A DNA stretch of 64,000 nucleotides from Flavobacteriaceae bacterium (lineage in GTDB: Bacteria > Bacteroidota > Bacteroidia > Flavobacteriales > Flavobacteriaceae). Within the stretch, counting starts at the first letter, position 1; every line of letters starts with the position of its first letter. Of the stretch, positions 1 through 64,000 are shown piece by piece. Below the pieces are notes generated by a model, which had not been told where the DNA came from, searched no databases, and saw only the letters and a program-made list of their open reading frames with translations. The position numbers were made by a program, and so were the translations under genes. The DNA lies in the NCBI GenBank assembly GCA_017852075.1, contig JAFMLQ010000005.1:1-64000 (forward strand), read 5' to 3'.

Positions 1-199
1 GATTTTTCCGAAAGGCTTTCAAACCATTTTTTTTTTATACTTTTCACAAAAACAAAATAGCTTTTGTTTTTTATTTATAAAAACTTGTACCTCTTAAACC
101 TTTTTTATTTGATAGGGTCTAAATGGGTGTTTACAATTTTTTTTTAAAATTAAATCACATACCAAGTCGAATTTTTATGGTCAATCAATCTAAATAAAA

Positions 200-2425
200 G
201 TGTTCAAGTTGAATGTGTTGAACCTGCTTCGTACAACAAGTATAGTTGTTCTTTTGTTTTTTACTTTTTTTTCTAGCGTTGCACAACAAGAAAAACGCAC
301 TGTTACAGTAAAAAAAATAAATGAGACCATTGTTTTAGACGGTGTTTTAGAGGAAGCTGTTTGGCTCAAAGCGGATAGTGCAGATAATTTTTGGCAAAAG
401 TTTCCAACAGATTCCATTAAAGCATCCTTAAAGACTGAAGTAAAACTACTTTATTCCGATACCCATTTATATATTGGGATCACTGCCAATTCTATTGGGG
501 GAAACTATACCATAAACTCGCTAAAGAGAGATTACAGTTCTAGAAATAACGATAATGTCACCCTTATCTTTGACACCTTCAAAGACGGTCAAAATGCTTT
601 TCTTTTTGGTGTAAATGCTTATGGCGTACAAAGGGAAGCTTTAGTCTCCGACCGAGGTGTGGATACAAGAGGGTTTAACCTTACTTGGGATACCAAATGG
701 CAATCAGAAAGTACTTATACAGATGATAAATATGTTTTAGAAATAGCGATTCCATTTAGTTCCTTAAAATATCCTGAAAATTCCAAAGTGTGGGGATTTC
801 AATCCTACCGATACGATTTTCAAAGTAACGAAAGAAGTATTTGGACAAACGTTGACCAAAATCAATTCCCGATTAATATTGGATATTTTGGAGAACTCAT
901 ATTTGAAGCTCCTCTCAAACAAAATAAAACTCCCCTATACCTTATCCCTTACGTTAACGGTCTAACCTCGAAGGAGTTTACAACGGAAAGTACAGATGGT
1001 TCTTTTTCAGTAGGGGGAGATTTAAAAGTTGCTCTTGGAACGGGACTAAATATGGATGTAACGCTTAACCCCGATTTTTCAAATGTAGAGGTGGATGACG
1101 TGATTACCAACCTCACGCGATTTGAAATTACTTTACCCGAAAAAAGACAATTTTTTATTGATAATGGAGACCTTTTTGGAAGCTTTGGAAGCTTTAGAGA
1201 TGCCATTCCTTTTTTCTCAAGAAGAATAGGCATTCAAAAGGATGCTGAAGGGAGGACCATACAAAATGATATAATCGGGGGTGTTCGATTGAGTGGTAAG
1301 TTGGATGAAAATTGGCGATTGGGGGTTTTAAGTATTCAAAATAAAGAAGACCTGAGTAACCAGATTGCCTCCAATAATAACTCCATGTTTGCACTGCAAA
1401 GAAAAGTCTTTGGAGAATCTCAAGTGGGCGTTTTTATGGTCAATCGACAAGGTTTTAAAGAATATGATTTTGTAGAGGAGAATAACGCCTACAACCGAGT
1501 GATCGGTATTGATTATAACCTTGCCTCTGCCAACAACCGATGGATTGGCAAATTCTATACCCACAAATCTTTTCAACCCAACGACAACAAAGGAAATCTC
1601 TCTAGCTTCGCATCCATACTTTACAACACACGAATATGGCAATTTTACTCCAACACGGTGTACGTAGACGAGGATTTTAGGTCTGATTTAGGGTTTATCC
1701 GAAGAACAGGAATCATTAAATCTGGAAACCGATTGAGTCGAAGTTTCTATCCTACGTCGGGAAAAATAAATTCCCATAGCTTCGAACTTTTAAACCTAAT
1801 GTGGTTTCAACAAAACTTAGATTATCAAAAAACCGATCACTCGTTAAGCTTTAACTACACCTTACAAACCCAGTCCCAAAATCAATTTGAATTTGAATTT
1901 AACCGTACCTATGTATATCTTTTCAATAGCTTTGATCCCAGTCGATCCGAAGGTGCAATTCCACTTCCTAGCAATTCGGAATATACCTTCAATGATTGGA
2001 GTCTAACCTATCAACTTAATTTTGCAAGTCCAATTGTGTTTTTTGCCTCAGCATCGTATGGTGGATTTTTTAATGGTAAAAAATTGTCATTAACCGGCAC
2101 CACTGGCTATCGTTTTCAACCGAATGTTATAATCAGTTTACAATGGGACTATAATCATATCGAATTACCCAAACCTTATTCTTCTGCAGACTTAATATTG
2201 GTGCGTCCCAAATTTGATGTAACCTTCAATAAAAAGTTGTTTTGGTCCACCTTGATTCAATATAGTAATCAAACGAATAACTTAGGAATTAACTCGAGGT
2301 TACAATGGCGATTTGCTCCACTTTCTGACTTATATCTAGTTTACAATGATAATTATTACACACAAGAATTTGGCCCTGTTTTCCGATCGATAAATCTTAA
2401 ATTAACCTACTGGCTGAGTCTGTAA
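200..2425 (+). CDS. DUF5916 domain outer-membrane protein
   Basis: Protein of 741 residues starting at a GTG codon. A signal peptide is visible (hydrophobic stretch at residues 15-27, then an SVAQQEK cleavage region). Residues of about 35-235 resemble the family 9 carbohydrate-binding-like sandwich found at the N-terminus of DUF5916 proteins. The remainder is rich in alternating aromatic and polar strands (for example SLSFNYTLQTQ and WSLTYQLNF) and ends in an aromatic beta-strand-like tail, as expected of an outer-membrane barrel. Members of this family are common in Bacteroidota and have no settled function. The gene stands alone with an A/T-rich leader, and nothing nearby suggests a polysaccharide locus. 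GTG is used because no ATG lies before the signal peptide in this frame. Confidence 0.8.
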   Translation: MFKLNVLNLLRTTSIVVLLFFTFFSSVAQQEKRTVTVKKINETIVLDGVLEEAVWLKADSADNFWQKFPTDSIKASLKTEVKLLYSDTHLYIGITANSIGGNYTINSLKRDYSSRNNDNVTLIFDTFKDGQNAFLFGVNAYGVQREALVSDRGVDTRGFNLTWDTKWQSESTYTDDKYVLEIAIPFSSLKYPENSKVWGFQSYRYDFQSNERSIWTNVDQNQFPINIGYFGELIFEAPLKQNKTPLYLIPYVNGLTSKEFTTESTDGSFSVGGDLKVALGTGLNMDVTLNPDFSNVEVDDVITNLTRFEITLPEKRQFFIDNGDLFGSFGSFRDAIPFFSRRIGIQKDAEGRTIQNDIIGGVRLSGKLDENWRLGVLSIQNKEDLSNQIASNNNSMFALQRKVFGESQVGVFMVNRQGFKEYDFVEENNAYNRVIGIDYNLASANNRWIGKFYTHKSFQPNDNKGNLSSFASILYNTRIWQFYSNTVYVDEDFRSDLGFIRRTGIIKSGNRLSRSFYPTSGKINSHSFELLNLMWFQQNLDYQKTDHSLSFNYTLQTQSQNQFEFEFNRTYVYLFNSFDPSRSEGAIPLPSNSEYTFNDWSLTYQLNFASPIVFFASASYGGFFNGKKLSLTGTTGYRFQPNVIISLQWDYNHIELPKPYSSADLILVRPKFDVTFNKKLFWSTLIQYSNQTNNLGINSRLQWRFAPLSDLYLVYNDNYYTQEFGPVFRSINLKLTYWLSL

Positions 2426-2469
2426 GCAGAAAATCTCCTTGCAAACCTTGACCAGTTCTCTGGATCAAT

Positions 2470-2503
2470 TGCAATTCCGAATTAGAATTTGATTTTTTTT
2501 TTT
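2470..2503 (+). terminator. weak possible terminator
   Basis: A short imperfect stem (CAATTC against GAATTTG) is followed by a run of about eleven T residues, some 50 bases after the stop of the DUF5916 gene. The stem is AT-rich, so termination would be weak. Confidence 0.35.
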
Positions 2504-2562
2504 AACTCAACACAGTGTATCGCATTGCATTTATTTTTATCTTCTTGCTAAATTAAGTGTCA

Positions 2563-3558
2563 ATGTCTTTTTTATATTCACTCTGGAATGAAATTTTGGG
2601 CTTCTTCGGAGTCAACCAATTCATCACTATACTCCAAAAGCAAGACTATGCCCTGTTTTTAACCTACGAGGGAATTGTTGCTTTAATCATTCCTATTATT
2701 CCTTTTCTGATTTTTTTAGAACTGTTTTTAGGTTTCGTCTATAAAAAACCCCAGACTAAGGTGTATAAAGTTATTTTTTTGATTTACTTATTCAATCGGA
2801 TCTTAGGGAGATTTATTGCCATTGGGATGGTAGCCTTTTGCATTGGGATGTTACAACCCTTTGCTTTGATCGAAACTTCAATGACTTGGTACTGGTTTAT
2901 TTATGGATATATTATCTGGGAATTTGCGCATTTTATCTATCATTATCTTGCCCATAAGGTTCGATTGTTTTGGTGTCTTCACGCTACCCATCACAGTCCT
3001 GAAGACATGAATCTGAGTGTAACTCATGCCCATTTTTTTCTCGAAGCTCCCTATGCGGACTTTATCCGTACATCGATTTGTATTCTGATGGGGTTAGACC
3101 CTGTAATGCTTTTTACCATCATGTTTATCGATGGAACCTACGGTGCTTTTATCCACGTAGGTGAAAATCTAATCAAAGATGCGCGTTTTGGGTTTTTAAA
3201 TAAGATCATGCTCACTCCCTCTCACCATCGTGTTCATCATGCGCGCAATCCTTTATATTTGGACACAAACTACTGTAATCTTTTGAATGTTTGGGATCGA
3301 ATTTTTGGTACCTACCAAGAAGAAGATCCTAATCTAAATATCGATTATGGCATTACACGTCCGATCGATTCAGGTAGTTTTAAACAGGTTTATTTTGGGG
3401 AGCTTATACATTTGGCCAAAGATGTGCTTAACGCTCCAGGGATAGTCAATAAATTCCGATATATTTTTTATCCTCCAGGGTGGAGCCATGAGACAGGCTA
3501 TCAAACGGCAAAAATGATCCGTGAAGCGTATTTAAAAAAATCTGTTATTAATAATTGA
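2563..3558 (+). CDS. Sterol desaturase/fatty acid hydroxylase family protein
   Basis: Integral-membrane di-iron oxygenase family. Hydrophobic segments lie in the first ~120 residues. They are followed by the histidine clusters that bind the two irons: HFIYH and HYLAH at about 123-131, HATHH at about 140-144, and HHRVHH at about 221-226. The family hydroxylates or desaturates lipids such as sterols, fatty acids or carotenoids. The substrate cannot be read from sequence, although carotenoid genes lie elsewhere in the window. The ATG at 2563 is chosen; a GTG two codons upstream (2557) is equally possible. It is separated from the upstream gene by a possible terminator. Confidence 0.85.
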   Translation: MSFLYSLWNEILGFFGVNQFITILQKQDYALFLTYEGIVALIIPIIPFLIFLELFLGFVYKKPQTKVYKVIFLIYLFNRILGRFIAIGMVAFCIGMLQPFALIETSMTWYWFIYGYIIWEFAHFIYHYLAHKVRLFWCLHATHHSPEDMNLSVTHAHFFLEAPYADFIRTSICILMGLDPVMLFTIMFIDGTYGAFIHVGENLIKDARFGFLNKIMLTPSHHRVHHARNPLYLDTNYCNLLNVWDRIFGTYQEEDPNLNIDYGITRPIDSGSFKQVYFGELIHLAKDVLNAPGIVNKFRYIFYPPGWSHETGYQTAKMIREAYLKKSVINN

Positions 3559-3623
3559 CTAAAACGCTTATTTTTGTTGCTGTTTTGTTTTAAATAAAAT
3601 TAAATTTAACTCCATTCTTAAAA

Positions 3624-4133
3624 ATGAAAAAAACTACAAGTCACTACTTTAGATTGATTCATCGTTATTTAGGATTCTACCTTGTGGGAGTCATGGCCGT
3701 TTATGCTTTTAGTGGAACGATTATGATTTTTAGAAGAACCGATACCTTCAAAAAAGTTACCGAAGTGCAAACCCTGCTAGAACCTCAGCTAGACGAATAT
3801 ACCTTAGGTAAAAACCTTAGTATTAAAGACCTAAAAATCACCAAAAGTGAAGGTGCTTTTTTTTACTTTGCTGACGGTCAATACAATCAATCTACAGGAG
3901 AGACGCGTTACTTGAAAAAAGAGTCACCTTATCTCATTGAGAAAATGGAAAAATTACACAAAGCTACCACAGAAAGTCCCATTTATTGGCTGAATATCTT
4001 TTTTGGTGTTTCCCTGCTATTTTTTGTCATTTCTGCCTTTTGGATGTTTTTGCCGCAAACTACAGTATTTAAAAAAGGCGTTTACTTTTCTCTAGCGGGT
4101 TTGGTGATGACCTTAGTCATTCTCTTTCTTTAA
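3624..4133 (+). CDS. PepSY-associated transmembrane protein
   Basis: Protein of 169 residues. The N-terminus has the RLIHRYLGFYLVG pattern of PepSY-associated membrane helices, with a first helix at about 17-37. A soluble extracytoplasmic part follows (about 38-120). Two more helices lie at about 121-142 and 149-168. Such small PepSY-TM proteins are found in Bacteroidota, often near iron or redox genes, but their role is not established. It follows the desaturase-type gene by 65 bases on the same strand and may be cotranscribed with it. Confidence 0.7.
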   Translation: MKKTTSHYFRLIHRYLGFYLVGVMAVYAFSGTIMIFRRTDTFKKVTEVQTLLEPQLDEYTLGKNLSIKDLKITKSEGAFFYFADGQYNQSTGETRYLKKESPYLIEKMEKLHKATTESPIYWLNIFFGVSLLFFVISAFWMFLPQTTVFKKGVYFSLAGLVMTLVILFL

Positions 4134-4460
4134 ATAGAAGTAAAGAATCGATTCCAAATTTTAGATGCTTTTTTACAGGAATTGGTTCATCCCAAAATAG
4201 AACTATAAATCGAATCCAGGCCAGAAACTGAATTTTTCAAAAAAACATGTTTTTTCGCTATTTTTGATCATTTTTGGCTCTTTTTTGACTCTTTTTTATT
4301 GTTTTTTGCAAATTTTAGGCGTTTTTAAATAAAATAAGATTCGCAGTATTTCCAGAAATGCAATCAACTAAAAACTCTTATGCAAAATTTTCAACCAGAT
4401 AGGTGCTTCTATAAAGTTGAGTAAGATTGGGCTTATTTTAATAAGCCGTTGAAAGTAACT
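4134..4460. other. Intergenic region between convergent genes
   Basis: About 327 bases of AT-rich DNA with many T runs and no convincing reading frame. The only structured element is a perfect 8-bp palindrome with a 2-base spacer (GGCTTATT/AATAAGCC, 4430-4447), close to the end of the minus-strand PHP gene. It may be a 3' end hairpin for that gene, but it lacks a clear T tract. Confidence 0.6.
4430..4447. repeat. Inverted repeat near 3' end of PHP gene
   Basis: GGCTTATT-TT-AATAAGCC, a perfect inverted repeat located 14 bases beyond the stop codon of the minus-strand gene. It is possibly a transcript 3' end structure; no T run follows on either strand. Confidence 0.5.
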
Positions 4461-5645
4461 CTATTTACTAGTCAAAATAGGTTGCGTCCAAGCTTGTTTT
4501 GTCTCTTTCGTATTCGGAGGGCTGTCCTTGATTGCATCAGAATTTATTTTAACTCGAACAAAAAGGTCGTTCTCTTCAAAGTTGTATGTTCCTTTAGTAT
4601 CAGGTACTCTTTTTAATGTTTCTACAACTTCTCCTCCATTTTTATACCCCAAAAATAAAATTTCATAATTCACGTCATGCTCTGGTTTTACCTCAATACT
4701 AATCTGATTTTTAGTGACTTCATATTTTTTAATAGTAATCCCAGTGGATGCATAAAAATCACCTTTTTCCATTGCATCAATCAAAGATCCTGTTTCAAGG
4801 GTTTTTGACTTAACCATTACCCATCCGCGACCCGTATTACTCAAATCAGCAGTAAAATTATGATAATGATGACTATCATCAGTAGCTATTCCATACAGTA
4901 AAGGTTTGCCTTGCTGTAAATAATGAATATTGATTAAATCCCACATGATTTCTGTGGAATCATATTCTTCATTTCCTGCATTGTGTACTGCAGGATGTCC
5001 ATTATATACTTCAAAAAAACGTTCCCCATTCAAGTTTTTCATATCCTCGGTACTTATTCCATAACCAAAATTGGGATGATTGATGTGAGCAAACATTGGG
5101 ATACCAAGTCTTTTCCTTTGTGCATGAACAAGATCAAGAGTTTTTTGCATCACCTCAACTACTGAACTAGCCTTAACTGGTTCAATTTTTTCTTGGATAT
5201 TGGTTACATTTATATGAATCGGTTTATTCTCGAATGATGAGGTAACCTCTTCTGATCTTATGATTAAGAAACGATCAGGTTCTTCTAACTTTGATCGATA
5301 CTCATCGAATGTTTTTAATCTAACACTCAGATTCAGAGAATCTTTTTTCGTTTCAACCCAGCTTCCAAATGCATCAACATATTTTTCCAAAACTTTGTTT
5401 TCCAAGTCCTTTTTTGACAATTGATACCAACGTTTATCTTCTGCAATTGTATTGTGATCTGAAAGTGCTATAAATTGATAATCATGATTTTTATACCATT
5501 GGATTATCATTTCGGGAAAATCATTCCCATCGCTCCAAAAAGAATGTGTGTGAAGATTTCCTTTTTGCCATTGCTGATTTTCAGAATTGGAATTACAGGA
5601 AACGTATAAAAAGAAAACTATAAAGAGGGAAACTATCTTTCTCAT
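4461..5645 (-). CDS. PHP-type phosphoesterase-like lipoprotein
   Basis: Probable lipoprotein with a hydrophobic signal followed by a lipobox ending YVSC near residue 17. The PHP-like metal site is evident: GNLHTHSFWSDG near residues 29-40 (HxH), then LSDHN near 61-65, and a later FAHINHPN motif and TDDSHH. This matches the CehA/McbA-like branch of PHP domain proteins, which are metal-dependent hydrolases. The substrate is unknown. The C-terminal part (after about 300) is a beta-rich region. ATG at 5645 is preferred over the GTG two codons upstream because it gives a standard lipoprotein signal. Confidence 0.75.
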   Translation of the reverse strand: MRKIVSLFIVFFLYVSCNSNSENQQWQKGNLHTHSFWSDGNDFPEMIIQWYKNHDYQFIALSDHNTIAEDKRWYQLSKKDLENKVLEKYVDAFGSWVETKKDSLNLSVRLKTFDEYRSKLEEPDRFLIIRSEEVTSSFENKPIHINVTNIQEKIEPVKASSVVEVMQKTLDLVHAQRKRLGIPMFAHINHPNFGYGISTEDMKNLNGERFFEVYNGHPAVHNAGNEEYDSTEIMWDLINIHYLQQGKPLLYGIATDDSHHYHNFTADLSNTGRGWVMVKSKTLETGSLIDAMEKGDFYASTGITIKKYEVTKNQISIEVKPEHDVNYEILFLGYKNGGEVVETLKRVPDTKGTYNFEENDLFVRVKINSDAIKDSPPNTKETKQAWTQPILTSK

Positions 5646-5822
5646 GAGCACTTAGTTATTTCAGTTTTAAACCTAAAGTTATTTTGTAATATACAAAATC
5701 TTCTTCTCAGTTTTTTACCTCCCCCATTTACGATTGTACGTACTTCTTATTTTAGATTTGGCATACCAGAATAGAGTAGAGCTCTCATCCACATAATGAT
5801 TCATTTTTAGCTAATTAGTCCT

Positions 5823-5852
5823 AAAAAAAAGCCCTCCATTTCACTGGAAAGC
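5823..5852 (-). terminator. Rho-independent terminator (copy A)
   Basis: Read on the minus strand: GCTTTCC, 8-base loop, GGAGGGC, then eight T. The RNA stem has seven pairs, two of them G-U. It lies about 65-95 bases downstream of the NTF2-like gene and is the same structure as the one after tRNA-Asp. Confidence 0.7.
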
Positions 5853-5861
5853 TTCTCACTG
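5824..5861. repeat. 38-bp direct repeat, copy A
   Basis: Perfect 38-base match to 7030-7067, beginning with an A run followed by GCCCTCC, ATTTCACT, GGAAAGC and TTCTCACTG. Similarity continues imperfectly for about 14 more bases (11 of 14). Copy B lies directly downstream of tRNA-Asp, so this copy marks the other edge of a ~1.2 kb segment. Confidence 0.9.
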
Positions 5862-5869
5862 TTTGTTTG

Positions 5870-5894
5870 CATTGGCGTAAAAGAAAAACCCTCC
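5870..5894. repeat. 25-bp 3' flank repeat, copy 1
   Basis: Matches 6581-6605 with one mismatch (CATTGG, then C or T, then GTAAAAGAAAAACCCTCC). It lies just beyond the 3' end of the NTF2-like gene. The second copy is beyond the 3' end of the DUF2892 gene, where it forms part of a full terminator. Confidence 0.85.
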
Positions 5895-5915
5895 GCTAAT
5901 GAAGATTGTATTATG

Positions 5916-6416
5916 TCAATTTCTTGGTTTAGAAAATTGATTCATTGTAACAATTTTTCCATTTTCAAATCTGAAAGTCTCCATCCAGTTAAAGCCAGAT
6001 GATGTTCCATCTTTTGATACGATATTAGCATTGTCCCACAAAAGAACCCATTCATCACCATTATCACCAGTTACTGCAAGATTTACGGCAACTTGATAAT
6101 CTTGGATTTCAATTGAAGAATAACCTTCAATCATAAACTGCATACATTTTTCTTTTCCTTCCAATCTTGAACCATCTTCTAATGCAAAAACCACATCATC
6201 TGACAGATAACTTGCTGCCATTTCATAATCCTTATTAATTAAGTACTTATGCATTTGTTGGACTTTAAGAACTAACTCAGGATTTCCAATTTTAAAATCA
6301 TCGAGATATGTAGCTTCAAAAATATAATCTACTTTTTTTGACTCTACCGATTCATTTTTCTGAGGCTGACCACAGGAGATAAATAAAACTATAGATATAA
6401 GTAATGCTTCTTTCAT
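5916..6416 (-). CDS. NTF2/SnoaL-like lipoprotein
   Basis: Protein of 166 residues with a lipoprotein signal (LFISC lipobox, cysteine at residue 15). The body has the small alpha+beta cone pattern of SnoaL/NTF2-like proteins: a helix (VQQMHKYLINKDYEMAASYL), DDVVFALEDGSRLEGKEKC, then strands ending WMETFRFENGKIVTMNQF. This fold is used by many unrelated enzymes and binding proteins, so no activity can be assigned. Its promoter/leader and 3' flank are duplicated around the neighbouring, unrelated DUF2892 gene, which makes this an accessory cassette-like gene beside tRNA-Asp. Confidence 0.7.
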   Translation of the reverse strand: MKEALLISIVLFISCGQPQKNESVESKKVDYIFEATYLDDFKIGNPELVLKVQQMHKYLINKDYEMAASYLSDDVVFALEDGSRLEGKEKCMQFMIEGYSSIEIQDYQVAVNLAVTGDNGDEWVLLWDNANIVSKDGTSSGFNWMETFRFENGKIVTMNQFSKPRN

Positions 6417-6466
6417 TTTAATTGATTTATGGTTAATAATGGCTTAAAGATATAGAGAATGAGATT
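6414..6466 (-). repeat. Leader/promoter repeat, copy 1
   Basis: About 53 bases including the start codon of the NTF2-like gene. It matches 6855-6908 with two perfect blocks of 23 and 20 bases, separated by a short divergent stretch. Confidence 0.85.
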
Positions 6467-6475
6467 TATTTCAAA
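6445..6475 (-). promoter_or_regulatory. Promoter of NTF2-like gene
   Basis: On the minus strand: TTTG, 19 bases, then TATCTTTA, close to the Bacteroidota TTTG-N19-TAnnTTTG form. It leaves a leader of roughly 25 bases before the ATG at 6416. Confidence 0.6.
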
Positions 6476-6580
6476 ACACACTAGAAACTTTCCCCAAACA
6501 ACTCCCCCCTAAAACGACAACACAGGAATCTGAACTTAAGGCAATGTCATCAATGGATTAGAAGAGGTTTGGATTGTATC

Positions 6581-6605
6581 CATTGGTGTAAAAGAAAAAC
6601 CCTCC
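6581..6605. repeat. 25-bp 3' flank repeat, copy 2
   Basis: Second copy of the element at 5870-5894 (one mismatch). Here it is completed into a strong terminator by the following GGGAGGG. Confidence 0.85.
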
Positions 6606-6617
6606 TATTGGGAGGGC
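6593..6617 (-). terminator. Terminator of DUF2892 gene
   Basis: On the minus strand a GC-rich stem (CCCTCC against GGAGGG with a 4-base loop) is followed by TTTTTCTTTT. It lies about 10 bases after the stop of the DUF2892 gene. Confidence 0.85.
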
Positions 6618-6626
6618 TTAATTTAA

Positions 6627-6857
6627 CTACTTCCCATTTTGAATCGGATCCGTATTTTTCATTAATTTATTCAAGGTGAAATAAACAGGACAAAATTTAG
6701 TGAAAGGGCTTATAATTTGTAAAACCCCAACTGCCAAGGCAATGTAAAGAAAATCTAAATTCCCAGTTTGAAGAGTTAATCCAACGCTTATTAGATATAG
6801 AATTCCACAGATAGCATCATGCGCCCGTACTTTCATAATATTTCTAGCTACATTCAT
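6627..6857 (-). CDS. DUF2892 (YgaP-like) membrane protein
   Basis: Protein of 76 residues. The pattern NVARNIMKVRAHDAICGILYL, then a second hydrophobic segment (FLYIALAVGVLQIISPFTKFCPVYFTLN, in parts), matches the DUF2892 membrane hairpin with its conserved C-P near the end (FCPVY). In this family the helix pair is often fused to rhodanese domains or stands alone; the function is unclear. The start at 6857 is chosen over an upstream in-frame start because it sits in the same leader sequence as the NTF2-like gene and restores the family N-terminus. Confidence 0.8.
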   Translation of the reverse strand: MNVARNIMKVRAHDAICGILYLISVGLTLQTGNLDFLYIALAVGVLQIISPFTKFCPVYFTLNKLMKNTDPIQNGK

Positions 6858-6908
6858 TTTAATTGATTTATGGTTAAATAATACCTCTAAGATATAGAGA
6901 ATGAGATT
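6855..6908 (-). repeat. Leader/promoter repeat, copy 2
   Basis: Near-identical to 6414-6466: the same leader and start codon context in front of an unrelated coding region. Confidence 0.85.
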
Positions 6909-6918
6909 ATATATCAAA
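6887..6918 (-). promoter_or_regulatory. Promoter of DUF2892 gene
   Basis: On the minus strand TTTG, 20 bases, then TATCTTAG, at the position equivalent to the promoter of the NTF2-like gene. Confidence 0.55.
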
Positions 6919-7029
6919 TCCCATCCCTCTGTTTCAATAAAAAATCCGTTTTCTATAACCCATGCTCCTGTTTTTGGGTTAGAAGTGCCTTTGAAGTTTT
7001 GGGATTTTGAAATTAGTTTACCATACAAC

Positions 7030-7058
7030 AAAAAAAGCCCTCCATTTCACTGGAAAGC
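7030..7058 (-). terminator. Terminator of tRNA-Asp
   Basis: Minus strand GCTTTCC, 8-base loop, GGAGGGC, then seven T. It begins about 63 bases beyond the 3' end of the tRNA. Confidence 0.75.
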
Positions 7059-7067
7059 TTCTCACTG
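7030..7067. repeat. 38-bp direct repeat, copy B
   Basis: Perfect copy of 5824-5861, located between the DUF2892 gene and tRNA-Asp. It contains the tRNA terminator. Confidence 0.9.
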
Positions 7068-7121
7068 GTTGTTACCATTGGTCTTACCCAATTTAACAAC
7101 ACACAACATCTTTAAAAAGTG

Positions 7122-7195
7122 CGGTCTGGACGGGACTCGAACCCGCGACCCCATGCGTGACAGGCATGTATTCTAACCAACTGAACTACCAGACC
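7122..7195 (-). tRNA. tRNA-Asp (GTC)
   Basis: The minus strand folds as a standard tRNA. Acceptor arms are GGTCTGG/CCAGACC, the D arm contains AGTTCAGTTGGTTAGAAT, and the anticodon arm is CATGC-CTGTCAC-GCATG with GTC in the loop. The T arm is GCGGGTTCGAGTCCCGT, and the discriminator base is G, as usual for tRNA-Asp. CCA is not encoded. A well-formed promoter and terminator flank it. Confidence 0.95.
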
Positions 7196-7209
7196 TCATT
7201 TGGCGTGTG

Positions 7210-7240
7210 CAAATATACGCTGCATTTTGAATTTGCCAAA
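7210..7240 (-). promoter_or_regulatory. Promoter of tRNA-Asp
   Basis: Minus strand TTTG, exactly 19 bases, then TATATTTG, a near-perfect Bacteroidota housekeeping promoter. It ends about 15 bases upstream of the tRNA 5' end. Confidence 0.8.
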
Positions 7241-7262
7241 CAATTCAAGAAAAAAGAAAATC

Positions 7263-7580
7263 TTATAAGACAGCGTCTAGTGCTCCTGCATAAGTGGCTT
7301 TGGGAGACACACCTACATGTCTTCCTACCAATTCTCCCTTGTCAAAAACTAAAACCGTAGGAATATTGCGAACTCCGTATTTTGCAGCAAACTCTTGATT
7401 TGCATCTACATCTACTTTACCTACTACCGCTTTACCTTCATAATCTTTGCTTAGCTCTTCGATGATGGGACCGACCATACGACAAGGGCCACACCATGCT
7501 GCCCAAAAGTCAACCAATACAGGTTTTTCCGATTGTAATACAACTTCGTCGAAAGTTGAATCTGTGATTTCTAATGCCAT
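7263..7580 (-). CDS. trxA: Thioredoxin
   Basis: Protein of 105 residues, the usual length for thioredoxin. The active site WCGPC is at about residues 29-33 within DFWAAWCGPCRM. The conserved cis-proline region NIPTVLVF and the C-terminal GxxxKATY-like segment are present. It is a cytoplasmic disulfide reductase that would be recycled by thioredoxin reductase (not in this window). It lies downstream of dnaE on the same strand but has its own promoter element (TACATTTG on the minus strand at 7600-7607). Confidence 0.96.
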   Translation of the reverse strand: MALEITDSTFDEVVLQSEKPVLVDFWAAWCGPCRMVGPIIEELSKDYEGKAVVGKVDVDANQEFAAKYGVRNIPTVLVFDKGELVGRHVGVSPKATYAGALDAVL

Positions 7581-7599
7581 TTTTTTAAAATTTAAAATC

Positions 7600-7607
7600 C
7601 AAATGTA
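7600..7607 (-). promoter_or_regulatory. -7 element of trxA
   Basis: TACATTTG on the minus strand fits TAnnTTTG, about 20 bases before the start codon. No clear -33 TTG was seen at the right distance. Confidence 0.5.
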
Positions 7608-7647
7608 GTTATTTTTGAATCGCTACCTTACTTACTTTAAATCAAAT

Positions 7648-7662
7648 TTCCTTATCAAGGAA
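7648..7662. repeat. Palindrome between dnaE and trxA
   Basis: TTCCTT-ATC-AAGGAA. This could be a weak 3' end structure for dnaE or an operator in front of trxA. No T tract follows on the minus strand. Confidence 0.35.
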
Positions 7663-7680
7663 TGGGTTTTTACAATAGTA

Positions 7681-10600
7681 CTAGTTCAATTTATAAAACC
7701 AATCTTGCATCGCCAACTCGTCTAGTAAAGCAGAAGTAATCTTTACTTTTTGTGTTTTACTGTTTAGGGTAAGTTTTATCTTTTTTTCTGGGTCATAGAC
7801 ATTAAAAAACAACGTTTTATCTCCCTTAAAGCGCTTAAGATGACTTTGCAAAGCCCTTACCTTATCTTCATTCAGCTGATGTATATCCAACTGAAGTGTT
7901 AGCTTCTTCGCATTGTTTTCAATGGTGTTTTGCAACATTTCAAAACTCAAATACTGCATTCTTGGAGCTCCTACTTTACCCGTTTCTTTGTTTGTCCATC
8001 CTTGACGAATCATCATACGAATTCGAATAAACTGATTGACCACCAAAAAATGCCTATACTTTAAGTAGTCCTCTCCGAAAATGCGAAATTCATATTGGTC
8101 GGTAAAATCTTCTACTGTAAAACGCGCCCAACCTTTCCCATTTCGACTTTCCAAATGTTCCACATCATTGACTATACCCCCCAAACTCAATTCTCTATTG
8201 ACCAAATGATCCAAATCTCCCAATCGATTTAAAGAAATATTTACAAAATATTCCATTTCATGCGTAAAATCATCCAAGGGATGTGAGGAGATATAAATTC
8301 CTACTACTTCTTTTTCTTTTTTTAAGCGAATCAAATTATTCCAAGGTTCACAAAGAGGAATGGTTAAATCTTGATAGGTTTGATCTGTTGCTTCACCAAA
8401 AAGACTAACCTGTGCAGAATTTAAATGTTCCTGATATTTCGCTCCAAATCGAATGACCTTTTCCAAAAACGTAATACCCTCTCCATCAGGATTAAAATAC
8501 TGAGCCCTATGTGTTTCTCCAAAAGAGTCAAACCCCCCTGCTAGCACTAAATTTTCCATGGCTTTCTTATTCGCTGCACGCAAATCAATACGCTTGACCA
8601 AATCAAAAATAGAGTGGTATTTACCTTCTTTTCGATGCTCGATAATCGTTTCTACCGCACCTCTTCCTACTCCTTTAATAGCCCCCATCCCAAAGCGAAT
8701 AGCTTGTTCATCATTGACCGCAAATTTGTAAAAAGATTCATTGACGTCAGGCCCTAAAACCTTGAGACCCATACGCCTGCACTCCTCCATAAAAAAGGTC
8801 ACCTGCTTGATGTCGTTCATGTTGTTGGACAAGACTGCAGCCATGTATTCCGCAGGGTAATGTGCTTTTAGATAGGCCGTTTGAAAACCGATCCAAGCAT
8901 AACAAGTAGAATGGGATTTGTTGAACGCATAGGCGGCAAAAGCTTCCCAGTCTTTCCATATTTTTTCTAAAATTTCCTCCGGATGCCCATTCGCTTTTCC
9001 TCCTTCCAAAAATTGAGGTTTTAATTTTTGTAGCAAAGCGAAAATCTTTTTCCCCATTGCCTTTCGTAGTACATCCGCATCACCTTTAGAAAATCCAGCC
9101 AATTTTTGAGACAAGAGCATCACTTGCTCCTGATAGACGGTAATTCCGTATGTCTCTTCCAAATATTCTTGCATCACTGGGAGATCATAGGAAATCTCTT
9201 CTTTACCGTTTTTCCGATCTACAAAACTGGGAATATATTCCAAAGGACCTGGCCGATACAAAGCATTCATGGCTATTAAATCAGCAAAAACAGTAGGCTT
9301 TAAATCTTTCAAATATTTCTGCATCCCAGCAGATTCGTACTGAAAAATTCCCACTGTCTCCCCTTTTTGAAAAAGCGCATAGGTTTTTGGATCGTCCAAA
9401 GGAAACTGATCCGGATCCAAATCAATGTTGTGTTTGTATTTGACTAGTTTAACGGTATCCTTGATCAAAGTCAACGTTTTTAGCCCCAAGAAATCCATCT
9501 TCAACAAACCCGCATCTTCCACTACTGAATTGTCAAACTGAGTGACATACAAATCCGAATCTTTCGCCGTAGCTACAGGAACAAATTGGGTGATATCGTC
9601 TGGGGTAATAATGACTCCACAAGCGTGGGTCCCCGTATTGCGCAAAGACCCTTCTAGAACTTTGGCCTGTTGAATGGTCTGACCAGAAATCGAATCTTCC
9701 TCGGCCAAACTTTTAATTTCGTTGACTCTAGAAATTTCTTCAGTTCGCAGACTTTCTTTCAGCTCCTCATCAGTGGAACTGAAAATTTTTCCCAACTTGA
9801 TGTTGGGTAACAATTTTGCTATGCGGTCGGCTTCTCCCAAAGGCAAATCCAATACTCTTGCTGTATCACGAATAGAGGACTTGGCGGCCATGGTCCCATA
9901 GGTGATGATTTGCGCCACCTGTTTAGAGCCGTATTTTTCGATAACATAATCCATCACTCGCCCACGCCCTTCATCGTCAAAATCAATATCAATATCGGGC
10001 ATACTTACTCGGTCAGGATTTAAAAACCGCTCAAAAAGTAAATCGTATTCTATTGGGTCTATATTAGTGATTTTTAAACAATACGCCACCACAGATCCCG
10101 CTGCAGATCCTCGCCCTGGCCCTACAGAAACATCCATGTCTCGGGCCGCAGCAATAAAGTCTTGTACAATCAAAAAATACCCCGGATAGCCTGTATTGGC
10201 AATGACATTTAACTCAAAATCAATTCGCTCACGAATAGCATCTGTCAATTCTTCATAACGCTTTTTGGCTCCTTCATAGGTCAAATAACGCAAGTAATTG
10301 TTTTCTCCTTTTTTCCCGTCAGAATCGTTGTCCACTTGATATTCCTCTGGGATTTCAAATTGGGGCAACAATACATCTCGTGCCAATTCAAAAGGTTCAA
10401 TTTTGTCTACCAAAGCCTCTAGATTCAAAATGGCCTCAGGCACATCTTGAAACAAACGTTTCATCTCCTCGCTGGTCTTGAAATAGTATTCCTGATTGGG
10501 AAACCCATAGCGAAATCCTCTTCCCCGTCCTATTGGAGTGGCTTGCTTTTCTCCTTCTTTTACACAGAGTAAAATATCGTGGGCATTGGCCTCTTCCTTT

Positions 10601-12000
10601 TTGGTATAGTAGGTGTTGTTTGTCGCAACGAGGGGGATATTGTATTTGCTTGAAAATGCAATCAGTACCTCATTTGCCCGATTTTCACCTTCTTCGCCAT
10701 GGCGCATTAACTCAAGGTAAAAATCTTCTCCAAACTGATCATGCCACCACTGTAGCGCTTCTTCCGCTTGCCGATCGCCTACATTCAGAATTTTAGACGG
10801 TACTTCTCCATACATGTTTCCACTCAATACGATTAGGTGTTCTTTGTATTGCTCCACCAAATGCCGATCAATACGGGGAACATAATAAAACCCATCCACA
10901 TAAGCTGCAGAAGTCAGTTTGGCAAGATTGTGATAGCCTGCCTTATTTTTCGCTAAAAAAACAATTTGATACCCATCGTCTCTTCGAGTTTTGTCTTTGT
11001 GGTCATCGCACACATAAAATTCACAGCCTATGATGGGTTTGATCTTTTGATCGTCATCCACTTTGGCATTATGTCCATTTATGGCTTTGATAAAGTGAAA
11101 AGCTCCCATTAGGTTCCCATGGTCAGTAAGTGCAAGGGCAGGCATTTGATCTTCGGCCGCTGCGGAAACCAATTGATTAATTCGAGAAGTAGCCTGTAAA
11201 ACTGAAAACTGGGAATGATTGTGTAAATGTACGAAAGGGGCTTCTGCCAATGCAGTACTTATACCCGCTATAGGTTGCTCAACTTCAGGAGCTACTTTTT
11301 CATTTTTTAAACCCGCAGATGCCTCCTTTAAATTCTCATGTGAAAGCCCGATAGGTGAAAATGGGGTTCGGCGTGCTTTTATTTCAATAGTTTGTGCAGC
11401 CTGATTTTCAAACGACTTAGGATGTAATTGGTCTTTACGCAATAACTCCAGAAAAGCCCTAGAGGTTGCCTCAACATCAGCTGTAGCGTTGTGAGCTTCC
11501 TCAAAATTTTCTTGAAAGAGAAAATGATAAAGTTCACTTAAAGTCGGTAATTTAAATTTCCCTCCTCTACCTCCAGGCAACTGACATAGAGTGGCGGTTT
11601 CTTCAGTACAGGTATCGACTATGGCCTTGCCTTCCAAAACATCTTCTCGACCCGAACGGAGGTATTCTGCCCCCATAATGTTGCGGTCAAAAGAAACATT
11701 ATGTCCTACCACATAGTCCACCTGATTGAGTGCTGCATCAAATTGATCCAATACCTCTACAAGCGGTGTTCCTTTAGCTTCGGCCAAAGCGGTAGAAATC
11801 CCATGTACCTGTTCCGAATCAAAAGGGATAGTAAAACCATCTGGCTGGATAAGATAATCTTCATGGGAAACCACTTCCCCCTTGGCATCGTGAATTTGCC
11901 ATGCAATTTGAATACAGCGTGGCCAGTTCTCACTGTCGGTTAAAGGTGCATCCCAGCGTTTGGGCAAGCCCGTTGTTTCTGTGTCGAAGATTAAATACAT
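7681..12000 (-). CDS. dnaE: DNA polymerase III alpha subunit with N-terminal exonuclease
   Basis: Replicative polymerase of 1439 residues, longer than the ~1160 of E. coli DnaE because a DEDDh proofreading-type exonuclease precedes the PHP domain. The exonuclease motifs are DTETTG at 6-11, VGHNVSFDRN at 98-107 and HNATADVEA at 170-178. A linker runs from about 185 to 255. The PHP domain begins at FVHLHNHSQF (256-265) with DHGNLMG following. The polymerase palm has GPGRGSAAGS and PDIDIDFDDE, and the third acidic residue lies in KMDFLGL. Helix-hairpin-helix and OB-fold regions fill the C-terminus. Fused forms of this kind are known to me from Bacteroidota. It synthesises the chromosome and probably proofreads in cis. 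Confidence 0.96.
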   Translation of the reverse strand: MYLIFDTETTGLPKRWDAPLTDSENWPRCIQIAWQIHDAKGEVVSHEDYLIQPDGFTIPFDSEQVHGISTALAEAKGTPLVEVLDQFDAALNQVDYVVGHNVSFDRNIMGAEYLRSGREDVLEGKAIVDTCTEETATLCQLPGGRGGKFKLPTLSELYHFLFQENFEEAHNATADVEATSRAFLELLRKDQLHPKSFENQAAQTIEIKARRTPFSPIGLSHENLKEASAGLKNEKVAPEVEQPIAGISTALAEAPFVHLHNHSQFSVLQATSRINQLVSAAAEDQMPALALTDHGNLMGAFHFIKAINGHNAKVDDDQKIKPIIGCEFYVCDDHKDKTRRDDGYQIVFLAKNKAGYHNLAKLTSAAYVDGFYYVPRIDRHLVEQYKEHLIVLSGNMYGEVPSKILNVGDRQAEEALQWWHDQFGEDFYLELMRHGEEGENRANEVLIAFSSKYNIPLVATNNTYYTKKEEANAHDILLCVKEGEKQATPIGRGRGFRYGFPNQEYYFKTSEEMKRLFQDVPEAILNLEALVDKIEPFELARDVLLPQFEIPEEYQVDNDSDGKKGENNYLRYLTYEGAKKRYEELTDAIRERIDFELNVIANTGYPGYFLIVQDFIAAARDMDVSVGPGRGSAAGSVVAYCLKITNIDPIEYDLLFERFLNPDRVSMPDIDIDFDDEGRGRVMDYVIEKYGSKQVAQIITYGTMAAKSSIRDTARVLDLPLGEADRIAKLLPNIKLGKIFSSTDEELKESLRTEEISRVNEIKSLAEEDSISGQTIQQAKVLEGSLRNTGTHACGVIITPDDITQFVPVATAKDSDLYVTQFDNSVVEDAGLLKMDFLGLKTLTLIKDTVKLVKYKHNIDLDPDQFPLDDPKTYALFQKGETVGIFQYESAGMQKYLKDLKPTVFADLIAMNALYRPGPLEYIPSFVDRKNGKEEISYDLPVMQEYLEETYGITVYQEQVMLLSQKLAGFSKGDADVLRKAMGKKIFALLQKLKPQFLEGGKANGHPEEILEKIWKDWEAFAAYAFNKSHSTCYAWIGFQTAYLKAHYPAEYMAAVLSNNMNDIKQVTFFMEECRRMGLKVLGPDVNESFYKFAVNDEQAIRFGMGAIKGVGRGAVETIIEHRKEGKYHSIFDLVKRIDLRAANKKAMENLVLAGGFDSFGETHRAQYFNPDGEGITFLEKVIRFGAKYQEHLNSAQVSLFGEATDQTYQDLTIPLCEPWNNLIRLKKEKEVVGIYISSHPLDDFTHEMEYFVNISLNRLGDLDHLVNRELSLGGIVNDVEHLESRNGKGWARFTVEDFTDQYEFRIFGEDYLKYRHFLVVNQFIRIRMMIRQGWTNKETGKVGAPRMQYLSFEMLQNTIENNAKKLTLQLDIHQLNEDKVRALQSHLKRFKGDKTLFFNVYDPEKKIKLTLNSKTQKVKITSALLDELAMQDWFYKLN

Positions 12001-12321
12001 TGAAACGAAAATAACAAATTATCTCAGGCGTGAGAAAAGGAGTTATTGGCATTTATCAACCAAATAATATTTTCTTGCTCTACTGTGGAGAAGGTGTTCA
12101 GATGCTGAAATAAATTCAGCACGAGAGGTTTGTTGCACTAGGTTTCGCTTCTCAAGATGACAAACTGAGCTTTCACTATTCCTTTGCTTGGGGCAGGCTC
12201 TATTTACAATGGCACGAAAAAACCGATCCGAAGATTGGGTTTAAAAAAATTGAATTATCATCGCTAAATCTAAAGCTTAGAAATGCTTTTCGTATCTTCC
12301 CCTTAAAAAGAAAAAGGAAAA
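12001..12321. other. Intergenic region between divergent dnaE and exonuclease genes
   Basis: It holds the promoters of dnaE and of the ligase-associated operon, neither with a clean consensus. It also holds an eroded hairpin repeat at 12101-12121. No coding frame is convincing. Confidence 0.5.
12101..12121. repeat. REP-like hairpin remnant
   Basis: TGCTGAA-ATAAA-TTCAGCA, preceded by CAGA and followed by CGAGAG. It resembles intergenic hairpin repeats scattered in Flavobacteriaceae genomes. A second degenerate piece (CTTCTCAAGATGACAAAC) lies about 30 bases downstream. Confidence 0.45.
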
Positions 12322-13323
12322 ATGCCATTGCTGGAGTTTACTTCCAAAGGAATTTATTGTGCTCAAGCAGACGTGTATCTGGACCCTTGGCGGGGCGTGG
12401 ATAGGGCAGTTATTTCACACGGACATTCAGATCATGCGCGCTGGGGTAGCAAACATTACATAACCCAAGAGATCAATGTACCCGTTATCCAACACCGTTT
12501 GGGAAATATCTCGGTAACAGGTAAAAAATACGGAGAACCTTTTACTGTAAATGGTGTTCAGTTTTCCTTTTACCCTGCAGGGCACGTCCCTGGCTCTGCA
12601 CAAATCCGAGTGGAATACAAAGGAGAAGTTTGGGTGTTTACAGGAGATTACAAAACCCAATCCGATGGGATTTCTAACCCTTTTGAACCTGTAAAGTGTA
12701 ATACTTTTATTACCGAATGTACTTTTGGTTTACCTGTCTTTCAATGGGAGGAACCTATAAAAATACACGACCGTATCAACCATTGGTGGGCGCAAAATCA
12801 AAATGAAAAAACCACTAGTTTATTAATGGGGTATTCTTTGGGAAAAATACAACGACTACTAAAACACCTCGACCCTTCCATTGGGCGAATATTCACGCAC
12901 GGAGCCACAGAACAAATGACCCAAGTTTTAAGGCAATTTATCGATTTTCCTGAGACCAAACTCATCACCCGCGAGACCCCAAAAAAAGAAATCGAAGGCA
13001 ATTTAGTCCTTGCTCCTCCAGCAGTTTTAGGCAGTCCTTGGGTTAAAAAATTAGGACGCCTCTCTACCGGCTATGCCTCCGGCTGGATGGCTTTCCGCGG
13101 AGCACGAAGAAGACGTGCGGTGGATCGCGCCTTTGTCTTATCTGATCATGCGGACTGGAATGGGCTTTTATCCGCCATAAAAGCTACCGGCTGTGAAAAC
13201 GTAATTACCACCCACGGTTATACCGATCTCTTTGCGAAATACTTGCAAGAAAATGGGTGGAATGCCCGTACCCAAAAAACCCAATACGAAACTGAAACAC
13301 TAGAAACTGCTACTACAGAATGA
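12322..13323 (+). CDS. Ligase-associated DNA exonuclease (metallo-beta-lactamase fold)
   Basis: Protein of 333 residues with the HxHxDH metal motif at 33-38 (SHGHSDHARW). FTGDYKTQ provides the later aspartate, and SDHADWNGL plus TTHGYT lie in the C-terminal half, as in the beta-CASP-like/SNM1 group. It is the first gene of a four-gene operon and overlaps the ligase gene by ATGA. In the family, this enzyme is predicted to trim DNA ends together with the ligase, helicase and nuclease encoded downstream. The assignment rests on motifs and on the very characteristic neighbourhood. Confidence 0.9.
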   Translation: MPLLEFTSKGIYCAQADVYLDPWRGVDRAVISHGHSDHARWGSKHYITQEINVPVIQHRLGNISVTGKKYGEPFTVNGVQFSFYPAGHVPGSAQIRVEYKGEVWVFTGDYKTQSDGISNPFEPVKCNTFITECTFGLPVFQWEEPIKIHDRINHWWAQNQNEKTTSLLMGYSLGKIQRLLKHLDPSIGRIFTHGATEQMTQVLRQFIDFPETKLITRETPKKEIEGNLVLAPPAVLGSPWVKKLGRLSTGYASGWMAFRGARRRRAVDRAFVLSDHADWNGLLSAIKATGCENVITTHGYTDLFAKYLQENGWNARTQKTQYETETLETATTE

Positions 13324-14906
13324 GACGTTTTGCCGCCTTAATTGAACAATTGGACAGCACCAATAAAACCAATCAAAAGGTAGCTTCCTTAACACAGTAT
13401 TTTCAAGAAGCGCCCAAAGAAGATGCTTTATGGGCGGTAGCTCTTTTATCCCACCGAAGACCTTCACGTCCTGTCACTACCACCTTGATGAGAAGCTGGG
13501 CAGCAGAACTAGCAGATCTGCCAGAATGGTTGTTTGAAGAATCGTATCATATTGTTGGGGATTTGGCAGAAACCATAGCGTTATTAGTAAAACAAGAGAC
13601 TAAAGGTGTTCCTCCGTCCCTCTCCCAATGCATCTTAGAAATCATCAATCTAAAGTCCAAAGAAGTAGCCGAGAAAAAACAGTATATCCTCAAACGCTGG
13701 CAAAGTCTGACTAATTTTGAACGCTTTGTATTTAATAAAATTCTCACGGGTGGGTTTCGAATTGGAATTAGTCAAAAACTGATGACAAGAGCCTTATCAA
13801 AAGCAGTTGATATTGACGAAAATATCTTAGCCCATCGCTTGATGGGACAATGGTCTCCACAAACCACCACCTTTGACGAAATCCTGTTAAATCCCAACCC
13901 TGAAGATCAAATTTCTCAACCGTATCCATTTTTTTTAGCCTATGCTCTCGAAGACGATTTTCAGGAAAAACAAAACGTCGCAAACTGGCATATAGAGCAC
14001 AAATGGGATGGGATGCGTGCACAACTCATTGTTCGAGGAGGAAAACACTTTTTATGGAGTCGAGGGGAAGAACTCATTACTGATAAATTCCCAGAACTGG
14101 ATATGCTTGTCGATATTCTACCCGATGGAACCGTAGTGGACGGTGAATTGCTCCCATTCAAAAATGGAGTTATTGGAGATTTTAACGCTCTTCAAAAGCG
14201 CATTGGAAGAAAAACGGTTTCCCAAAAATTACAAAACGATATCCCCATTGTGTTAATGCTTTATGACATTTTAGAATGGGAGGGAAAAGATATCCGAGAA
14301 CTCCCTCTATCAAAACGCCAACACCTTTTGGCGGGACTGTATCATCAAGTAAAAGGAGCTTCTGTTCCTTTGCGCATATCAGAAGTATTCCAATTTTCTA
14401 GCTGGGAAAAAGTTGCTATGGAACGTCAAAAAGCCACCAAAAAACGCAGTGAGGGATTGATGCTTAAACATAAGAACTCTCCTTATGAGGTAGGACGTAA
14501 AAAAGGAAACTGGTGGAAATGGAAATCGGATCCCAAAACCATCGATGCAGTATTGACCTACGCCATGCGCGGCCACGGAAGGCGTACAAACCTCTACACA
14601 GACTATACTTTTGCACTCTGGCAAGAAGATCAATTGGTCACCTTTGCCAAAGCCTATTCAGGACTAACCGATGCTGAGATCAAAAAAGTAGATCAGTTTG
14701 TCAAACAAAATACCTTGGAACGATTTGGGCCCGTACGTCAAGTTAAAGCTGAATTGGTCTTTGAAATTGCTTTTGAAGGGATTGCCCCTTCTCCCCGTCA
14801 TAAAAGTGGAGTCGCTGTGCGTTTTCCCCGTATCTTACGCTGGCGACATGATAAAAAAATAACTGATGCAAACCGTCTTGAGGATTTAAAACAATTGCTC
14901 CCATGA
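13320..14906 (+). CDS. ATP-dependent DNA ligase (ligase-associated operon)
   Basis: Protein of 528 residues with an N-terminal DNA-binding region (1-205), an adenylation domain and an OB fold. The nucleotidyl lysine is K228 in HKWDGMRAQ. Further motifs are VVDGELL, LMLYDILEWEG, SEGLMLKHKNS and the motif V region WWKWKSD. The C-terminal FEGIAPSPRHKSGVAVRFPR carries the usual conserved arginine region. It seals nicks using ATP, unlike the essential NAD-dependent LigA, which is not in this window. Start and stop overlap the neighbours by four bases each, indicating translational coupling. Confidence 0.94.
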   Translation: MRRFAALIEQLDSTNKTNQKVASLTQYFQEAPKEDALWAVALLSHRRPSRPVTTTLMRSWAAELADLPEWLFEESYHIVGDLAETIALLVKQETKGVPPSLSQCILEIINLKSKEVAEKKQYILKRWQSLTNFERFVFNKILTGGFRIGISQKLMTRALSKAVDIDENILAHRLMGQWSPQTTTFDEILLNPNPEDQISQPYPFFLAYALEDDFQEKQNVANWHIEHKWDGMRAQLIVRGGKHFLWSRGEELITDKFPELDMLVDILPDGTVVDGELLPFKNGVIGDFNALQKRIGRKTVSQKLQNDIPIVLMLYDILEWEGKDIRELPLSKRQHLLAGLYHQVKGASVPLRISEVFQFSSWEKVAMERQKATKKRSEGLMLKHKNSPYEVGRKKGNWWKWKSDPKTIDAVLTYAMRGHGRRTNLYTDYTFALWQEDQLVTFAKAYSGLTDAEIKKVDQFVKQNTLERFGPVRQVKAELVFEIAFEGIAPSPRHKSGVAVRFPRILRWRHDKKITDANRLEDLKQLLP

Positions 14907-17320
14907 CAACGGTAAGACAGTGGTTTAAGGCTCAAGGGTGGAAGCCCCAAACCTTTCAAAAAGAATGTTGGAAAGCTTATGAGGAAGGAAAAAATGGCAT
15001 GCTTCATGCCCCCACTGGAAGCGGAAAAACGTATGCGCTGTGGGGTGGTATTCTACATGAGGCGCTTAAAACAAAAAAGCATGCTGTAGGGGTTCAAGCG
15101 TTATGGATTACGCCTTTACGTGCATTGGCAGTTGAGATTCAACAAGCAACTCAACGAATCACTTCAGATTTACAACCTGATCTCAAAGTAGCCTTACGTA
15201 CAGGTGACACCTCCCAAAGCGAACGTGCCAAACAGAAACGAAAACCCTCTTTTGGCCTAGTCACCACCCCAGAAAGTTTACATGTTTTATTGAGTACCAA
15301 AGACCACCCAAAAAGCTTCCAACACCTCAGAGTGATTGTAGTGGATGAATGGCATGAACTACTGGGAACCAAACGTGGAGTCCAGATAGAATTGGCTATC
15401 GCTTATTTGCGATCATTCCTCCCAGAGCTCAAAGTTTGGGGTATTTCTGCCACGCTAGGCAATAAGGATTTGGCAAGAGAAATCTTGTTAGGACCTACTG
15501 AAAATCATATCACCATCAATGCCCAAATCAAAAAGAAAATCAAAGTCAAATCCCTTTTACCTAAAAACATGGAACGCTTCCCTTGGCGTGGACATTTAGG
15601 AATTCATTTGTTACCCCAGGTTTTACAATTGGTACAAAAAAATAAGTCTACTCTAATTTTTACCAACACCCGAGCGCAATGTGAAATCTGGTTTCACAGC
15701 CTCTTGGAAGCGGATCCTAACCTTGCTGGAAATATGGCTATGCATCATGGAAGTATAGACAAAAAAATTCGGTTATGGGTAGAGGAAGCCCTCAGAAAGG
15801 AAGAACTCAAAGTGGTGGTCTGTACTTCCAGTTTAGATTTAGGTGTAGATTTTAGTCCGGTAGAACACTGTGTGCAGATTGGGAGCCCAAAGGGGGTAGG
15901 ACGTTTTATCCAACGTGCGGGAAGAAGCGGCCACCGACCCCAGGCAGGAAGTACCATTCACTTTCTTCCTACCCATGCTATGGAATTGATCGAATCTGTA
16001 GCGTTACAACGAGGAATCGAACAACAACAAATCGAAGATCGGATTCCTTACCTCAACACTTATGATGTCTTGCTGCAGTTTCTTATGACTCTTGCCGTAG
16101 GAAGTGGATTTAACCCAAAGACCCTCTTGGCCATCATTCAAAACACCTTTTGCTTTCAAACTCTAGATGAAATTCGTTGGCAGTGGTTGATCAATTTTCT
16201 GGTTAAAGGAAGTCAAAGTTTAGAACAGTATGATGAATACAAGAAGGTCAATGTTCTAGTAGACGGAAATCTTAAGGTACTCAATAAAGGGGTTGCAATG
16301 CGTCACCGCCTGTCCATGGGTACCATTGTGAGTGATACGACTTTAAAGATCCGTTACCAAAAAGGCGGATATTTGGGATCTATAGAAGAATGGTTTGTTG
16401 CCAAACTCAAGCCTGGGGATGTTTTTACCTTTTCAGGTCGAAATCTGGAACTGCTCCGAATGCATAATATGGAAGTTATTGTACGTAAGTCCAAATCCAA
16501 GAAAAGTCGAATTCCCTCCTGGATGGGAGGGCGAATGAGTTTTAGTGCTCACCTGAGCGATTTGCTGAAAAAGGCTTTGTACGAAAAACGCAATCAGAAT
16601 ACACCAGAATTTAACGCTTTGATTCCTGTTTTTACGCAGCAACAAAAAGAGTCAATCATTCCCCAACCCAGTCAATTTTTAATCGAACGTTTTGAGACTA
16701 AAGAAGGTTTTCATACCGTATTTTATCCCTTTGAGGGTTATGCCATCCATGAAGCCATGGCAAGTTTATTGGCCTACCGAATTAGTTTATTGTCACCCAT
16801 CACGTTCAGCATGTCCTTTAACGATTACGGTTTTGAATTGTTGTCCGATCAGCCTTTTTCTAAAGAAGATTTTTTAGACAATTCTCTTTTGACACTTGAT
16901 CATCTACACGAAGATTTAGAACAAAGTATCAATATTTCTGAAATGGCACGGAGACGCTTTAGAGATATTGCTGTGATTTCTGGTTTGGTTTTTCAAGGCT
17001 TTCCGAATAAGCCTATTAAAACAAAGCATTTACAAAGTGGGTCACAATTGTTTTATGATGTCTTTAAAGATTACGAACCCGACAACCTCCTCTACCAACA
17101 AGCCTTAGAGGAAACTTTTGACCACGGAATGGAGCGAGGACGAATGACACAAGTGTTTGAAAACATCCAAAAACAAACCCTTGTTTGGCAGGATTGTACT
17201 CAACCCACCCCCTTTTCGTTTCCACTAATCACAGATCGTATTCGTTCCAAACTCTCTTCAGAAACGGTAGAGGATCGTATCAAGAAAATGTATCTTCAAC
17301 TTGAAAAAGCAGCCGGATGA
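14903..17320 (+). CDS. Ligase-associated DEXH-box helicase (Lhr-like)
   Basis: Protein of 805 residues in superfamily 2. The Walker A motif is HAPTGSGKT at 35-43, the DEWH box is at 148-151, and motif III is SATLGN. The second RecA domain has TSSLDLGVDF and QRAGRSGHRP. The C-terminal region matches the Lhr-core architecture (winged helix plus beta-barrel domain). It would unwind or translocate on nucleic acid and present substrates to the neighbouring ligase and nucleases. ATGA overlaps occur at both ends. Confidence 0.93.
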   Translation: MTTVRQWFKAQGWKPQTFQKECWKAYEEGKNGMLHAPTGSGKTYALWGGILHEALKTKKHAVGVQALWITPLRALAVEIQQATQRITSDLQPDLKVALRTGDTSQSERAKQKRKPSFGLVTTPESLHVLLSTKDHPKSFQHLRVIVVDEWHELLGTKRGVQIELAIAYLRSFLPELKVWGISATLGNKDLAREILLGPTENHITINAQIKKKIKVKSLLPKNMERFPWRGHLGIHLLPQVLQLVQKNKSTLIFTNTRAQCEIWFHSLLEADPNLAGNMAMHHGSIDKKIRLWVEEALRKEELKVVVCTSSLDLGVDFSPVEHCVQIGSPKGVGRFIQRAGRSGHRPQAGSTIHFLPTHAMELIESVALQRGIEQQQIEDRIPYLNTYDVLLQFLMTLAVGSGFNPKTLLAIIQNTFCFQTLDEIRWQWLINFLVKGSQSLEQYDEYKKVNVLVDGNLKVLNKGVAMRHRLSMGTIVSDTTLKIRYQKGGYLGSIEEWFVAKLKPGDVFTFSGRNLELLRMHNMEVIVRKSKSKKSRIPSWMGGRMSFSAHLSDLLKKALYEKRNQNTPEFNALIPVFTQQQKESIIPQPSQFLIERFETKEGFHTVFYPFEGYAIHEAMASLLAYRISLLSPITFSMSFNDYGFELLSDQPFSKEDFLDNSLLTLDHLHEDLEQSINISEMARRRFRDIAVISGLVFQGFPNKPIKTKHLQSGSQLFYDVFKDYEPDNLLYQQALEETFDHGMERGRMTQVFENIQKQTLVWQDCTQPTPFSFPLITDRIRSKLSSETVEDRIKKMYLQLEKAAG

Positions 17321-17961
17321 AGCGAATCCAAATTGAAGGTCATCATTTTGTTTTACACCCCAGTGGTGCAATTTTTTGGGAAGAAAAAAAAACTCTTTTA
17401 CTGGCGGATGTACATTTGGGAAAAGTCGCTCACTTTAGAAAGAATGGGATTGCCGTTCCACGTAAAGTGGAAGGGGCCTTTTTCAAAAAAATCACTACTA
17501 TTTTATTTGAATTTAACGTTGAGCGTTTTTTGTTTTTAGGGGATCTTTTCCACAGCTTTAAAAACAACGAATGGCATTTGTTTGCGGCGTGGGTCAAACA
17601 ACAAAAAACTGAAATGATTTTAGTGGAAGGCAACCACGATGTAATCCCTGCTGCCCAATTTGAGGCAATAGGTCTTATTGTGGTCCGCGACTTCACCGAA
17701 GACACTTTTTACTTCTCCCATTTCCCAACAGAAAAAGTGGAACATTTCGTTTTTTGTGGTCACGTTCATCCTGGGGTCAAACTAAAAGGAGCCGGTTTGC
17801 CCCAAATGAAAGTACCCTGCTTTTATCAGTCCCCTCAACAACTCATTCTCCCTGCCTTTGGCGCTTTTACTGGCTTACATATTTTATCACCAAAAAAAGG
17901 GGATCAAGTTTTTGTGACTACAGGGAAAGAAGTCGTGGAAATTACAGAAAATAGAACCTAA
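17317..17961 (+). CDS. pdeM: Ligase-associated endonuclease PdeM
   Basis: Protein of 214 residues in the calcineurin-like metallophosphoesterase superfamily. Metal-binding motifs are ADVHLGK (D31, H33), FLGDLFHS, VEGNHD and CGHVHPG. The family of this size next to the DNA ligase, exonuclease and helicase is annotated as a ligase-associated DNA damage response endonuclease. It is the last gene of the operon, and mfd follows closely on the same strand. Confidence 0.9.
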   Translation: MKRIQIEGHHFVLHPSGAIFWEEKKTLLLADVHLGKVAHFRKNGIAVPRKVEGAFFKKITTILFEFNVERFLFLGDLFHSFKNNEWHLFAAWVKQQKTEMILVEGNHDVIPAAQFEAIGLIVVRDFTEDTFYFSHFPTEKVEHFVFCGHVHPGVKLKGAGLPQMKVPCFYQSPQQLILPAFGAFTGLHILSPKKGDQVFVTTGKEVVEITENRT

Positions 17962-18080
17962 GGAATTATATTTACCAAAAAAAAACAATCAATCCGTTAC
18001 TAAACGTTTTTGATCCACTCGCATCACAGAAGAAACTCCTTGCCGCTTTTTCTGCAAAGCAGTGCATCCAGATCAAAGGC

Positions 18081-21000
18081 TTGGTTGGTTCGGGACTTTC
18101 CTTCCGCCTTGCTGCGGCCTTTCAGAAACAAAGTCATTCTGTCTTGCTCGTTCACGAAAACCCGGAGCAGGCCGCCTATTTTCTCAATGATCTAGAGCGT
18201 CTTTTGAATCCAAATGAGGTGCTTTATTTTCCTGCCAGTTACCGACAGCCGTATGCACCAGAAACGACAGACAACGCCAATATTTTACTCCGTGCAGAAG
18301 TCTTAAAGAAACTCAGTACTTCAAAAAAGCCCCGAATCGTAGTTACATATCCTCAGGCGGTTTTTGAAAAAATCATTTCTCAGCGTACCTTAAAGCGAAT
18401 TGCTTTAACCCTAAAAAAAAATACAGATGTTGCCTTAGGGCATATCAACGAACGCCTTTTTGAAATGGGCTTTGAACGTGTGGACTTTGTCACTGCACCA
18501 GGTGAATTTGCAGTACGCGGAGGCATAATCGATGTTTTTTCTTTTGCTTATCAGCATCCTTATCGGATTGAATTTTTTGACGAAACAGTAGAACGCCTAT
18601 CTAGTTTTGACGTGGTGACACAGCGGTCTATTACCGCTTTTGAAGAAATCGAGTTACTCCCCAACACCTCAGATCACGATTTTACAGACAAACGCAAAAC
18701 CTTACTTTCATTTTTTTCGGAGAATAGCTGTTTTGTGTTTGCCGATTTAGACAAAACTACCCATAGCTTGGGACAGCTTTATGAAAAAGCAGAAAACACC
18801 TTCCGCAATTTTGACACCACCACCCAATACCCTCCTGAAACACTTTTTGTTCACCCTGAAGAATGGATTGAAGATTGTCAAAACAAATCCATTTTAGTAC
18901 TTGAAAAAACCGAGCAATTAAAAATTAAAGAGCAGCTCTTTATCAAGCAAAGTCCCCAACCTCCTTTTCATAAAAAGTTTGATTTGTTGGTAGCTCACCT
19001 CAACGAAAATAAAGAAAGAGGCTATCACAACACTCTGTTTTGCAGTAACGAACAACAAGCCAAACGTTTCCATGATATTTTCGAGGAAATGGAAGAAAAG
19101 GTACATTATCAGACAAAGGTACTACCCATTTACGAAGGTTTTGAAGATTTGGAAGCGCAGTGGGCCTGTTTTTCAGATCATCAAATATTTGAGCGGTATC
19201 ACAAATACCAACTAAAATCAGACCGCAGGAAAAAAGAAACATTAAGTCTTAAAGAGTTGACTCAAATGGAAGTGGGTGATTATGTAACCCATATCGATCA
19301 TGGAATTGGAACTTTTGGAGGCCTTCAGCGCATTGATGTGGATGGAAAATGGCAGGAAGCCATCAAACTGATTTATGGTGAACGGGATATTCTTTATTTG
19401 AGTATCCATTCCCTACATAAAATCAGCCGTTATGCAGGAAAAGAAGGTAGTGTTCCCAAGATTTATAAACTGGGATCAAAGGCTTGGAAAGCCTTAAAAC
19501 AAAAGACCAAGAAAAAGGTCAAAGAAATCGCTTTTGATTTAATTGAACTCTACGCCAAGCGCAGACAGAAAATTGGCTTTGCATTTGATCCTGATAGTTA
19601 CCTGCAATGGGAATTGGAAGCCTCCTTTTTGTTTGAAGATACCCCTGACCAAGAAAAAGCAACCCAAGCCATCAAAGCCGATATGGAATCCGTACGTCCT
19701 ATGGATCGTTTAATTTGTGGTGATGTAGGTTTTGGAAAAACTGAGGTGGCTATTCGCGCTGCTTTTAAAGCTGTAGATAATAGCAAGCAAGTTGTTGTTT
19801 TGGTTCCCACTACCATTTTGGCTTTTCAACATTTTAAAACGTTTTCTCAGCGCTTGAAAGACCTCCCAGTAAGGGTGGATTACCTTAATCGATTTCGGTC
19901 AACCAAAGATAAAAATCAAATCCTGAAAGATTTGGGTACGGGGAAAATTGATATCCTCATCGGTACTCATCAATTGGTAAATAAAAATGTGGTTTTTCAC
20001 GATTTGGGTCTTTTGATTGTAGATGAAGAACAAAAATTTGGAGTTGCAGTTAAAGAAAGAATCCGATCCTTAAAAGCAAATATTGATGTCTTGACACTCA
20101 CCGCCACACCTATTCCAAGAACTTTACAATTCAGTTTGATGGCGGCGCGGGACCTGTCAATTATTGCTACACCACCTCCCAACCGATATCCTATAGAGAG
20201 TGAGGTAGTCCGTTTTAGTGAGGTACAAATTCGGGATGGAATTCTTTATGAATTGCAACGAGGTGGGCAAGTGTTTTTTATTCATAATAGGGTGGAAAAC
20301 ATTATGGAAATGGCTGGTTTGTTACAACGTCTAGTTCCCGATGCACGGATTGCTGTAGGACATGGCCAAATGGAAGGTAAAAAACTGGAACACACTTTAT
20401 TGCGTTTTATGAATGGGGAATATGATATTCTTATCGCTACCACAATTATTGAAAATGGGTTGGATGTGCCCAATGCCAACACTATGTTTATCCACAATGC
20501 TCAAAATTTTGGGTTGAGTGACCTCCACCAAATGCGGGGTCGGGTTGGTAGAAGTAATAAAAAAGCCTTTTGCTATTTTATTACCCCACCTTACAGTGCC
20601 ATGAGTAGCGATGCTCAAAAAAGAATCAAAACCATAGAACAATTTTCTGCGATTGGATCGGGAATACAAATTGCGATGAAAGATCTTGAAATCAGAGGTG
20701 CTGGAGATCTTCTAGGAGGGGAGCAAAGTGGATTTATTAATGAAATGGGGTTTGAAACCTATCAGAAAATTTTGCAACAGGCCATAGAAGAATTGAAAGA
20801 AAACGAATTTAAAAATTTGTATGAAACAGATTCTAGTGATCGGATAAGAAGCTATGTAAAGGAAGTACAAATAGATACAGACCTTGAAATTTACATTCCT
20901 GATGACTACATCAATATCGTGAAAGAACGTCTGGCTTTATATCAAGAACTCAGTCAATTGAAAACCGTTAAAGAGCTTCAAGAATTTGAGGCACAACTTA

Positions 21001-21326
21001 TAGATCGGTTTGGGGTTTTACCTCGCGAAGCACAGGAATTATTAGAAAGTGTGCGTTTGAAATGGGTAGCTACCGAATTGGGCATGGAACGTCTGATCCT
21101 TAAAAAAGGAAGTTGTTTATGCTATTTCCTTTCGGATCAGCAGAGTGATTTTTTTCAAGGGCAACAGTTTCAGAATTTGTTAACCCAAATTCAAAAAAAC
21201 GCAGATCGTATGGTACTCAAAGAAAAGTCTACTCCCAAAGGTCCGAGACTGATCTTGTCCATTAGTGAAATTAAAGAAGTCCGAAGTTTAACGCAATTGT
21301 TGGAACAATTGGTACACACGAACTAA
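18081..21326 (+). CDS. mfd: Transcription-repair coupling factor
   Basis: Large SF2 translocase (1081 residues from the TTG at 18081). UvrB-like damage-recognition domains lie in the N-terminal third. The CarD-like RNA polymerase interaction domain begins at MEVGDYVTHIDHGIG. The helicase part shows GDVGFGKTEVA (Walker A), VDEEQ (DEEQ box), TATPIPRTL and HQMRGRVGRS. A TRCF C-terminal domain follows. Mfd removes stalled RNA polymerase and recruits UvrA. The reading frame stays open from about 17955 and encodes plausible N-terminal residues (for example LLAAFSAKQCIQIKG) upstream of the TTG. The true start is therefore probably earlier, at an unusual codon such as ATT 17970 or ATC 17988. Confidence 0.93.
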   Translation: MVGSGLSFRLAAAFQKQSHSVLLVHENPEQAAYFLNDLERLLNPNEVLYFPASYRQPYAPETTDNANILLRAEVLKKLSTSKKPRIVVTYPQAVFEKIISQRTLKRIALTLKKNTDVALGHINERLFEMGFERVDFVTAPGEFAVRGGIIDVFSFAYQHPYRIEFFDETVERLSSFDVVTQRSITAFEEIELLPNTSDHDFTDKRKTLLSFFSENSCFVFADLDKTTHSLGQLYEKAENTFRNFDTTTQYPPETLFVHPEEWIEDCQNKSILVLEKTEQLKIKEQLFIKQSPQPPFHKKFDLLVAHLNENKERGYHNTLFCSNEQQAKRFHDIFEEMEEKVHYQTKVLPIYEGFEDLEAQWACFSDHQIFERYHKYQLKSDRRKKETLSLKELTQMEVGDYVTHIDHGIGTFGGLQRIDVDGKWQEAIKLIYGERDILYLSIHSLHKISRYAGKEGSVPKIYKLGSKAWKALKQKTKKKVKEIAFDLIELYAKRRQKIGFAFDPDSYLQWELEASFLFEDTPDQEKATQAIKADMESVRPMDRLICGDVGFGKTEVAIRAAFKAVDNSKQVVVLVPTTILAFQHFKTFSQRLKDLPVRVDYLNRFRSTKDKNQILKDLGTGKIDILIGTHQLVNKNVVFHDLGLLIVDEEQKFGVAVKERIRSLKANIDVLTLTATPIPRTLQFSLMAARDLSIIATPPPNRYPIESEVVRFSEVQIRDGILYELQRGGQVFFIHNRVENIMEMAGLLQRLVPDARIAVGHGQMEGKKLEHTLLRFMNGEYDILIATTIIENGLDVPNANTMFIHNAQNFGLSDLHQMRGRVGRSNKKAFCYFITPPYSAMSSDAQKRIKTIEQFSAIGSGIQIAMKDLEIRGAGDLLGGEQSGFINEMGFETYQKILQQAIEELKENEFKNLYETDSSDRIRSYVKEVQIDTDLEIYIPDDYINIVKERLALYQELSQLKTVKELQEFEAQLIDRFGVLPREAQELLESVRLKWVATELGMERLILKKGSCLCYFLSDQQSDFFQGQQFQNLLTQIQKNADRMVLKEKSTPKGPRLILSISEIKEVRSLTQLLEQLVHTN

Positions 21327-21982
21327 AGATTTTTCAAGTCTTTGATGACCTTAAAGGCAATGTCAACTTGGTCTTCATCCATCAGAATTGTAAATTCATT
21401 AGAAGTTGAAATCACTTCTGTAATATTGACCCCCTCCCAAGATAGACGTTGAAATAAGAAGTAATAAATCCCTGGTACTTTCACATTATCTGTAGGCAAT
21501 TTTATGGTTATTGAGGACAGGTTTTCTACCTTAGATTGACAAACTTCATTTTGAAAAAGTTCATCTACAAGGGGAACAATATTTTGGCTTACTACAATAT
21601 TGCTTTCCGCCACCCCACGCGAAGAAGTGTAAAAAACATCTTTTTTAAATTCAATTTTTTTCAACAAGTTGGCTTGGGTCAATAACAAGGTTTCGGAAAG
21701 TAAAAACCCATAATCTACCAAGGAAGAACGTACCGTGATGTCCCCCAAATTTTTTAAAACTTTGATGATCTTTTTGGTCGCTGAATAACGGGCATCGTCA
21801 GAAACTCTTTTTAAAGACATAATGATGGCGCCTTGATTTATAGGCTTGTTCATCATGGCCTCGATATCGGGATGAATTTTTCGCGCCAAAGAAGTCAAAT
21901 TAATAATTCCGTCGGAAAGGGCTGAGGCCAAATAAGGCTTGTTTTTTACGTATTGGGATACGGTGGCGGCAATTGTTTTCAT
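21323..21982 (-). CDS. ACT-domain regulatory protein
   Basis: Protein of 219 residues. The N-terminal half is mostly helical (KTIAATVSQYVKNKPYLASA, then ALSDGIINLTSLARKIHPDI), a possible winged-helix region. The C-terminal half carries ACT-like strands (SITIKLPTDNVKVPGIYYFL, then VNITEVISTSNEFTILMDED), resembling the regulatory part of aspartate kinases. No kinase domain is present. It may sense an amino acid, but the target is unknown. Its stop codon overlaps that of mfd by four bases in the convergent orientation. Confidence 0.65.
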   Translation of the reverse strand: MKTIAATVSQYVKNKPYLASALSDGIINLTSLARKIHPDIEAMMNKPINQGAIIMSLKRVSDDARYSATKKIIKVLKNLGDITVRSSLVDYGFLLSETLLLTQANLLKKIEFKKDVFYTSSRGVAESNIVVSQNIVPLVDELFQNEVCQSKVENLSSITIKLPTDNVKVPGIYYFLFQRLSWEGVNITEVISTSNEFTILMDEDQVDIAFKVIKDLKNL

Positions 21983-22057
21983 GGTATCTGTTTTTACAAG
22001 TACTGTTTTATTTAAAACAAAAGTAATTATTTAAAACAAAATGTTATAAATCAAACA

Positions 22058-22420
22058 TTACTCAAAAGCATAAAAAGCGTTCTTAATGTGTTTTAATTTC
22101 CACTGATTCTGCTTTATTGTAAAAGCAATAATATCAAAACGTACTTCCAGATTCATTTCAAATGAGGAAATAAAATGGTCTACAGCTCCCACCAATAGTT
22201 TTTTTTTCTTGGAAGAGACAAATTGTTCTGGGGTACCAAAAAAGTCGGTACTCCGGGCTTTGACTTCGACACAAATTAAATTATCGTCTTTTTGCATTAA
22301 CAGATCTACTTCTGCTTTTCCAAAACGATAGTTTTGTTTCAACAACGTGTACCCTTGTTGCTTGAGATAGTGTAAAGCGCGTTGCTCTGCTTCTTGTCCA
22401 AAAAGATTATGCTGTGCCAT
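22058..22420 (-). CDS. YraN family (UPF0102) nuclease-like protein
   Basis: Protein of 120 residues with the restriction-endonuclease-like core GKAEVDLLMQKDDNLICVEVKAR. The D and ExK residues match the UPF0102 signature. The N-terminal GQEAEQRALHYLKQQGYTLL is also typical. Members are small and widespread with no firmly established role. It is transcribed divergently from metG. Confidence 0.88.
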   Translation of the reverse strand: MAQHNLFGQEAEQRALHYLKQQGYTLLKQNYRFGKAEVDLLMQKDDNLICVEVKARSTDFFGTPEQFVSSKKKKLLVGAVDHFISSFEMNLEVRFDIIAFTIKQNQWKLKHIKNAFYAFE

Positions 22421-22480
22421 GAATTCAGATTTGGTAGATTAAAGATACTTTCTTCTTCCCAAAAACATCTGGGTTTTGCT

Positions 22481-22488
22481 TACTTTTG
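22481..22488 (+). promoter_or_regulatory. -7 element of metG
   Basis: TACTTTTG fits TAnnTTTG, 20 bases before the chosen ATG at 22508. If it is used, the TTG at 22496 would lie very close to the transcript start, which supports the ATG. Confidence 0.5.
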
Positions 22489-22507
22489 AAAAAAATTGAA
22501 TTTCCCG

Positions 22508-24562
22508 ATGCCAAAGCGTTACACGATAACGGCTGCTCTTCCTTATACCAACGGACCCATTCACATAGGTCATTTAGCTGGAGTTTATGTGCCCGCAGAT
22601 ATCTACGCACGATACCTAAGGGGACAAGGGAAAGACGTGGCATTCATCTGCGGTAGTGACGAACACGGAGTAGCCATTTCTTTAAAAGCAAAAAAAGAGG
22701 GTAAGACACCTCAAGAGGTCATTGACCAGTACGATCAATTGATCCGTACTTCTTTTAAAAAATTCGGTATTGAGTTTGACAATTATTCTCGTACCTCCAG
22801 AGCAATTCATCACAACACCGCACAAGAAATTTTTTCAGATTTATATCAGAAAGGAATCTTTGAAGAGAAGGAAACGGAACAACTTTTTGACCCAGAAGCA
22901 AATCAATTTTTAGCAGATCGATATGTGACAGGAACCTGTCCGATCTGCCAACATCCAGAAGCCTATGGTGATCAATGTGAAAACTGTGGTAGCAGCCTCA
23001 GTGCTACAGAACTCATCAACCCCCAATCCACAATTAGCGGATCGCAACCCGAAATGAGAAAGACGAAGCATTGGTATCTACCATTGAATCAGTACGAAGC
23101 TTTTTTAAAATCGTGGATTCTCGAAGGGCATCAATCCGACTGGAAGCCCAACGTCTATGGACAAGTCAAATCATGGATTGACAATGGCTTACAGCCTCGT
23201 GCGGTGACCCGAGATTTGGACTGGGGAATTCCTGTTCCTGTATCAGACGCCAACGGGAAAGTCCTCTACGTTTGGTTTGATGCCCCCATTGGATATATTT
23301 CATCCACAAAAGAATGGGCCGCTGAAAAAGGGAAAGACTGGGAACCCTATTGGAAAGACAAAGACACCCAATTGGTTCACTTTATTGGGAAAGACAATAT
23401 TGTATTTCACTGTATTATTTTTCCTGTCATGCTTCATGCTTCTGGAGATTATATTTTACCGGAAAATGTTCCTGCCAATGAATTTTTGAATCTAGAGGGA
23501 CAAAAAATTTCCACTTCAAAAAACTGGGCAGTTTGGTTGCACGAGTACTTAGAAGCCTTCCCAGATCAACAAGACGTCCTCCGATATGTACTGACTGCCA
23601 ATGCCCCAGAAACTAAAGACAACGATTTTACTTGGGAAGAATTTCAAGCTCGAAACAACAATGAGTTAGTCGCGATTTATGGAAACTTCATCAATCGTGT
23701 TGTAGTTCTCACACACAAATATTACGACGGAGTTGTGCCCAGTCCAGAATCCTTATTTAAAGAAGATCAGTTGGTTTTGGATGCAATGAAGCTGCTCCCC
23801 AACAAAATTGGACACGCCATCACACAGTACCGTTTTCGAGAGGCGAGTCAACTTCTCATGCAACTTGCCCGTATTGGAAACAAATACCTTGCTGATGCTG
23901 AACCTTGGAAGCAAATTAAGACTGACCCAGTACGCGTAACAACCATTATGCACACAGCACTTCAAATTGCCGCTGGCCTAGCAGTACTTAGTGAGCCTTT
24001 TTTACCTCACACAGCAAAGAAATTAACTGCCTTACTCCAGTTGGAAAAACTGCAGTTAAAATGGGATGATGTAAATCAAAAAGAGGAATTGATTCCTACG
24101 GATCATAAGATCGAAAAAGCCCAACTTTTATTTCAAAAAATTGAAGACGTTCAGATGGATGAACAGCGTGCAAAACTTGCTTCAAGTGCGAAACAAAACC
24201 AATCAGAAACACAAATTATCGCTCCATTAAAACCTCAGACTACTTTTGAAAATTTTACGGCCTTAGACTTAAAAGTTGCTCAAATCATTGAAGCAAAAAA
24301 GGTGGATAAAACAAAAAAATTGATGGAACTCAAGGTACAACTGGGCAATGAAATTCGAACTGTGGTTTCTGGAATAGCCCAAGATTTTGATGCCGCTGAA
24401 CTGATTGGAAAAAAAGTAACTCTTTTAACTAATCTCGCTCCCAGAACGCTTAAAGGAATTGAAAGCAACGGTATGATTCTTTTAGGTGAAAACAAGCAAG
24501 GTCATTTTGTTTTTGTACATCCTGAAGACGAATCGGTTCAAAACGGAACTGAGATCCATTAA
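22508..24562 (+). CDS. metG: Methionine--tRNA ligase
   Basis: Class I aminoacyl-tRNA synthetase of 684 residues. The HIGH signature is in NGPIHIGHLAG, the KMSKS equivalent is KISTSKN, and the zinc-knuckle cysteines are in GTCPICQHPEAYGDQCENCGSS. The C-terminal ~110 residues form an EMAP/Arc1p-like tRNA-binding domain (FTALDLKVAQIIEAKKV). It charges tRNA-Met in the cytoplasm. The ATG at 22508 gives the usual MPKRYTITAALPYTNG start; an in-frame TTG lies four codons upstream. Confidence 0.97.
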   Translation: MPKRYTITAALPYTNGPIHIGHLAGVYVPADIYARYLRGQGKDVAFICGSDEHGVAISLKAKKEGKTPQEVIDQYDQLIRTSFKKFGIEFDNYSRTSRAIHHNTAQEIFSDLYQKGIFEEKETEQLFDPEANQFLADRYVTGTCPICQHPEAYGDQCENCGSSLSATELINPQSTISGSQPEMRKTKHWYLPLNQYEAFLKSWILEGHQSDWKPNVYGQVKSWIDNGLQPRAVTRDLDWGIPVPVSDANGKVLYVWFDAPIGYISSTKEWAAEKGKDWEPYWKDKDTQLVHFIGKDNIVFHCIIFPVMLHASGDYILPENVPANEFLNLEGQKISTSKNWAVWLHEYLEAFPDQQDVLRYVLTANAPETKDNDFTWEEFQARNNNELVAIYGNFINRVVVLTHKYYDGVVPSPESLFKEDQLVLDAMKLLPNKIGHAITQYRFREASQLLMQLARIGNKYLADAEPWKQIKTDPVRVTTIMHTALQIAAGLAVLSEPFLPHTAKKLTALLQLEKLQLKWDDVNQKEELIPTDHKIEKAQLLFQKIEDVQMDEQRAKLASSAKQNQSETQIIAPLKPQTTFENFTALDLKVAQIIEAKKVDKTKKLMELKVQLGNEIRTVVSGIAQDFDAAELIGKKVTLLTNLAPRTLKGIESNGMILLGENKQGHFVFVHPEDESVQNGTEIH

Positions 24563-24565
24563 GTT

Positions 24566-25477
24566 TTGACATTCCAGATTCCCATTGCTTTTGATCATTC
24601 GTATCGCCTTCCTTTGGCAGAAAATCATAGGTTTCCTATGGAAAAATACGAGTTGCTTCCCCAACAACTTCTACTGGAAGGAACCTGTGAAACGAGTGCT
24701 TTTTTTACCCCAAAAAAAGCTACTTTGAAACAGGTACTTCGCGTGCATGATAATAACTATGTGGAGCGACTGTGTAACTTGGAGCTTTCCCAAAGTGAAA
24801 TACGCAGCATCGGTTTCCCTTTGAGTGAAGACTTGGTTCAACGTGAATTTTTAATTGCCGGGGGAACGGTAATGGGAGCAGAAAAAGCCCTAACGGAGGG
24901 GATTGCGATGAATATAGCTGGTGGGACGCATCACGCTTTTCCAGATCGTGGGGAAGCCTTTTGTTTATTAAATGACCAAGCAATTGCAGCCCAACACCTC
25001 TTAGATAGTGAACAGGCAAAAAAAATTCTCATTTTAGATTTGGATGTTCACCAAGGCAATGGAACCGCAGTAATCTTCAAAGACAATTCTCGAGTTTTTA
25101 CCTGTTCTGTTCACGGTGCTAAAAACTATCCCTTTAGAAAAGAAAAAAGTGATTGGGATCTCCCCCTAGAAGATCAATGTTCAGACGCAACCTATATTCA
25201 TGAATTAAAGACTTTACTTCCCGAGCTTTTCGAAAAAGTACAGCCTGATTTTGTCTTCTATCTCTGTGGAGTAGATGTCCTTGGAACAGACAAGTTAGGC
25301 CGTCTAGGTTTGAGTATTGAGGGCTGCAAACACAGAGATGAACTCGTGCTTTCCTTTTGTAAAACCAACGGCATCCCAGTACAATGTAGCATGGGTGGAG
25401 GTTATTCTAAAGAGATGAAAATTATCATTGAGGCGCATGCCAATACCTATCGAATTGCCAAGTCGTTGTTTACCTAG
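24566..25477 (+). CDS. Histone deacetylase-like (AcuC/HDAC) hydrolase
   Basis: Protein of 303 residues of the zinc-dependent deacetylase fold. Visible motifs are GGTHHAFPDRGEAFCLLND (with the active-site H-H pair), DLDVHQGNGTA (zinc-binding D and H), CSVHG, and LCGVDVLGTDKLGRLGLS (zinc D region). The natural substrate in bacteria may be an acetylated amine or lysine. It begins at a TTG four bases after the metG stop, so it is probably translated from the metG transcript. Its 3' end overlaps the convergent CBS gene by eight bases. Confidence 0.85.
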   Translation: MTFQIPIAFDHSYRLPLAENHRFPMEKYELLPQQLLLEGTCETSAFFTPKKATLKQVLRVHDNNYVERLCNLELSQSEIRSIGFPLSEDLVQREFLIAGGTVMGAEKALTEGIAMNIAGGTHHAFPDRGEAFCLLNDQAIAAQHLLDSEQAKKILILDLDVHQGNGTAVIFKDNSRVFTCSVHGAKNYPFRKEKSDWDLPLEDQCSDATYIHELKTLLPELFEKVQPDFVFYLCGVDVLGTDKLGRLGLSIEGCKHRDELVLSFCKTNGIPVQCSMGGGYSKEMKIIIEAHANTYRIAKSLFT

Positions 25478-25940
25478 CGTTCCAAGTTTGACTTTTCATG
25501 TTTAGGGCGGCAATCACAATGTCTTTTCGACTTACCTGGCCTACCAAACGCCCTTTTTCAAGCACGGGATAGCGTCTTCTGCTAGATTTGGAAAACATAG
25601 CTGCTGCATCAAAAACACTCATTGTAGATTCTATTGTTTCTACTTTTTCTGTCATAAAATGACCTACCGATTTATCCAAAATGGGCATGTTAAAATAGCG
25701 GCTATCAGAAATTTCTTTCATACAATCGGCTTCAGAAATAACACCTACTAGATTTCCTTTTCCATCGACCACAGGTCCTCCTGAAATACGGTGTTTAATA
25801 AAGGCTTTCATCACATCGTGAATGATTTGTTCTGGAGTGAACACGACTAACTGTATGGTCATAATATCCGATACAGTAAGCTTATTGGGAGTGACTCTTT
25901 TTTTTTGAGCCCGCTCTCCTTGAAAACTTTTTACGGGCAT
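25470..25940 (-). CDS. CBS domain protein
   Basis: Protein of 156 residues made of two CBS motifs: SDIMTIQLVVFTPEQIIHDV with ISGGPVVDGKGNLVGVISEAD, and VGHFMTEKVETIESTMSVFD with RYPVLEKGRLVGQVSRKD. Tandem CBS pairs usually bind adenine nucleotides and regulate partner proteins. No partner domain is fused here, so the target is unknown. Confidence 0.88.
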   Translation of the reverse strand: MPVKSFQGERAQKKRVTPNKLTVSDIMTIQLVVFTPEQIIHDVMKAFIKHRISGGPVVDGKGNLVGVISEADCMKEISDSRYFNMPILDKSVGHFMTEKVETIESTMSVFDAAAMFSKSSRRRYPVLEKGRLVGQVSRKDIVIAALNMKSQTWNAR

Positions 25941-26056
25941 AATAAATGGGTTTTGATTTACACCAAGATAGTTTTTTTTGTTGAGAATTTGAAATTCTAT
26001 CTAAAAAATCATTAAATCAATAGAAATATATCAGTAACATTGTCAAAACTTCATCG

Positions 26057-26851
26057 ATGTCCACTATAGGTATTTTAGGTTGTGGTTGGCTTGGGGTTCC
26101 TTTGGGAAACCATTTGCAACAGCTGGGTCATAATGTAAGGGGTTCTCGTACTTCAGACTTGGGTGTTTTAGCACTTCAAAAAAAAGGAATTGAAGGCTAC
26201 CGTGTAGTTTTAGAGGCTAACCAAGCTTCAGGATTGGACGCTTTTTTAGATGAACTGGACATAGTTATCATTTCCCTTCCACCAAAGCGGAATTCCACAG
26301 AAAATGAATATGTTCAGAAAATCCAAATACTAATTGATGCTATTTCCTCTTGTTCGATTAGGCGAATATTGTTTTTAAGTAGCACTTCAGTTTATGGCTC
26401 TGCTGCGAATATTTATGACGAAACTAGCCTCGCTCTTCCTGAAAGTATAGCGGCAAAGGCATTGCTGACTTCTGAGGAACTCCTCAGTAAACATCCTATT
26501 TCTTCTGTAATCATAAGATTGGGAGGTCTCATTGGAACTGATCGAAACCCGATTTACTCTCTTCAACAAAAAGTGATTGCGAACCCTAAAGGAAGAATCA
26601 ATTTTGTGCATCAAAAAGATGCTGTTAAAGGAATTGCTGCATTGGTATCCCATTCAGCACTTCAAGGGATCTTTAATTTGGTGTCTCCACATCACCCTAT
26701 AAGAGAAGAATATTACCGAGAGATGGCTCAAAAATTTAACCTCATTGAACCACAATTTAAGTCTGAAAAAGCACAAGTTCGAATTATCAAAGGCAGTAAA
26801 ATCACTCAAAAAACTTCTTTTGATTATACTGTAGATAACTTGTTGATATAA
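26057..26851 (+). CDS. NAD(P)-dependent epimerase-like protein (YeeZ type)
   Basis: Protein of 264 residues with an N-terminal Rossmann motif GILGCGWLGVPLGNHL and the downstream segment RRILFLSSTSVYG, as in atypical extended short-chain dehydrogenases. The usual YxxxK catalytic pair is not evident, which fits the YeeZ-like group. Substrate unknown. It is followed after about 50 bases by the DUF2383-like gene on the same strand. Confidence 0.75.
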   Translation: MSTIGILGCGWLGVPLGNHLQQLGHNVRGSRTSDLGVLALQKKGIEGYRVVLEANQASGLDAFLDELDIVIISLPPKRNSTENEYVQKIQILIDAISSCSIRRILFLSSTSVYGSAANIYDETSLALPESIAAKALLTSEELLSKHPISSVIIRLGGLIGTDRNPIYSLQQKVIANPKGRINFVHQKDAVKGIAALVSHSALQGIFNLVSPHHPIREEYYREMAQKFNLIEPQFKSEKAQVRIIKGSKITQKTSFDYTVDNLLI

Positions 26852-26898
26852 ATCACTTTTGTTTCCCATATCCATTTTATTTATAGACTAAATTGTAG

Positions 26899-27366
26899 AT
26901 GAATAAAATACTTATGTCTAAGCACAATCGACATATCGCTATAATGGAAAAACTCTTAACGCACCTCAAAAATGCAAAGCTAGAGTATTTAAAGGCTGCA
27001 GACCGCGCTTCTACTTCCGCTGTCAAACGATTCTTTAATCAGCAAGCGCTTATTCGCAATCGTTTTTTTCAAGAAGTTTTAAGCGAGTTACAGTCCTTAG
27101 GTATGAGCTATGATGACCTTGTAGTAAGTAAATTTAACTTTGATCAATTATTAATTTCTACAATTGATAATCTCAAAGCTTCAGCCTTTGAAAAGTGTTT
27201 AGAGGCTGATAGAACATTATTGGGCTTGTATCAAAATCTTTTTGATCAACAATTTAAAAACTCCAAGTTGGCACAGCACCTTTCAAGCATCAAAGCGGCT
27301 TACGACCAAAGTCAAGCCATCGCAGCAGAATCCCTTCACAAAAAAGAAATCAACTCTGAATCTTAG
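26899..27366 (+). CDS. DUF2383/PA2169-like four-helix protein
   Basis: Protein of 155 residues predicted to be almost entirely helical (for example EKLLTHLKNAKLEYLKAADR, then VKRFFNQQALIRNRFFQEVL). Length and pattern fit the ferritin-like PA2169 family, though the usual acidic metal ligands are not obvious. Function unknown. An alternative start lies five codons in (MSKHNRH). The last 17 bases overlap the convergent lipoprotein gene. Confidence 0.6.
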   Translation: MNKILMSKHNRHIAIMEKLLTHLKNAKLEYLKAADRASTSAVKRFFNQQALIRNRFFQEVLSELQSLGMSYDDLVVSKFNFDQLLISTIDNLKASAFEKCLEADRTLLGLYQNLFDQQFKNSKLAQHLSSIKAAYDQSQAIAAESLHKKEINSES

Positions 27367-27880
27367 GGGTTGTCTGGGAAACTACTGTAGATTCTTCTTC
27401 TTTTAAGATCTGCATTCTTGAAAGGAATGCATTGTAATGACTGTAAAGTGCCTTCAGGGAGGGAATTAAAGAGTCTTTTGTGTAATGTTTTGTAAAATAT
27501 CGTGATTTTTGAGCTTGCATTTGCACCACCTTCAAACGGCTCCTGATCTGAGGTGTTTCAAACTCCAGCGGTAGCTTATCAGAAATTAATTTATTGATTC
27601 GAGAAGAAATCGCCATGATATTGACTTCTACATCTCGGAGATCAAGCTCTTTTAGTCGATCAAAGGAATTGTATAAATTTGTAAAGTCTTCCCATTCTTC
27701 TAACCCATTTTCCAGTAATAAAGACTCTGGAAAATCCATCAATTCCAGATTGGTTGTCAAAGGTTTATCCGTGGTCTCCTTATTTTCTAATGTACTTGAG
27801 GTTGTACCCTCTAGAGTACCTTCATTTTTACAAGCTACAATAAAAAATAGCCACAAAACAAAAAACCGAAACGAACCCAT
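27350..27880 (-). CDS. Hypothetical lipoprotein
   Basis: Protein of 176 residues with a hydrophobic start and a cysteine in FFIVACKNEG, a plausible lipobox. The mature part is charged and helical (for example DRLKELDLRDVEVNIMAISS). I do not recognise the family. It is the last gene of the minus-strand run crtA-crtD-cruF, 10 bases after cruF, so it is probably cotranscribed with the carotenoid genes. Confidence 0.6.
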   Translation of the reverse strand: MGSFRFFVLWLFFIVACKNEGTLEGTTSSTLENKETTDKPLTTNLELMDFPESLLLENGLEEWEDFTNLYNSFDRLKELDLRDVEVNIMAISSRINKLISDKLPLEFETPQIRSRLKVVQMQAQKSRYFTKHYTKDSLIPSLKALYSHYNAFLSRMQILKEEESTVVSQTTPKIQS

Positions 27881-27890
27881 AGAAGCTGAT

Positions 27891-28544
27891 TTAAATTCCC
27901 AAGGAATTAATTTTTAGTAAAAGTATGATGAAAAAAAGAAATTGAAGAATATATAAATGGAAAGGGAATGGACCTTCCATTTTAACTTTGGCTTTGTGAA
28001 AAATAAGTTGAAGTGGAAAAGCCACTAAGGCCCACCCAAAATAATTGTGAAAGGAAGCCAATCCTGTAGTAAAGGTCCAAAAATCTAAAACAGGGGCTAC
28101 CGGCTCCATAACTAAATCAAGTGTCAACATTAACGCTGTTCCCAAAAGTGCCCTAGACCAGAGTTTATTCAAAAAAAACTGAGCAATAAAGCCCGTTATA
28201 AAAATCAAAATACACCAATTGATCCCAATCATCAAAGGGACATTCATGAATTTGATTCCCAATGCTTTACCATATGAATACTCCCCAAAAATAAATCCGT
28301 ATTGAACCCCTAAAATTTCAGCTAACATTCCTGTAGCGAAGCAAAGAACCACAAGAAATAACATTTTTTTACTCCATTCTGTATTGAGTAAAAGCAAGGA
28401 GAAACTCAATAGAAGATTGACGGGTGTCCCCTTGATAAACCAAGATGCATTGCTATAAATAATTCCAATCAAACCCGAAACATGAAAAAGCCAGATCAAG
28501 GCGATCGATATGTTTTGCTTTGTTAATAAATTCCTTTGCAGCAT
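27891..28544 (-). CDS. cruF: Carotenoid 1,2-hydratase, CruF type
   Basis: Integral-membrane protein of 217 residues with about seven hydrophobic segments. The signature stretches are GVQYGFIFGEYSYGKALGIKF, split here as GVQYGFIFGEYSYG and KALGIKFMNVPLMIGINW, and DLVMEPVAPVLDFWTF. These match the COG2324/CruF group, which adds water across the C-1',2' double bond of acyclic carotenoid ends. It lies between crtD and a lipoprotein gene. The crtD-cruF pairing is the arrangement used for myxol- and saproxanthin-type monocyclic carotenoids in flavobacteria. Confidence 0.85.
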   Translation of the reverse strand: MLQRNLLTKQNISIALIWLFHVSGLIGIIYSNASWFIKGTPVNLLLSFSLLLLNTEWSKKMLFLVVLCFATGMLAEILGVQYGFIFGEYSYGKALGIKFMNVPLMIGINWCILIFITGFIAQFFLNKLWSRALLGTALMLTLDLVMEPVAPVLDFWTFTTGLASFHNYFGWALVAFPLQLIFHKAKVKMEGPFPFHLYILQFLFFIILLLKINSLGI

Positions 28545-28547
28545 TTT

Positions 28548-30014
28548 TTAAACTTTGGGAATGAGATCATCAACGATTTTAGCAGAGAGTAAACAAAGGG
28601 GAATTCCTCCTCCAGGATGTACACTTCCACCACAAAAATAGAGGTTTTTAATCCGATTAGAAAAATTAGGATGACGCAAAAAAGCGGCCATCATATCATT
28701 ACTCGAGGCTCCGTATAAAGCCCCCATATACGATTGTGTTTTGGACTCAATTAGTGGAGGTGTTAGTACTTCCTCACACACAATAAATTCTTGTAGGGCA
28801 ACTCCCAATCGATCTGATAATTTTTGAACTACAATAGTCCTGAGTCGATCTACCAATTGATCCCAATCCTGACCGTGTTGCGCTGGCGTATTAATCATTA
28901 CAAACCAGTTTTCACAACCTTCTGGAGCATCGTTTGGCACATCTTTAGAGGTGATGTTAACATAAATAGTTGGGTCATCAGATACGGTGTGCTCTTTGAA
29001 AATCGCTTCAAATTCTCTTTGGTAGTCTTCAGAAAAAAAGATATTATGTAAGTCCAGGTTCTCAAACTGACGTGCTATTCCCCAATAGAAAATTACCGCA
29101 GAACTGGAGCGTTCTTGCTGTAATTTTTTTAATGGTGGCTTGGCATAGGGTAATAGTTTTTTGTAAGTATGAAACACATCCATATTAGAAATAACAAAAT
29201 CTGCTTCGAAAAAAGCGGTCTTTGTTTTTACTCCTTTTACTTGAGCTGATTCAACAACAATTTCTTCCACAGAATTTTCAAAAGCAAACTCAACCCCGAG
29301 ACGTTTTGCCAAACCATAAAGTGCATCGGTAATGGACACCATTCCTTTTTTAGGAACAAATGTTCCGTACGCACTTTCTAAATGTTGAATCAAAGTCATC
29401 ATTCCTGAGGTTTGATAAGGGTCAGACCCATTATACGTAGCGTATCGATCTAAAAGTTGAATAAAATGGATTGAGGAAAAAGTGTCAGAATTGGCTTGGT
29501 GTAAAGATTTTTGAAGTTCGAAAGTGCGAAGCTGAAACAAGGCTTTTAATGTATCTACAGAAAGAAAGGTCTGAAACTTATGCAACGATTTTTCTAAGAA
29601 TAAAGATGCGGTTAGCTCGTATTTCTTTTTTGCTCTTTTGAAGTAGCGCTCAATATTTTCTTCGGATTCATGAAAGGTTTGGTGTGCTTGTTTTAAAAAT
29701 TGCGCTTTATTTGAATGGGCTGTGAACTGAGTCCCATCTTGCCAAAAATAAGTACAGGCTACTTCTTTTTTTGAATACTCGAAGTGCCGCTCTGAGGACT
29801 CACCAGCCAATTCAAAGAGTTCGGTTATAAAGTGGGGCATTGTAAATAAGGAGGGGCCCGCATCAAATCGATATCCCTTTAGGCTGAATGAAGAAAGTTT
29901 TCCTCCAGGATAGGAATTCTGTTCAAAAACCTGCACCCGATAGCCTTTGATTGCCAAACGAATACTTGCAGCCAATCCAGCCACTCCAGCCCCTACAACA
30001 ATTGCTTTTTTCAT
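28548..30014 (-). CDS. crtD: Carotenoid 3,4-desaturase, CrtD type
   Basis: FAD-dependent oxidoreductase of 488 residues in the phytoene desaturase family. The N-terminal dinucleotide motif is VVGAGVAGLAASIRLA with GGKLSSF, and the C-terminal FAD site is LYFCGGSVHPGGGIPLCLLS. The call of CrtD, not CrtI, rests on its position between cruF and crtA and on the presence of a more CrtI-like paralogue at 32056. It would introduce the 3',4' double bond after hydration by CruF. Its start overlaps the crtA stop by four bases. Confidence 0.82.
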   Translation of the reverse strand: MKKAIVVGAGVAGLAASIRLAIKGYRVQVFEQNSYPGGKLSSFSLKGYRFDAGPSLFTMPHFITELFELAGESSERHFEYSKKEVACTYFWQDGTQFTAHSNKAQFLKQAHQTFHESEENIERYFKRAKKKYELTASLFLEKSLHKFQTFLSVDTLKALFQLRTFELQKSLHQANSDTFSSIHFIQLLDRYATYNGSDPYQTSGMMTLIQHLESAYGTFVPKKGMVSITDALYGLAKRLGVEFAFENSVEEIVVESAQVKGVKTKTAFFEADFVISNMDVFHTYKKLLPYAKPPLKKLQQERSSSAVIFYWGIARQFENLDLHNIFFSEDYQREFEAIFKEHTVSDDPTIYVNITSKDVPNDAPEGCENWFVMINTPAQHGQDWDQLVDRLRTIVVQKLSDRLGVALQEFIVCEEVLTPPLIESKTQSYMGALYGASSNDMMAAFLRHPNFSNRIKNLYFCGGSVHPGGGIPLCLLSAKIVDDLIPKV

Positions 30015-30697
30015 GAATGCAAAGATTTTGTAGTGTCTGAAATCAAGTAAAATCTAGAAAAAAGATCCTCTTTATACCATTTCATTTGCTTCGTTTTTTT
30101 TACGATATCGGCATGTGCTTTATCCTTATAGGCAAAGGTATTGACCGCTTCAAAATTATCCCAAATACTTATTGTCGCTTGTTGGATAAAAGGCCATTCG
30201 CCAATCCCCTTATAGTACTGAACACCTTTTGCGTTTTCAATGGCTTTACTAGCTAGTGGCACAGACTTCCAAAACGAAAACAATCGGTTCCAATGAAGAG
30301 TTGCCCTAGTAATGACTACTGCTTTCTGGATATCGGTTTGATTTGAAGTTGAAGTTTGAGGAATAAATGGATTTTGACCGCTCCACTTTCCGTGGCTTTT
30401 TATTGGCTTTAAGACCAAATCTCGTTGAACTGTTGCTTTATTTCGGTATGCTTTGAAAATCGAATGATTTTGAAGACAGTTCTCATAAAATGAAAAACTT
30501 TCCCATACCCCTAGAAACGCATAGGTGGAAAAATCAGGCTGAAGACTGAATCCCTGTCCCCCTCCTGTTCCTAAAAACTTATAGAACCTCAAGCCCTCGG
30601 TATCTTTCAACTGGAAGGGTGCTAAGCCCATTTGCTGAAAAGCCCAAAATTTGTTGGTTTTAAAAGAAAAAAGCGTGAGGGTAGTCACCTGCTGCAT
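30011..30697 (-). CDS. crtA: Spheroidene monooxygenase-like protein (CrtA)
   Basis: Protein of 228 residues with two heme-type monooxygenase-like halves. The signature LGTGGGQGFSLQPDFSTYAFLGVW followed by ESF and the later VITRATLHWNRLFSFWKSV are characteristic of CrtA. In purple bacteria this enzyme oxidises C-2 of acyclic carotenoid ends to hydroxy or keto groups. Next to crtD and cruF it would act on the same open end of a monocyclic carotenoid, giving a 2'-hydroxy or 2'-keto product (inference). It is the first gene of the minus-strand operon. Confidence 0.82.
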   Translation of the reverse strand: MQQVTTLTLFSFKTNKFWAFQQMGLAPFQLKDTEGLRFYKFLGTGGGQGFSLQPDFSTYAFLGVWESFSFYENCLQNHSIFKAYRNKATVQRDLVLKPIKSHGKWSGQNPFIPQTSTSNQTDIQKAVVITRATLHWNRLFSFWKSVPLASKAIENAKGVQYYKGIGEWPFIQQATISIWDNFEAVNTFAYKDKAHADIVKKTKQMKWYKEDLFSRFYLISDTTKSLHS

Positions 30698-30721
30698 TGA
30701 CCTAGATATATAAATTTTGTG

Positions 30722-30729
30722 TCAATACT
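30722..30729 (-). promoter_or_regulatory. Possible -7 element of crtA operon
   Basis: TAGTATTG on the minus strand matches TAnnTTTG at seven of eight positions, 25 bases upstream of the crtA ATG. No TTG was found at the -33 distance, which would suit an activator-dependent promoter. Confidence 0.35.
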
Positions 30730-30757
30730 AAGGTAGTGTTTTAAAAAAGAAATAAAG

Positions 30758-30818
30758 GAAACGTCTCTGATTAGGATTTTAGAATTTGACTAATGGAAGT
30801 AATCAACAGAGACGTTTT
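30758..30818. repeat. Inverted repeat upstream of crtA operon
   Basis: Arms AAACGTCTCTG (30759-30769) and CAGAGACGTTT (30807-30817) are perfect over 11 bp with a 37-base spacer. The left arm extends to GAAACGTCTCTG, which matches 11 of 12 bases in the crtI leader (31968-31979). It is positioned about 30-90 bases upstream of the putative crtA -7 element. Confidence 0.75.
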
Positions 30819-31172
30819 GAAACCAAATTGAATTTAAACTTGTTTAAAGATATATATAAAAAGTTACACATGGCTCTTTTTGTTTATTTTTTTTTATTTT
30901 TTGTAAAACAAATGTTTAAACAAAATAAGTTTAGTTATTTTAACATATTGATATTCAATAATTTATATAAAATGTTAAAAAAAAGCATAAACAAAAAATA
31001 ATTTACAGAATATTTTTTTTAATAAAAAACAATTCCAATCTCCTAACACAACCCCTAATTCTCTTCTATGCACTACTTTAAAAATTCGCTTTTAGAAAAG
31101 GAAGCATTCTTAAGCAGACCAAACACCCATCAAACAAAAAAAATAATTGGCTATCTTGAACTAAAAATCAAA

Positions 31173-31907
31173 ATGATCAAGCCCATTATTACCCTAATTC
31201 TCTTTTTATTTTTTACAACCATTTGCTTTCCACAAGATGAATTCCCAAATCTTGAAGGTAAAAAAATATTGGTTGTGTATGGAGGATGGGAAGGACATCA
31301 ACCTGAAATTTTTGCTAAAAAAATCACCTCCTGGTTAAAAGAACAAAAAGCTGAAGTACAGTTGGTTAAAGGAACTGAAATCTACAGTGACAAAGCCAAA
31401 ATGAAAGAATTAGATTTAACCATTCAGCATATTACAATGAGTGAAATGACCAAAAATGAATCTAAAGGTCTTGCTGAGGCAGTTGCGGGAGGAATGGGCC
31501 TTGCGGGTTGTCACGGGGGCTTAGGAGACTCCTTTAGGAGTGATACAGAATACCAATATATGGTGGGAGGACAATTTGTAAAACACCCTGGAGGACAGGT
31601 AACATACACAGTACAAATGAAACCGATTCAAGATCCGATCATTAAGGATATTGAAAATTTTACTCTTCATTCAGAACAATATTATATGCACGTTGATCCC
31701 GCATTGGAAGTTTTGGCTACTACCCAATTTTCTGGGGTTCATGATTCTTGGATCGAAGGTGCGGTTGTCCCTGTAGTGTGGAAAAAACCTTATGGCAAGG
31801 GTCGGGTATTTTACAATTCCATTGGTCATTCAAAAGAAAATTTTGATATCCCAGAGGTGTGGAGCCTCATTACTAGAGGTGTCGCTTGGGCTGCTCAAAA
31901 AGAATAG
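31173..31907 (+). CDS. ThuA-domain protein, secreted
   Basis: Protein of 244 residues from ATG 31173, with a signal peptide (LILFLFFTTICFPQDE). The body has the class I glutamine amidotransferase-like fold of ThuA proteins: KILVVYGGWEGHQP, then MGLAGCHGGLGDSFRSD, FTLHSEQYYMHVDP, PVVWKKPYGKGRVFYNSIGHSKE. ThuA proteins take part in disaccharide/sugar metabolism, but their biochemical role is not settled. The upstream in-frame ATG at 31068 would put 35 charged residues before the signal peptide, so it is not used. Confidence 0.82.
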   Translation: MIKPIITLILFLFFTTICFPQDEFPNLEGKKILVVYGGWEGHQPEIFAKKITSWLKEQKAEVQLVKGTEIYSDKAKMKELDLTIQHITMSEMTKNESKGLAEAVAGGMGLAGCHGGLGDSFRSDTEYQYMVGGQFVKHPGGQVTYTVQMKPIQDPIIKDIENFTLHSEQYYMHVDPALEVLATTQFSGVHDSWIEGAVVPVVWKKPYGKGRVFYNSIGHSKENFDIPEVWSLITRGVAWAAQKE

Positions 31908-31950
31908 GGCATCCTTTCCCCCAAATCATTTTTTAACGCCTCTTTTATAA

Positions 31951-31958
31951 TATCTTTG
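31951..31958 (+). promoter_or_regulatory. -7 element of crtI
   Basis: TATCTTTG is a full match to TAnnTTTG, 98 bases upstream of the crtI ATG. This implies a leader of about 90 bases that contains the hairpins described below. The -33 region is only a T run. Confidence 0.55.
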
Positions 31959-31967
31959 TGTTGCTAT

Positions 31968-32019
31968 GAAACATCTCTGTTTGCTTTATAAGGGCAAATG
32001 TTTGACCGCTAGATGTTTC
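31968..32019 (+). promoter_or_regulatory. crtI leader hairpin I / inverted repeat
   Basis: Arms GAAACATCT (31968-31976) and AGATGTTTC (32011-32019) are perfect over 9 bp. An inner stem TTTGC/GCAAA (31980-31984 and 31994-31998) nests inside. It could be an RNA stem in the leader or a pair of operator half-sites just downstream of the start of transcription. Confidence 0.65.
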
Positions 32020-32039
32020 TTCTGTATGCCTTAAGAAAC
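32015..32039 (+). promoter_or_regulatory. crtI leader hairpin II
   Basis: GTTTCTT (32015-32021), 11-base loop, AAGAAAC (32033-32039). It shares five bases with the right arm of hairpin I, so the two cannot form together. It ends 16 bases before the crtI start codon. Confidence 0.6.
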
Positions 32040-32055
32040 GGTATAAAAAAAACAG

Positions 32056-33528
32056 ATGAAAAGAAAAATTGTTATTGTAGGCTCCGGATTTTCTTCCCTG
32101 TCCGCTGCTTCATATTTAGCTCAAAAAGGTTTTGAGGTTCATGTATATGAAAAAAATGACACCTTAGGTGGCAGAGCACGACAGCTTAAAAAAGACGGAT
32201 TTACCTTTGACATGGGACCCTCTTGGTATTGGATGCCAGACGTTTTTGAATCCTTTTATAACGATTTTGGAAAAACCACTCGAGACTTTTATGAATTAGA
32301 GCGTTTAGATCCGGGCTACCAAGTAGCATTTGGCGACAATGAAAGCATTGCTATTGGAGATTCCCTAGATAAAATTTATGCTGTTTTTGAAAAAGAAGAA
32401 AAAGGCAGTAGCAAAAAACTAAAACGCTTTATCGAGCTTGCCAAAGAAAATTATGACATCGCAATCAAAGATTTGGTTTACAGACCCGGAATATCTCCCC
32501 TTGAACTTGTAACTCCCGTAACCCTAAAAAAAATCAAGTACTTCTTGAGTAATATTAAAAGAGACGTTTACAAAGACTTCAAAAGCCCCAAACTACGGCA
32601 AATCCTCCAGTTTCCTGTTTTGTTTTTAGGTGCAAAGCCATCCAACACCCCTTCTTTTTATAATTTCATGAATTATGCTGATTTTGGCTTGGGCACTTGG
32701 CACCCAGAAAAAGGAATGTATAGTATTGTATTGGCCATGGTTGCTTTAGCAAAATCACTTGGAGTGCAGTTCTACACAGGGGCAGCAGTTGAAAAAATTT
32801 CTGTTGACAACTCGGGAAAAGCCATTGGAATAGTGGTAAACGGAAAAACTATTCAGGCAGATATTGTTCTTTCTGGAGCAGATTATCACCATTCCGAAAC
32901 CTTACTAGACACTAAATATAGAGTGTATAGTGAATCCTATTGGGACAAAAAAGTTTTTGCACCTTCTTCACTTTTATTTTACATCGGATTGAACCAAAAA
33001 GTGAAAAATGTATCTCACCATACTCTGTTTTTTGATGTAGATTTTGACGTCCATGCGCGTGCCATTTACGACAATCCTGAATGGCCAGAAAAACCACTTT
33101 TTTATGCCAATTTTCCTTCGATGTCTGACCCCACTATGGCACCAAAAGGAAAAGAAGCTTGTTTTTTGTTAATCCCTATTGCACCAGGAATTGAAGATAC
33201 TCCTGAACTGAGAGAACACTATCTGAATTTGGTGTTGAATCGAATGGAAAAATGGACCAAACAACCCATTAAAGACCAAATACTCTTTTGTGAGTCCTTT
33301 TGTGTAAAGGATTTTATTGAAGATTACAATTCCTACAAAGGAAATGCGTATGGTTTGGCAAACACTCTTTTACAAACCGCATTTTTGCGCCCAAAATTAA
33401 TAAGTAAAAAAGTGAAAAACTTATTCTTTACTGGACAGCTCACAGTGCCCGGTCCTGGAGTCCCCCCCGCTTTAATCTCTGGAAAACTAGTTGCTAATTT
33501 AATTTCTGATGCTAATCCTTTGGATTGA
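32056..33528 (+). CDS. crtI: Phytoene desaturase
   Basis: FAD-dependent desaturase of 490 residues. The N-terminal motif IVGSGFSSLSAASYLA with GGRARQL, the FDMGPSWYWMPDVFE segment and the C-terminal FFTGQLTVPGPGVPPALISG are typical of flavobacterial CrtI, which converts phytoene to lycopene. In many flavobacteria crtB follows crtI directly. Here crtI is alone, followed by a convergent EF-hand gene that it overlaps by 17 bases, and crtB, crtY and crtZ are not in the window. The leader carries two alternative hairpins. Confidence 0.92.
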   Translation: MKRKIVIVGSGFSSLSAASYLAQKGFEVHVYEKNDTLGGRARQLKKDGFTFDMGPSWYWMPDVFESFYNDFGKTTRDFYELERLDPGYQVAFGDNESIAIGDSLDKIYAVFEKEEKGSSKKLKRFIELAKENYDIAIKDLVYRPGISPLELVTPVTLKKIKYFLSNIKRDVYKDFKSPKLRQILQFPVLFLGAKPSNTPSFYNFMNYADFGLGTWHPEKGMYSIVLAMVALAKSLGVQFYTGAAVEKISVDNSGKAIGIVVNGKTIQADIVLSGADYHHSETLLDTKYRVYSESYWDKKVFAPSSLLFYIGLNQKVKNVSHHTLFFDVDFDVHARAIYDNPEWPEKPLFYANFPSMSDPTMAPKGKEACFLLIPIAPGIEDTPELREHYLNLVLNRMEKWTKQPIKDQILFCESFCVKDFIEDYNSYKGNAYGLANTLLQTAFLRPKLISKKVKNLFFTGQLTVPGPGVPPALISGKLVANLISDANPLD

Positions 33529-34450
33529 GTACCCACCAAATAAATTCAAATTCACTTTCACGAACTGCTATTACAGAATCTAACATTTTTGTTCCCTCTT
33601 CTAAAGAGGTTCTATACAGCTGCAACTGCTCACTTATACTCCATTTCCAAAGATCAATTCTTTTATACAGGTTATATTTGATAAACTTGTCTTGCTGGAT
33701 GTATTTCCTGTTTTCAATCCAGAATTCATTGTAATCTAAATCTACCCAGGATAAATCATAAACCCATTTATTGGCTACCCGATCAATAAACTGGTTTACA
33801 TATCGCTCTTCGTTTTTTCCTGTATTTTCAATTAAATATTTAAGTTCGGTTCCGTCGTAAATATTGGTGACTTTGAGCCCCACCTCTTTGGGAAGTAATC
33901 GAAACGTTCCGTCTAATTTTATCGCATCAAAACTTACCCTAGTTGGGTCAAATGGATCTCTGTTGGGGTACATTCCCATTGGTGAAAAATAGTATTTACC
34001 ATCTGGTTCGTTTTCGTCTTCCATGACATCAATAAATATACTATCATTGTCAACATCCCATTTATCGTATTGTTTCTCATACATTTCAGTAACCCAATTA
34101 ATTTGCTCAATATACGCATCGGTGTAGATGATCATTTCATCTATTTCTTCTCTTAAATTGATTAGGTTTTCAATCCCATCCGCTCGGTTATCTGATTCGC
34201 CTCCTTGTTGTTCTATTCCAAAGGAAACCGTAACCCCAAACACTAGAATTATAAATTCAACGACAGACTTTTTTAATCGATCCCAAAAATCTCTAATGTC
34301 AAAGCGATCTCCTAAAGTTATTAATCTTAAAAACCAATTAAGTTTTTCTTTTTCAATTCCAGAAAGTTGTTTTCTTTTTTCAAATTCTTCCCTTGAAAGT
34401 TTCCCATCCTTATCGGTGTCTAATTCATCAAAATCGTTTTTATCACTCAT
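33512..34450 (-). CDS. EF-hand membrane protein, DUF6090-like
   Basis: Protein of 312 residues. A canonical EF-hand loop occupies residues 11-22 (DTDKDGKLSREE), with calcium ligands at D11, D13, D15, K17 (backbone) and E22. A single membrane helix follows at about 63-79 (VVEFIILVFGVTVSFGI). The rest is a charged, aromatic-rich helical domain (INLREEIDEMIIYTDAYIEQ). The helix plus following region resembles DUF6090-type proteins of Flavobacteriaceae, which usually lack the EF-hand. Function unknown. It is convergent with crtI. Confidence 0.65.
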   Translation of the reverse strand: MSDKNDFDELDTDKDGKLSREEFEKRKQLSGIEKEKLNWFLRLITLGDRFDIRDFWDRLKKSVVEFIILVFGVTVSFGIEQQGGESDNRADGIENLINLREEIDEMIIYTDAYIEQINWVTEMYEKQYDKWDVDNDSIFIDVMEDENEPDGKYYFSPMGMYPNRDPFDPTRVSFDAIKLDGTFRLLPKEVGLKVTNIYDGTELKYLIENTGKNEERYVNQFIDRVANKWVYDLSWVDLDYNEFWIENRKYIQQDKFIKYNLYKRIDLWKWSISEQLQLYRTSLEEGTKMLDSVIAVRESEFEFIWWVLNPKD

Positions 34451-34535
34451 TTATATAGTAAGTAGAAATAGTTGTGTAATGTAAATGTATGAAAATTGAT
34501 TGAATCTACTTTTAACTGAAAAAAATGGTCTTTTT

Positions 34536-37250
34536 TCAATACCACTTTTCCTCAAAAGGAAGCTCTGGATCGAAAATTTCTTTAAGTAACTCGAAAAGTT
34601 CATTTTCGAAAGCACTCAATGCCTCATTTCCTATTTGTAGGAGGTGCTTTTTTCTTGTGTTTTCCTTTTGATGAATCGCTAGAAAATCATTTTTAAAGGT
34701 TTTCAAAGGGATTACCCCGGCAATTCTATCTTCATCGTTGAAATCAGTTTTTAAAAGGTAGGCGTACAATAAAACTTGAAATAATGCATTTTTTTTGGGT
34801 AGGGTACGAAGCTCCTCCCAATCATAAAAAGCTAGATCTGTACTCATTATACTACCCGTTTTGTAATCTACAAATCTCAACGTTCCATTGTATCGGTCTA
34901 TACGATCTACAGTTCCTTTAAAATTGATGTTTCGTCCTATCGTTTTAATATTAATGGACTTACTAAACTCTTTTTCTAGAGCAATAATTTGAATTTGATT
35001 GCCTTGCTGAACTTGTTCTTTTTCAGAAATTAAAAACTGCTTAATTACAGCCTCTATTATTTGATAAACCAATCGATTTTTACCAGTTTTCAGCCCTTTT
35101 CCCTTGGCAAGTCCAAAGACATTTGCTAGGGTGTTTGGAAGTATTTCCAGCATCTTGTCATAATGTAGCTCTTTCATAGTCTGCGAGAGATACGGTTGGT
35201 AAAGTTGCTCCAATACTTCATGCATTATTGTTCCCTTTTCCCTAGGACTGAGAAATTCATTTATATCTATTGGGGGTTGGATTTTTAGCATTCGTTGCTC
35301 ATAAAAGGCATAAGGATCTCGGATATATTGGGTAAGTGAAGAGGGTGAAAAGCCCTCTTGTCCTATCTGTTCCAGGTGTGACAAAATAGAATTGGTCTTT
35401 ACTATTTTTCTTTGTTTGTTGTTTAATTTTGGAATGGGTAGTGCTACCTGATTAAATTTGAGCTTATGGGTGGGGAGTTTAAAATATTCAAGCTGGATCA
35501 AAAAACGGCTGCGTTCTCCAGAAAAAAGTCCTTCCGCAGAAGCATTATAGAGTAAAAATACTTTTTTTGCGCGTTGTAATAATCGGAAAAAATGGTAGGC
35601 ATAAAGATGATCTTGTTCTACAAATGTATTCATCCCAAACTTCTTTCTTACATCAAATGGAATCCAAGAAAAAGAGGATTTTCCTAAAGGTAAAATTCCT
35701 TCATTAACATTGGTGATAACCACATTGTCAAAATCCAAAAGACGGGTTTCTAAAAGCCCCATAATTTGAACTCCATGAAAAGGATCTCCAGTAAAGTCAA
35801 AAGTTTCCTCACCTGCAAGAGACTCAAAAATCATTTTAACATCCCTTAGAGAATTCATAAAATGAAATTCTATTTGTCGCTCAACAAGGGACTCAAAAAG
35901 TTCTAAAAGACGGTCACACACTTGAACTTGAAAAGATTCATCTTTTATTTTGAGGTGCTTGTTTTTTAAAGTTTGAGCGATTTTTAAAAGTCGTTGAATA
36001 AAATTATCAACGTTATCAAACTCGGCAAAGACTTGGGATTCAAGATCTCCCATTGCACACAAAGCTTCAGGACTTATGAATTCCTGCATGTTGTTGCGAA
36101 TCCATTTATCAATTCGAGGTCGGGTATCCTCGAAAAGTAATTTACTTGCTGCATTTGTTGAAAATTCATACAATTCATTAAATGGAAATCCGGACGTGCC
36201 AAGATTGTCATGTAAGTCAAAATAGCGTTTAAAAAACCCGAAAAGAGCGGTGTCCTTCAGCTGATAGCCCATAGTAATGTTCCAAGGCATTTCTTTCTCT
36301 GGCAATACAGAAAGAGCAGGAAGTAACAGATTTTCATCTCCTAAAACTACTACGGTTGAATCTTGGGGGTTTTCATCATTCAATTCCCTTGCTATCTGAA
36401 CTGCTGCTTTCGCTTGAATACCATTTTTTGCTGTACTTATTATTTCAATTTCTTTAGATTCAGAAAAGTGTTTTGGAAACTGAGGTTTGGCTCGTCTTTT
36501 TAAAACATTCCAATTTTTTTGATAGGTTCTTATAAAATGACCAGCACTGTGATTAGCATCTTCATAAAAAATGTGATCCAAATCCCAAATAATTTCTGCT
36601 TTACCTTCTGCCATAAGTTCTTGTACGATGGCTTCTTCTGCTTTTGTCAATGCATTAAATCCTACAAAAAAATGTTTTGGAAGATCTTGTTCCATATAAA
36701 AAGTCAGATTCTGAACTGCTTCTCTCAAACACAAACCAGCATAACCGCCTCCCATTTGCACCAACTTTTTGTATAGCGTTCTGTAATAAATAAAATACTG
36801 GTTCTGAATTTTATAATGCTGTTTGCTAAGCGCTCCTTTCTGCTGAACTCCCCAAGCTTCCAACTTACTAAGTTCCTTCATAAACCCAAAAAGTTCTTTA
36901 GGGTTGACAAGCTGTGCGTCAATTTCGTTAAACTCATCTAGCAAAGAGGCTCCCCATCCGAAAAACTGATGGAAGGACTCTAACTCATTTGTTGGGGTTT
37001 GTTCTTTGTATACCTCGTAAAATACATGTAACAGGTCTACTTTGGATAAACGTTGGACACCTGAGAGTGATTCAATAAATTGTGAAACACTATAAATTTC
37101 TGGAGCAACCAAAGGTGTCTTGATAGCTCTTTTAAAGGCTTCTTTTAAAAAATTTATTGCCCGATTACTAGGAACAATAATCTTGACCTGATCTATCTCA
37201 CCTTGGGAGGCAATTATTTTTTTAGCAACATCATCCAAAAAAGTTTGCAT
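34536..37250 (-). CDS. AddB-like PD-(D/E)XK nuclease protein
   Basis: Protein of 904 residues. The N-terminal part resembles an inactivated UvrD-like helicase without a clear Walker A motif (VPSNRAINFLKEAFKRA). The C-terminal third holds the nuclease fold: SLTQYIRDPYAFYEQRMLKI, EKGTIMHEVLEQLY, FKGTVDRIDRYNG and RFVDYKTGS, giving the D...D-x-K triad. It should act with the AddA-like helicase-nuclease at 38768 in double-strand break processing. An OmpA gene separates the two. Confidence 0.85.
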   Translation of the reverse strand: MQTFLDDVAKKIIASQGEIDQVKIIVPSNRAINFLKEAFKRAIKTPLVAPEIYSVSQFIESLSGVQRLSKVDLLHVFYEVYKEQTPTNELESFHQFFGWGASLLDEFNEIDAQLVNPKELFGFMKELSKLEAWGVQQKGALSKQHYKIQNQYFIYYRTLYKKLVQMGGGYAGLCLREAVQNLTFYMEQDLPKHFFVGFNALTKAEEAIVQELMAEGKAEIIWDLDHIFYEDANHSAGHFIRTYQKNWNVLKRRAKPQFPKHFSESKEIEIISTAKNGIQAKAAVQIARELNDENPQDSTVVVLGDENLLLPALSVLPEKEMPWNITMGYQLKDTALFGFFKRYFDLHDNLGTSGFPFNELYEFSTNAASKLLFEDTRPRIDKWIRNNMQEFISPEALCAMGDLESQVFAEFDNVDNFIQRLLKIAQTLKNKHLKIKDESFQVQVCDRLLELFESLVERQIEFHFMNSLRDVKMIFESLAGEETFDFTGDPFHGVQIMGLLETRLLDFDNVVITNVNEGILPLGKSSFSWIPFDVRKKFGMNTFVEQDHLYAYHFFRLLQRAKKVFLLYNASAEGLFSGERSRFLIQLEYFKLPTHKLKFNQVALPIPKLNNKQRKIVKTNSILSHLEQIGQEGFSPSSLTQYIRDPYAFYEQRMLKIQPPIDINEFLSPREKGTIMHEVLEQLYQPYLSQTMKELHYDKMLEILPNTLANVFGLAKGKGLKTGKNRLVYQIIEAVIKQFLISEKEQVQQGNQIQIIALEKEFSKSINIKTIGRNINFKGTVDRIDRYNGTLRFVDYKTGSIMSTDLAFYDWEELRTLPKKNALFQVLLYAYLLKTDFNDEDRIAGVIPLKTFKNDFLAIHQKENTRKKHLLQIGNEALSAFENELFELLKEIFDPELPFEEKWY

Positions 37251-37316
37251 CCCTAAATTTATTAAATCAGGTCAAGCTAAAGTGATTTATTTTGGTTTAA
37301 ATCATTGTTCCTTATT

Positions 37317-38699
37317 TTATTTCTGAATATTAAATTCCACTCTACGATTTTTACGTCTTCCAGCGGCCGTTTCATTTGTATCGGCGGGACGGGTTTCTCC
37401 GTAACCTTTCGCAGAAATTCGGGAAGGCGAAATCCCTTTACCAATCAAATACTGCATTACTGCATTTGCTCTTCTTTCAGACAGAGTTTGATTGAAAGAA
37501 ACTCGACCTGAAGAATCTGTATGACCTTCTACTACAACACTATAATTTGAATAGAACTGTAATGTACTGTAGACTTCATCTAAAATATTACGACTATTCT
37601 CATCCAATTCTGAGCTGTTGGTCATAAAATGGATAATTTGTCCGATCTCCTGAAGTCGCTCAATGATTTCTTGAGTAATCTCAGGACATCCGTTATTTTC
37701 TATCGTTCCAGCCTCTTCAGGGCATTGATCATCTAAATCTTTTACTCTATCTCCATCGGTATCGGGACAACCATTGAAAGCTTGAATCCCAGGAGTGTCA
37801 GGGCAATCATCTTCATTATCTTGGACACCATCGTCATCCGTATCAGGACATCCGTTGAAAGCTTCGATTCCAGGAGTGTCAGGGCATTTGTCTTCTTTAT
37901 CTTGGATGCCATCTCCATCGGTATCGGGACAACCATTGAATTTGATAGTACCTGGAACCTGAGGACAAGCATCTTGACTGTCTTGAATACCATCCCCATC
38001 ACTATCTGGACACCCCTCAAAAAGAGCAATTCCTGGCACATCAGGACAACTATCCTCTCGGTCTGGAATACCATCTCCATCTCGGTCTTTTATTCCTCCA
38101 AAAAGGAAGGCGAGACCCATGAGATGTTGGAAATGTTTAACCCCGTAAGTTTCTCCTGTATTTTTATATAAGGTTTCAAAAGTAAGGGCTGTTTTTTTAT
38201 TTTTACCTAGCCAGAGTTCTATTCCAGCGCCCAAATTAAAATACCCAGCACCTTGTGAATCAAATATAGAATAGCCTCCTCCCAATTCAAGGAAAGGCAT
38301 TAGGGTCTCTCCTTTAAATAAGGTGTTCAAGTTATAGGATACAATCCCGTCTATATTGTAATAATTATCCGATGCAGGGGTGTCTCCATATTTTTTAATG
38401 GAATTAACACTAAATCGGGTTCCAAATGAAAATCCAGCTCCTATATAATTTTTAACACCTATATAAGAGGGATAAGGCGAAATATTCCAATGTTCAAGAT
38501 TGATAAATTCCTCAAAAAGGGCGCCAGAACCAGCAGCTCCTGTAGGAAATGTATCTACAGCGTTTATTCCAAAAAAGAATTGCCATGGATTATTTTCATT
38601 CTGAGCTTGGATGGAAGTGTGTGATGCTAAAAAAACAGTTATTGTAGCAACTAAAATCTCATTTCTAAATAGAGATAAAAAATTCGATAAGGAAAACAT
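37317..38699 (-). CDS. OmpA-family protein with thrombospondin type 3 repeats
   Basis: Protein of 460 residues with a signal peptide ending near TSIQAQNE. An N-terminal eight-strand-like barrel spans about 35-205. Calcium-binding thrombospondin type 3 repeats (DRDGDGIPDREDSCPDVPG and related, about 207-340) follow. The C-terminal OmpA peptidoglycan-binding domain has VVVEGHTDSSGRVSFNQTLSERRA. It anchors the outer membrane to the wall. It lies between two DNA-recombination genes without obvious functional link. Confidence 0.93.
   Translation of the reverse strand: MFSLSNFLSLFRNEILVATITVFLASHTSIQAQNENNPWQFFFGINAVDTFPTGAAGSGALFEEFINLEHWNISPYPSYIGVKNYIGAGFSFGTRFSVNSIKKYGDTPASDNYYNIDGIVSYNLNTLFKGETLMPFLELGGGYSIFDSQGAGYFNLGAGIELWLGKNKKTALTFETLYKNTGETYGVKHFQHLMGLAFLFGGIKDRDGDGIPDREDSCPDVPGIALFEGCPDSDGDGIQDSQDACPQVPGTIKFNGCPDTDGDGIQDKEDKCPDTPGIEAFNGCPDTDDDGVQDNEDDCPDTPGIQAFNGCPDTDGDRVKDLDDQCPEEAGTIENNGCPEITQEIIERLQEIGQIIHFMTNSSELDENSRNILDEVYSTLQFYSNYSVVVEGHTDSSGRVSFNQTLSERRANAVMQYLIGKGISPSRISAKGYGETRPADTNETAAGRRKNRRVEFNIQK
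37735..38090. repeat. Degenerate tandem repeats coding TSP3 units
   Basis: About five units of 69-75 bases. Some are near identical at the DNA level, for example the shared stretch GATTCCAGGAGTGTCAGGGC at about 37860-37890 and 37785-37805. They encode the calcium-binding D-x-D-G-D repeats. Confidence 0.8.
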
Positions 38700-38767
38700 G
38701 AAAGTAAGGATTTGGTTTATAAAGACTTTGGGTTTAGACTTAACTGTATAAATATAAGGAAATTATA

Positions 38768-41700
38768 TTATATGAAATCAACTTTAATAACCTGTGTTTT
38801 TGGATAGAGATAAACCAAATAATTTTCTACCCTCTTGAAACCTAGTTCTTTAATTACTTGAGAGTAGGTTGTAAGTTGTATCTCATCTGCTTTTTTAGGA
38901 ACTCCTGTTTTGTAATCTAAAATGGTGACTTTTCCAGAACTTGAAAAATTCATTCGGTCGGGCCTTAGAGTTGGGCCATTTGGAACAAGCAAGTCTTGTT
39001 CGCAAAGAATTCGATCTCCTTCTTCAAATAAAGACGCTATATCAGGGTGACGTACCACTTCCCACACCTTCTCTTCTACCTTATTTTTTGAATCCTCAGG
39101 GAGCGCTTTAAGCTCCAATGATTCTTTTATTACCTCTGAAATTCGGTCTGCAGTACTTACTTTTGCTAACAAATCGTGTATCAACACACCAAATGCTCGA
39201 GAATCTTCCGAAGCTTTTGTTGAAGGTAAGTTCGCTACGATTCGTCTTTTCCACGCCCTACTAAGGGGTAATGCAACGGCTCTATGTTCTTGTGTAGGTT
39301 GTATATCGGAAATATCTTCTTTCTTTTTTGATTGAAATTCGCCTATTTCAAAGGGTATTTCTTCATCTAATTTTTTGCCCTGTGTTTCCACAAAAGATTT
39401 AAATAAATGAGCATAAGTTGTATTGCCAGAATCCGCTGTTTGAGTGACAATATATAAAACTTCAACCGCTCGGGTGAGTGCAACGTATAGTACATTGAAT
39501 GCATCTAACTGCTGCTCCAAACGATGTTTGCTATAAAGTTGTTCAGCTTGTAAACCACAATGTTGCAGCTCTTTTGAAAAATTAAACCAACCCCATTGAA
39601 TGCTTTTTAAAGGTTCTTCAGTAAATGGAAACCAAACTTTTTCTGTGATACCTGGGTTTAGTGAGGTGTCCATGAAGGGTAAAATAACGGCAGCAAATTC
39701 TAATCCCTTTGCTTGATGTATTGTCATCACTTGAATTGCCTCTAGCGCATTCGGTAGGCTAATTTTCAATTGCTCCCCTTGTCGGTTCCAATGATTCAAA
39801 TACATTCCTATAGTTGTTGATTGGGTTTTTGAGAATTCAAACACATCTTCTATCAGGGAATGGATATACGCGTCATTGTTATCGATTGAAGGCAAGCTAA
39901 CAAGTACGTATTCAACCGCTTCCGCTACAGGAAGTGAAATCATGCGTTTTAAGTCAAAATCAAATTGAAATCTCTTTCCCAAATAACTTAAAAAAACAGG
40001 CGATTTTTCATGCAAAAATTGTTTCGCAAATTCGTGATATTCTTCTGTAGGATGGTTTTCTGCCTGCCAGAGAATATCTAGAATTGTTTTGTGGTATTCA
40101 GATGCATTGGGATGAATGGATAGTTGTAAAAAAGCTATGAGTAATTGAACTTTTTCTGATTGTGATACCAAAAGTGACTCTGAGGAAACTAATGTGTACC
40201 CCTCCTGGATCAGAGCGGTTCCAATGGCAGCAGCTTGTTCTTTTTTGCGCACCAAAATCGCGATTTCACCTGGATGATACCCTTTACTTAAAAGGGTATT
40301 TACTGCAGTAACTGTTTTGGCGACATAAAGGGTGTTGGTCTCTTCTTTTGTACTTCCTTTGGAAATCGCTTCAATACGAACATAGCCCCCTTCTTTTTCA
40401 GGCTGCTGTTGACTTGCTTCTCCATAGTTTTTTTGATATTCAGGCCTCTCAAAATGCTTAGAATGCATCAAAAAAAAGGCATTGTTAAATTCTACAATTG
40501 CTTTTCTCGATCTAAAATTACGCTCTAAAGAGAAGCATCTTGGCTCAATTTGGAATGGATTTTGGGTTTGGTTGATCATCGCAATAAATTGCTCCATATT
40601 CCCTCCTCTCCATCCATAAATGGCTTGCTTAGGATCTCCCACCAAAAGCAAGGATCCACTTGAATCTTTTTGTGATTCGCTTTCCAGTGCATTCCCGATT
40701 AATGGAATCAAATTGGACCATTGTAAGGTGGAAGTGTCTTGAAATTCATCTATAAAATAATGCTGATAGCGTACTCCTATTCGTTCATATATAAAAGGTG
40801 CAGGTTCTTCTTGGACCAGATCACTTATTTTTCTGTTGAATTCTCCTAGAAGTCGAACTTCCTTGTCGTTCTGGATTTCATTTAAGCGTTGTTCCATTAA
40901 CTGGAGTAACATTCTTGGTGTCCAGGAGCTTAAGGTTCGCTGAATGATCAGGTAACGACCCACCTCACTTTTTACCTCATAAAAATAGGATCGCAATTTG
41001 GATTGAATTTCATCAATCATTGCTTTTTTTGAGATATCCAAAGTCTTGTTATACAGGGGTTTTTCACCATTCAAAGCAGCTTCAAGTTGATTGTCGTAGA
41101 GTTTTGAAAATCCCTCTTTTACAACATTATCAAAATGTTTATGAACTTGTTTTAATTTAAAATCATCTGCTTTTAATCCTTTTTGATCTAAAAAAGTGAG
41201 TGCTGCTGTGGCATTTTGGATGGCATTTTTTTTGGCTTCTTCCAAAGCCGTTTCCAATTGGCGCTTATCGGCTTGTAAACTTTCTAAGGTTTTGTCTTTT
41301 ATGTCTGCAATCGGTTCGCGATCATTCTCATTGAGCAATAATGGAATAAAATCAAACAAATCTTTTTGAACGTCCCAATCTTTTTCTGACTTCACTTTAT
41401 TTAAGCTAAAGGCCAATAATAAGTCAGAAAGTGATTTCTCTTTGCCTACTTGTGCGATAATGGAATGTACTGTTTCTTCAAATAAATAGGTCGGGTCTAA
41501 CACAACCTCAAATCCATAAGGCAACTCAAAATCTCGAGCAAAAGTACGTACCAACCTGTGTGTAAACGTATCTAAGGTAATCACATCAAAACTCCCATAC
41601 TCCAAAAGAATCTTTCGAAGCATCTGAGCGGATCTAACTGCGAGTTCCTTCTCCGAAATTGATAAGCCTTCACAGAGACTTTTAGCCATGTGAATTTCTT

Positions 41701-41911
41701 TTGAGGGAGGATGAGAGAGCGAAAAAAGGGTTTCCAAAATTCGTGCTTTCATCTCATGCACGGCTTTATTGGTGAAAGTCAACGCAAGCATGTTCCTAAA
41801 AGCATGTGTGGTTTCTTGGCGCAATAAAATTTTGAGGTATTCCAAAACTAGCGTATGGGTCTTACCAGACCCCGCAGAAGCATTGATGATATGAAAATTG
41901 GTAGTGCTCAA
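38768..41911 (-). CDS. AddA-like helicase-nuclease (UvrD family)
   Basis: Protein of 1047 residues. The Walker A motif is ASAGSGKTHTL, followed by ALTFTNKAVHEMKARI, FIDEFQDTS (motif II), VGDPKQAIYGWRGG, ERNFRSRKAIVEFN, MTIHQAKGLEFAAV and YVALTRAVEVLY. The C-terminus has a PD-(D/E)XK nuclease core TILDYKTGVPKKADEIQLTTY. This is the catalytic helicase-nuclease of an AddAB-type complex that resects double-strand breaks for RecA. Its partner is the AddB-like protein at 34536. Confidence 0.9.
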   Translation of the reverse strand: MSTTNFHIINASAGSGKTHTLVLEYLKILLRQETTHAFRNMLALTFTNKAVHEMKARILETLFSLSHPPSKEIHMAKSLCEGLSISEKELAVRSAQMLRKILLEYGSFDVITLDTFTHRLVRTFARDFELPYGFEVVLDPTYLFEETVHSIIAQVGKEKSLSDLLLAFSLNKVKSEKDWDVQKDLFDFIPLLLNENDREPIADIKDKTLESLQADKRQLETALEEAKKNAIQNATAALTFLDQKGLKADDFKLKQVHKHFDNVVKEGFSKLYDNQLEAALNGEKPLYNKTLDISKKAMIDEIQSKLRSYFYEVKSEVGRYLIIQRTLSSWTPRMLLQLMEQRLNEIQNDKEVRLLGEFNRKISDLVQEEPAPFIYERIGVRYQHYFIDEFQDTSTLQWSNLIPLIGNALESESQKDSSGSLLLVGDPKQAIYGWRGGNMEQFIAMINQTQNPFQIEPRCFSLERNFRSRKAIVEFNNAFFLMHSKHFERPEYQKNYGEASQQQPEKEGGYVRIEAISKGSTKEETNTLYVAKTVTAVNTLLSKGYHPGEIAILVRKKEQAAAIGTALIQEGYTLVSSESLLVSQSEKVQLLIAFLQLSIHPNASEYHKTILDILWQAENHPTEEYHEFAKQFLHEKSPVFLSYLGKRFQFDFDLKRMISLPVAEAVEYVLVSLPSIDNNDAYIHSLIEDVFEFSKTQSTTIGMYLNHWNRQGEQLKISLPNALEAIQVMTIHQAKGLEFAAVILPFMDTSLNPGITEKVWFPFTEEPLKSIQWGWFNFSKELQHCGLQAEQLYSKHRLEQQLDAFNVLYVALTRAVEVLYIVTQTADSGNTTYAHLFKSFVETQGKKLDEEIPFEIGEFQSKKKEDISDIQPTQEHRAVALPLSRAWKRRIVANLPSTKASEDSRAFGVLIHDLLAKVSTADRISEVIKESLELKALPEDSKNKVEEKVWEVVRHPDIASLFEEGDRILCEQDLLVPNGPTLRPDRMNFSSSGKVTILDYKTGVPKKADEIQLTTYSQVIKELGFKRVENYLVYLYPKTQVIKVDFI

Positions 41912-41978
41912 AATGTTAAAAAAGCGATTTAAATGTAAGGCTTTTGTAAACTTAGGCTTTCATTGACAAAAGAAATTT

Positions 41979-41986
41979 TAATTTTG
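41979..41986 (+). promoter_or_regulatory. -7 element of superoxide dismutase gene
   Basis: TAATTTTG matches TAnnTTTG, 22 bases before the ATG at 42008. It argues against the longer in-frame start at 41963, which would fall upstream of the transcript. Confidence 0.55.
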
Positions 41987-42007
41987 CATAAACTTAAAAT
42001 TTTAATT

Positions 42008-42616
42008 ATGGCTTTTGAACTACCTTCCTTATCCTATGCCTACGATGCATTGGAACCAAATATTGATGCGCGTACGATGGAAATCCATCACAGCAAGCAC
42101 CATAACGGATACACTACCAATCTGAACAATGCAATTGCAGACACTCCTCTAGCAGACCAGTCTATTGAAGAAATTCTGAATGGTCTAGATTTAGAAAATA
42201 AAGCTGTGCGAAATAATGGAGGGGGCTTTTACAACCATCGTTTATTTTGGGAGGTAATGTCGCCCAATGGTGGAGGGACTCCCAAAGGAGCCCTAGCAGA
42301 GGCTATTGATAGTGCTTTTGGATCATTTGAGGAGTTTAAAACTGCTTTTTCAAAGGCTGCAGCTACTCAATTTGGTTCAGGATGGGCATGGCTTTGTGTA
42401 CAGAAAGGTGGCTCCGTTGAAGTCTGTGCTACTGCCAATCAAGACAATCCGTTAATGCCTGGGATAGGATGTGGCGGAACACCTATTTTAGGAATTGATG
42501 TTTGGGAACACGCCTACTATTTGAACTACCAAAATCGTCGTCCTGACTATATCAATGCCTTTTTTAACGTAATTGATTGGAATAAAGTAAGTGATCTATA
42601 CACTGCTGGAGCCTAA
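42008..42616 (+). CDS. Superoxide dismutase (Fe/Mn)
   Basis: Protein of 202 residues with the Fe/Mn family pattern. The metal ligand histidines are in [13 protein letters not shown] and [15 protein letters not shown], and the terminal signature is [15 protein letters not shown]. It removes superoxide in the cytoplasm. Metal preference cannot be settled from sequence by eye. The start at 42008 follows the -7 element and gives the standard [18 protein letters not shown]-terminus. A strong bidirectional terminator follows. Confidence 0.95.
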
Positions 42617-42630
42617 TTTTAGAACTCAAT

Positions 42631-42664
42631 AAAAGGCTATTCTTTAATTTAGGAATAGCCTTTT
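42631..42664. terminator. Bidirectional terminator
   Basis: AAAA-GGCTATTC, 10-base loop, GAATAGCC-TTTT. The perfect 8-bp stem with an A/T run on each side serves the superoxide dismutase gene on the plus strand and the amidotransferase gene on the minus strand. Confidence 0.9.
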
Positions 42665-42692
42665 ATTGTCTTAATACCTTAGTAACTCTAGT

Positions 42693-44591
42693 TTAGTACG
42701 CTCTTTTATTATTCTTTTCCACAAAGTTGATAAACGCTTTGTTGACTACACGGCAACCCCCAGGTGTAGGATAGTCACCTGTAAAATACCAATCCCCTAG
42801 GTTTTTTGGACAGGCCTTGTGAAGTCCTTCAACCGTTTGAAAAATAACCTCAACCTCTGCCTTAATACTATCAGATTTTAGTATTTCAGATATTTTATTG
42901 GAAATTTCTATGGCACTAAAAGGATCGTAAAGGGCTCGAACATAATTTGGAGGTACCTCAATTCCATCTTCGATACTTTTAAGACAATTTTGATAAATCT
43001 CTTGGATTATTTTTTCTTTGCTGCCTTGGTCTTCGTGAAGTGCTAGAGCAGCACGGAAGGCAATAAATTCTTCCAGCTTTGCCATATCGATACCGTAGCA
43101 ATCTGGATAGCGTATTTGCGGGGCACTAGAAACCACTATAATTTTTTTAGGACCCAAACGATCTAACATTCGCAATATACTTTTTTGTAACGTTGTGCCC
43201 CGGACAATACTGTCATCAATAATCACCAGATTATCAGAATTACGCACTACACCATAAGTAATATCATATACATGTGCTACAAGATCATCCCTATCACTGT
43301 CATCTGTAATGAAGGTGCGCAATTTTGCATCTTTTATTGCAATTTTTTCAATCCGTGGTTTGAGATTGAGCATTTTTGTAATGGCTTTCAAGTCTGGATT
43401 TTTGACTTTGGTCAATTGCTCCGTTAATAATGTTCTTACATGATCTTGAACAGCTCCAACCATTCCATAAAAACTAGTCTCTGCTGTATTGGGTATAAAA
43501 GAGAAAACCGTGTTTTCTAAATCCCCATCTATCGATTTGTGTACCAATGGGAAAAGTGCCTTTCCCAAATCTTTACGTTCTTGATAGATTTCAGAATCTC
43601 CTCCTCTAGAAAAATAAATTCGTTCAAAAGAACAGGCTTTTTTAGTTTGGGGTTCTAGAATTTTTTTGATGCGGGTTTCGCCTCCTTTTTTAGTAATCAG
43701 GGCATGTCCAGGTTCGAGTTCCTCAATTTTTTCGTAAGCAATATTAAAAACTGTTTGTATGGCAGGTCGTTCGGAAGCCACTACCACAATTTCATCATCA
43801 GAATAATAATATACAGGTCGAATTCCAACAGGATCTCTCAACACAAAAGAGTCTCCATGACCTAAGAGCCCCGCCATAGCGTAGCCCCCATCCCAGTTCT
43901 TGGAAGCCTTCCTCAAAATTTTGGAAAGTTTCAAACGTTCTGCAATCAAAGGGGACGCTTCTGCCTTACTGTATCCTTCTTGACGTAAATTTTTATAAAT
44001 TTTTGCAACGGCAGAGTCTAAAAAATGTCCGATTTTTTCCATCACAGTAACCGTGTCTGCGCGCTCTTTAGGATGCTGTCCAAGATCTACTAAATTGTCA
44101 AAAAGCTGGTTGACATTGGTCAAATTAAAATTTCCCGCAACGATCAGGTTACGATGCATCCAATTGTTTTGTCTAAGAAAGGGGTGAACACTCTCTATGC
44201 TATTTTTCCCAAATGTACCATACCGCACATGGCCCAACATCAGTTCTCCAACATAAGGAACTTGTTGTTTTAATTCTTCAGGATGGGAAAGTAAATCTGG
44301 TGATAGTTCCAATTGCTTTTGGATCCTATCATTTATGGTCTTGAAAATCTTTTGAATGGGTTGTGCTTCTGCAGAACGCACCCGACTTATGTAACGTTGT
44401 CCCGGAGCTACATTGTATTTTATACTGGCAAAACCTGCACCATCTTGACCGCGATTGTGCTGTTTTTCCATTAACAAATACATCTTGTTGATTCCATAGA
44501 GTGCGCTTCCATATTTTTCCTTGAAAAAGGATAAGGGCTTTTTTAATTGTAAAAGGGCAATTCCACACTCGTGCTTTATCGCGTCACTCAT
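42693..44591 (-). CDS. Amidophosphoribosyltransferase-type class II amidotransferase
   Basis: Protein of 632 residues, longer than classical PurF (~480-505). A short propeptide (MSDAIKHE) precedes the probable nucleophile Cys9 in HECGIALL, which would be exposed by cleavage as in other PurF enzymes. Glutaminase motifs NRGQDGAG and LGHVRYGTFG are present. The phosphoribosyltransferase half carries the PRPP loop VIIDDSIVRGTT. It should form phosphoribosylamine from PRPP and glutamine, or act as a Bacteroidota-specific paralogue of PurF; the second view is favoured by length. The PfkB kinase lies immediately upstream. Confidence 0.82.
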   Translation of the reverse strand: MSDAIKHECGIALLQLKKPLSFFKEKYGSALYGINKMYLLMEKQHNRGQDGAGFASIKYNVAPGQRYISRVRSAEAQPIQKIFKTINDRIQKQLELSPDLLSHPEELKQQVPYVGELMLGHVRYGTFGKNSIESVHPFLRQNNWMHRNLIVAGNFNLTNVNQLFDNLVDLGQHPKERADTVTVMEKIGHFLDSAVAKIYKNLRQEGYSKAEASPLIAERLKLSKILRKASKNWDGGYAMAGLLGHGDSFVLRDPVGIRPVYYYSDDEIVVVASERPAIQTVFNIAYEKIEELEPGHALITKKGGETRIKKILEPQTKKACSFERIYFSRGGDSEIYQERKDLGKALFPLVHKSIDGDLENTVFSFIPNTAETSFYGMVGAVQDHVRTLLTEQLTKVKNPDLKAITKMLNLKPRIEKIAIKDAKLRTFITDDSDRDDLVAHVYDITYGVVRNSDNLVIIDDSIVRGTTLQKSILRMLDRLGPKKIIVVSSAPQIRYPDCYGIDMAKLEEFIAFRAALALHEDQGSKEKIIQEIYQNCLKSIEDGIEVPPNYVRALYDPFSAIEISNKISEILKSDSIKAEVEVIFQTVEGLHKACPKNLGDWYFTGDYPTPGGCRVVNKAFINFVEKNNKRAY

Positions 44592-44604
44592 TTAAATAGA
44601 TGTA

Positions 44605-45531
44605 TTATATTAATTCAATTTCAAAATCGGATAAGGATTTAAAAGCTAAAATTCGTTTTTTTAATTGTTCAAAGGATAAGCTTTCAAGACATTCTGTTCC
44701 AAATTTTTGCACAGTAAAAGAGGCCATGGCAGACCCCATGATGACTGCGGTTTTCATGTCTTCAAAGGCAATACTTCCTCGCTGAGACAAATACCCAGCA
44801 AAACCTCCAATAAAACTATCTCCCGCTCCTGTTGGATCAAAAACTTCCTCTAAAGGAAGCGCTGGAGCACAGAAAATCCTTTTTTCATGAAATAATAACG
44901 CTCCGTGTTCTCCTTTTTTTATAATTATATATTGAGGCCCTAAGGCTTGCAATTTCTGTGCAGCCTCTACCAAAGAATGGGTCTCCGTGAGTTGACGTGC
45001 TTCCTCATCATTTATTGAAAGTACATCCACACGCCGAATCATTTCATCCAGTTTTTCGCGATAACTTTCAATCCAAAAATTCATGGTGTCCATTACTACT
45101 AGTTTGGGAGCACTCATTTGGTCTAAAACTGCAGCTTGGATATTGGGGTCTAGATTTCCTAAAAGTACAATACTTGCATCCTTGAATTTTTCCGGAACCT
45201 TTGGATCAAATTTAGTCAGTACGTTAAGTTGAGTGTCTATAGTAGTTCTGGTATTGAGATCGTTGTGGTATTTTCCACTCCAAAAAAAGGTTTTTTCTCC
45301 AGGGATAGTGACTACTCCAGAGAGATCCAATCCCTTTGAACTTAATAAGTTGGTATGTGCCGTTTTGAAATCATCTCCAATTACCGATACCAAACCACAT
45401 TGAATTTTGAATTGGGAAGCGGCCAAACCAATGTAAGTGGCACATCCTCCTAGTATTTTTCCCGTTTTTCCAAAGGGAGACTCTATAGCGTCATAGGCCA
45501 TAGTACCTAAGACTAAAAGTTTGTCATTCAT
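44605..45531 (-). CDS. PfkB family carbohydrate/nucleoside kinase
   Basis: Protein of 308 residues with the ribokinase fold. GGCATYIGLAASQF is near the N-terminus. The anion hole and catalytic base are in EVFDPTGAGDSFIGGFAGYL. Substrate is unknown, but direct proximity (13 bases) to the PurF-type gene on the same strand suggests a role in ribose, nucleoside or purine metabolism (inference). Confidence 0.85.
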   Translation of the reverse strand: MNDKLLVLGTMAYDAIESPFGKTGKILGGCATYIGLAASQFKIQCGLVSVIGDDFKTAHTNLLSSKGLDLSGVVTIPGEKTFFWSGKYHNDLNTRTTIDTQLNVLTKFDPKVPEKFKDASIVLLGNLDPNIQAAVLDQMSAPKLVVMDTMNFWIESYREKLDEMIRRVDVLSINDEEARQLTETHSLVEAAQKLQALGPQYIIIKKGEHGALLFHEKRIFCAPALPLEEVFDPTGAGDSFIGGFAGYLSQRGSIAFEDMKTAVIMGSAMASFTVQKFGTECLESLSFEQLKKRILAFKSLSDFEIELI

Positions 45532-45603
45532 AGTACAAAAGTAAAAAACTAAATGTGGCTATTTGCTTTTTGATTCAAACATTTATTGAAAGACTGTAAA
45601 CAA

Positions 45604-46086
45604 TTAGCTAGGTTTATTTTCATTTTGCTCAAAAACAATATCAGGAGGTAGATTTTTTCCTTTTGCTGCCTTTACTGCCAATTGATCACATCGCTCATTT
45701 TGGGGGTGTTGATTATGCCCTTTGACCCATTGAAAATGAACTTGATGTTTTTCGTATATTTTTAAAAAACGCCTCCATAAATCGCTGTTTTTTTTGTCTT
45801 TGAACGCTTTTTGTTTCCAGCCAAAAACCCATTTTTTTTCAACTGCATCCACAACATACTTCGAATCTGAGTAAACAATTACTTCCATTCCTGGTTTTTT
45901 GAGCAACTCCAGCCCTACGATTACAGCCAGCAATTCCATTCGATTGTTCGTGGTTCGGGCAAAACCTCCTGAAAATTCCTTGACGTAAGACATCCCCACC
46001 CATTCTAAGATAATACCATAACCCCCAGGACCAGGGTTGCCCAAAGAAGAACCATCTGTATAGAGGTAAACCGATTTGGCCTTCAT
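45604..46086 (-). CDS. rnhA: Ribonuclease HI
   Basis: Protein of 160 residues with the catalytic carboxylates in YTDGSSLGNPGPGG, TTNNRMELLAV, YSDSKYVVDAV and NERCDQLAVKAA. It removes RNA from RNA:DNA hybrids. Its ATG overlaps the purN stop codon by four bases, so it is translationally coupled to purN. Confidence 0.95.
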   Translation of the reverse strand: MKAKSVYLYTDGSSLGNPGPGGYGIILEWVGMSYVKEFSGGFARTTNNRMELLAVIVGLELLKKPGMEVIVYSDSKYVVDAVEKKWVFGWKQKAFKDKKNSDLWRRFLKIYEKHQVHFQWVKGHNQHPQNERCDQLAVKAAKGKNLPPDIVFEQNENKPS

Positions 46087-46658
46087 GGGCGTTCTTTGTT
46101 AAGTAAGGAATTTATCACTTTTGGAAAATAGGCATACTCCAATTGATGTACTTTGGTTGCAATTGTTTCCGTGGAATCGTTCGGATGAAGACTTACTTTT
46201 TTTTGAAAAATGATCGCTCCTTCGTCATAAGCTTCGTTGACATAATGGATTGTGATACCTGTTTCAGACTCTCTATTCTCTTTAACCGCCTGGTGCACAT
46301 AACCACCGTACATCCCTTTACCACCATATTTAGGTAAAAGCGCAGGGTGGATGTTGATGATTTGATTGGGAAAAGCTTGCACCCAGTCCTTAGTGATCTT
46401 CCATAAAAACCCAGCGAGCACAATTAAATCAGGCTTTAGAGATTGTATTTCGCTCAGGAGGGTTCCATCCAAAAAAGAATTTCTTTCAAAAACCTTTACT
46501 TGGATATCAAGGGGCTGAAGCCTTTGAATTACCCCAGCCTTGGGGTTGTTCGTATAAACTCCTGCAATCTCAATACTAGAGTTGGATTCAAAAAAACGAC
46601 AAATATTTTCAACGTTAGACCCGTTTCCCGATGCCAATAAGACAATTCTTTGCTTCAT
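46083..46658 (-). CDS. purN: Phosphoribosylglycinamide formyltransferase
   Basis: Protein of 191 residues with the GART motifs LLASGNGSNVENI, INIHPALLPKYGGKGMYG (active-site N-x-H) and EAYDEGAIIFQ. It uses 10-formyl-THF in purine synthesis. It is divergent from acpP and in an operon with rnhA. Confidence 0.95.
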   Translation of the reverse strand: MKQRIVLLASGNGSNVENICRFFESNSSIEIAGVYTNNPKAGVIQRLQPLDIQVKVFERNSFLDGTLLSEIQSLKPDLIVLAGFLWKITKDWVQAFPNQIINIHPALLPKYGGKGMYGGYVHQAVKENRESETGITIHYVNEAYDEGAIIFQKKVSLHPNDSTETIATKVHQLEYAYFPKVINSLLNKERP

Positions 46659-46750
46659 TTAAAATTCCCAAATACAGTTGTAACCCCACACGAAAGAAGC
46701 ATTACTGCTGTTATTACCCAAAATTAAGGTTAATATTCAATCTCAATCGG

Positions 46751-46779
46751 TTGAATTACTCTAAAGTTTTATATTTTTG
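46751..46779 (+). promoter_or_regulatory. Promoter of acpP-fabF operon
   Basis: TTG at 46751-46753, 18 bases, then TATTTTTG at 46772-46779, a clear Bacteroidota-type promoter. The leader of about 27 bases is AT-rich and has no Shine-Dalgarno sequence. Confidence 0.75.
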
Positions 46780-46810
46780 TTGACAAATTTAATTTAAACA
46801 AAGATTAGTT

Positions 46811-47044
46811 ATGTCAGACATTTCCTCAAGAGTAAAAGCCATTATAGTTGATAAACTAGGGGTTGATGAAAACGAAGTTGTGGATGGAGCAAGCTTCACA
46901 AACGACTTGGGTGCAGACTCATTGGATACCGTGGAATTGATCATGGAATTCGAAAAAGAATTTGATATCCAAATTCCAGACGACCAAGCTGAAAATATTG
47001 CTACTGTTGGTCAAGCAATCAAATTTATAGAACAAGCCAACTAA
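46811..47044 (+). CDS. acpP: Acyl carrier protein
   Basis: Protein of 77 residues, acidic, with the phosphopantetheine attachment serine S37 in [13 protein letters not shown]. It carries fatty acid intermediates and lies eight bases upstream of fabF. Confidence 0.97.
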
Positions 47045-47052
47045 CTAAGAGC

Positions 47053-48303
47053 ATGAAACCAAGACGCGTAGTAGTTACCGGATTGGGAGCCCTTACACCA
47101 ATTGGAAACACCCTCTCAGCCTATTGGGAGGGTTTATTGTCTGGTACTAGTGGGGCAGCCCCCATTACCTATTTTGATCCTGCATTATTCAAAACACAAT
47201 TTGCTTGCGAACTTAAAAATTTTGATCCATTAGATCATTTTGATCGCAAAGAGGCAAGAAAATACGACCGTTTTGCTCAATACGCACTCGTAGCGGTTGC
47301 AGAAGCCCTTGAAGACGCCCAACTCCCTGTCGATACAATAGACAAAGATCGGGTAGGAGTAATATGGGGCGCTGGAATTGGAGGTCTTGAAACTTTTCAA
47401 AACGAAGTTTTGAACTTTGCTGCGGGGAATGAAAATCCAAGATTCAACCCGTTTTTTATTCCAAAAATGATTGCAGATATAGCTCCTGGGCTAATCTCAA
47501 TTAAATACGGTTTTAGAGGGCCTAATTTTGCTACGGTATCTGCCTGTGCCTCCGCATCGAACGCTATGATTGATGCCTTGAACTACATTCGTCTCGGATT
47601 TGCTGATGTGATCGTTACAGGAGGTTCTGAAGCTGCTGTAACCAAAGCTGGAATAGGAGGATTTAATGCCATGCATGCATTGTCCAAAAGAAATGACGAC
47701 CCAAAAACTGCCTCACGTCCTTTTGATAAGGATAGAGATGGTTTTGTATTGGGTGAAGGTGCTGGAGCCTTAATTTTAGAATCTTACGAACACGCCGTAG
47801 CTCGAGGAGCTACCATATATGCAGAACTTGCAGGGGGGGGACTTTCCGCAGACGCACACCACATGACGGCTCCACATCCCGAAGGTCTAGGGGCTACTAA
47901 AGTTATGGAAAACTGCCTCCGAGATGCCGCATTAGAACCCACTGAGGTAGATGCCATAAACATGCACGGAACTTCAACTCCTTTGGGAGATATTGCAGAA
48001 TCCAGTGCTATTGTAAAAGTATTTGGCGAGCATGCTTATTCTATGAACATCAATTCCACTAAGTCAATGACAGGACACCTTCTGGGTGCTGCTGGAGCGG
48101 TAGAAGCAATTGCATCAATACTTGCCATTAAACACAGTATTGTTCCCCCAACAATAAATCATCAAACCCCAGACGAAGAGATAGATCAAAAAATCAATTT
48201 TACTTTTGGGAAAGCTCAAAAAAGGACTGTGAACGTAGCACTATCAAACACCTTTGGCTTTGGTGGTCATAATGCCTGTGTGTTATTCAAAAAAATAAGT
48301 TAA
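47053..48303 (+). CDS. fabF: Beta-ketoacyl-ACP synthase II
   Basis: Protein of 416 residues with the catalytic Cys in TVSACASASNAM, and the two histidines in MHGTSTPLGD and KSMTGHLLGAAGAVE. It elongates acyl-ACP with malonyl-ACP. acpP-fabF-rnc is a conserved order in many bacteria. A terminator-like hairpin sits 33 bases after its stop. Confidence 0.96.
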   Translation: MKPRRVVVTGLGALTPIGNTLSAYWEGLLSGTSGAAPITYFDPALFKTQFACELKNFDPLDHFDRKEARKYDRFAQYALVAVAEALEDAQLPVDTIDKDRVGVIWGAGIGGLETFQNEVLNFAAGNENPRFNPFFIPKMIADIAPGLISIKYGFRGPNFATVSACASASNAMIDALNYIRLGFADVIVTGGSEAAVTKAGIGGFNAMHALSKRNDDPKTASRPFDKDRDGFVLGEGAGALILESYEHAVARGATIYAELAGGGLSADAHHMTAPHPEGLGATKVMENCLRDAALEPTEVDAINMHGTSTPLGDIAESSAIVKVFGEHAYSMNINSTKSMTGHLLGAAGAVEAIASILAIKHSIVPPTINHQTPDEEIDQKINFTFGKAQKRTVNVALSNTFGFGGHNACVLFKKIS

Positions 48304-48312
48304 AAAAAGGGT

Positions 48313-49056
48313 GTGAAGTTCCTTAAATACATACGAAATTCCCGAATGGCAACATCCGGGAATTTTTTTTCTCAAATTCAGCAAAAATTAGGAATTAAAA
48401 CGTCTAATAAAGCGATTTATAAGGAAGCCTTTACCCATAGTTCCATAAATTTAAAGGATCTCGAAGGAAAAAAAATTAATTTTGAACGTCTTGAATTTCT
48501 TGGAGATGCATTACTCACTACCCTTGTTGCTGAATATTTATACCAATATTATCCTCAAGCAAAAGAAGGTGCGTTGACCAAATTGCGTGCTAAAATTGTA
48601 AGTCGTGTTAAGCTAAATCAAATCGGAAAAGAAATGGGGCTTATTGAATTGGCACAGATTTCTAAGCATAACACGAATTTTGGTGAGGACATCCACGGTA
48701 ATCTACTAGAATCTTTGATTGGTGCCATGTTTGTTGATCGAGGATATGAAAAAACAAAAAGTTATGTAATCCGTAAAATCATCATCCCCTATGTAGACAT
48801 GGAGCGCCTAGATAGTTTGGTGCTGAGTTACAAAGCTTTTTTGATTGAGTGGGGACAAAAACAAAAAAAAGTAATTCAAATTATCACCGAAGAAGACGAA
48901 GGAGTCCATCCCAAAATTAAATACAATGCACGAATCTTTTTAGATCAAGAGCTATTGGCGAAATCTAAGGCGTTCTCCAAAAAGAAAGCAGAGGAAAATG
49001 CTGCGCGAATTGCTGCGCGGATTTTGAAAATAAACCCCAAACCCCTACATTCCTAA
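48313..49056 (+). CDS. rnc: Ribonuclease III
   Basis: Protein of 247 residues. The RNase III signature ERLEFLGDALL is at about 56-66, followed by the second acidic site NLLESLIGAMFVD. A double-stranded RNA-binding domain lies at the C-terminus (VIQIITEEDEGVHPKI, then KKKAEENAARIAARIL). GTG at 48313 is preferred because the segment FLKYIRNSR looks like the usual flavobacterial N-terminus and A-rich sequence precedes it. ATG 48346 is the alternative, but it lies inside a hairpin. Confidence 0.93.
   Translation: MKFLKYIRNSRMATSGNFFSQIQQKLGIKTSNKAIYKEAFTHSSINLKDLEGKKINFERLEFLGDALLTTLVAEYLYQYYPQAKEGALTKLRAKIVSRVKLNQIGKEMGLIELAQISKHNTNFGEDIHGNLLESLIGAMFVDRGYEKTKSYVIRKIIIPYVDMERLDSLVLSYKAFLIEWGQKQKKVIQIITEEDEGVHPKIKYNARIFLDQELLAKSKAFSKKKAEENAARIAARILKINPKPLHS
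48336..48370 (+). terminator. Terminator-like hairpin within rnc 5' end
   Basis: Stem AAATTCCCG (48336-48344) / CGGGAATTT (48357-48365), one A-C mismatch, then ATG/CAT pairs closing a GCAA tetraloop, and a run of eight T ending at 48370. It is the best intrinsic-terminator shape in this operon, yet it lies over codons 8-19 of rnc. Confidence 0.7.
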
Positions 49057-49057
49057 A

Positions 49058-49531
49058 ATGGGACAAAAAATACATCTTCTAGAGATCGAAGAAACCCCTA
49101 TAGAGGAATATTGGATGGCTATTCATTCCCCTGTGGAGGCACACAAAATTGTCTTTTATATCAATCAAAACAGTGAAATTTTATTAAAACGCTCCAAAAA
49201 AGATATTGAAAACCAAAGGAAACAAGGGCCCTTTCTGCTTTTTGAATGGGAAGATTTTTATTCTGATATCAAATGTGTATTAATCTCCAACAAATCTGTG
49301 GAAGAAAAAGCCAGACCTCGTTCAAAAAATGATACTTTATTTGAACTTCCCGAAAGAAATGAAGTATCTTTAATTTCTGAATTTAAACACGCCGATTTTT
49401 TAATAAAATCTACGGACAAAACATTACTTACAGCCTTGCAAAATCAGTTAAAAAAATGGTCGCTGACTACAATGTGCTACCGTATTACAATAGAAAAAAT
49501 CGCTGACCAATTGAATCTAATATTGGATTAA
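49058..49531 (+). CDS. IPExxxVDY family protein
   Basis: Protein of 157 residues between rnc and pyk, the location where this Bacteroidota family usually occurs. The naming motif is degenerate here: I106-S-E-F-K-H-A-D-F114 in place of IPExxxVDY. Other family-like features are FLLFEWEDFYSDIKCVLISN and the C-terminal ITIEKIADQLNLIL. Function unknown. It starts one base after the rnc stop codon, and its stop overlaps the pyk ATG. Confidence 0.7.
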   Translation: MGQKIHLLEIEETPIEEYWMAIHSPVEAHKIVFYINQNSEILLKRSKKDIENQRKQGPFLLFEWEDFYSDIKCVLISNKSVEEKARPRSKNDTLFELPERNEVSLISEFKHADFLIKSTDKTLLTALQNQLKKWSLTTMCYRITIEKIADQLNLILD

Positions 49532-50958
49532 TGAATTTTATCAAAAAAACAAAAATAGTCGCAACTTTAGGCCCCGCTACTTCAACAGAGGAGGTTTTAG
49601 AGAAAATGGTTTTGGCGGGTGTAAATGTGTTTCGAATCAATTTTTCACATGCCGACTACGAAGATGTATCCGAACGCATTCAAATGATTCGAAAAGTAGA
49701 TCAAAAACTCAATACTAACACCGCAATTTTAGGAGATCTTCAAGGGCCCAAACTTAGAGTGGGTAAAATTGAGGAGGGTACAGTGGTAAATCCTGGTGAT
49801 CATGTCTTGTTTTTAACCGATTCTCCCTTTGAAGGAAACGCCCAAAAAGCGTACATGAATTATAAAAACTTTCCTAAAGATGTTTCGCAAGGAGAACGCA
49901 TTTTACTCGACGACGGAAAATTGATTTTTGAAGTTATTGAAACCAACAAAGTCAATGAAGTAAAAACCAAAGTTATTCAAGGGGGCCCTTTTAAGTCCAA
50001 TAAAGGAGTAAACCTACCCAACACCAAAATTTCTTTACCCGCCCTAACCGAAAAAGATGTTAAAGATGCACAGTTTATGTTTACCCAAGACATCGATTGG
50101 ATTGCACTTTCTTTTGTTCGATTTAGCCAAGATATTATTGATCTTCAGGAATTGATGGCGAAACATTTGGATCGAAAAATTCCGATTATTGCAAAAATTG
50201 AAAAGCCTGAGGCTATTGAAAATATTGATAAAATCATTGCGTATTCTGACGGTCTAATGGTGGCCCGGGGTGACTTAGGAGTGGAAGTCCCTGCTCAAGA
50301 AGTCCCTTTAATTCAAAAACGGTTGGTGCATTTAGCAAAAAAAGCGAGAATCCCAATCATCATAGCAACCCAGATGATGGAAACTATGATCGACAGTTTG
50401 ACCCCCACCCGCGCAGAAGTAAATGATGTTGCAAACTCTGTAATGGATGGTGCAGATGCTGTAATGCTATCTGGAGAAACCTCTGTAGGTAAGTACCCTG
50501 TGGAAGTCATCCATACTATGGCCAATATATTGCGCTCTGTAGAAAATTCTGATTTAATCAATGTCCCTCAAAGCCCTCCTAATATTCGAACAAAACGATT
50601 CATTACTAAATCCATTTGTTATCACGCTGCGCATTTAGCAAATGATATTAGTGCAAAAGCTATTTGCACATTAACCAATAGTGGATATACAGCTTTTCAA
50701 ATTTCCGCTTGGCGTCCTCAGTCGCATGTTTTGGTTTTTACTTCCAATAAAATTATTCTTAACCGGTTAAACTTATTATGGGGGGTTAAAACTTTTTATT
50801 ATGACAATTTAAAAAGTACAGATAAAACGGTAGTGGAAATTAACGAAATTGCTTTTGATAAAGGTTATGTCGAAAAAGAGGATTTTGTAGTAAACCTAAC
50901 CGCTATGCCAATCAAATCAAGAGGAATGGTGAATACCTTACGAGTTTCGACAATTTAA
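49531..50958 (+). CDS. pyk: Pyruvate kinase
   Basis: Protein of 475 residues with KIVATLGPAT, RINFSHADYEDV and the active-site signature IPIIAKIEKPEAIENI. MVARGDLGVEVP, IATQMMETM and DAVMLSGETSVGKYP follow. It converts phosphoenolpyruvate and ADP to pyruvate and ATP. The C-terminal domain has the usual fold for allosteric control. Its stop overlaps that of dinB by four bases (TTAA). Confidence 0.97.
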   Translation: MNFIKKTKIVATLGPATSTEEVLEKMVLAGVNVFRINFSHADYEDVSERIQMIRKVDQKLNTNTAILGDLQGPKLRVGKIEEGTVVNPGDHVLFLTDSPFEGNAQKAYMNYKNFPKDVSQGERILLDDGKLIFEVIETNKVNEVKTKVIQGGPFKSNKGVNLPNTKISLPALTEKDVKDAQFMFTQDIDWIALSFVRFSQDIIDLQELMAKHLDRKIPIIAKIEKPEAIENIDKIIAYSDGLMVARGDLGVEVPAQEVPLIQKRLVHLAKKARIPIIIATQMMETMIDSLTPTRAEVNDVANSVMDGADAVMLSGETSVGKYPVEVIHTMANILRSVENSDLINVPQSPPNIRTKRFITKSICYHAAHLANDISAKAICTLTNSGYTAFQISAWRPQSHVLVFTSNKIILNRLNLLWGVKTFYYDNLKSTDKTVVEINEIAFDKGYVEKEDFVVNLTAMPIKSRGMVNTLRVSTI

Positions 50959-52049
50959 AAAGGCAAGCATAGCTGAGAAGCTTCCTTTAAAGGTTTAACT
51001 TCTTGTTTTTTCTTTAGAGTATTGAGATTTGAGATCGAAATTCCGATCAATCGAACTGAATTGAGCAATTTTTCCTGATAAAGTAATTCTTTTGCCTGTT
51101 CAAAAATAAGGGCTTGAGAAGACAAATATAGCGTGCCTGTTTTACTTCGAGTTAATTGTTTAAAATCACTGTATTTGATTTTCAAGGTTATTGTTTTTCC
51201 AGCGACCTTATTTTTTGAAAGTCTTTTTTCTAAAATCGCTGCAATGCTTTGCAGTTTGTCTTCCAAAAACAATTCACTGCTTAGGTTTTTTTCAAAAGTA
51301 CGTTCTGCTCCGACAGATTTGGGTGTACGATGTGGCTTAACTGGACTTAGGTGAATCCCTCGTACTACTTGATAATAATACCCTCCTGCTTTACCAAAGT
51401 GACTGGACAAGTCCTCCAGGGTCTGTGCTTTCAAATCCTTTCCAGTATAAATCCCTAGTTTATACATCTTTAGTTTTGTTTTCTTTCCAATACCGTGAAA
51501 TTTTTTGACATCAAGTCTTTCCAAAAAATCCAATACTTCTTCTGGAGGAAGTGTTTTTTGACCATCAGGCTTATTCCAGTCACTTGCTATTTTAGCTAAA
51601 AACTTATTGATTGAGATTCCTGCTGAGGCACTCAAACCTGTGTTCTTTTTAATTCTTCTGCGGATTTCTTCCGCAACCAAAGTTGCTGAAGGATATTCGG
51701 AAACATCCAAATAAGCCTCATCTAAAGAAAGAGGTTCTACCAGAGGGGTGTATTCTAAAAAAATTGATCGTATTTGATTTGAGATTTCCTTGTAACGTTC
51801 AAAACGCGGTTTTACAAAAATAAGATGCGGACATAATTTTTGAGCGATCACACTACTCATTGCACTTCGGACACCAAACTTTCGTGCTTCATAACTCGCC
51901 GCGGCAACTACCCCTCGAGAACCTCCTCCAACAGCGATTGCTTTTCCGAGAAGTTTCGGATCATCCAACTCTTCAACAGAGGCAAAAAAAGCATCCATGT
52001 CGATATGAATTATCTTTCTTTTCGCCTCAAAGGTGAAATCTTCCAACAT
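50955..52049 (-). CDS. dinB: DNA polymerase IV (Y family)
   Basis: Protein of 364 residues with the catalytic motifs IIHIDMDAFFASVEELDDP and SLDEAYLDVSEY, a palm/fingers region, the helix-hairpin-helix thumb (KFHGIGKKTKLKMYKLGI) and a little-finger domain. It performs translesion synthesis. The length matches the family. Confidence 0.95.
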   Translation of the reverse strand: MLEDFTFEAKRKIIHIDMDAFFASVEELDDPKLLGKAIAVGGGSRGVVAAASYEARKFGVRSAMSSVIAQKLCPHLIFVKPRFERYKEISNQIRSIFLEYTPLVEPLSLDEAYLDVSEYPSATLVAEEIRRRIKKNTGLSASAGISINKFLAKIASDWNKPDGQKTLPPEEVLDFLERLDVKKFHGIGKKTKLKMYKLGIYTGKDLKAQTLEDLSSHFGKAGGYYYQVVRGIHLSPVKPHRTPKSVGAERTFEKNLSSELFLEDKLQSIAAILEKRLSKNKVAGKTITLKIKYSDFKQLTRSKTGTLYLSSQALIFEQAKELLYQEKLLNSVRLIGISISNLNTLKKKQEVKPLKEASQLCLPF

Positions 52050-52258
52050 TAAGTTTTGATCTTATGCTTTGATACGCTCAATTCTATCATCGTCCAAAAG
52101 CTCTTAGCGACTCCATTACACTCTTTTTCTGAATAATTCTCTAATCTTAAAAACCTGATGTTTTCTCAAATTTCCAACCCTGTGTTTTGAAAATAAGGAA
52201 TTGTTTGTATTTAGGATTGGTTAGAAAATTTAAAAAAATACCGTGTACTATTTTGAAC

Positions 52259-53275
52259 TCACTCGTCTTGGTAAATTTTAACCTCTAGATTTCCCTCAGC
52301 ATCCATGTGCGCGCGATACATTCCCGGGGTGTTCATTTCCATCATGGGATTTCCATTACGATCAATCCCCACTACACCTCCGTCTCCACCTAGTTTTGCC
52401 ATTTTGTTGTGAATGACTTCGTAGGCAGCTTCTTGAATAGTCATTCCCTTGTATTCCATTAATGCAGAAATATCATAGGCAACTACTGAGCGGATAAAAA
52501 ATTCACCCCACCCTGTTGCAGAAATGGCACATGTGGCATTGTTGGCATAAGTTCCTGCACCTATAATGGGCGCATCTCCTATCCGATTCCACTTTTTATT
52601 TGTCATTCCTCCTGTGGAAGTTCCTGCAGCAAGATTTCCAGACAAATCTAATGCAACACAACCCACGGTGCCATAACGTTGATTCTTTAAGAAATTTCTT
52701 TCCTCTGGAGCCCAGCTCGTTTCTTTTGCTTTAGCAGCTTCTTGAACTCGTTTTAATGAATTGATTCTTCGCTCTGTAAGGAAGTATTCGGGAGATACGA
52801 TTTCCAGGCCCTGTTCCGATGCAAACTGATCTGCACCTTTTCCAGAAAGCATCACATGCGGGGAGTTTTCCATCACTTTAATAGCAGCAGAAATCGGGTG
52901 TTTTACAGTTCGTACTCCTGATATTGCCCCTGCATTTAAATCCGCTCCATTCATGAAGGAAGCGTCAAGCTCAATAGTGCCTTCAGCATTCAATACAGCA
53001 CCCTTTCCAGAGTTGAAAAGTGGTGAATCTTCCATAACATGAATGGTTTTCTCTACAGCTTCTTGGCTGCTGCCTCCTGCCTTTAAAATTTGGTGTCCTA
53101 CCTGAATTGCTTCTGCCAAAACGGCTCGGTATTCCGCCTCTCTTTCAGGGGTCATGTTTTTTTTCAAAATTGTTCCTGCCCCTCCGTGAATGACAATTCC
53201 AAAAGTGGGTTCTTGTTTGGGTGCTTCTTCACACCCATAAAAAACAATTAACGCTATAAAAAGGAGTTTTTTCAT
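52259..53275 (-). CDS. Isoaspartyl peptidase/L-asparaginase (Ntn hydrolase), lipoprotein
   Basis: Protein of 338 residues from ATG 53275, with a lipoprotein signal (LIVFYGCEE). The autocleavage site is GTVGCVALD, where the threonine becomes the N-terminal nucleophile (about residue 203). GGAGTI near the N-terminus, GTSTGGM and GAGTYANN are also typical. Precursors of this family cleave into alpha and beta chains and hydrolyse isoaspartyl dipeptides or asparagine. An upstream ATG three codons earlier (53284) is also possible. Confidence 0.9.
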   Translation of the reverse strand: MKKLLFIALIVFYGCEEAPKQEPTFGIVIHGGAGTILKKNMTPEREAEYRAVLAEAIQVGHQILKAGGSSQEAVEKTIHVMEDSPLFNSGKGAVLNAEGTIELDASFMNGADLNAGAISGVRTVKHPISAAIKVMENSPHVMLSGKGADQFASEQGLEIVSPEYFLTERRINSLKRVQEAAKAKETSWAPEERNFLKNQRYGTVGCVALDLSGNLAAGTSTGGMTNKKWNRIGDAPIIGAGTYANNATCAISATGWGEFFIRSVVAYDISALMEYKGMTIQEAAYEVIHNKMAKLGGDGGVVGIDRNGNPMMEMNTPGMYRAHMDAEGNLEVKIYQDE

Positions 53276-53409
53276 CTTAACCATTTGTAATTTTATCTAA
53301 AGTAAGCTTTTAAGTTGATTTTCAAAACTGCAAAATCAGATTCGGCTTATTTTACTTTGTAAGCGTGGTTCATTGAGGAAAATGAAGTATTTTTATAAAA
53401 AATAATCAC

Positions 53410-53844
53410 ATGTACGCAATAGTAAAAACAGTTCATTCCTACTGGGCTTTTTTGGTTCTGATCATCTTGGCTTTGGCCATTCTAAATGCAATTCGTGGAA
53501 AAGCTTCAGGAAAAGAATTTGGAGCAAATGATTTAAGAATCAGTCTTTTTGGACTTATATTTTCACACATTCAGTTATTGATTGGATTGGTATTATATTT
53601 TATTTCTCCTTGGTTTGATAAATGGTCTACTTTGGGCATGGGAGTCATGAAAAATGCCGAAAGTCGCTTGTACTTGGTAGAACACCCCATTACCAACATT
53701 CTTGCCATTGTATTGATCACCATGGGATGGTCGATGCACAAAAGACAAAATGCCTCCACTAAAAAATTCTTACGGATTGCCTTGTTTTACGGTTTAGGAT
53801 TTGTGTTTTTACTCAGCAGAATTCCTTGGGACGTTTGGATTTAA
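53410..53844 (+). CDS. Four-helix membrane protein
   Basis: Protein of 144 residues with four hydrophobic segments at about 10-28, 44-64, 92-106 and 118-138. Histidines lie near helix ends (H10, H53, H92, H107). This resembles small heme-binding 'cytochrome b-like' proteins of Flavobacteria, but no firm family can be seen. It is followed by gpsA on the same strand after 15 bases. Confidence 0.55.
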   Translation: MYAIVKTVHSYWAFLVLIILALAILNAIRGKASGKEFGANDLRISLFGLIFSHIQLLIGLVLYFISPWFDKWSTLGMGVMKNAESRLYLVEHPITNILAIVLITMGWSMHKRQNASTKKFLRIALFYGLGFVFLLSRIPWDVWI

Positions 53845-53859
53845 GACACAAGAAGCTAT

Positions 53860-54888
53860 TTGGATTTGCACGTTTTTAAATCTCTTAATATTTCCAAACA
53901 GAGTACGGATATCGCTGTAATCGGAAGTGGTAGCTGGGCTACAGCTTTGGTCAAAATTTTTACAGATGCACGGAATCACGTCCATTGGTATGTCCGGGAT
54001 CCTGAAGAAGCACGTGCCATCAGATTGAAAAATAGAAATCCTAGTTATTTGTCTGAGATTAAATTTAGACCCCGAAGGATTTCAGTGAGTTCAGACATCA
54101 ATGAAGTTGTGAAGGCTAGTAATTGGATTGTCTTAGCCATTCCCTCTGCTTTTTTAGATGCTACCCTTCGTCAAATTACTATTCCAATTAAAGATAAAAA
54201 CGTTGTCTCTGGAGTGAAAGGAATCATCCCAGAAAGTAAATGTATTGTAGGCGATCATCTGCACCAAAATTTTGACTTACCCTGGGATCAGTTTATCGTA
54301 ATTGCGGGGCCCTCACATGCCGAAGAGGTGGCACTAGAGCGTCTTTCCTACTTGACTTTGGCCAGTACTAAAAAAAGTAATGCCGTACAGTTAAAAAAGC
54401 TAATGCAGACTAAGTACATTCACGTAAAAACTTCTAAAGATGTCGTTGGAGTAGAGTATGCGGCTACGTTAAAAAATATATTTGCCTTAGCAGTGGGTAT
54501 CGCTCATGGCTTAAATTATGGTGACAATTTTCAAAGTGTTCTAATGTCAAACGCCATTCGTGAAATGAACCGTTTTTTAAAAAAACTATCAAAATCTCGA
54601 AGGAACATCAATCAATCTGCCTATCTAGGTGATTTATTGGTTACTGGGTACTCAACATTTAGTAGAAACAGACGATTTGGAAATATGATTGGTAGAGGAT
54701 ATACTGTAAAAGGAGCCCAATTGGAAATGAATATGATTGCTGAAGGGTACTATGCCGCTCAACCTATTTATAAACGTTCTCAACAACTTCAAATCAATAC
54801 CCCCATTATCGACTCAGTATATCAGATTTTATATGGACAACAAAGCCCCAAAAAAAGTTTCAAATCACTCGCTAAAAAGTTAAACTAA
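53860..54888 (+). CDS. gpsA: Glycerol-3-phosphate dehydrogenase (NAD(P)+)
   Basis: Protein of 342 residues with the dinucleotide-binding motif AVIGSGSWATALVKIF, then VSGVKGI, GPSHAEEVAL, and the catalytic lysine region EYAATLKNIFALAVGIAHG. It supplies sn-glycerol-3-phosphate for phospholipids. No ATG is available near the N-terminus. TTG codons at 53860 and 53866 are the candidate starts, and the first is used here. The 3' end overlaps pheS by four bases. Confidence 0.9.
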   Translation: MDLHVFKSLNISKQSTDIAVIGSGSWATALVKIFTDARNHVHWYVRDPEEARAIRLKNRNPSYLSEIKFRPRRISVSSDINEVVKASNWIVLAIPSAFLDATLRQITIPIKDKNVVSGVKGIIPESKCIVGDHLHQNFDLPWDQFIVIAGPSHAEEVALERLSYLTLASTKKSNAVQLKKLMQTKYIHVKTSKDVVGVEYAATLKNIFALAVGIAHGLNYGDNFQSVLMSNAIREMNRFLKKLSKSRRNINQSAYLGDLLVTGYSTFSRNRRFGNMIGRGYTVKGAQLEMNMIAEGYYAAQPIYKRSQQLQINTPIIDSVYQILYGQQSPKKSFKSLAKKLN

Positions 54889-55901
54889 AGTGTGGCTTTA
54901 AACTGATTTAAAAAGCGGACATCGTTTTCAAAAAACAACCGAATATCACTTACTTGATACAACAACATCGCGATACGTTCAATACCCATTCCAAATGCAA
55001 AACCTGAATATTCTTCTGGATTGATTCCACAGTTTTCCAACACATTGGGGTCTACCATTCCACAACCCATAATCTCAAGCCAACCCGTACCTTTAGTTAT
55101 TCTATAATCCGTTTCTGTCTCTAAACCCCAGTAAATATCTACCTCGGCACTAGGTTCTGTAAAAGGAAAATAAGAGGGGCGCAACCGAATTTTGGAGTTT
55201 CCGAATAGAGCTTCTGTGAAATATAAAAGGGTTTGCTTTAAATCAGCAAAAGATACATCCTTGGCAATGTAAAGCCCTTCTACTTGATGAAAAATACAAT
55301 GTGCTCTGGAAGAAATAGCTTCATTTCTAAATACCCTCCCTGGAGAAATGGTCCGTATTGGTGGCTGATGGTTTTCCATATGTCGCACTTGTACAGAAGA
55401 AGTATGAGTTCTCAAAAGAATATCGGGATCGGTTTGGATAAAAAACGTGTCCTGCATATCCCGTGCAGGGTGATGAGCAGGAAGATTGAGCGCCGTAAAA
55501 TTATGCCAGTCGTCTTCAATTTCGGGTCCTTCTGAAATGCTGAATCCAATTTGAGTAAAGATATCGATGATGCGATTTTTGACTATCGCCAGCGGGTGGC
55601 GATTCCCTGTTTGTATGGGAAATGCCGTTCTACTGGGGTCGCTAATGCGCATTTTGGAAGCCCCTTTTTGGGATTGAGACTGAAGTTGTTTTACCTTATT
55701 TGCTACGGCTTCTTTTAATTTATTAAGCTCTTGTCCGTAGGCTTTTTTTTCCTCTGCTGGGACTTCTCTAAATGCAGCAAAAAGGTCATTTAAAATACCT
55801 TTCTTTCCTGCATAGCTTACTCGAAAAGCTTCTGTTTCCTCGGGATTAGAACTTGAAAAAGTTTCGACTTGTTCTAAATATTCTTTTACGCGATCAATCA
55901 T
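54885..55901 (-). CDS. pheS: Phenylalanine--tRNA ligase alpha subunit
   Basis: Protein of 338 residues. The N-terminal coiled coil (1-85) is followed by the class II catalytic core: FPIQTGNRHPLA, FSISEGPEIEDDWHNFTALN, RTHTSSVQVRHM, FRNEAISSRAHCIFHQVEG and GFAFGMGIERIAML. It charges tRNA-Phe as an alpha2-beta2 complex with PheT, which is not next to it here. ATG 55901 removes an unlikely hydrophobic extension from the earlier in-frame start. Confidence 0.96.
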   Translation of the reverse strand: MIDRVKEYLEQVETFSSSNPEETEAFRVSYAGKKGILNDLFAAFREVPAEEKKAYGQELNKLKEAVANKVKQLQSQSQKGASKMRISDPSRTAFPIQTGNRHPLAIVKNRIIDIFTQIGFSISEGPEIEDDWHNFTALNLPAHHPARDMQDTFFIQTDPDILLRTHTSSVQVRHMENHQPPIRTISPGRVFRNEAISSRAHCIFHQVEGLYIAKDVSFADLKQTLLYFTEALFGNSKIRLRPSYFPFTEPSAEVDIYWGLETETDYRITKGTGWLEIMGCGMVDPNVLENCGINPEEYSGFAFGMGIERIAMLLYQVSDIRLFFENDVRFLNQFKATL

Positions 55902-55921
55902 AGGACAAAAATAAAGGAGTT

Positions 55922-56287
55922 TTAACAAATGACCTCCTGCTTTAGGAAGTAATCTACAATTGCACTCTTAATTAAAAGACTTTGCTCTCCTGATTTGAGG
56001 TGAGGCAAAGCTTCTATCAGTTCAAAATGGGGCCAGCCTTGAGCATCGTAATGGTCAAAACGATAATATCCATATGGCTCTAAAACCACACAAATTCCAA
56101 TGTGGATCAAATTTACATTATCCTCTTTTTTAAATCGCTCATGTGGTTTTCCAAACTCCTGAAGACCAATTAAATACAAAATCCCTTCAACATCTATCGG
56201 TGCAGCATCAGAAAATTTCTCAGTCAATAGTTCCACCAATGTATCCCAGCGTTGTTTCAACTTAGGATCTCTATTATTTTGTGCCAT
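55922..56287 (-). CDS. Conserved hypothetical protein upstream of pheS
   Basis: Protein of 121 residues starting MAQNNRDPKLKQRWDTLVEL. Helical N-terminus, DVEGILYLIGLQEFGKPHERF, then a strand-rich segment (LIHIGICVVLEPYGYYRFDH) and a helical end. I do not recognise a named family; it looks like a small conserved Bacteroidota protein. It is separated from pheS by 20 bases on the same strand. Confidence 0.65.
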   Translation of the reverse strand: MAQNNRDPKLKQRWDTLVELLTEKFSDAAPIDVEGILYLIGLQEFGKPHERFKKEDNVNLIHIGICVVLEPYGYYRFDHYDAQGWPHFELIEALPHLKSGEQSLLIKSAIVDYFLKQEVIC

Positions 56288-56352
56288 ATGCAAAGATATT
56301 ATTTCATCCCCCAATCTCGAAAAAAAAGCTTCTCCTTAGCCTAAAAAAACTG

Positions 56353-56360
56353 TATTTTGG
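56353..56360 (+). promoter_or_regulatory. -7 element of cvpA, possibly leaderless
   Basis: TATTTTGG resembles TAnnTTTG at seven of eight positions and ends only four bases before the GTG at 56365. If real, transcription starts at or next to the start codon. Confidence 0.4.
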
Positions 56361-56364
56361 CTAA

Positions 56365-56874
56365 GTGAATGTTTTAGATATTATTGTATTAATATTACTT
56401 GCCTATGGTCTAATCAGTGGCCTGATCAAAGGTATTGTGATAGAAGTGGCAGGATTGATCGCGCTAATCTTAGGTCTATTTGGAGCTTTTAAGTTTTCTC
56501 ACCTTTTGGGTGATTTGCTGGGCAACTATGTAGATTGGAGTCCCAAAACCATACAAACGGTTTGTTTTATTCTTCTTTTTTTAATGATCATTTATGCGGT
56601 TTCTCTTTTGGCAAAATTGATCACAAAAACCTTAAAGCTTATTGCTCTTGGGTTTCTCAACAGAATTGCTGGAGGCCTTTTTGGTTTGCTAAAGTGGGGG
56701 GTCATTCTCAGTGCTTTGATATTGGTGATTGAGGAAGTCAATACTATTGTTACTCTATTTCCCAAATCGACATTAAATGCATCTAAAAGTTACCCCATTC
56801 TCTCTGAGTTCGGTAGTTTTTTATTCGAGTGGGTTACCCAGTCCGAAACCATTCAGGAGCAACAACTTATTTAG
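56365..56874 (+). CDS. CvpA family membrane protein
   Basis: Protein of 169 residues with four predicted helices and the family pattern NVLDIIVLILLAYGLISGLIKG near the N-terminus, ending with LNRIAGGLFGLLKWGVILSA. CvpA proteins are linked to colicin V production and to membrane stress, but the mechanism is unknown. It starts at GTG, and its last eight bases overlap the convergent batE. Confidence 0.85.
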   Translation: MNVLDIIVLILLAYGLISGLIKGIVIEVAGLIALILGLFGAFKFSHLLGDLLGNYVDWSPKTIQTVCFILLFLMIIYAVSLLAKLITKTLKLIALGFLNRIAGGLFGLLKWGVILSALILVIEEVNTIVTLFPKSTLNASKSYPILSEFGSFLFEWVTQSETIQEQQLI

Positions 56875-57673
56875 GGATTTCCTCGTCTAATCTTCTTAAA
56901 GAAGCATTTCTGATCCATCCTTCTGAACCATTAGCAATTCGGATTTTTTGCCATTCTTCCAGGTGGTCTAACAGTTGTACTTTGGTTCCTTCGTGAAGAT
57001 TAAACAACAAGTCTCCTTGTTGATTGGGCTCAGACCATATATCAATCTGATCTGAAAATAAAATCGCATACTTCGTGTTCTTTTCCTTTTGATCTATTGA
57101 AAAGGTGACAAAAAAACTGGTCATAAAAACTACCAGAACCAGCAGTGCACTAAAGAAAAAGATGCGTTTTGATTGAACCGAGTTGAAAAAGAGATATGCC
57201 AAAAACAACCCTACAAAAATCCAAAGTAGAATCACCGTTAGTACGGACCAAACGGAAAAACTAAAAATTCCAAATAGGCTTTTTTGGAATTGTGCAATCT
57301 GAGACTCAGGGAGCTTTTCAATAGCATCAATCGTCATATTTTTTGCAAAAGCGCTATTGATTTGAATGTCTTCGTCTAGGGGATTGAGTTGTTTTGCTTT
57401 TTCAAAGTAGTAGATGCTTTCTGCAACCTTGTTGAGTCTGTAATAGGCATTCCCTAAATTAAAATATAAAGCGGCACTGTGCTGTCCTGTCTTCAGTGTT
57501 TGCTCGTAAAGCGAAATTGCTTTTTGATAATCTCCTTCATTATAGGCTGTATTGCCTTGATCAAATAAAGATTCCTTTGAAGCCTGAGCATATAGTATTG
57601 CGGTATTCATTAAAAGAAACACCATTAGGAGTATCGTACCTTGGACTTTAAAAAAGTTTTTGGACTGCTTCAT
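56867..57673 (-). CDS. batE: BatE: TPR and SH3-like protein
   Basis: Protein of 268 residues with a signal segment and two TPR units (STAYNEGDYQ-like segment QGNTAYNEGDYQKAISLYEQ and AALYFNLGNAYYRLNKVAE). Two membrane segments follow (about 133-154 and 173-192). The C-terminal SH3-like domain (LHEGTKVQLLDHLEEWQKIR) is typical of BatE in Bacteroidota aerotolerance operons. Coding overlaps batD by four bases. Confidence 0.85.
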   Translation of the reverse strand: MKQSKNFFKVQGTILLMVFLLMNTAILYAQASKESLFDQGNTAYNEGDYQKAISLYEQTLKTGQHSAALYFNLGNAYYRLNKVAESIYYFEKAKQLNPLDEDIQINSAFAKNMTIDAIEKLPESQIAQFQKSLFGIFSFSVWSVLTVILLWIFVGLFLAYLFFNSVQSKRIFFFSALLVLVVFMTSFFVTFSIDQKEKNTKYAILFSDQIDIWSEPNQQGDLLFNLHEGTKVQLLDHLEEWQKIRIANGSEGWIRNASLRRLDEEIPK

Positions 57674-59448
57674 AACTGTCGGTCTATTTGGGCGATAAGT
57701 GAACTGGCTTTTTCATAATCTCCTTGGATATTTACGGAAGAGCCTGGAGCATAGCGTGCAATCTCACAATTTTCTACTACGGTTACAAACTCGAGTGCGG
57801 TGTGCTTTGCTACCTTTTTCTGGAAGAGTAAGCTTTCAATTTTTGACTTGCTCAATTCCGTTGTTTCAATATTGAGTTTCGCTTTTAAATAATTGTGTAG
57901 GGCACGTTCCAAGGCTTCATAAAAACGGGTTTGATTGTGAAATTCTTTTTTAGCAGAACTCAAGTACTTTTTCGCTAATTGCTGTGCTCTACGTTGTTTC
58001 ACACTACTTGCATCCTCTGTTTTATCTAGGACGAATAGTTTTACAATATAGGCGGCAATTAAAAGTAAAATAGGCACTAATAATAAAACCCAAAAACGAT
58101 AACTCATCCAAAATGACTGCTGATTGATAGGGCTCAATGTCGTATTCAATTTGATAAAACGAAAGGCATTTTCATTTGTTGCTGCGACAACTTGTTTAGA
58201 GGTAACTCCGTTAGAGTAGGTTCCTTGAACTGCTGCTGTAGGACCATCAAATACATCCACAATTAAATCTTGAGAAGTTTGTGTCCTATAAGTTTCGGTT
58301 TTAGGATCGAAATAAGAAAATTGGATGGAGGGAATGGGATACTTCCCTTGAAACTGAGGTATGATGGTGTAGCTATCCTCAATGGTTCCCTGCATGCCTG
58401 AAAGGGTAATTTTCACTTGTTCATCGTGTTCGGGCTCATACACCTCTAGGGTGTTTGGAACACTGATGGTGGGAAGGTTAAACAGTTTTAAATTTCCATT
58501 CCCTTTGACTTTTATTTTGGCCCGGAAGGACTCAGAAGCTTTTAAAGCGTCTTTATCTAAAATGACATCAAAATCAAATTGACCTACAGCACCAGAAAAA
58601 TTTTCAGGTTTATTTTTTTCAGGATGTGGTTTAACGCGAATTGTATTTTGCCCAGTAGTAATCGTTTTTTGTGACTGAGTGAGTATTCTTCTTCCAAACA
58701 AATCTCTTCGATTACTAGGCACACTCAAGTTAAGGTTTAAAGTAAGAGGGGGTAATATGAGATTTCCTGTTTTTTGAGGATAAAGAACGGCTTTCCGCCA
58801 TATGACTTCGTTATAGGGCTCACCTTTGTAAGATCCTCTCATATTGATTTCTGCTCTTGGGATATTGATCAAGTGACTCCAGAAATCACCATAGGATGGG
58901 GACTCCAATTCAGAAACATCCGACACAGAAATAGGGTTCCTAAAATACAGTTTGTAGACCACCGTAATCCCTTCATTTAAATACGGATTGGTTTTTGAAA
59001 TCTCTGCAACCAAATGAATGTTGTCGTCAATTAAATAATCGATATTGTTGGGGTCATTCGGTTTTTTTACAGCTTCAGTCACTTCAATTTCAACTGGGGT
59101 TGTTTTATAAACCTCACCGTTGATCGTAACTTCCGCTTGTCCTAAAATGATTTTCCCTTTCGTTTTGGGTGTCAAAAAATAGGTATAGGTTTTTGAAAAA
59201 CTCTGAACTCCATTTACCCAAGAACGGCTCACCGATTGCTGAGGACCACTAACTACCTGAAAGTTGGAAAAAGCAGGAGGACTAAAATTGTCCCCGTTTT
59301 CATTCATCTCAAAATCAATTCGGAGTCGTTCATTTATGCCCAAGCGTTTTTTGCTCACCTTGGCTTCAAAGCTCACTTGTGCTTGAGGGAAAAAGGCTCC
59401 CAACAGCAAAAAACAAAACAAAAACTTTACCGAATACCGTAAAATCAT
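57670..59448 (-). CDS. batD: BatD: oxygen tolerance protein
   Basis: Protein of 592 residues from ATG 59448. A signal peptide (FLFCFLLLGAFFPQAQ) and several immunoglobulin-like beta domains are followed by a single membrane helix at about 440-465 and a cytoplasmic helical end. This matches BatD in the aerotolerance operon, which is needed for oxidative stress survival in some Bacteroidota (family knowledge). The in-frame TTG three codons upstream is less likely, since the ATG follows the batC stop by two bases. Confidence 0.88.
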   Translation of the reverse strand: MILRYSVKFLFCFLLLGAFFPQAQVSFEAKVSKKRLGINERLRIDFEMNENGDNFSPPAFSNFQVVSGPQQSVSRSWVNGVQSFSKTYTYFLTPKTKGKIILGQAEVTINGEVYKTTPVEIEVTEAVKKPNDPNNIDYLIDDNIHLVAEISKTNPYLNEGITVVYKLYFRNPISVSDVSELESPSYGDFWSHLINIPRAEINMRGSYKGEPYNEVIWRKAVLYPQKTGNLILPPLTLNLNLSVPSNRRDLFGRRILTQSQKTITTGQNTIRVKPHPEKNKPENFSGAVGQFDFDVILDKDALKASESFRAKIKVKGNGNLKLFNLPTISVPNTLEVYEPEHDEQVKITLSGMQGTIEDSYTIIPQFQGKYPIPSIQFSYFDPKTETYRTQTSQDLIVDVFDGPTAAVQGTYSNGVTSKQVVAATNENAFRFIKLNTTLSPINQQSFWMSYRFWVLLLVPILLLIAAYIVKLFVLDKTEDASSVKQRRAQQLAKKYLSSAKKEFHNQTRFYEALERALHNYLKAKLNIETTELSKSKIESLLFQKKVAKHTALEFVTVVENCEIARYAPGSSVNIQGDYEKASSLIAQIDRQL

Positions 59449-59450
59449 AA

Positions 59451-60284
59451 TTACCAATCTTTCTTTCCTCGTACAGGCACTCCTTTAACTTTTTTTGCGT
59501 TGACTTTATCTTGAACTTTCTTTTCTTGATTGTTCATGGCCTCCAACAGACTTTGAACCTGCTGGGGAGAAAGTTGTCCTTGTTTCGGGGCTTGTTTTTT
59601 ATCCTGAGGATTATCCCCTTCTTGATTTTGCTTAGGATCTTTTTTTTGATCTCCCTCATTTTTGGGTTCTCCTTCATCTTTAGATTCCTCCCCTTCATCA
59701 CCTTCTTTTTCAGGATCTTGTTCGTCTTTATTTTCTTGATCTCCTTCCTGATCTTTGTCCTGATCCTTATCCTGTTGCTCTTCTTGATCCTTTTGGTCCT
59801 TTTGGTCCTTTTTATCGTCTTGCTCTTGCTCTTCCGGTGGTTTTTCTTTTTCTAAGAGTTCTTTAGCCAAGGCGTAATTGTAACGGGTCTCCTCATCGGA
59901 AGGGTTATTTCTAAGTGCATTTTTATAAGCCTCTACAGCTTTTTGGTATTCTTTTTTTTGCATGTACACATTTCCCATATTGTGAAACGCCTTATGTTTG
60001 GTAGCTTTGTTTGCAGCAAATTTTTGAGTTTGGAAAAAACGCTGCGATGCCTCTTCATATTGTTTGTCTAAAAAATGGGTATTCCCTAAATTGTATAAGG
60101 CTTCTGCCTTTTCTGGAGCTAAGGAAAGGGCTCTTCTGTAAGATTTTTCGGCTTCTGTATAAGCTTCTGTTTCTGTTTGTTTGTTGCCCTCATAAATGTG
60201 ATTGGTTATTTCTCCATTTTGAGAAAAAACAATATACCAGGGTAATACAAGTAAAAAATAAAAAACTTTAGTCTTCATTTTCAT
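59451..60284 (-). CDS. batC: BatC: TPR protein with acidic low-complexity tail
   Basis: Protein of 277 residues. Signal peptide, about three TPR motifs (residues ~40-145, for example AEALYNLGNTHFLDKQYEEA), then a strongly charged low-complexity region (about 155-250) built from K, D, E, Q and G. The terminal ~25 residues contain a QGQLSPQQVQSLLEAM segment. It lies in the usual place between batB and batD and overlaps batB by 17 bases. Confidence 0.87.
   Translation of the reverse strand: MKMKTKVFYFLLVLPWYIVFSQNGEITNHIYEGNKQTETEAYTEAEKSYRRALSLAPEKAEALYNLGNTHFLDKQYEEASQRFFQTQKFAANKATKHKAFHNMGNVYMQKKEYQKAVEAYKNALRNNPSDEETRYNYALAKELLEKEKPPEEQEQDDKKDQKDQKDQEEQQDKDQDKDQEGDQENKDEQDPEKEGDEGEESKDEGEPKNEGDQKKDPKQNQEGDNPQDKKQAPKQGQLSPQQVQSLLEAMNNQEKKVQDKVNAKKVKGVPVRGKKDW
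59590..59830. repeat. Low-complexity purine/pyrimidine-skewed tract in batC
   Basis: On the minus strand the sequence is strongly purine-rich with short imperfect repeats of GAT-CAA-GAG-like codons (KDQ, EGD, EEQ). This yields the charged region of BatC. Confidence 0.7.
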
Positions 60285-61308
60285 TAAATAGATTCAATTT
60301 TTGCACCCATTTTGTTTTGGTCTCAAACAAAAATAAGTCGATTAAAAGAAAAAGTAAAGCGGCACCTAAAAAAGCCTGAAAACGATCCTTATAGCTTACA
60401 AATTTTTTCGCTTCAAACTCTTTTTTATCCATTGCTTTGAGTTGTTCTGAAACAAAGTCTAGTACAGCTTGAGTGTCATTTCCATCTTGATACGCTCCTT
60501 CTGTTGCCGCAGCTATGACTTCCAAGACTTCTTGATTTCGTTTGGTAATTACCACTTCCCCATCAAAATCTTTCTTGTAGGATTCTACGACTCCGTTTCT
60601 TTTAAGAGGAATGGGAGCGCCTTGCTCTGTGCCTATTCCAAAAGTGAATATTTTTATTCCCAAATTTGCAGCTCTTGAAGCAGCATTGGCGGCATCTTCT
60701 GAATGATCTTCACCATCGGAAATTAAAAAGATCACACGATTGGTTTGATCTTCATCATCAAAAAACGTTCCAGATAAGTCAATCGCACTATCTAAAGCTG
60801 TTCCTTGTGAGGAGAGCATATCTGTGTTGAGAGATTGGAGAAACATTTTTGCCGCTCCATAATCTGTAGTGATGGGGAGTTGGGGTATCGCTTGCGCTGC
60901 ATAGGCAATGATCCCCACCCGGTCACTTGCCAATTGATTCAATATAGCTGAAACCAAACGTTTTGATTTTTCAATCCGATTGGGTGCGATGTCTTCCGCT
61001 AACATACTTTTAGAAACGTCAATGGCAAAAACAATATCCACACCTTCCCGCTTTACCGTTTCTAATTGTGTTCCTATTTTAGGATTCATCAATCCAAAAA
61101 TCACAAATACGATTACTAAACTCAAAAGAATCATCTTTAAGGTAGGCTTAAAATTGGAACGGTTGGGACTTAAAAGCGCCAGAAGTTCTGGACGCGCAAA
61201 AGCAGCCTGTGTCTTTCGCCTCCAACGTAAGTGCAATCCATAAAACACCCAAAGTACTGGCAAGGCACTCAGCAGATAGATGTATTCGTATGCGTCTATT
61301 TGATACAT
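60268..61308 (-). CDS. batB: BatB: von Willebrand factor A domain protein
   Basis: Protein of 346 residues with N-terminal helices and a vWA domain whose MIDAS motif is FAIDVSKSMLAED, with later LISDGEDHSEDA. A C-terminal membrane helix (FLGAALLFLLIDLFLF) anchors it. It is thought to form a membrane complex with BatA and MoxR-type ATPase. Its ATG immediately follows the batA stop codon. Confidence 0.93.
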   Translation of the reverse strand: MYQIDAYEYIYLLSALPVLWVFYGLHLRWRRKTQAAFARPELLALLSPNRSNFKPTLKMILLSLVIVFVIFGLMNPKIGTQLETVKREGVDIVFAIDVSKSMLAEDIAPNRIEKSKRLVSAILNQLASDRVGIIAYAAQAIPQLPITTDYGAAKMFLQSLNTDMLSSQGTALDSAIDLSGTFFDDEDQTNRVIFLISDGEDHSEDAANAASRAANLGIKIFTFGIGTEQGAPIPLKRNGVVESYKKDFDGEVVITKRNQEVLEVIAAATEGAYQDGNDTQAVLDFVSEQLKAMDKKEFEAKKFVSYKDRFQAFLGAALLFLLIDLFLFETKTKWVQKLNLFNENED

Positions 61309-62313
61309 TTATATAAAACTTTTAAAAAGCGTATTTCTCCCGATCCATTCCAATGCAATTAGTCCTAAAGCCAAAAGCGCTAGGAACCTATATTTTTCTT
61401 CGTAATTGTAATATTTAAATTCCTCGATTTCTGTTTTTTCCAACTTATTGATTTCTGCATAAATTTCCTCAAGCTTTTTGTTGTCCGTTGCCCTATAATA
61501 TATTCCTCCCGTTTCTTTCGCAATGTCTTTAAGTAAGTCTTCGTCAATTTCTACTTTCGTTAACCCGTATTTGAAGTTTCCATTGGGTAAAATTCCTATC
61601 GGGGCAAGTGCTGTTCCATTGCTTCCCAATCCGATTGTATAGGTTTTGATTCCAAACTCCACTGCCAACTCCGTAGCAATCTTGGGATCTATAAAACCTG
61701 AATTATTGACTCCATCGGTCAGTAAAATGATAATTTTACTTTTGGCTTTACTGTCTTTCAGTCGGTTTACCGAAGTTGCTAGTCCCATTCCGATTGCGGT
61801 TCCATCCTCTATTAGTCCTTGAAAGGAGATCTCTCTAAGAGAACCTTTGACAATCCCCTTGTCGCTTGTAATTGGTGTTTTGGTATAACTCTCCCCTGCA
61901 TACACTACCAAGCCAATTCGATCTGACATTCGATCTTCTACGAAGGTTTCGGCCACCCGTTTAAGTGCAGTGAGACGATCAGGTTTTAAATCTTGAGCCA
62001 ACATACTTGAAGAAACATCGATCGCCATAACAATATCAATACCCTTATTGGTCTTTGTTCGGGTAGAGACATCTACTGTTTGGGGTCTTGCAATGGCCAA
62101 AATGAGGAATCCCATAGCCAGCAAACGCAACCCGTACAAAAACGGATACAGTTTGGACCAGACCGAAGTCCCACCTTGAAAATTGGACAAACTAGGCATT
62201 TTCAAAACTGCTTGTTTTCTTTTCCAGGTAAAGAAGTGCCATACCATTGCCAAAGGCAACAATACAAGGAGCCAGAGGTAATTGGGATTTGCAAAATAAA
62301 TTCCTTCAAACAT
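61309..62313 (-). CDS. batA: BatA: von Willebrand factor A domain protein
   Basis: Protein of 334 residues with two N-terminal helices (LWLLVLLPLAMVWHFF and LRLLAMGFLILAIA), the MIDAS motif MAIDVSSSMLAQD, LLTDGVNNSG, and a C-terminal helix (YRFLALLALGLIALEWI). It is the paralogue and partner of BatB. Confidence 0.93.
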   Translation of the reverse strand: MFEGIYFANPNYLWLLVLLPLAMVWHFFTWKRKQAVLKMPSLSNFQGGTSVWSKLYPFLYGLRLLAMGFLILAIARPQTVDVSTRTKTNKGIDIVMAIDVSSSMLAQDLKPDRLTALKRVAETFVEDRMSDRIGLVVYAGESYTKTPITSDKGIVKGSLREISFQGLIEDGTAIGMGLATSVNRLKDSKAKSKIIILLTDGVNNSGFIDPKIATELAVEFGIKTYTIGLGSNGTALAPIGILPNGNFKYGLTKVEIDEDLLKDIAKETGGIYYRATDNKKLEEIYAEINKLEKTEIEEFKYYNYEEKYRFLALLALGLIALEWIGRNTLFKSFI

Positions 62314-62316
62314 ATT

Positions 62317-63945
62317 TTAAAGTTCTTTTATCAATTCTAAACTGTTGATAATACGCTGTTCAATCTGTGGGGCATACCGATCCTCTTTTTCGTACATCAT
62401 TGTTAGAATGATCGTCCCTTCTTCAAAAGTAAATAGGAGAGCGTTAAACGAACAACGCACCCTTTCAGAAGCGCCCTTTTTAGGATAATCTAAGGTTCCG
62501 TAAACCTTCGCCACAGGGGTTCCTGAGGGGACTTCTATAGCGTCATTTTTCATCAATATATTAACAGCACCTTTGGACTCAAAATTGGAAATGATGGAAT
62601 TTACCAAAGCTTGTCCTTTTTCTAAATCTGCTTGCTTAGGGTCTGCGGGTGGACCTTCCTCTTTTTGAGTGTCTCTTGGAGGAAAATCGAATAATAAATC
62701 GATGTAAAACGGACTGTCAAAAGTTCCCAACCCAAATTGTTGGATTGTTTTTTCAGTTTGTTCAAAACGTTCTAAAACCTCAGGAGTTTCTATCTTTAGG
62801 GGAGGTGAACCGTATTGACTCATTACCCATTCTCCACTGTAAAGCCCTTTGGTAGGGTACCCCAAAAGGGTGTCACGGACAGGATAAAATCCATAAACAA
62901 GCATACTGATCACCAAAGCCAATAAACATAAAATTCCAACTCCAGAAAGTCCCCAGATCCACTGTTCTTTTCTTCTTTTTTTAGCAAGGTATTCTCGATA
63001 GGCAGCTTTTTCTCGCAATTCTTCTTCTGTTGGTTCAGGTAGGGCTTCTTTGGTTTCGATTACTACGTGTTCCACAACTTTTCGATCTTCACTAGCGATA
63101 CGATATTCGGGCATGGATTTGGCAAACTTAACTAAGTCTGCATTCTGAAGGACGGCTCTAAGACTCATCAAAGTCTTTTGATCCAAATCTAAAGTTCCCG
63201 CATTTTTACGCATTTCTAATTTGAGCAACAACTCTTCTGATGTACTTTCCAACGCATCGATTTTTGCTTCTTCTTCCAGATAGCGTCGCACTACATCGGT
63301 CAATCTAGAGTAGTAATTTTTATATTCCTCCTGTGCACTTAGTTGTTCATTTTCTAAAGCTTTTAGTTCTTCTATCGCACGATCAAAAGGGGCAAGTTCT
63401 TTCTCTCTAAGTTCTTTTCTTCTTTTTTGAAATAAATACGTATAAAAAATTCCAATTAAGGCAAGGGCAATAACCAAACCCCAAAGAACTTGTGCAATTA
63501 ACGCTTCGTAATTTTTTTCTACCTCCTGCAAGGGTTTGATGTCGTAGAGTTTTTGTTGGATGGTATCCACAACTACTGTATTGACTCGAATAGGAATGAG
63601 ATCGGCGATTTTGGAAAAACCATTAACTAAAACTTGTTGTTGAGGAATGAAATAGTCTCCAGAATCAAACTGAATTAAGGCGTATTTTTTTGTGTAGAGG
63701 TAATGAGATTGGGTTTTCAAGGTGTCTACTGGACTGGCTTCAAGTAACTCAAAAGGGGCAAACAAGGGTTGCTCTGGGAAAATAACTTGGGCAGTACTAT
63801 CTGCCTTAACTTGAAGTATATAATCGATTTGTTCCCCGATTTTTACTGCAGTAGAGTCTATTGCTACTAGCAATGTACCTCCTTCTTGTGACCATGAAAG
63901 CAAAGAAACAAACACTCCAAAAAAAGTAAGTATCCTTTTTATCAT
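62317..63945 (-). CDS. Bat operon membrane protein (BatD-like N-terminus)
   Basis: Protein of 542 residues. Signal peptide, an immunoglobulin-like domain (residues ~22-140), a membrane helix (about 152-170), a coiled-coil-rich cytoplasmic segment (RRKELREKELAPFDRAIEEL), a second helix (about 330-355), then a soluble C-terminal domain. The gene sits between a partial upstream gene and batA, as in Bacteroidota operons with an unnamed protein between the DUF58 gene and batA. Its ATG follows directly on the upstream stop codon. Confidence 0.65.
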   Translation of the reverse strand: MIKRILTFFGVFVSLLSWSQEGGTLLVAIDSTAVKIGEQIDYILQVKADSTAQVIFPEQPLFAPFELLEASPVDTLKTQSHYLYTKKYALIQFDSGDYFIPQQQVLVNGFSKIADLIPIRVNTVVVDTIQQKLYDIKPLQEVEKNYEALIAQVLWGLVIALALIGIFYTYLFQKRRKELREKELAPFDRAIEELKALENEQLSAQEEYKNYYSRLTDVVRRYLEEEAKIDALESTSEELLLKLEMRKNAGTLDLDQKTLMSLRAVLQNADLVKFAKSMPEYRIASEDRKVVEHVVIETKEALPEPTEEELREKAAYREYLAKKRRKEQWIWGLSGVGILCLLALVISMLVYGFYPVRDTLLGYPTKGLYSGEWVMSQYGSPPLKIETPEVLERFEQTEKTIQQFGLGTFDSPFYIDLLFDFPPRDTQKEEGPPADPKQADLEKGQALVNSIISNFESKGAVNILMKNDAIEVPSGTPVAKVYGTLDYPKKGASERVRCSFNALLFTFEEGTIILTMMYEKEDRYAPQIEQRIINSLELIKEL

Positions 63946-64000
63946 TTATACACGTGCTTTAAAATATCCCAATAATTTTTTTACATAACTCTCTTCCACA
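63946..64000 (-). CDS. Partial upstream gene of Bat operon (C-terminus only)
   Basis: The minus strand ends in a reading frame coding EESYVKKLLGYFKARV before a TAA that touches the ATG of the next gene. The position suggests a DUF58 protein or MoxR ATPase, but only about 17 residues are visible, so the family is inferred from gene order alone. Confidence 0.5.
   Translation of the reverse strand, partial: VEESYVKKLLGYFKARV

Follow-up and report, generated by a model that had tools for sequence, protein, structure and literature searches.

The textbook case of modular cassette capture is the integron, and chromosomal integrons and CALIN resemble the gene arrays described here in that unrelated small genes lie on one strand, share an intergenic element and are shuffled between genomes. 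Integrons are rare in Bacteroidetes, with few cases (PMC9024848). A second likeness is found in the Actinomarinales gene cassettes (PMC7771536) and the tycheposons (PMC10872708), which share with these arrays insertion at tRNA 3' ends, direct repeats of tRNA ends and cargo that varies among close relatives. Similarly, hitcher elements (reviewed in PMC11389934) have the attachment architecture of a tyrosine-integrase island without an integrase gene, an arrangement that, where the arrays display it, implies help in trans, and IS91/ISCR and other HUH transposons carry an HUH gene with a conserved 3' flank beside the genes that they mobilise. Charybdis elements, reported to lack the hallmark proteins of viruses, transposons and plasmids (PMC12324425), were also considered and differ. 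No prior description of arrays with standard cassettes, shared spacers and an HUH anchor was found in the open literature searched (subscription literature lay outside its scope). The locus examined here belongs to a window of 64,000 nucleotides from a Flavobacteriaceae bacterium (contig JAFMLQ010000005.1, positions 1 to 64,000), and we consider that it is explained, with a probability of about 0.72, by mobile cassette arrays in tRNA-targeted integrative elements, most of which would lack an integrase of their own.

All parts of the locus lie on the minus strand. The anchor gene is a tRNA-Asp (GTC; 7121-7195; ARAGORN and Rfam RF00005), the tRNA alone being significant in the Rfam search. It is followed by a conserved structured RNA or terminator of ~80 nt (7030-7108) and by a copy of an element termed B (about 6905-6998), which elsewhere forms the 3' flank of an HUH endonuclease gene and stands here without that gene. 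Next comes cassette gene A (6627-6857), encoding a 76-aa YgaP-like_TM membrane protein (PF11127, which we take to be the former DUF2892), with its predicted promoter (TTTG-18-TATATCTTA) and leader at 6855-6908 and its terminator hairpin and cassette 3' end TTTTTCTTTTACACCAATG at 6581-6617. The whole intergenic stretch between the two genes (6408-6626) is one full element A, comprising the gene A terminator, a conserved core of ~130 nt and the predicted promoter (TTTG-17-TATATCTTT) and leader of gene B (6414-6466). Cassette gene B (5916-6416) encodes a 166-aa SnoaL_2/NTF2-like lipoprotein with a lipoprotein signal and has a 47% paralogue on contig C27 of the same genome; its cassette 3' end (GGAGGGTTTTTCTTTTACGCCAATG; 5868-5894) directly abuts the distal copy of a repeat R (5824-5875, presumed attR side), the proximal copy of which occupies 7030-7081 (presumed attL side).

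The initial annotation had described a perfect 38-bp direct repeat around two unrelated genes, an NTF2-like lipoprotein and a DUF2892 gene, that share a promoter and leader and a 25-bp 3' motif, and each of these observations stands. The repeat is exact over 38 bp (5824-5861 = 7030-7067) and extends to 52 bp at 94% identity (5824-5875 and 7030-7081), when the longest exact direct repeat in 500 first-order shuffles of 5801-7200 averaged 10.8 and reached 16 at most. The two leaders are near-identical, lying a few substitutions and one indel apart, the 3' motifs differ by a single base, and the coding parts belong to unrelated families (YgaP-like_TM and SnoaL_2/NTF2-like). The terminator that had been placed in the second repeat copy can be described more closely, R being the 3' part of the ~80-nt structured RNA. 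As had also been reported, no integrase turned up in the window, whether among the IntI-profile matches listed, which for this genome lie on contigs C63 and C22 and are taken as XerC and XerD, or in a search for Phage_int_SAM_5 (PF13102), which gave zero matches in the whole genome. Adjoining the distal R copy is a PHP-domain lipoprotein gene (4461-5651, minus strand); G003, the closest relative, has no such gene at this position, so the gene may be a further insertion.

When set against the same site in relatives, 5824-7195 emerges as a two-cassette array inserted at the tRNA-Asp 3' flank and bracketed by a 52-bp repeat of the RNA or terminator that lies 3' of this tRNA. Two relatives have no cassettes there: in G034 a sterol-desaturase gene directly follows tRNA-Asp, and in G003 (91% identical over trxA-tRNA-Asp) the tRNA has one R copy and is followed by PepSY and sterol-desaturase genes. 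In G023 the site is occupied by two different genes, one for a 168-aa lipoprotein and one for a 246-aa protein that belongs to a cassette family of four members, and their terminators and leaders are of the same kind. B or its remnants are present at the tRNA-Asp loci of G031, G036 and G017, a second R copy was seen in the window alone among the loci compared, and relatives of gene A recur as cassettes at other loci in G003 and G020. Empty or differently filled sites had been put forward as support for units of promoter, variable gene and terminator that can be swapped next to a tRNA; both kinds were found, and together with the dispersal of the spacers they support that proposal. Out of reach of the initial annotation were the scale of the system across the genus, its anchoring at many tRNAs, the presence of an HUH-endonuclease module and the position of R within a conserved RNA.

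The contigs of three further relatives (L104, L108 and L126, from G014, G009 and G007) stop inside tRNA-Asp, as expected if islands repeat the 3' part of tRNA-Asp there. On L123 (G010:C44), tRNA-Asp and the RNA that usually follows it are ~2.1 kb apart, with two ORFs in between, which likewise points to an insertion hotspot at this position. The downstream RNA itself shows a covarying hairpin, an invariant TGAGAAGCTTTCC and a long terminator, with both-sided changes in 9 of its 27 predicted pairs, and lies at a distance of 7-12 nt from tRNA-Asp in 18 of 20 extracted loci (185-227 nt in the other two). The sequence at 7030-7108 matched no Rfam family and is possibly a small RNA or an extended tRNA terminator.

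Comparison of cassettes defines a unit that consists of a predicted promoter and leader, one small and usually exported gene, and a terminator ending in TTTTTCTTTTACACCAAT; such units are joined either directly or via a conserved spacer core (A or B). Spacer A, of ~210 bp, combines the terminator hairpin CCCTCCCAAGTGGAGGG, TTTTTCTTTTACACCAAT, the ~130-nt core, a predicted promoter of the Bacteroidetes type (TTTG-17/18-TATATCTT) and the leader ATTATTAACCATAAATCAATTAAA-ATG. A search of the window's own genome (1.91 Mb in 79 contigs, 89% complete), which the initial annotation had proposed, found the leader and the 3' motif at about seven places each, several of them at contig ends, so these flanks are not specific to this locus. 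Among 99 collected sequences, the cassette 3' end (...TTTTACACCAAT) is followed by the A core in 66, directly by a promoter in 13, by an inverted A core in one, by R in one (the window) and by other DNA in 17; the one sequence left over is a B-type site caught by the loose pattern. These transitions mark the base after ACACCAAT as the putative changing point, at which either a site-specific enzyme or homologous recombination could have acted. Neither A nor B has a conserved fold on either strand. A third spacer type, CATCGGCATATCCTCTTCATTAAGTTCAGG...ATTTGTATATT, precedes the same leader upstream of cassettes on L198, L197, L041 and L047 (G032, G031, G011 and G010).

Spacer A matched in all 36 congeners compared, weakly in G009 and usually with many candidates per genome, and in same-strand arrays it stands between small genes that are unrelated to one another; L053, a contig of 8.4 kb, holds about 11 such genes, nearly all on the same strand. 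Public names identify the congeners as MAGs of marine Flavobacteriaceae, together with at least one entry (AG-901-E05) named in the style of a single-cell genome, the presence of which argues against a binning artefact. Cassettes were detected through a leader pattern, and the sample of 150 leader-linked ORFs (149 without a false leader match inside another gene, at window position 31437) falls into 79 families, 48 of them singletons, with a median length of ~192 aa. By a crude rule, 76% of the cassette families look exported versus 42% of the window's ORFs, and among those with an annotation are SnoaL/NTF2, beta-lactamase-fold, OsmC, CMD and gluconolactonase-like proteins. Beyond the home genus, the A core turned up among 299 sampled genomes of the family, at 87% identity in G648 and 76% in G520 (a third genus), where the loci are cassette-like on reading; a small gene that adjoins a short spacer in G648 recurs behind B in the home genus (L028/L144). 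One methyltransferase-like gene stands directly after B in reverse orientation on L213 (G520, another genus), L032 (G026) and L175 (G004).

This distribution bears on the simplest account of the locus, an old local duplication of a promoter and terminator without any mobility. Taken alone, the two leaders would fit such an event, but the many copies in many genomes, the empty and differently filled sites and the horizontal transfer described below make it next to negligible. Under such a duplication the same two genes would occur in the same place everywhere and the flanks nowhere else, a condition excluded by a spacer that lies between other small genes throughout the genus.

Turning to integrons, the likeness fails at the two features that define them. 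IntI (TIGR02249) scored above the cut-off in none of 38 genomes, and attC boxes (RYYYAAC...GTTRRRY) occurred in none of 25 spacers in a box-pattern search (shuffled mean 0.55). Integron or CALIN identity is excluded on both grounds, and there is no conserved fold either. The arrays also differ in that every cassette has its own promoter and terminator and that a genome holds many arrays, each at a tRNA. A degenerate chromosomal integron or CALIN that lost its integrase would account for same-strand arrays, unrelated small genes and a shared intergenic element; set against the missing IntI, attC boxes and fold, and against the promoter motifs that the cassettes bear, it is very improbable. The best IntI-profile matches in the genus (G019:C55:1314-2129, G026:C66:11895-12698 and G007:C46:2242-3057; first piece 113-131 bits, cut-off 265) are tyrosine recombinases other than the usual per-genome pair.

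The same cassette is seen with different spacers, neighbours, tRNAs and orders, and in different species. Cassettes are 92-96% identical in nucleotide sequence where trxA is 77-85% identical in the pairs G010/G032, G024/G005, G024/G004, G005/G004 and G024/G003, and a sixth pair, G007/G021, has a cassette at 90.0% versus trxA at 75.2%. Cassette identities of 92-96% beside trxA identities of 75-85% point to recent horizontal exchange. Gene A itself is 75% identical between G000 and G003 (trxA 87%) and 80% between G000 and G020 (trxA 78%), and the comparisons with trxA, gene A included, fit poorly with a vertically inherited array. Several cassettes have moved recently, as these comparisons show. 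The mobility of the arrays themselves is deduced from one genome per species, in a sample made up mostly of MAGs whose contigs break at arrays.

Such exchange could also have proceeded with no dedicated cargo enzyme, by homologous recombination between ~85% identical spacers of incoming and resident DNA beside tRNA sites that collect islands. This account agrees with the length and repetition of the spacers and their similarity both inside a genome and across genomes, and with cassettes that have different spacer types on either side; we regard it as a serious contender that falls somewhat short of even odds. It leaves unexplained the spread to many tRNAs, the 52-bp and 70-bp duplications, the anchored HUH gene and B, and the direct repeats, and it fits poorly with direct and inverted junctions that share the same base after ACACCAAT.

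The element nearest to the tRNA provides a candidate enzyme. In intact copies, B starts at the stop codon (AGC TAA) of a gene for an HUH endonuclease of ~122 aa, and it is the spacer closest to the tRNA. The catalytic residues H65, H67 and Y105 of the HUH motif are invariant among 13 homologues, one of them merely 32% identical. Among known proteins, those nearest to this endonuclease are REP_ORF2-G2P (PF23343, 3e-4, below cut-off), replication proteins of Microviridae and SIRV1 ORF119; an AlphaFold model of one copy, made without an alignment, reached a pLDDT of 52, too low for use. In 15 of the 18 copies with an intact 5' end, the gene starts 204-300 nt 3' of tRNA-Asn, -Ser, -Met, -His or tmRNA, a placement with a chance of about 1e-34 under a simple model. 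Likewise, 10 solo copies of B lie 113-174 nt 3' of tRNA-Ala, -Ser, -Leu or -Asp. Comparison across these loci shows the arrays to be anchored 3' of tRNA and tmRNA genes. Of the 38 genomes, 17 had the HUH gene, which was not found in the other 21, the window's own included; of 395 genomes sampled from the whole order, one carried it.

These observations raise the possibility that the HUH protein drives the system, nicking at B or A and mobilising units anchored at tRNAs, along with the cassettes next to them, through rolling-circle transposition or single-strand capture, as in IS91/ISCR, with the spacers acting as origins or terminators and the arrays growing through one-ended events. The exact start of B at the HUH stop codon, its place nearest the tRNA and the invariant catalytic residues speak for such activity; solo B copies resemble non-autonomous derivatives, and several B/HUH fragments in one island (L189) suggest repeated events. 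Nevertheless, we judge it unlikely. Most array-bearing genomes lack the HUH gene, A and B have no conserved fold, and a tyrosine recombinase would better account for the tRNA duplications and the direct repeats. Unlike the IS91 transposases, which are far longer, the protein is a single domain of 122 aa at a fixed position 3' of tRNAs, and B is a candidate 3' end.

Signs of tyrosine recombination are found at the anchors. A direct repeat of 7 bp, its period close to 12, is present after 17 of 24 anchor tRNAs, compared with 7 of 42 other tRNAs (P 1.7e-5), examples being TTGCCT..TTGCC, TTGTACGG..TTGTACGG and TTGGCAAC..TTGGCAAC, with one of the 17 (L169) of another kind; it was not found at the window's tRNA-Asp. 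In G001, the same kind of repeat sits between tRNA-Phe and a tyrosine-integrase ORF (up to 517 aa). Furthermore, in a 17-kb island at tRNA-Asn of G011, a perfect 70-bp duplication of the tRNA bounds an HUH gene, cassettes and a 513-aa tyrosine integrase. This island (L190 460-17472, G011:C2) also holds a DNA methyltransferase and other defence-like genes. Apart from the window (52 bp) and G011 (70 bp), no long tRNA-flank duplication was found within about 19 kb in the islands, and no integrase was found to be conserved with the arrays. Tycheposons encode a tyrosine recombinase (PMC10872708), whereas the window array has none, though the G011 island does; the arrays further differ from tycheposons and Actinomarinales cassettes in their standardised promoter-gene-terminator units, their shared spacer family and their HUH module. 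From hitcher elements they differ in having modular cassette cargo with standard control regions.

Carriage of the cassettes by viruses was considered and rejected: patterns for A, B, the leader and the 3' motif had no exact match in IMG/VR, no HUH relatives were found there, and the similarity to microvirus replication proteins is weak. Plasmid carriage was also rejected, since among the matches listed the alignment was limited to the first ~120 nt, which is the tRNA end.

Taken together, comparison of genomes shows anchoring and exchange as features of these arrays, and the enzymes responsible can be proposed. Under the favored reading of tRNA-targeted integrative elements, the array would be the cargo of an element that targets tRNA 3' flanks and is integrated by a tyrosine recombinase acting in trans, a role suggested by the short repeat that follows many anchor tRNAs and recurs where an integrase gene lies next to a tRNA. 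After excision, the element may be nicked or replicated by the HUH endonuclease, of which the window would keep solely the 3' flank B. Cassettes would be added or swapped by recombination in the shared spacers, with ...ACACCAAT as the junction point, and each would be driven separately by its own promoter. More broadly, and tentatively, this could amount to a non-integron capture system in which ready-to-express cassettes are arrayed at many tRNAs by a small dedicated HUH endonuclease, or by an integrase that acts in trans on the repeats of the system, so that marine flavobacteria with small genomes could draw on a common pool of exported proteins.

Compared with integrons, the arrays represent an apparently separate cassette solution across a whole genus of marine Flavobacteriaceae. 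Having its own promoter and terminator, a cassette could be expressed at once at any tRNA site. The system provides a defined junction and a candidate enzyme, and it predicts empty sites. As assemblies break at the arrays, the flexible genome of these bacteria is under-counted. If the proposed system is real, it would account for the way in which ocean bacteria with small genomes vary the proteins that they export.
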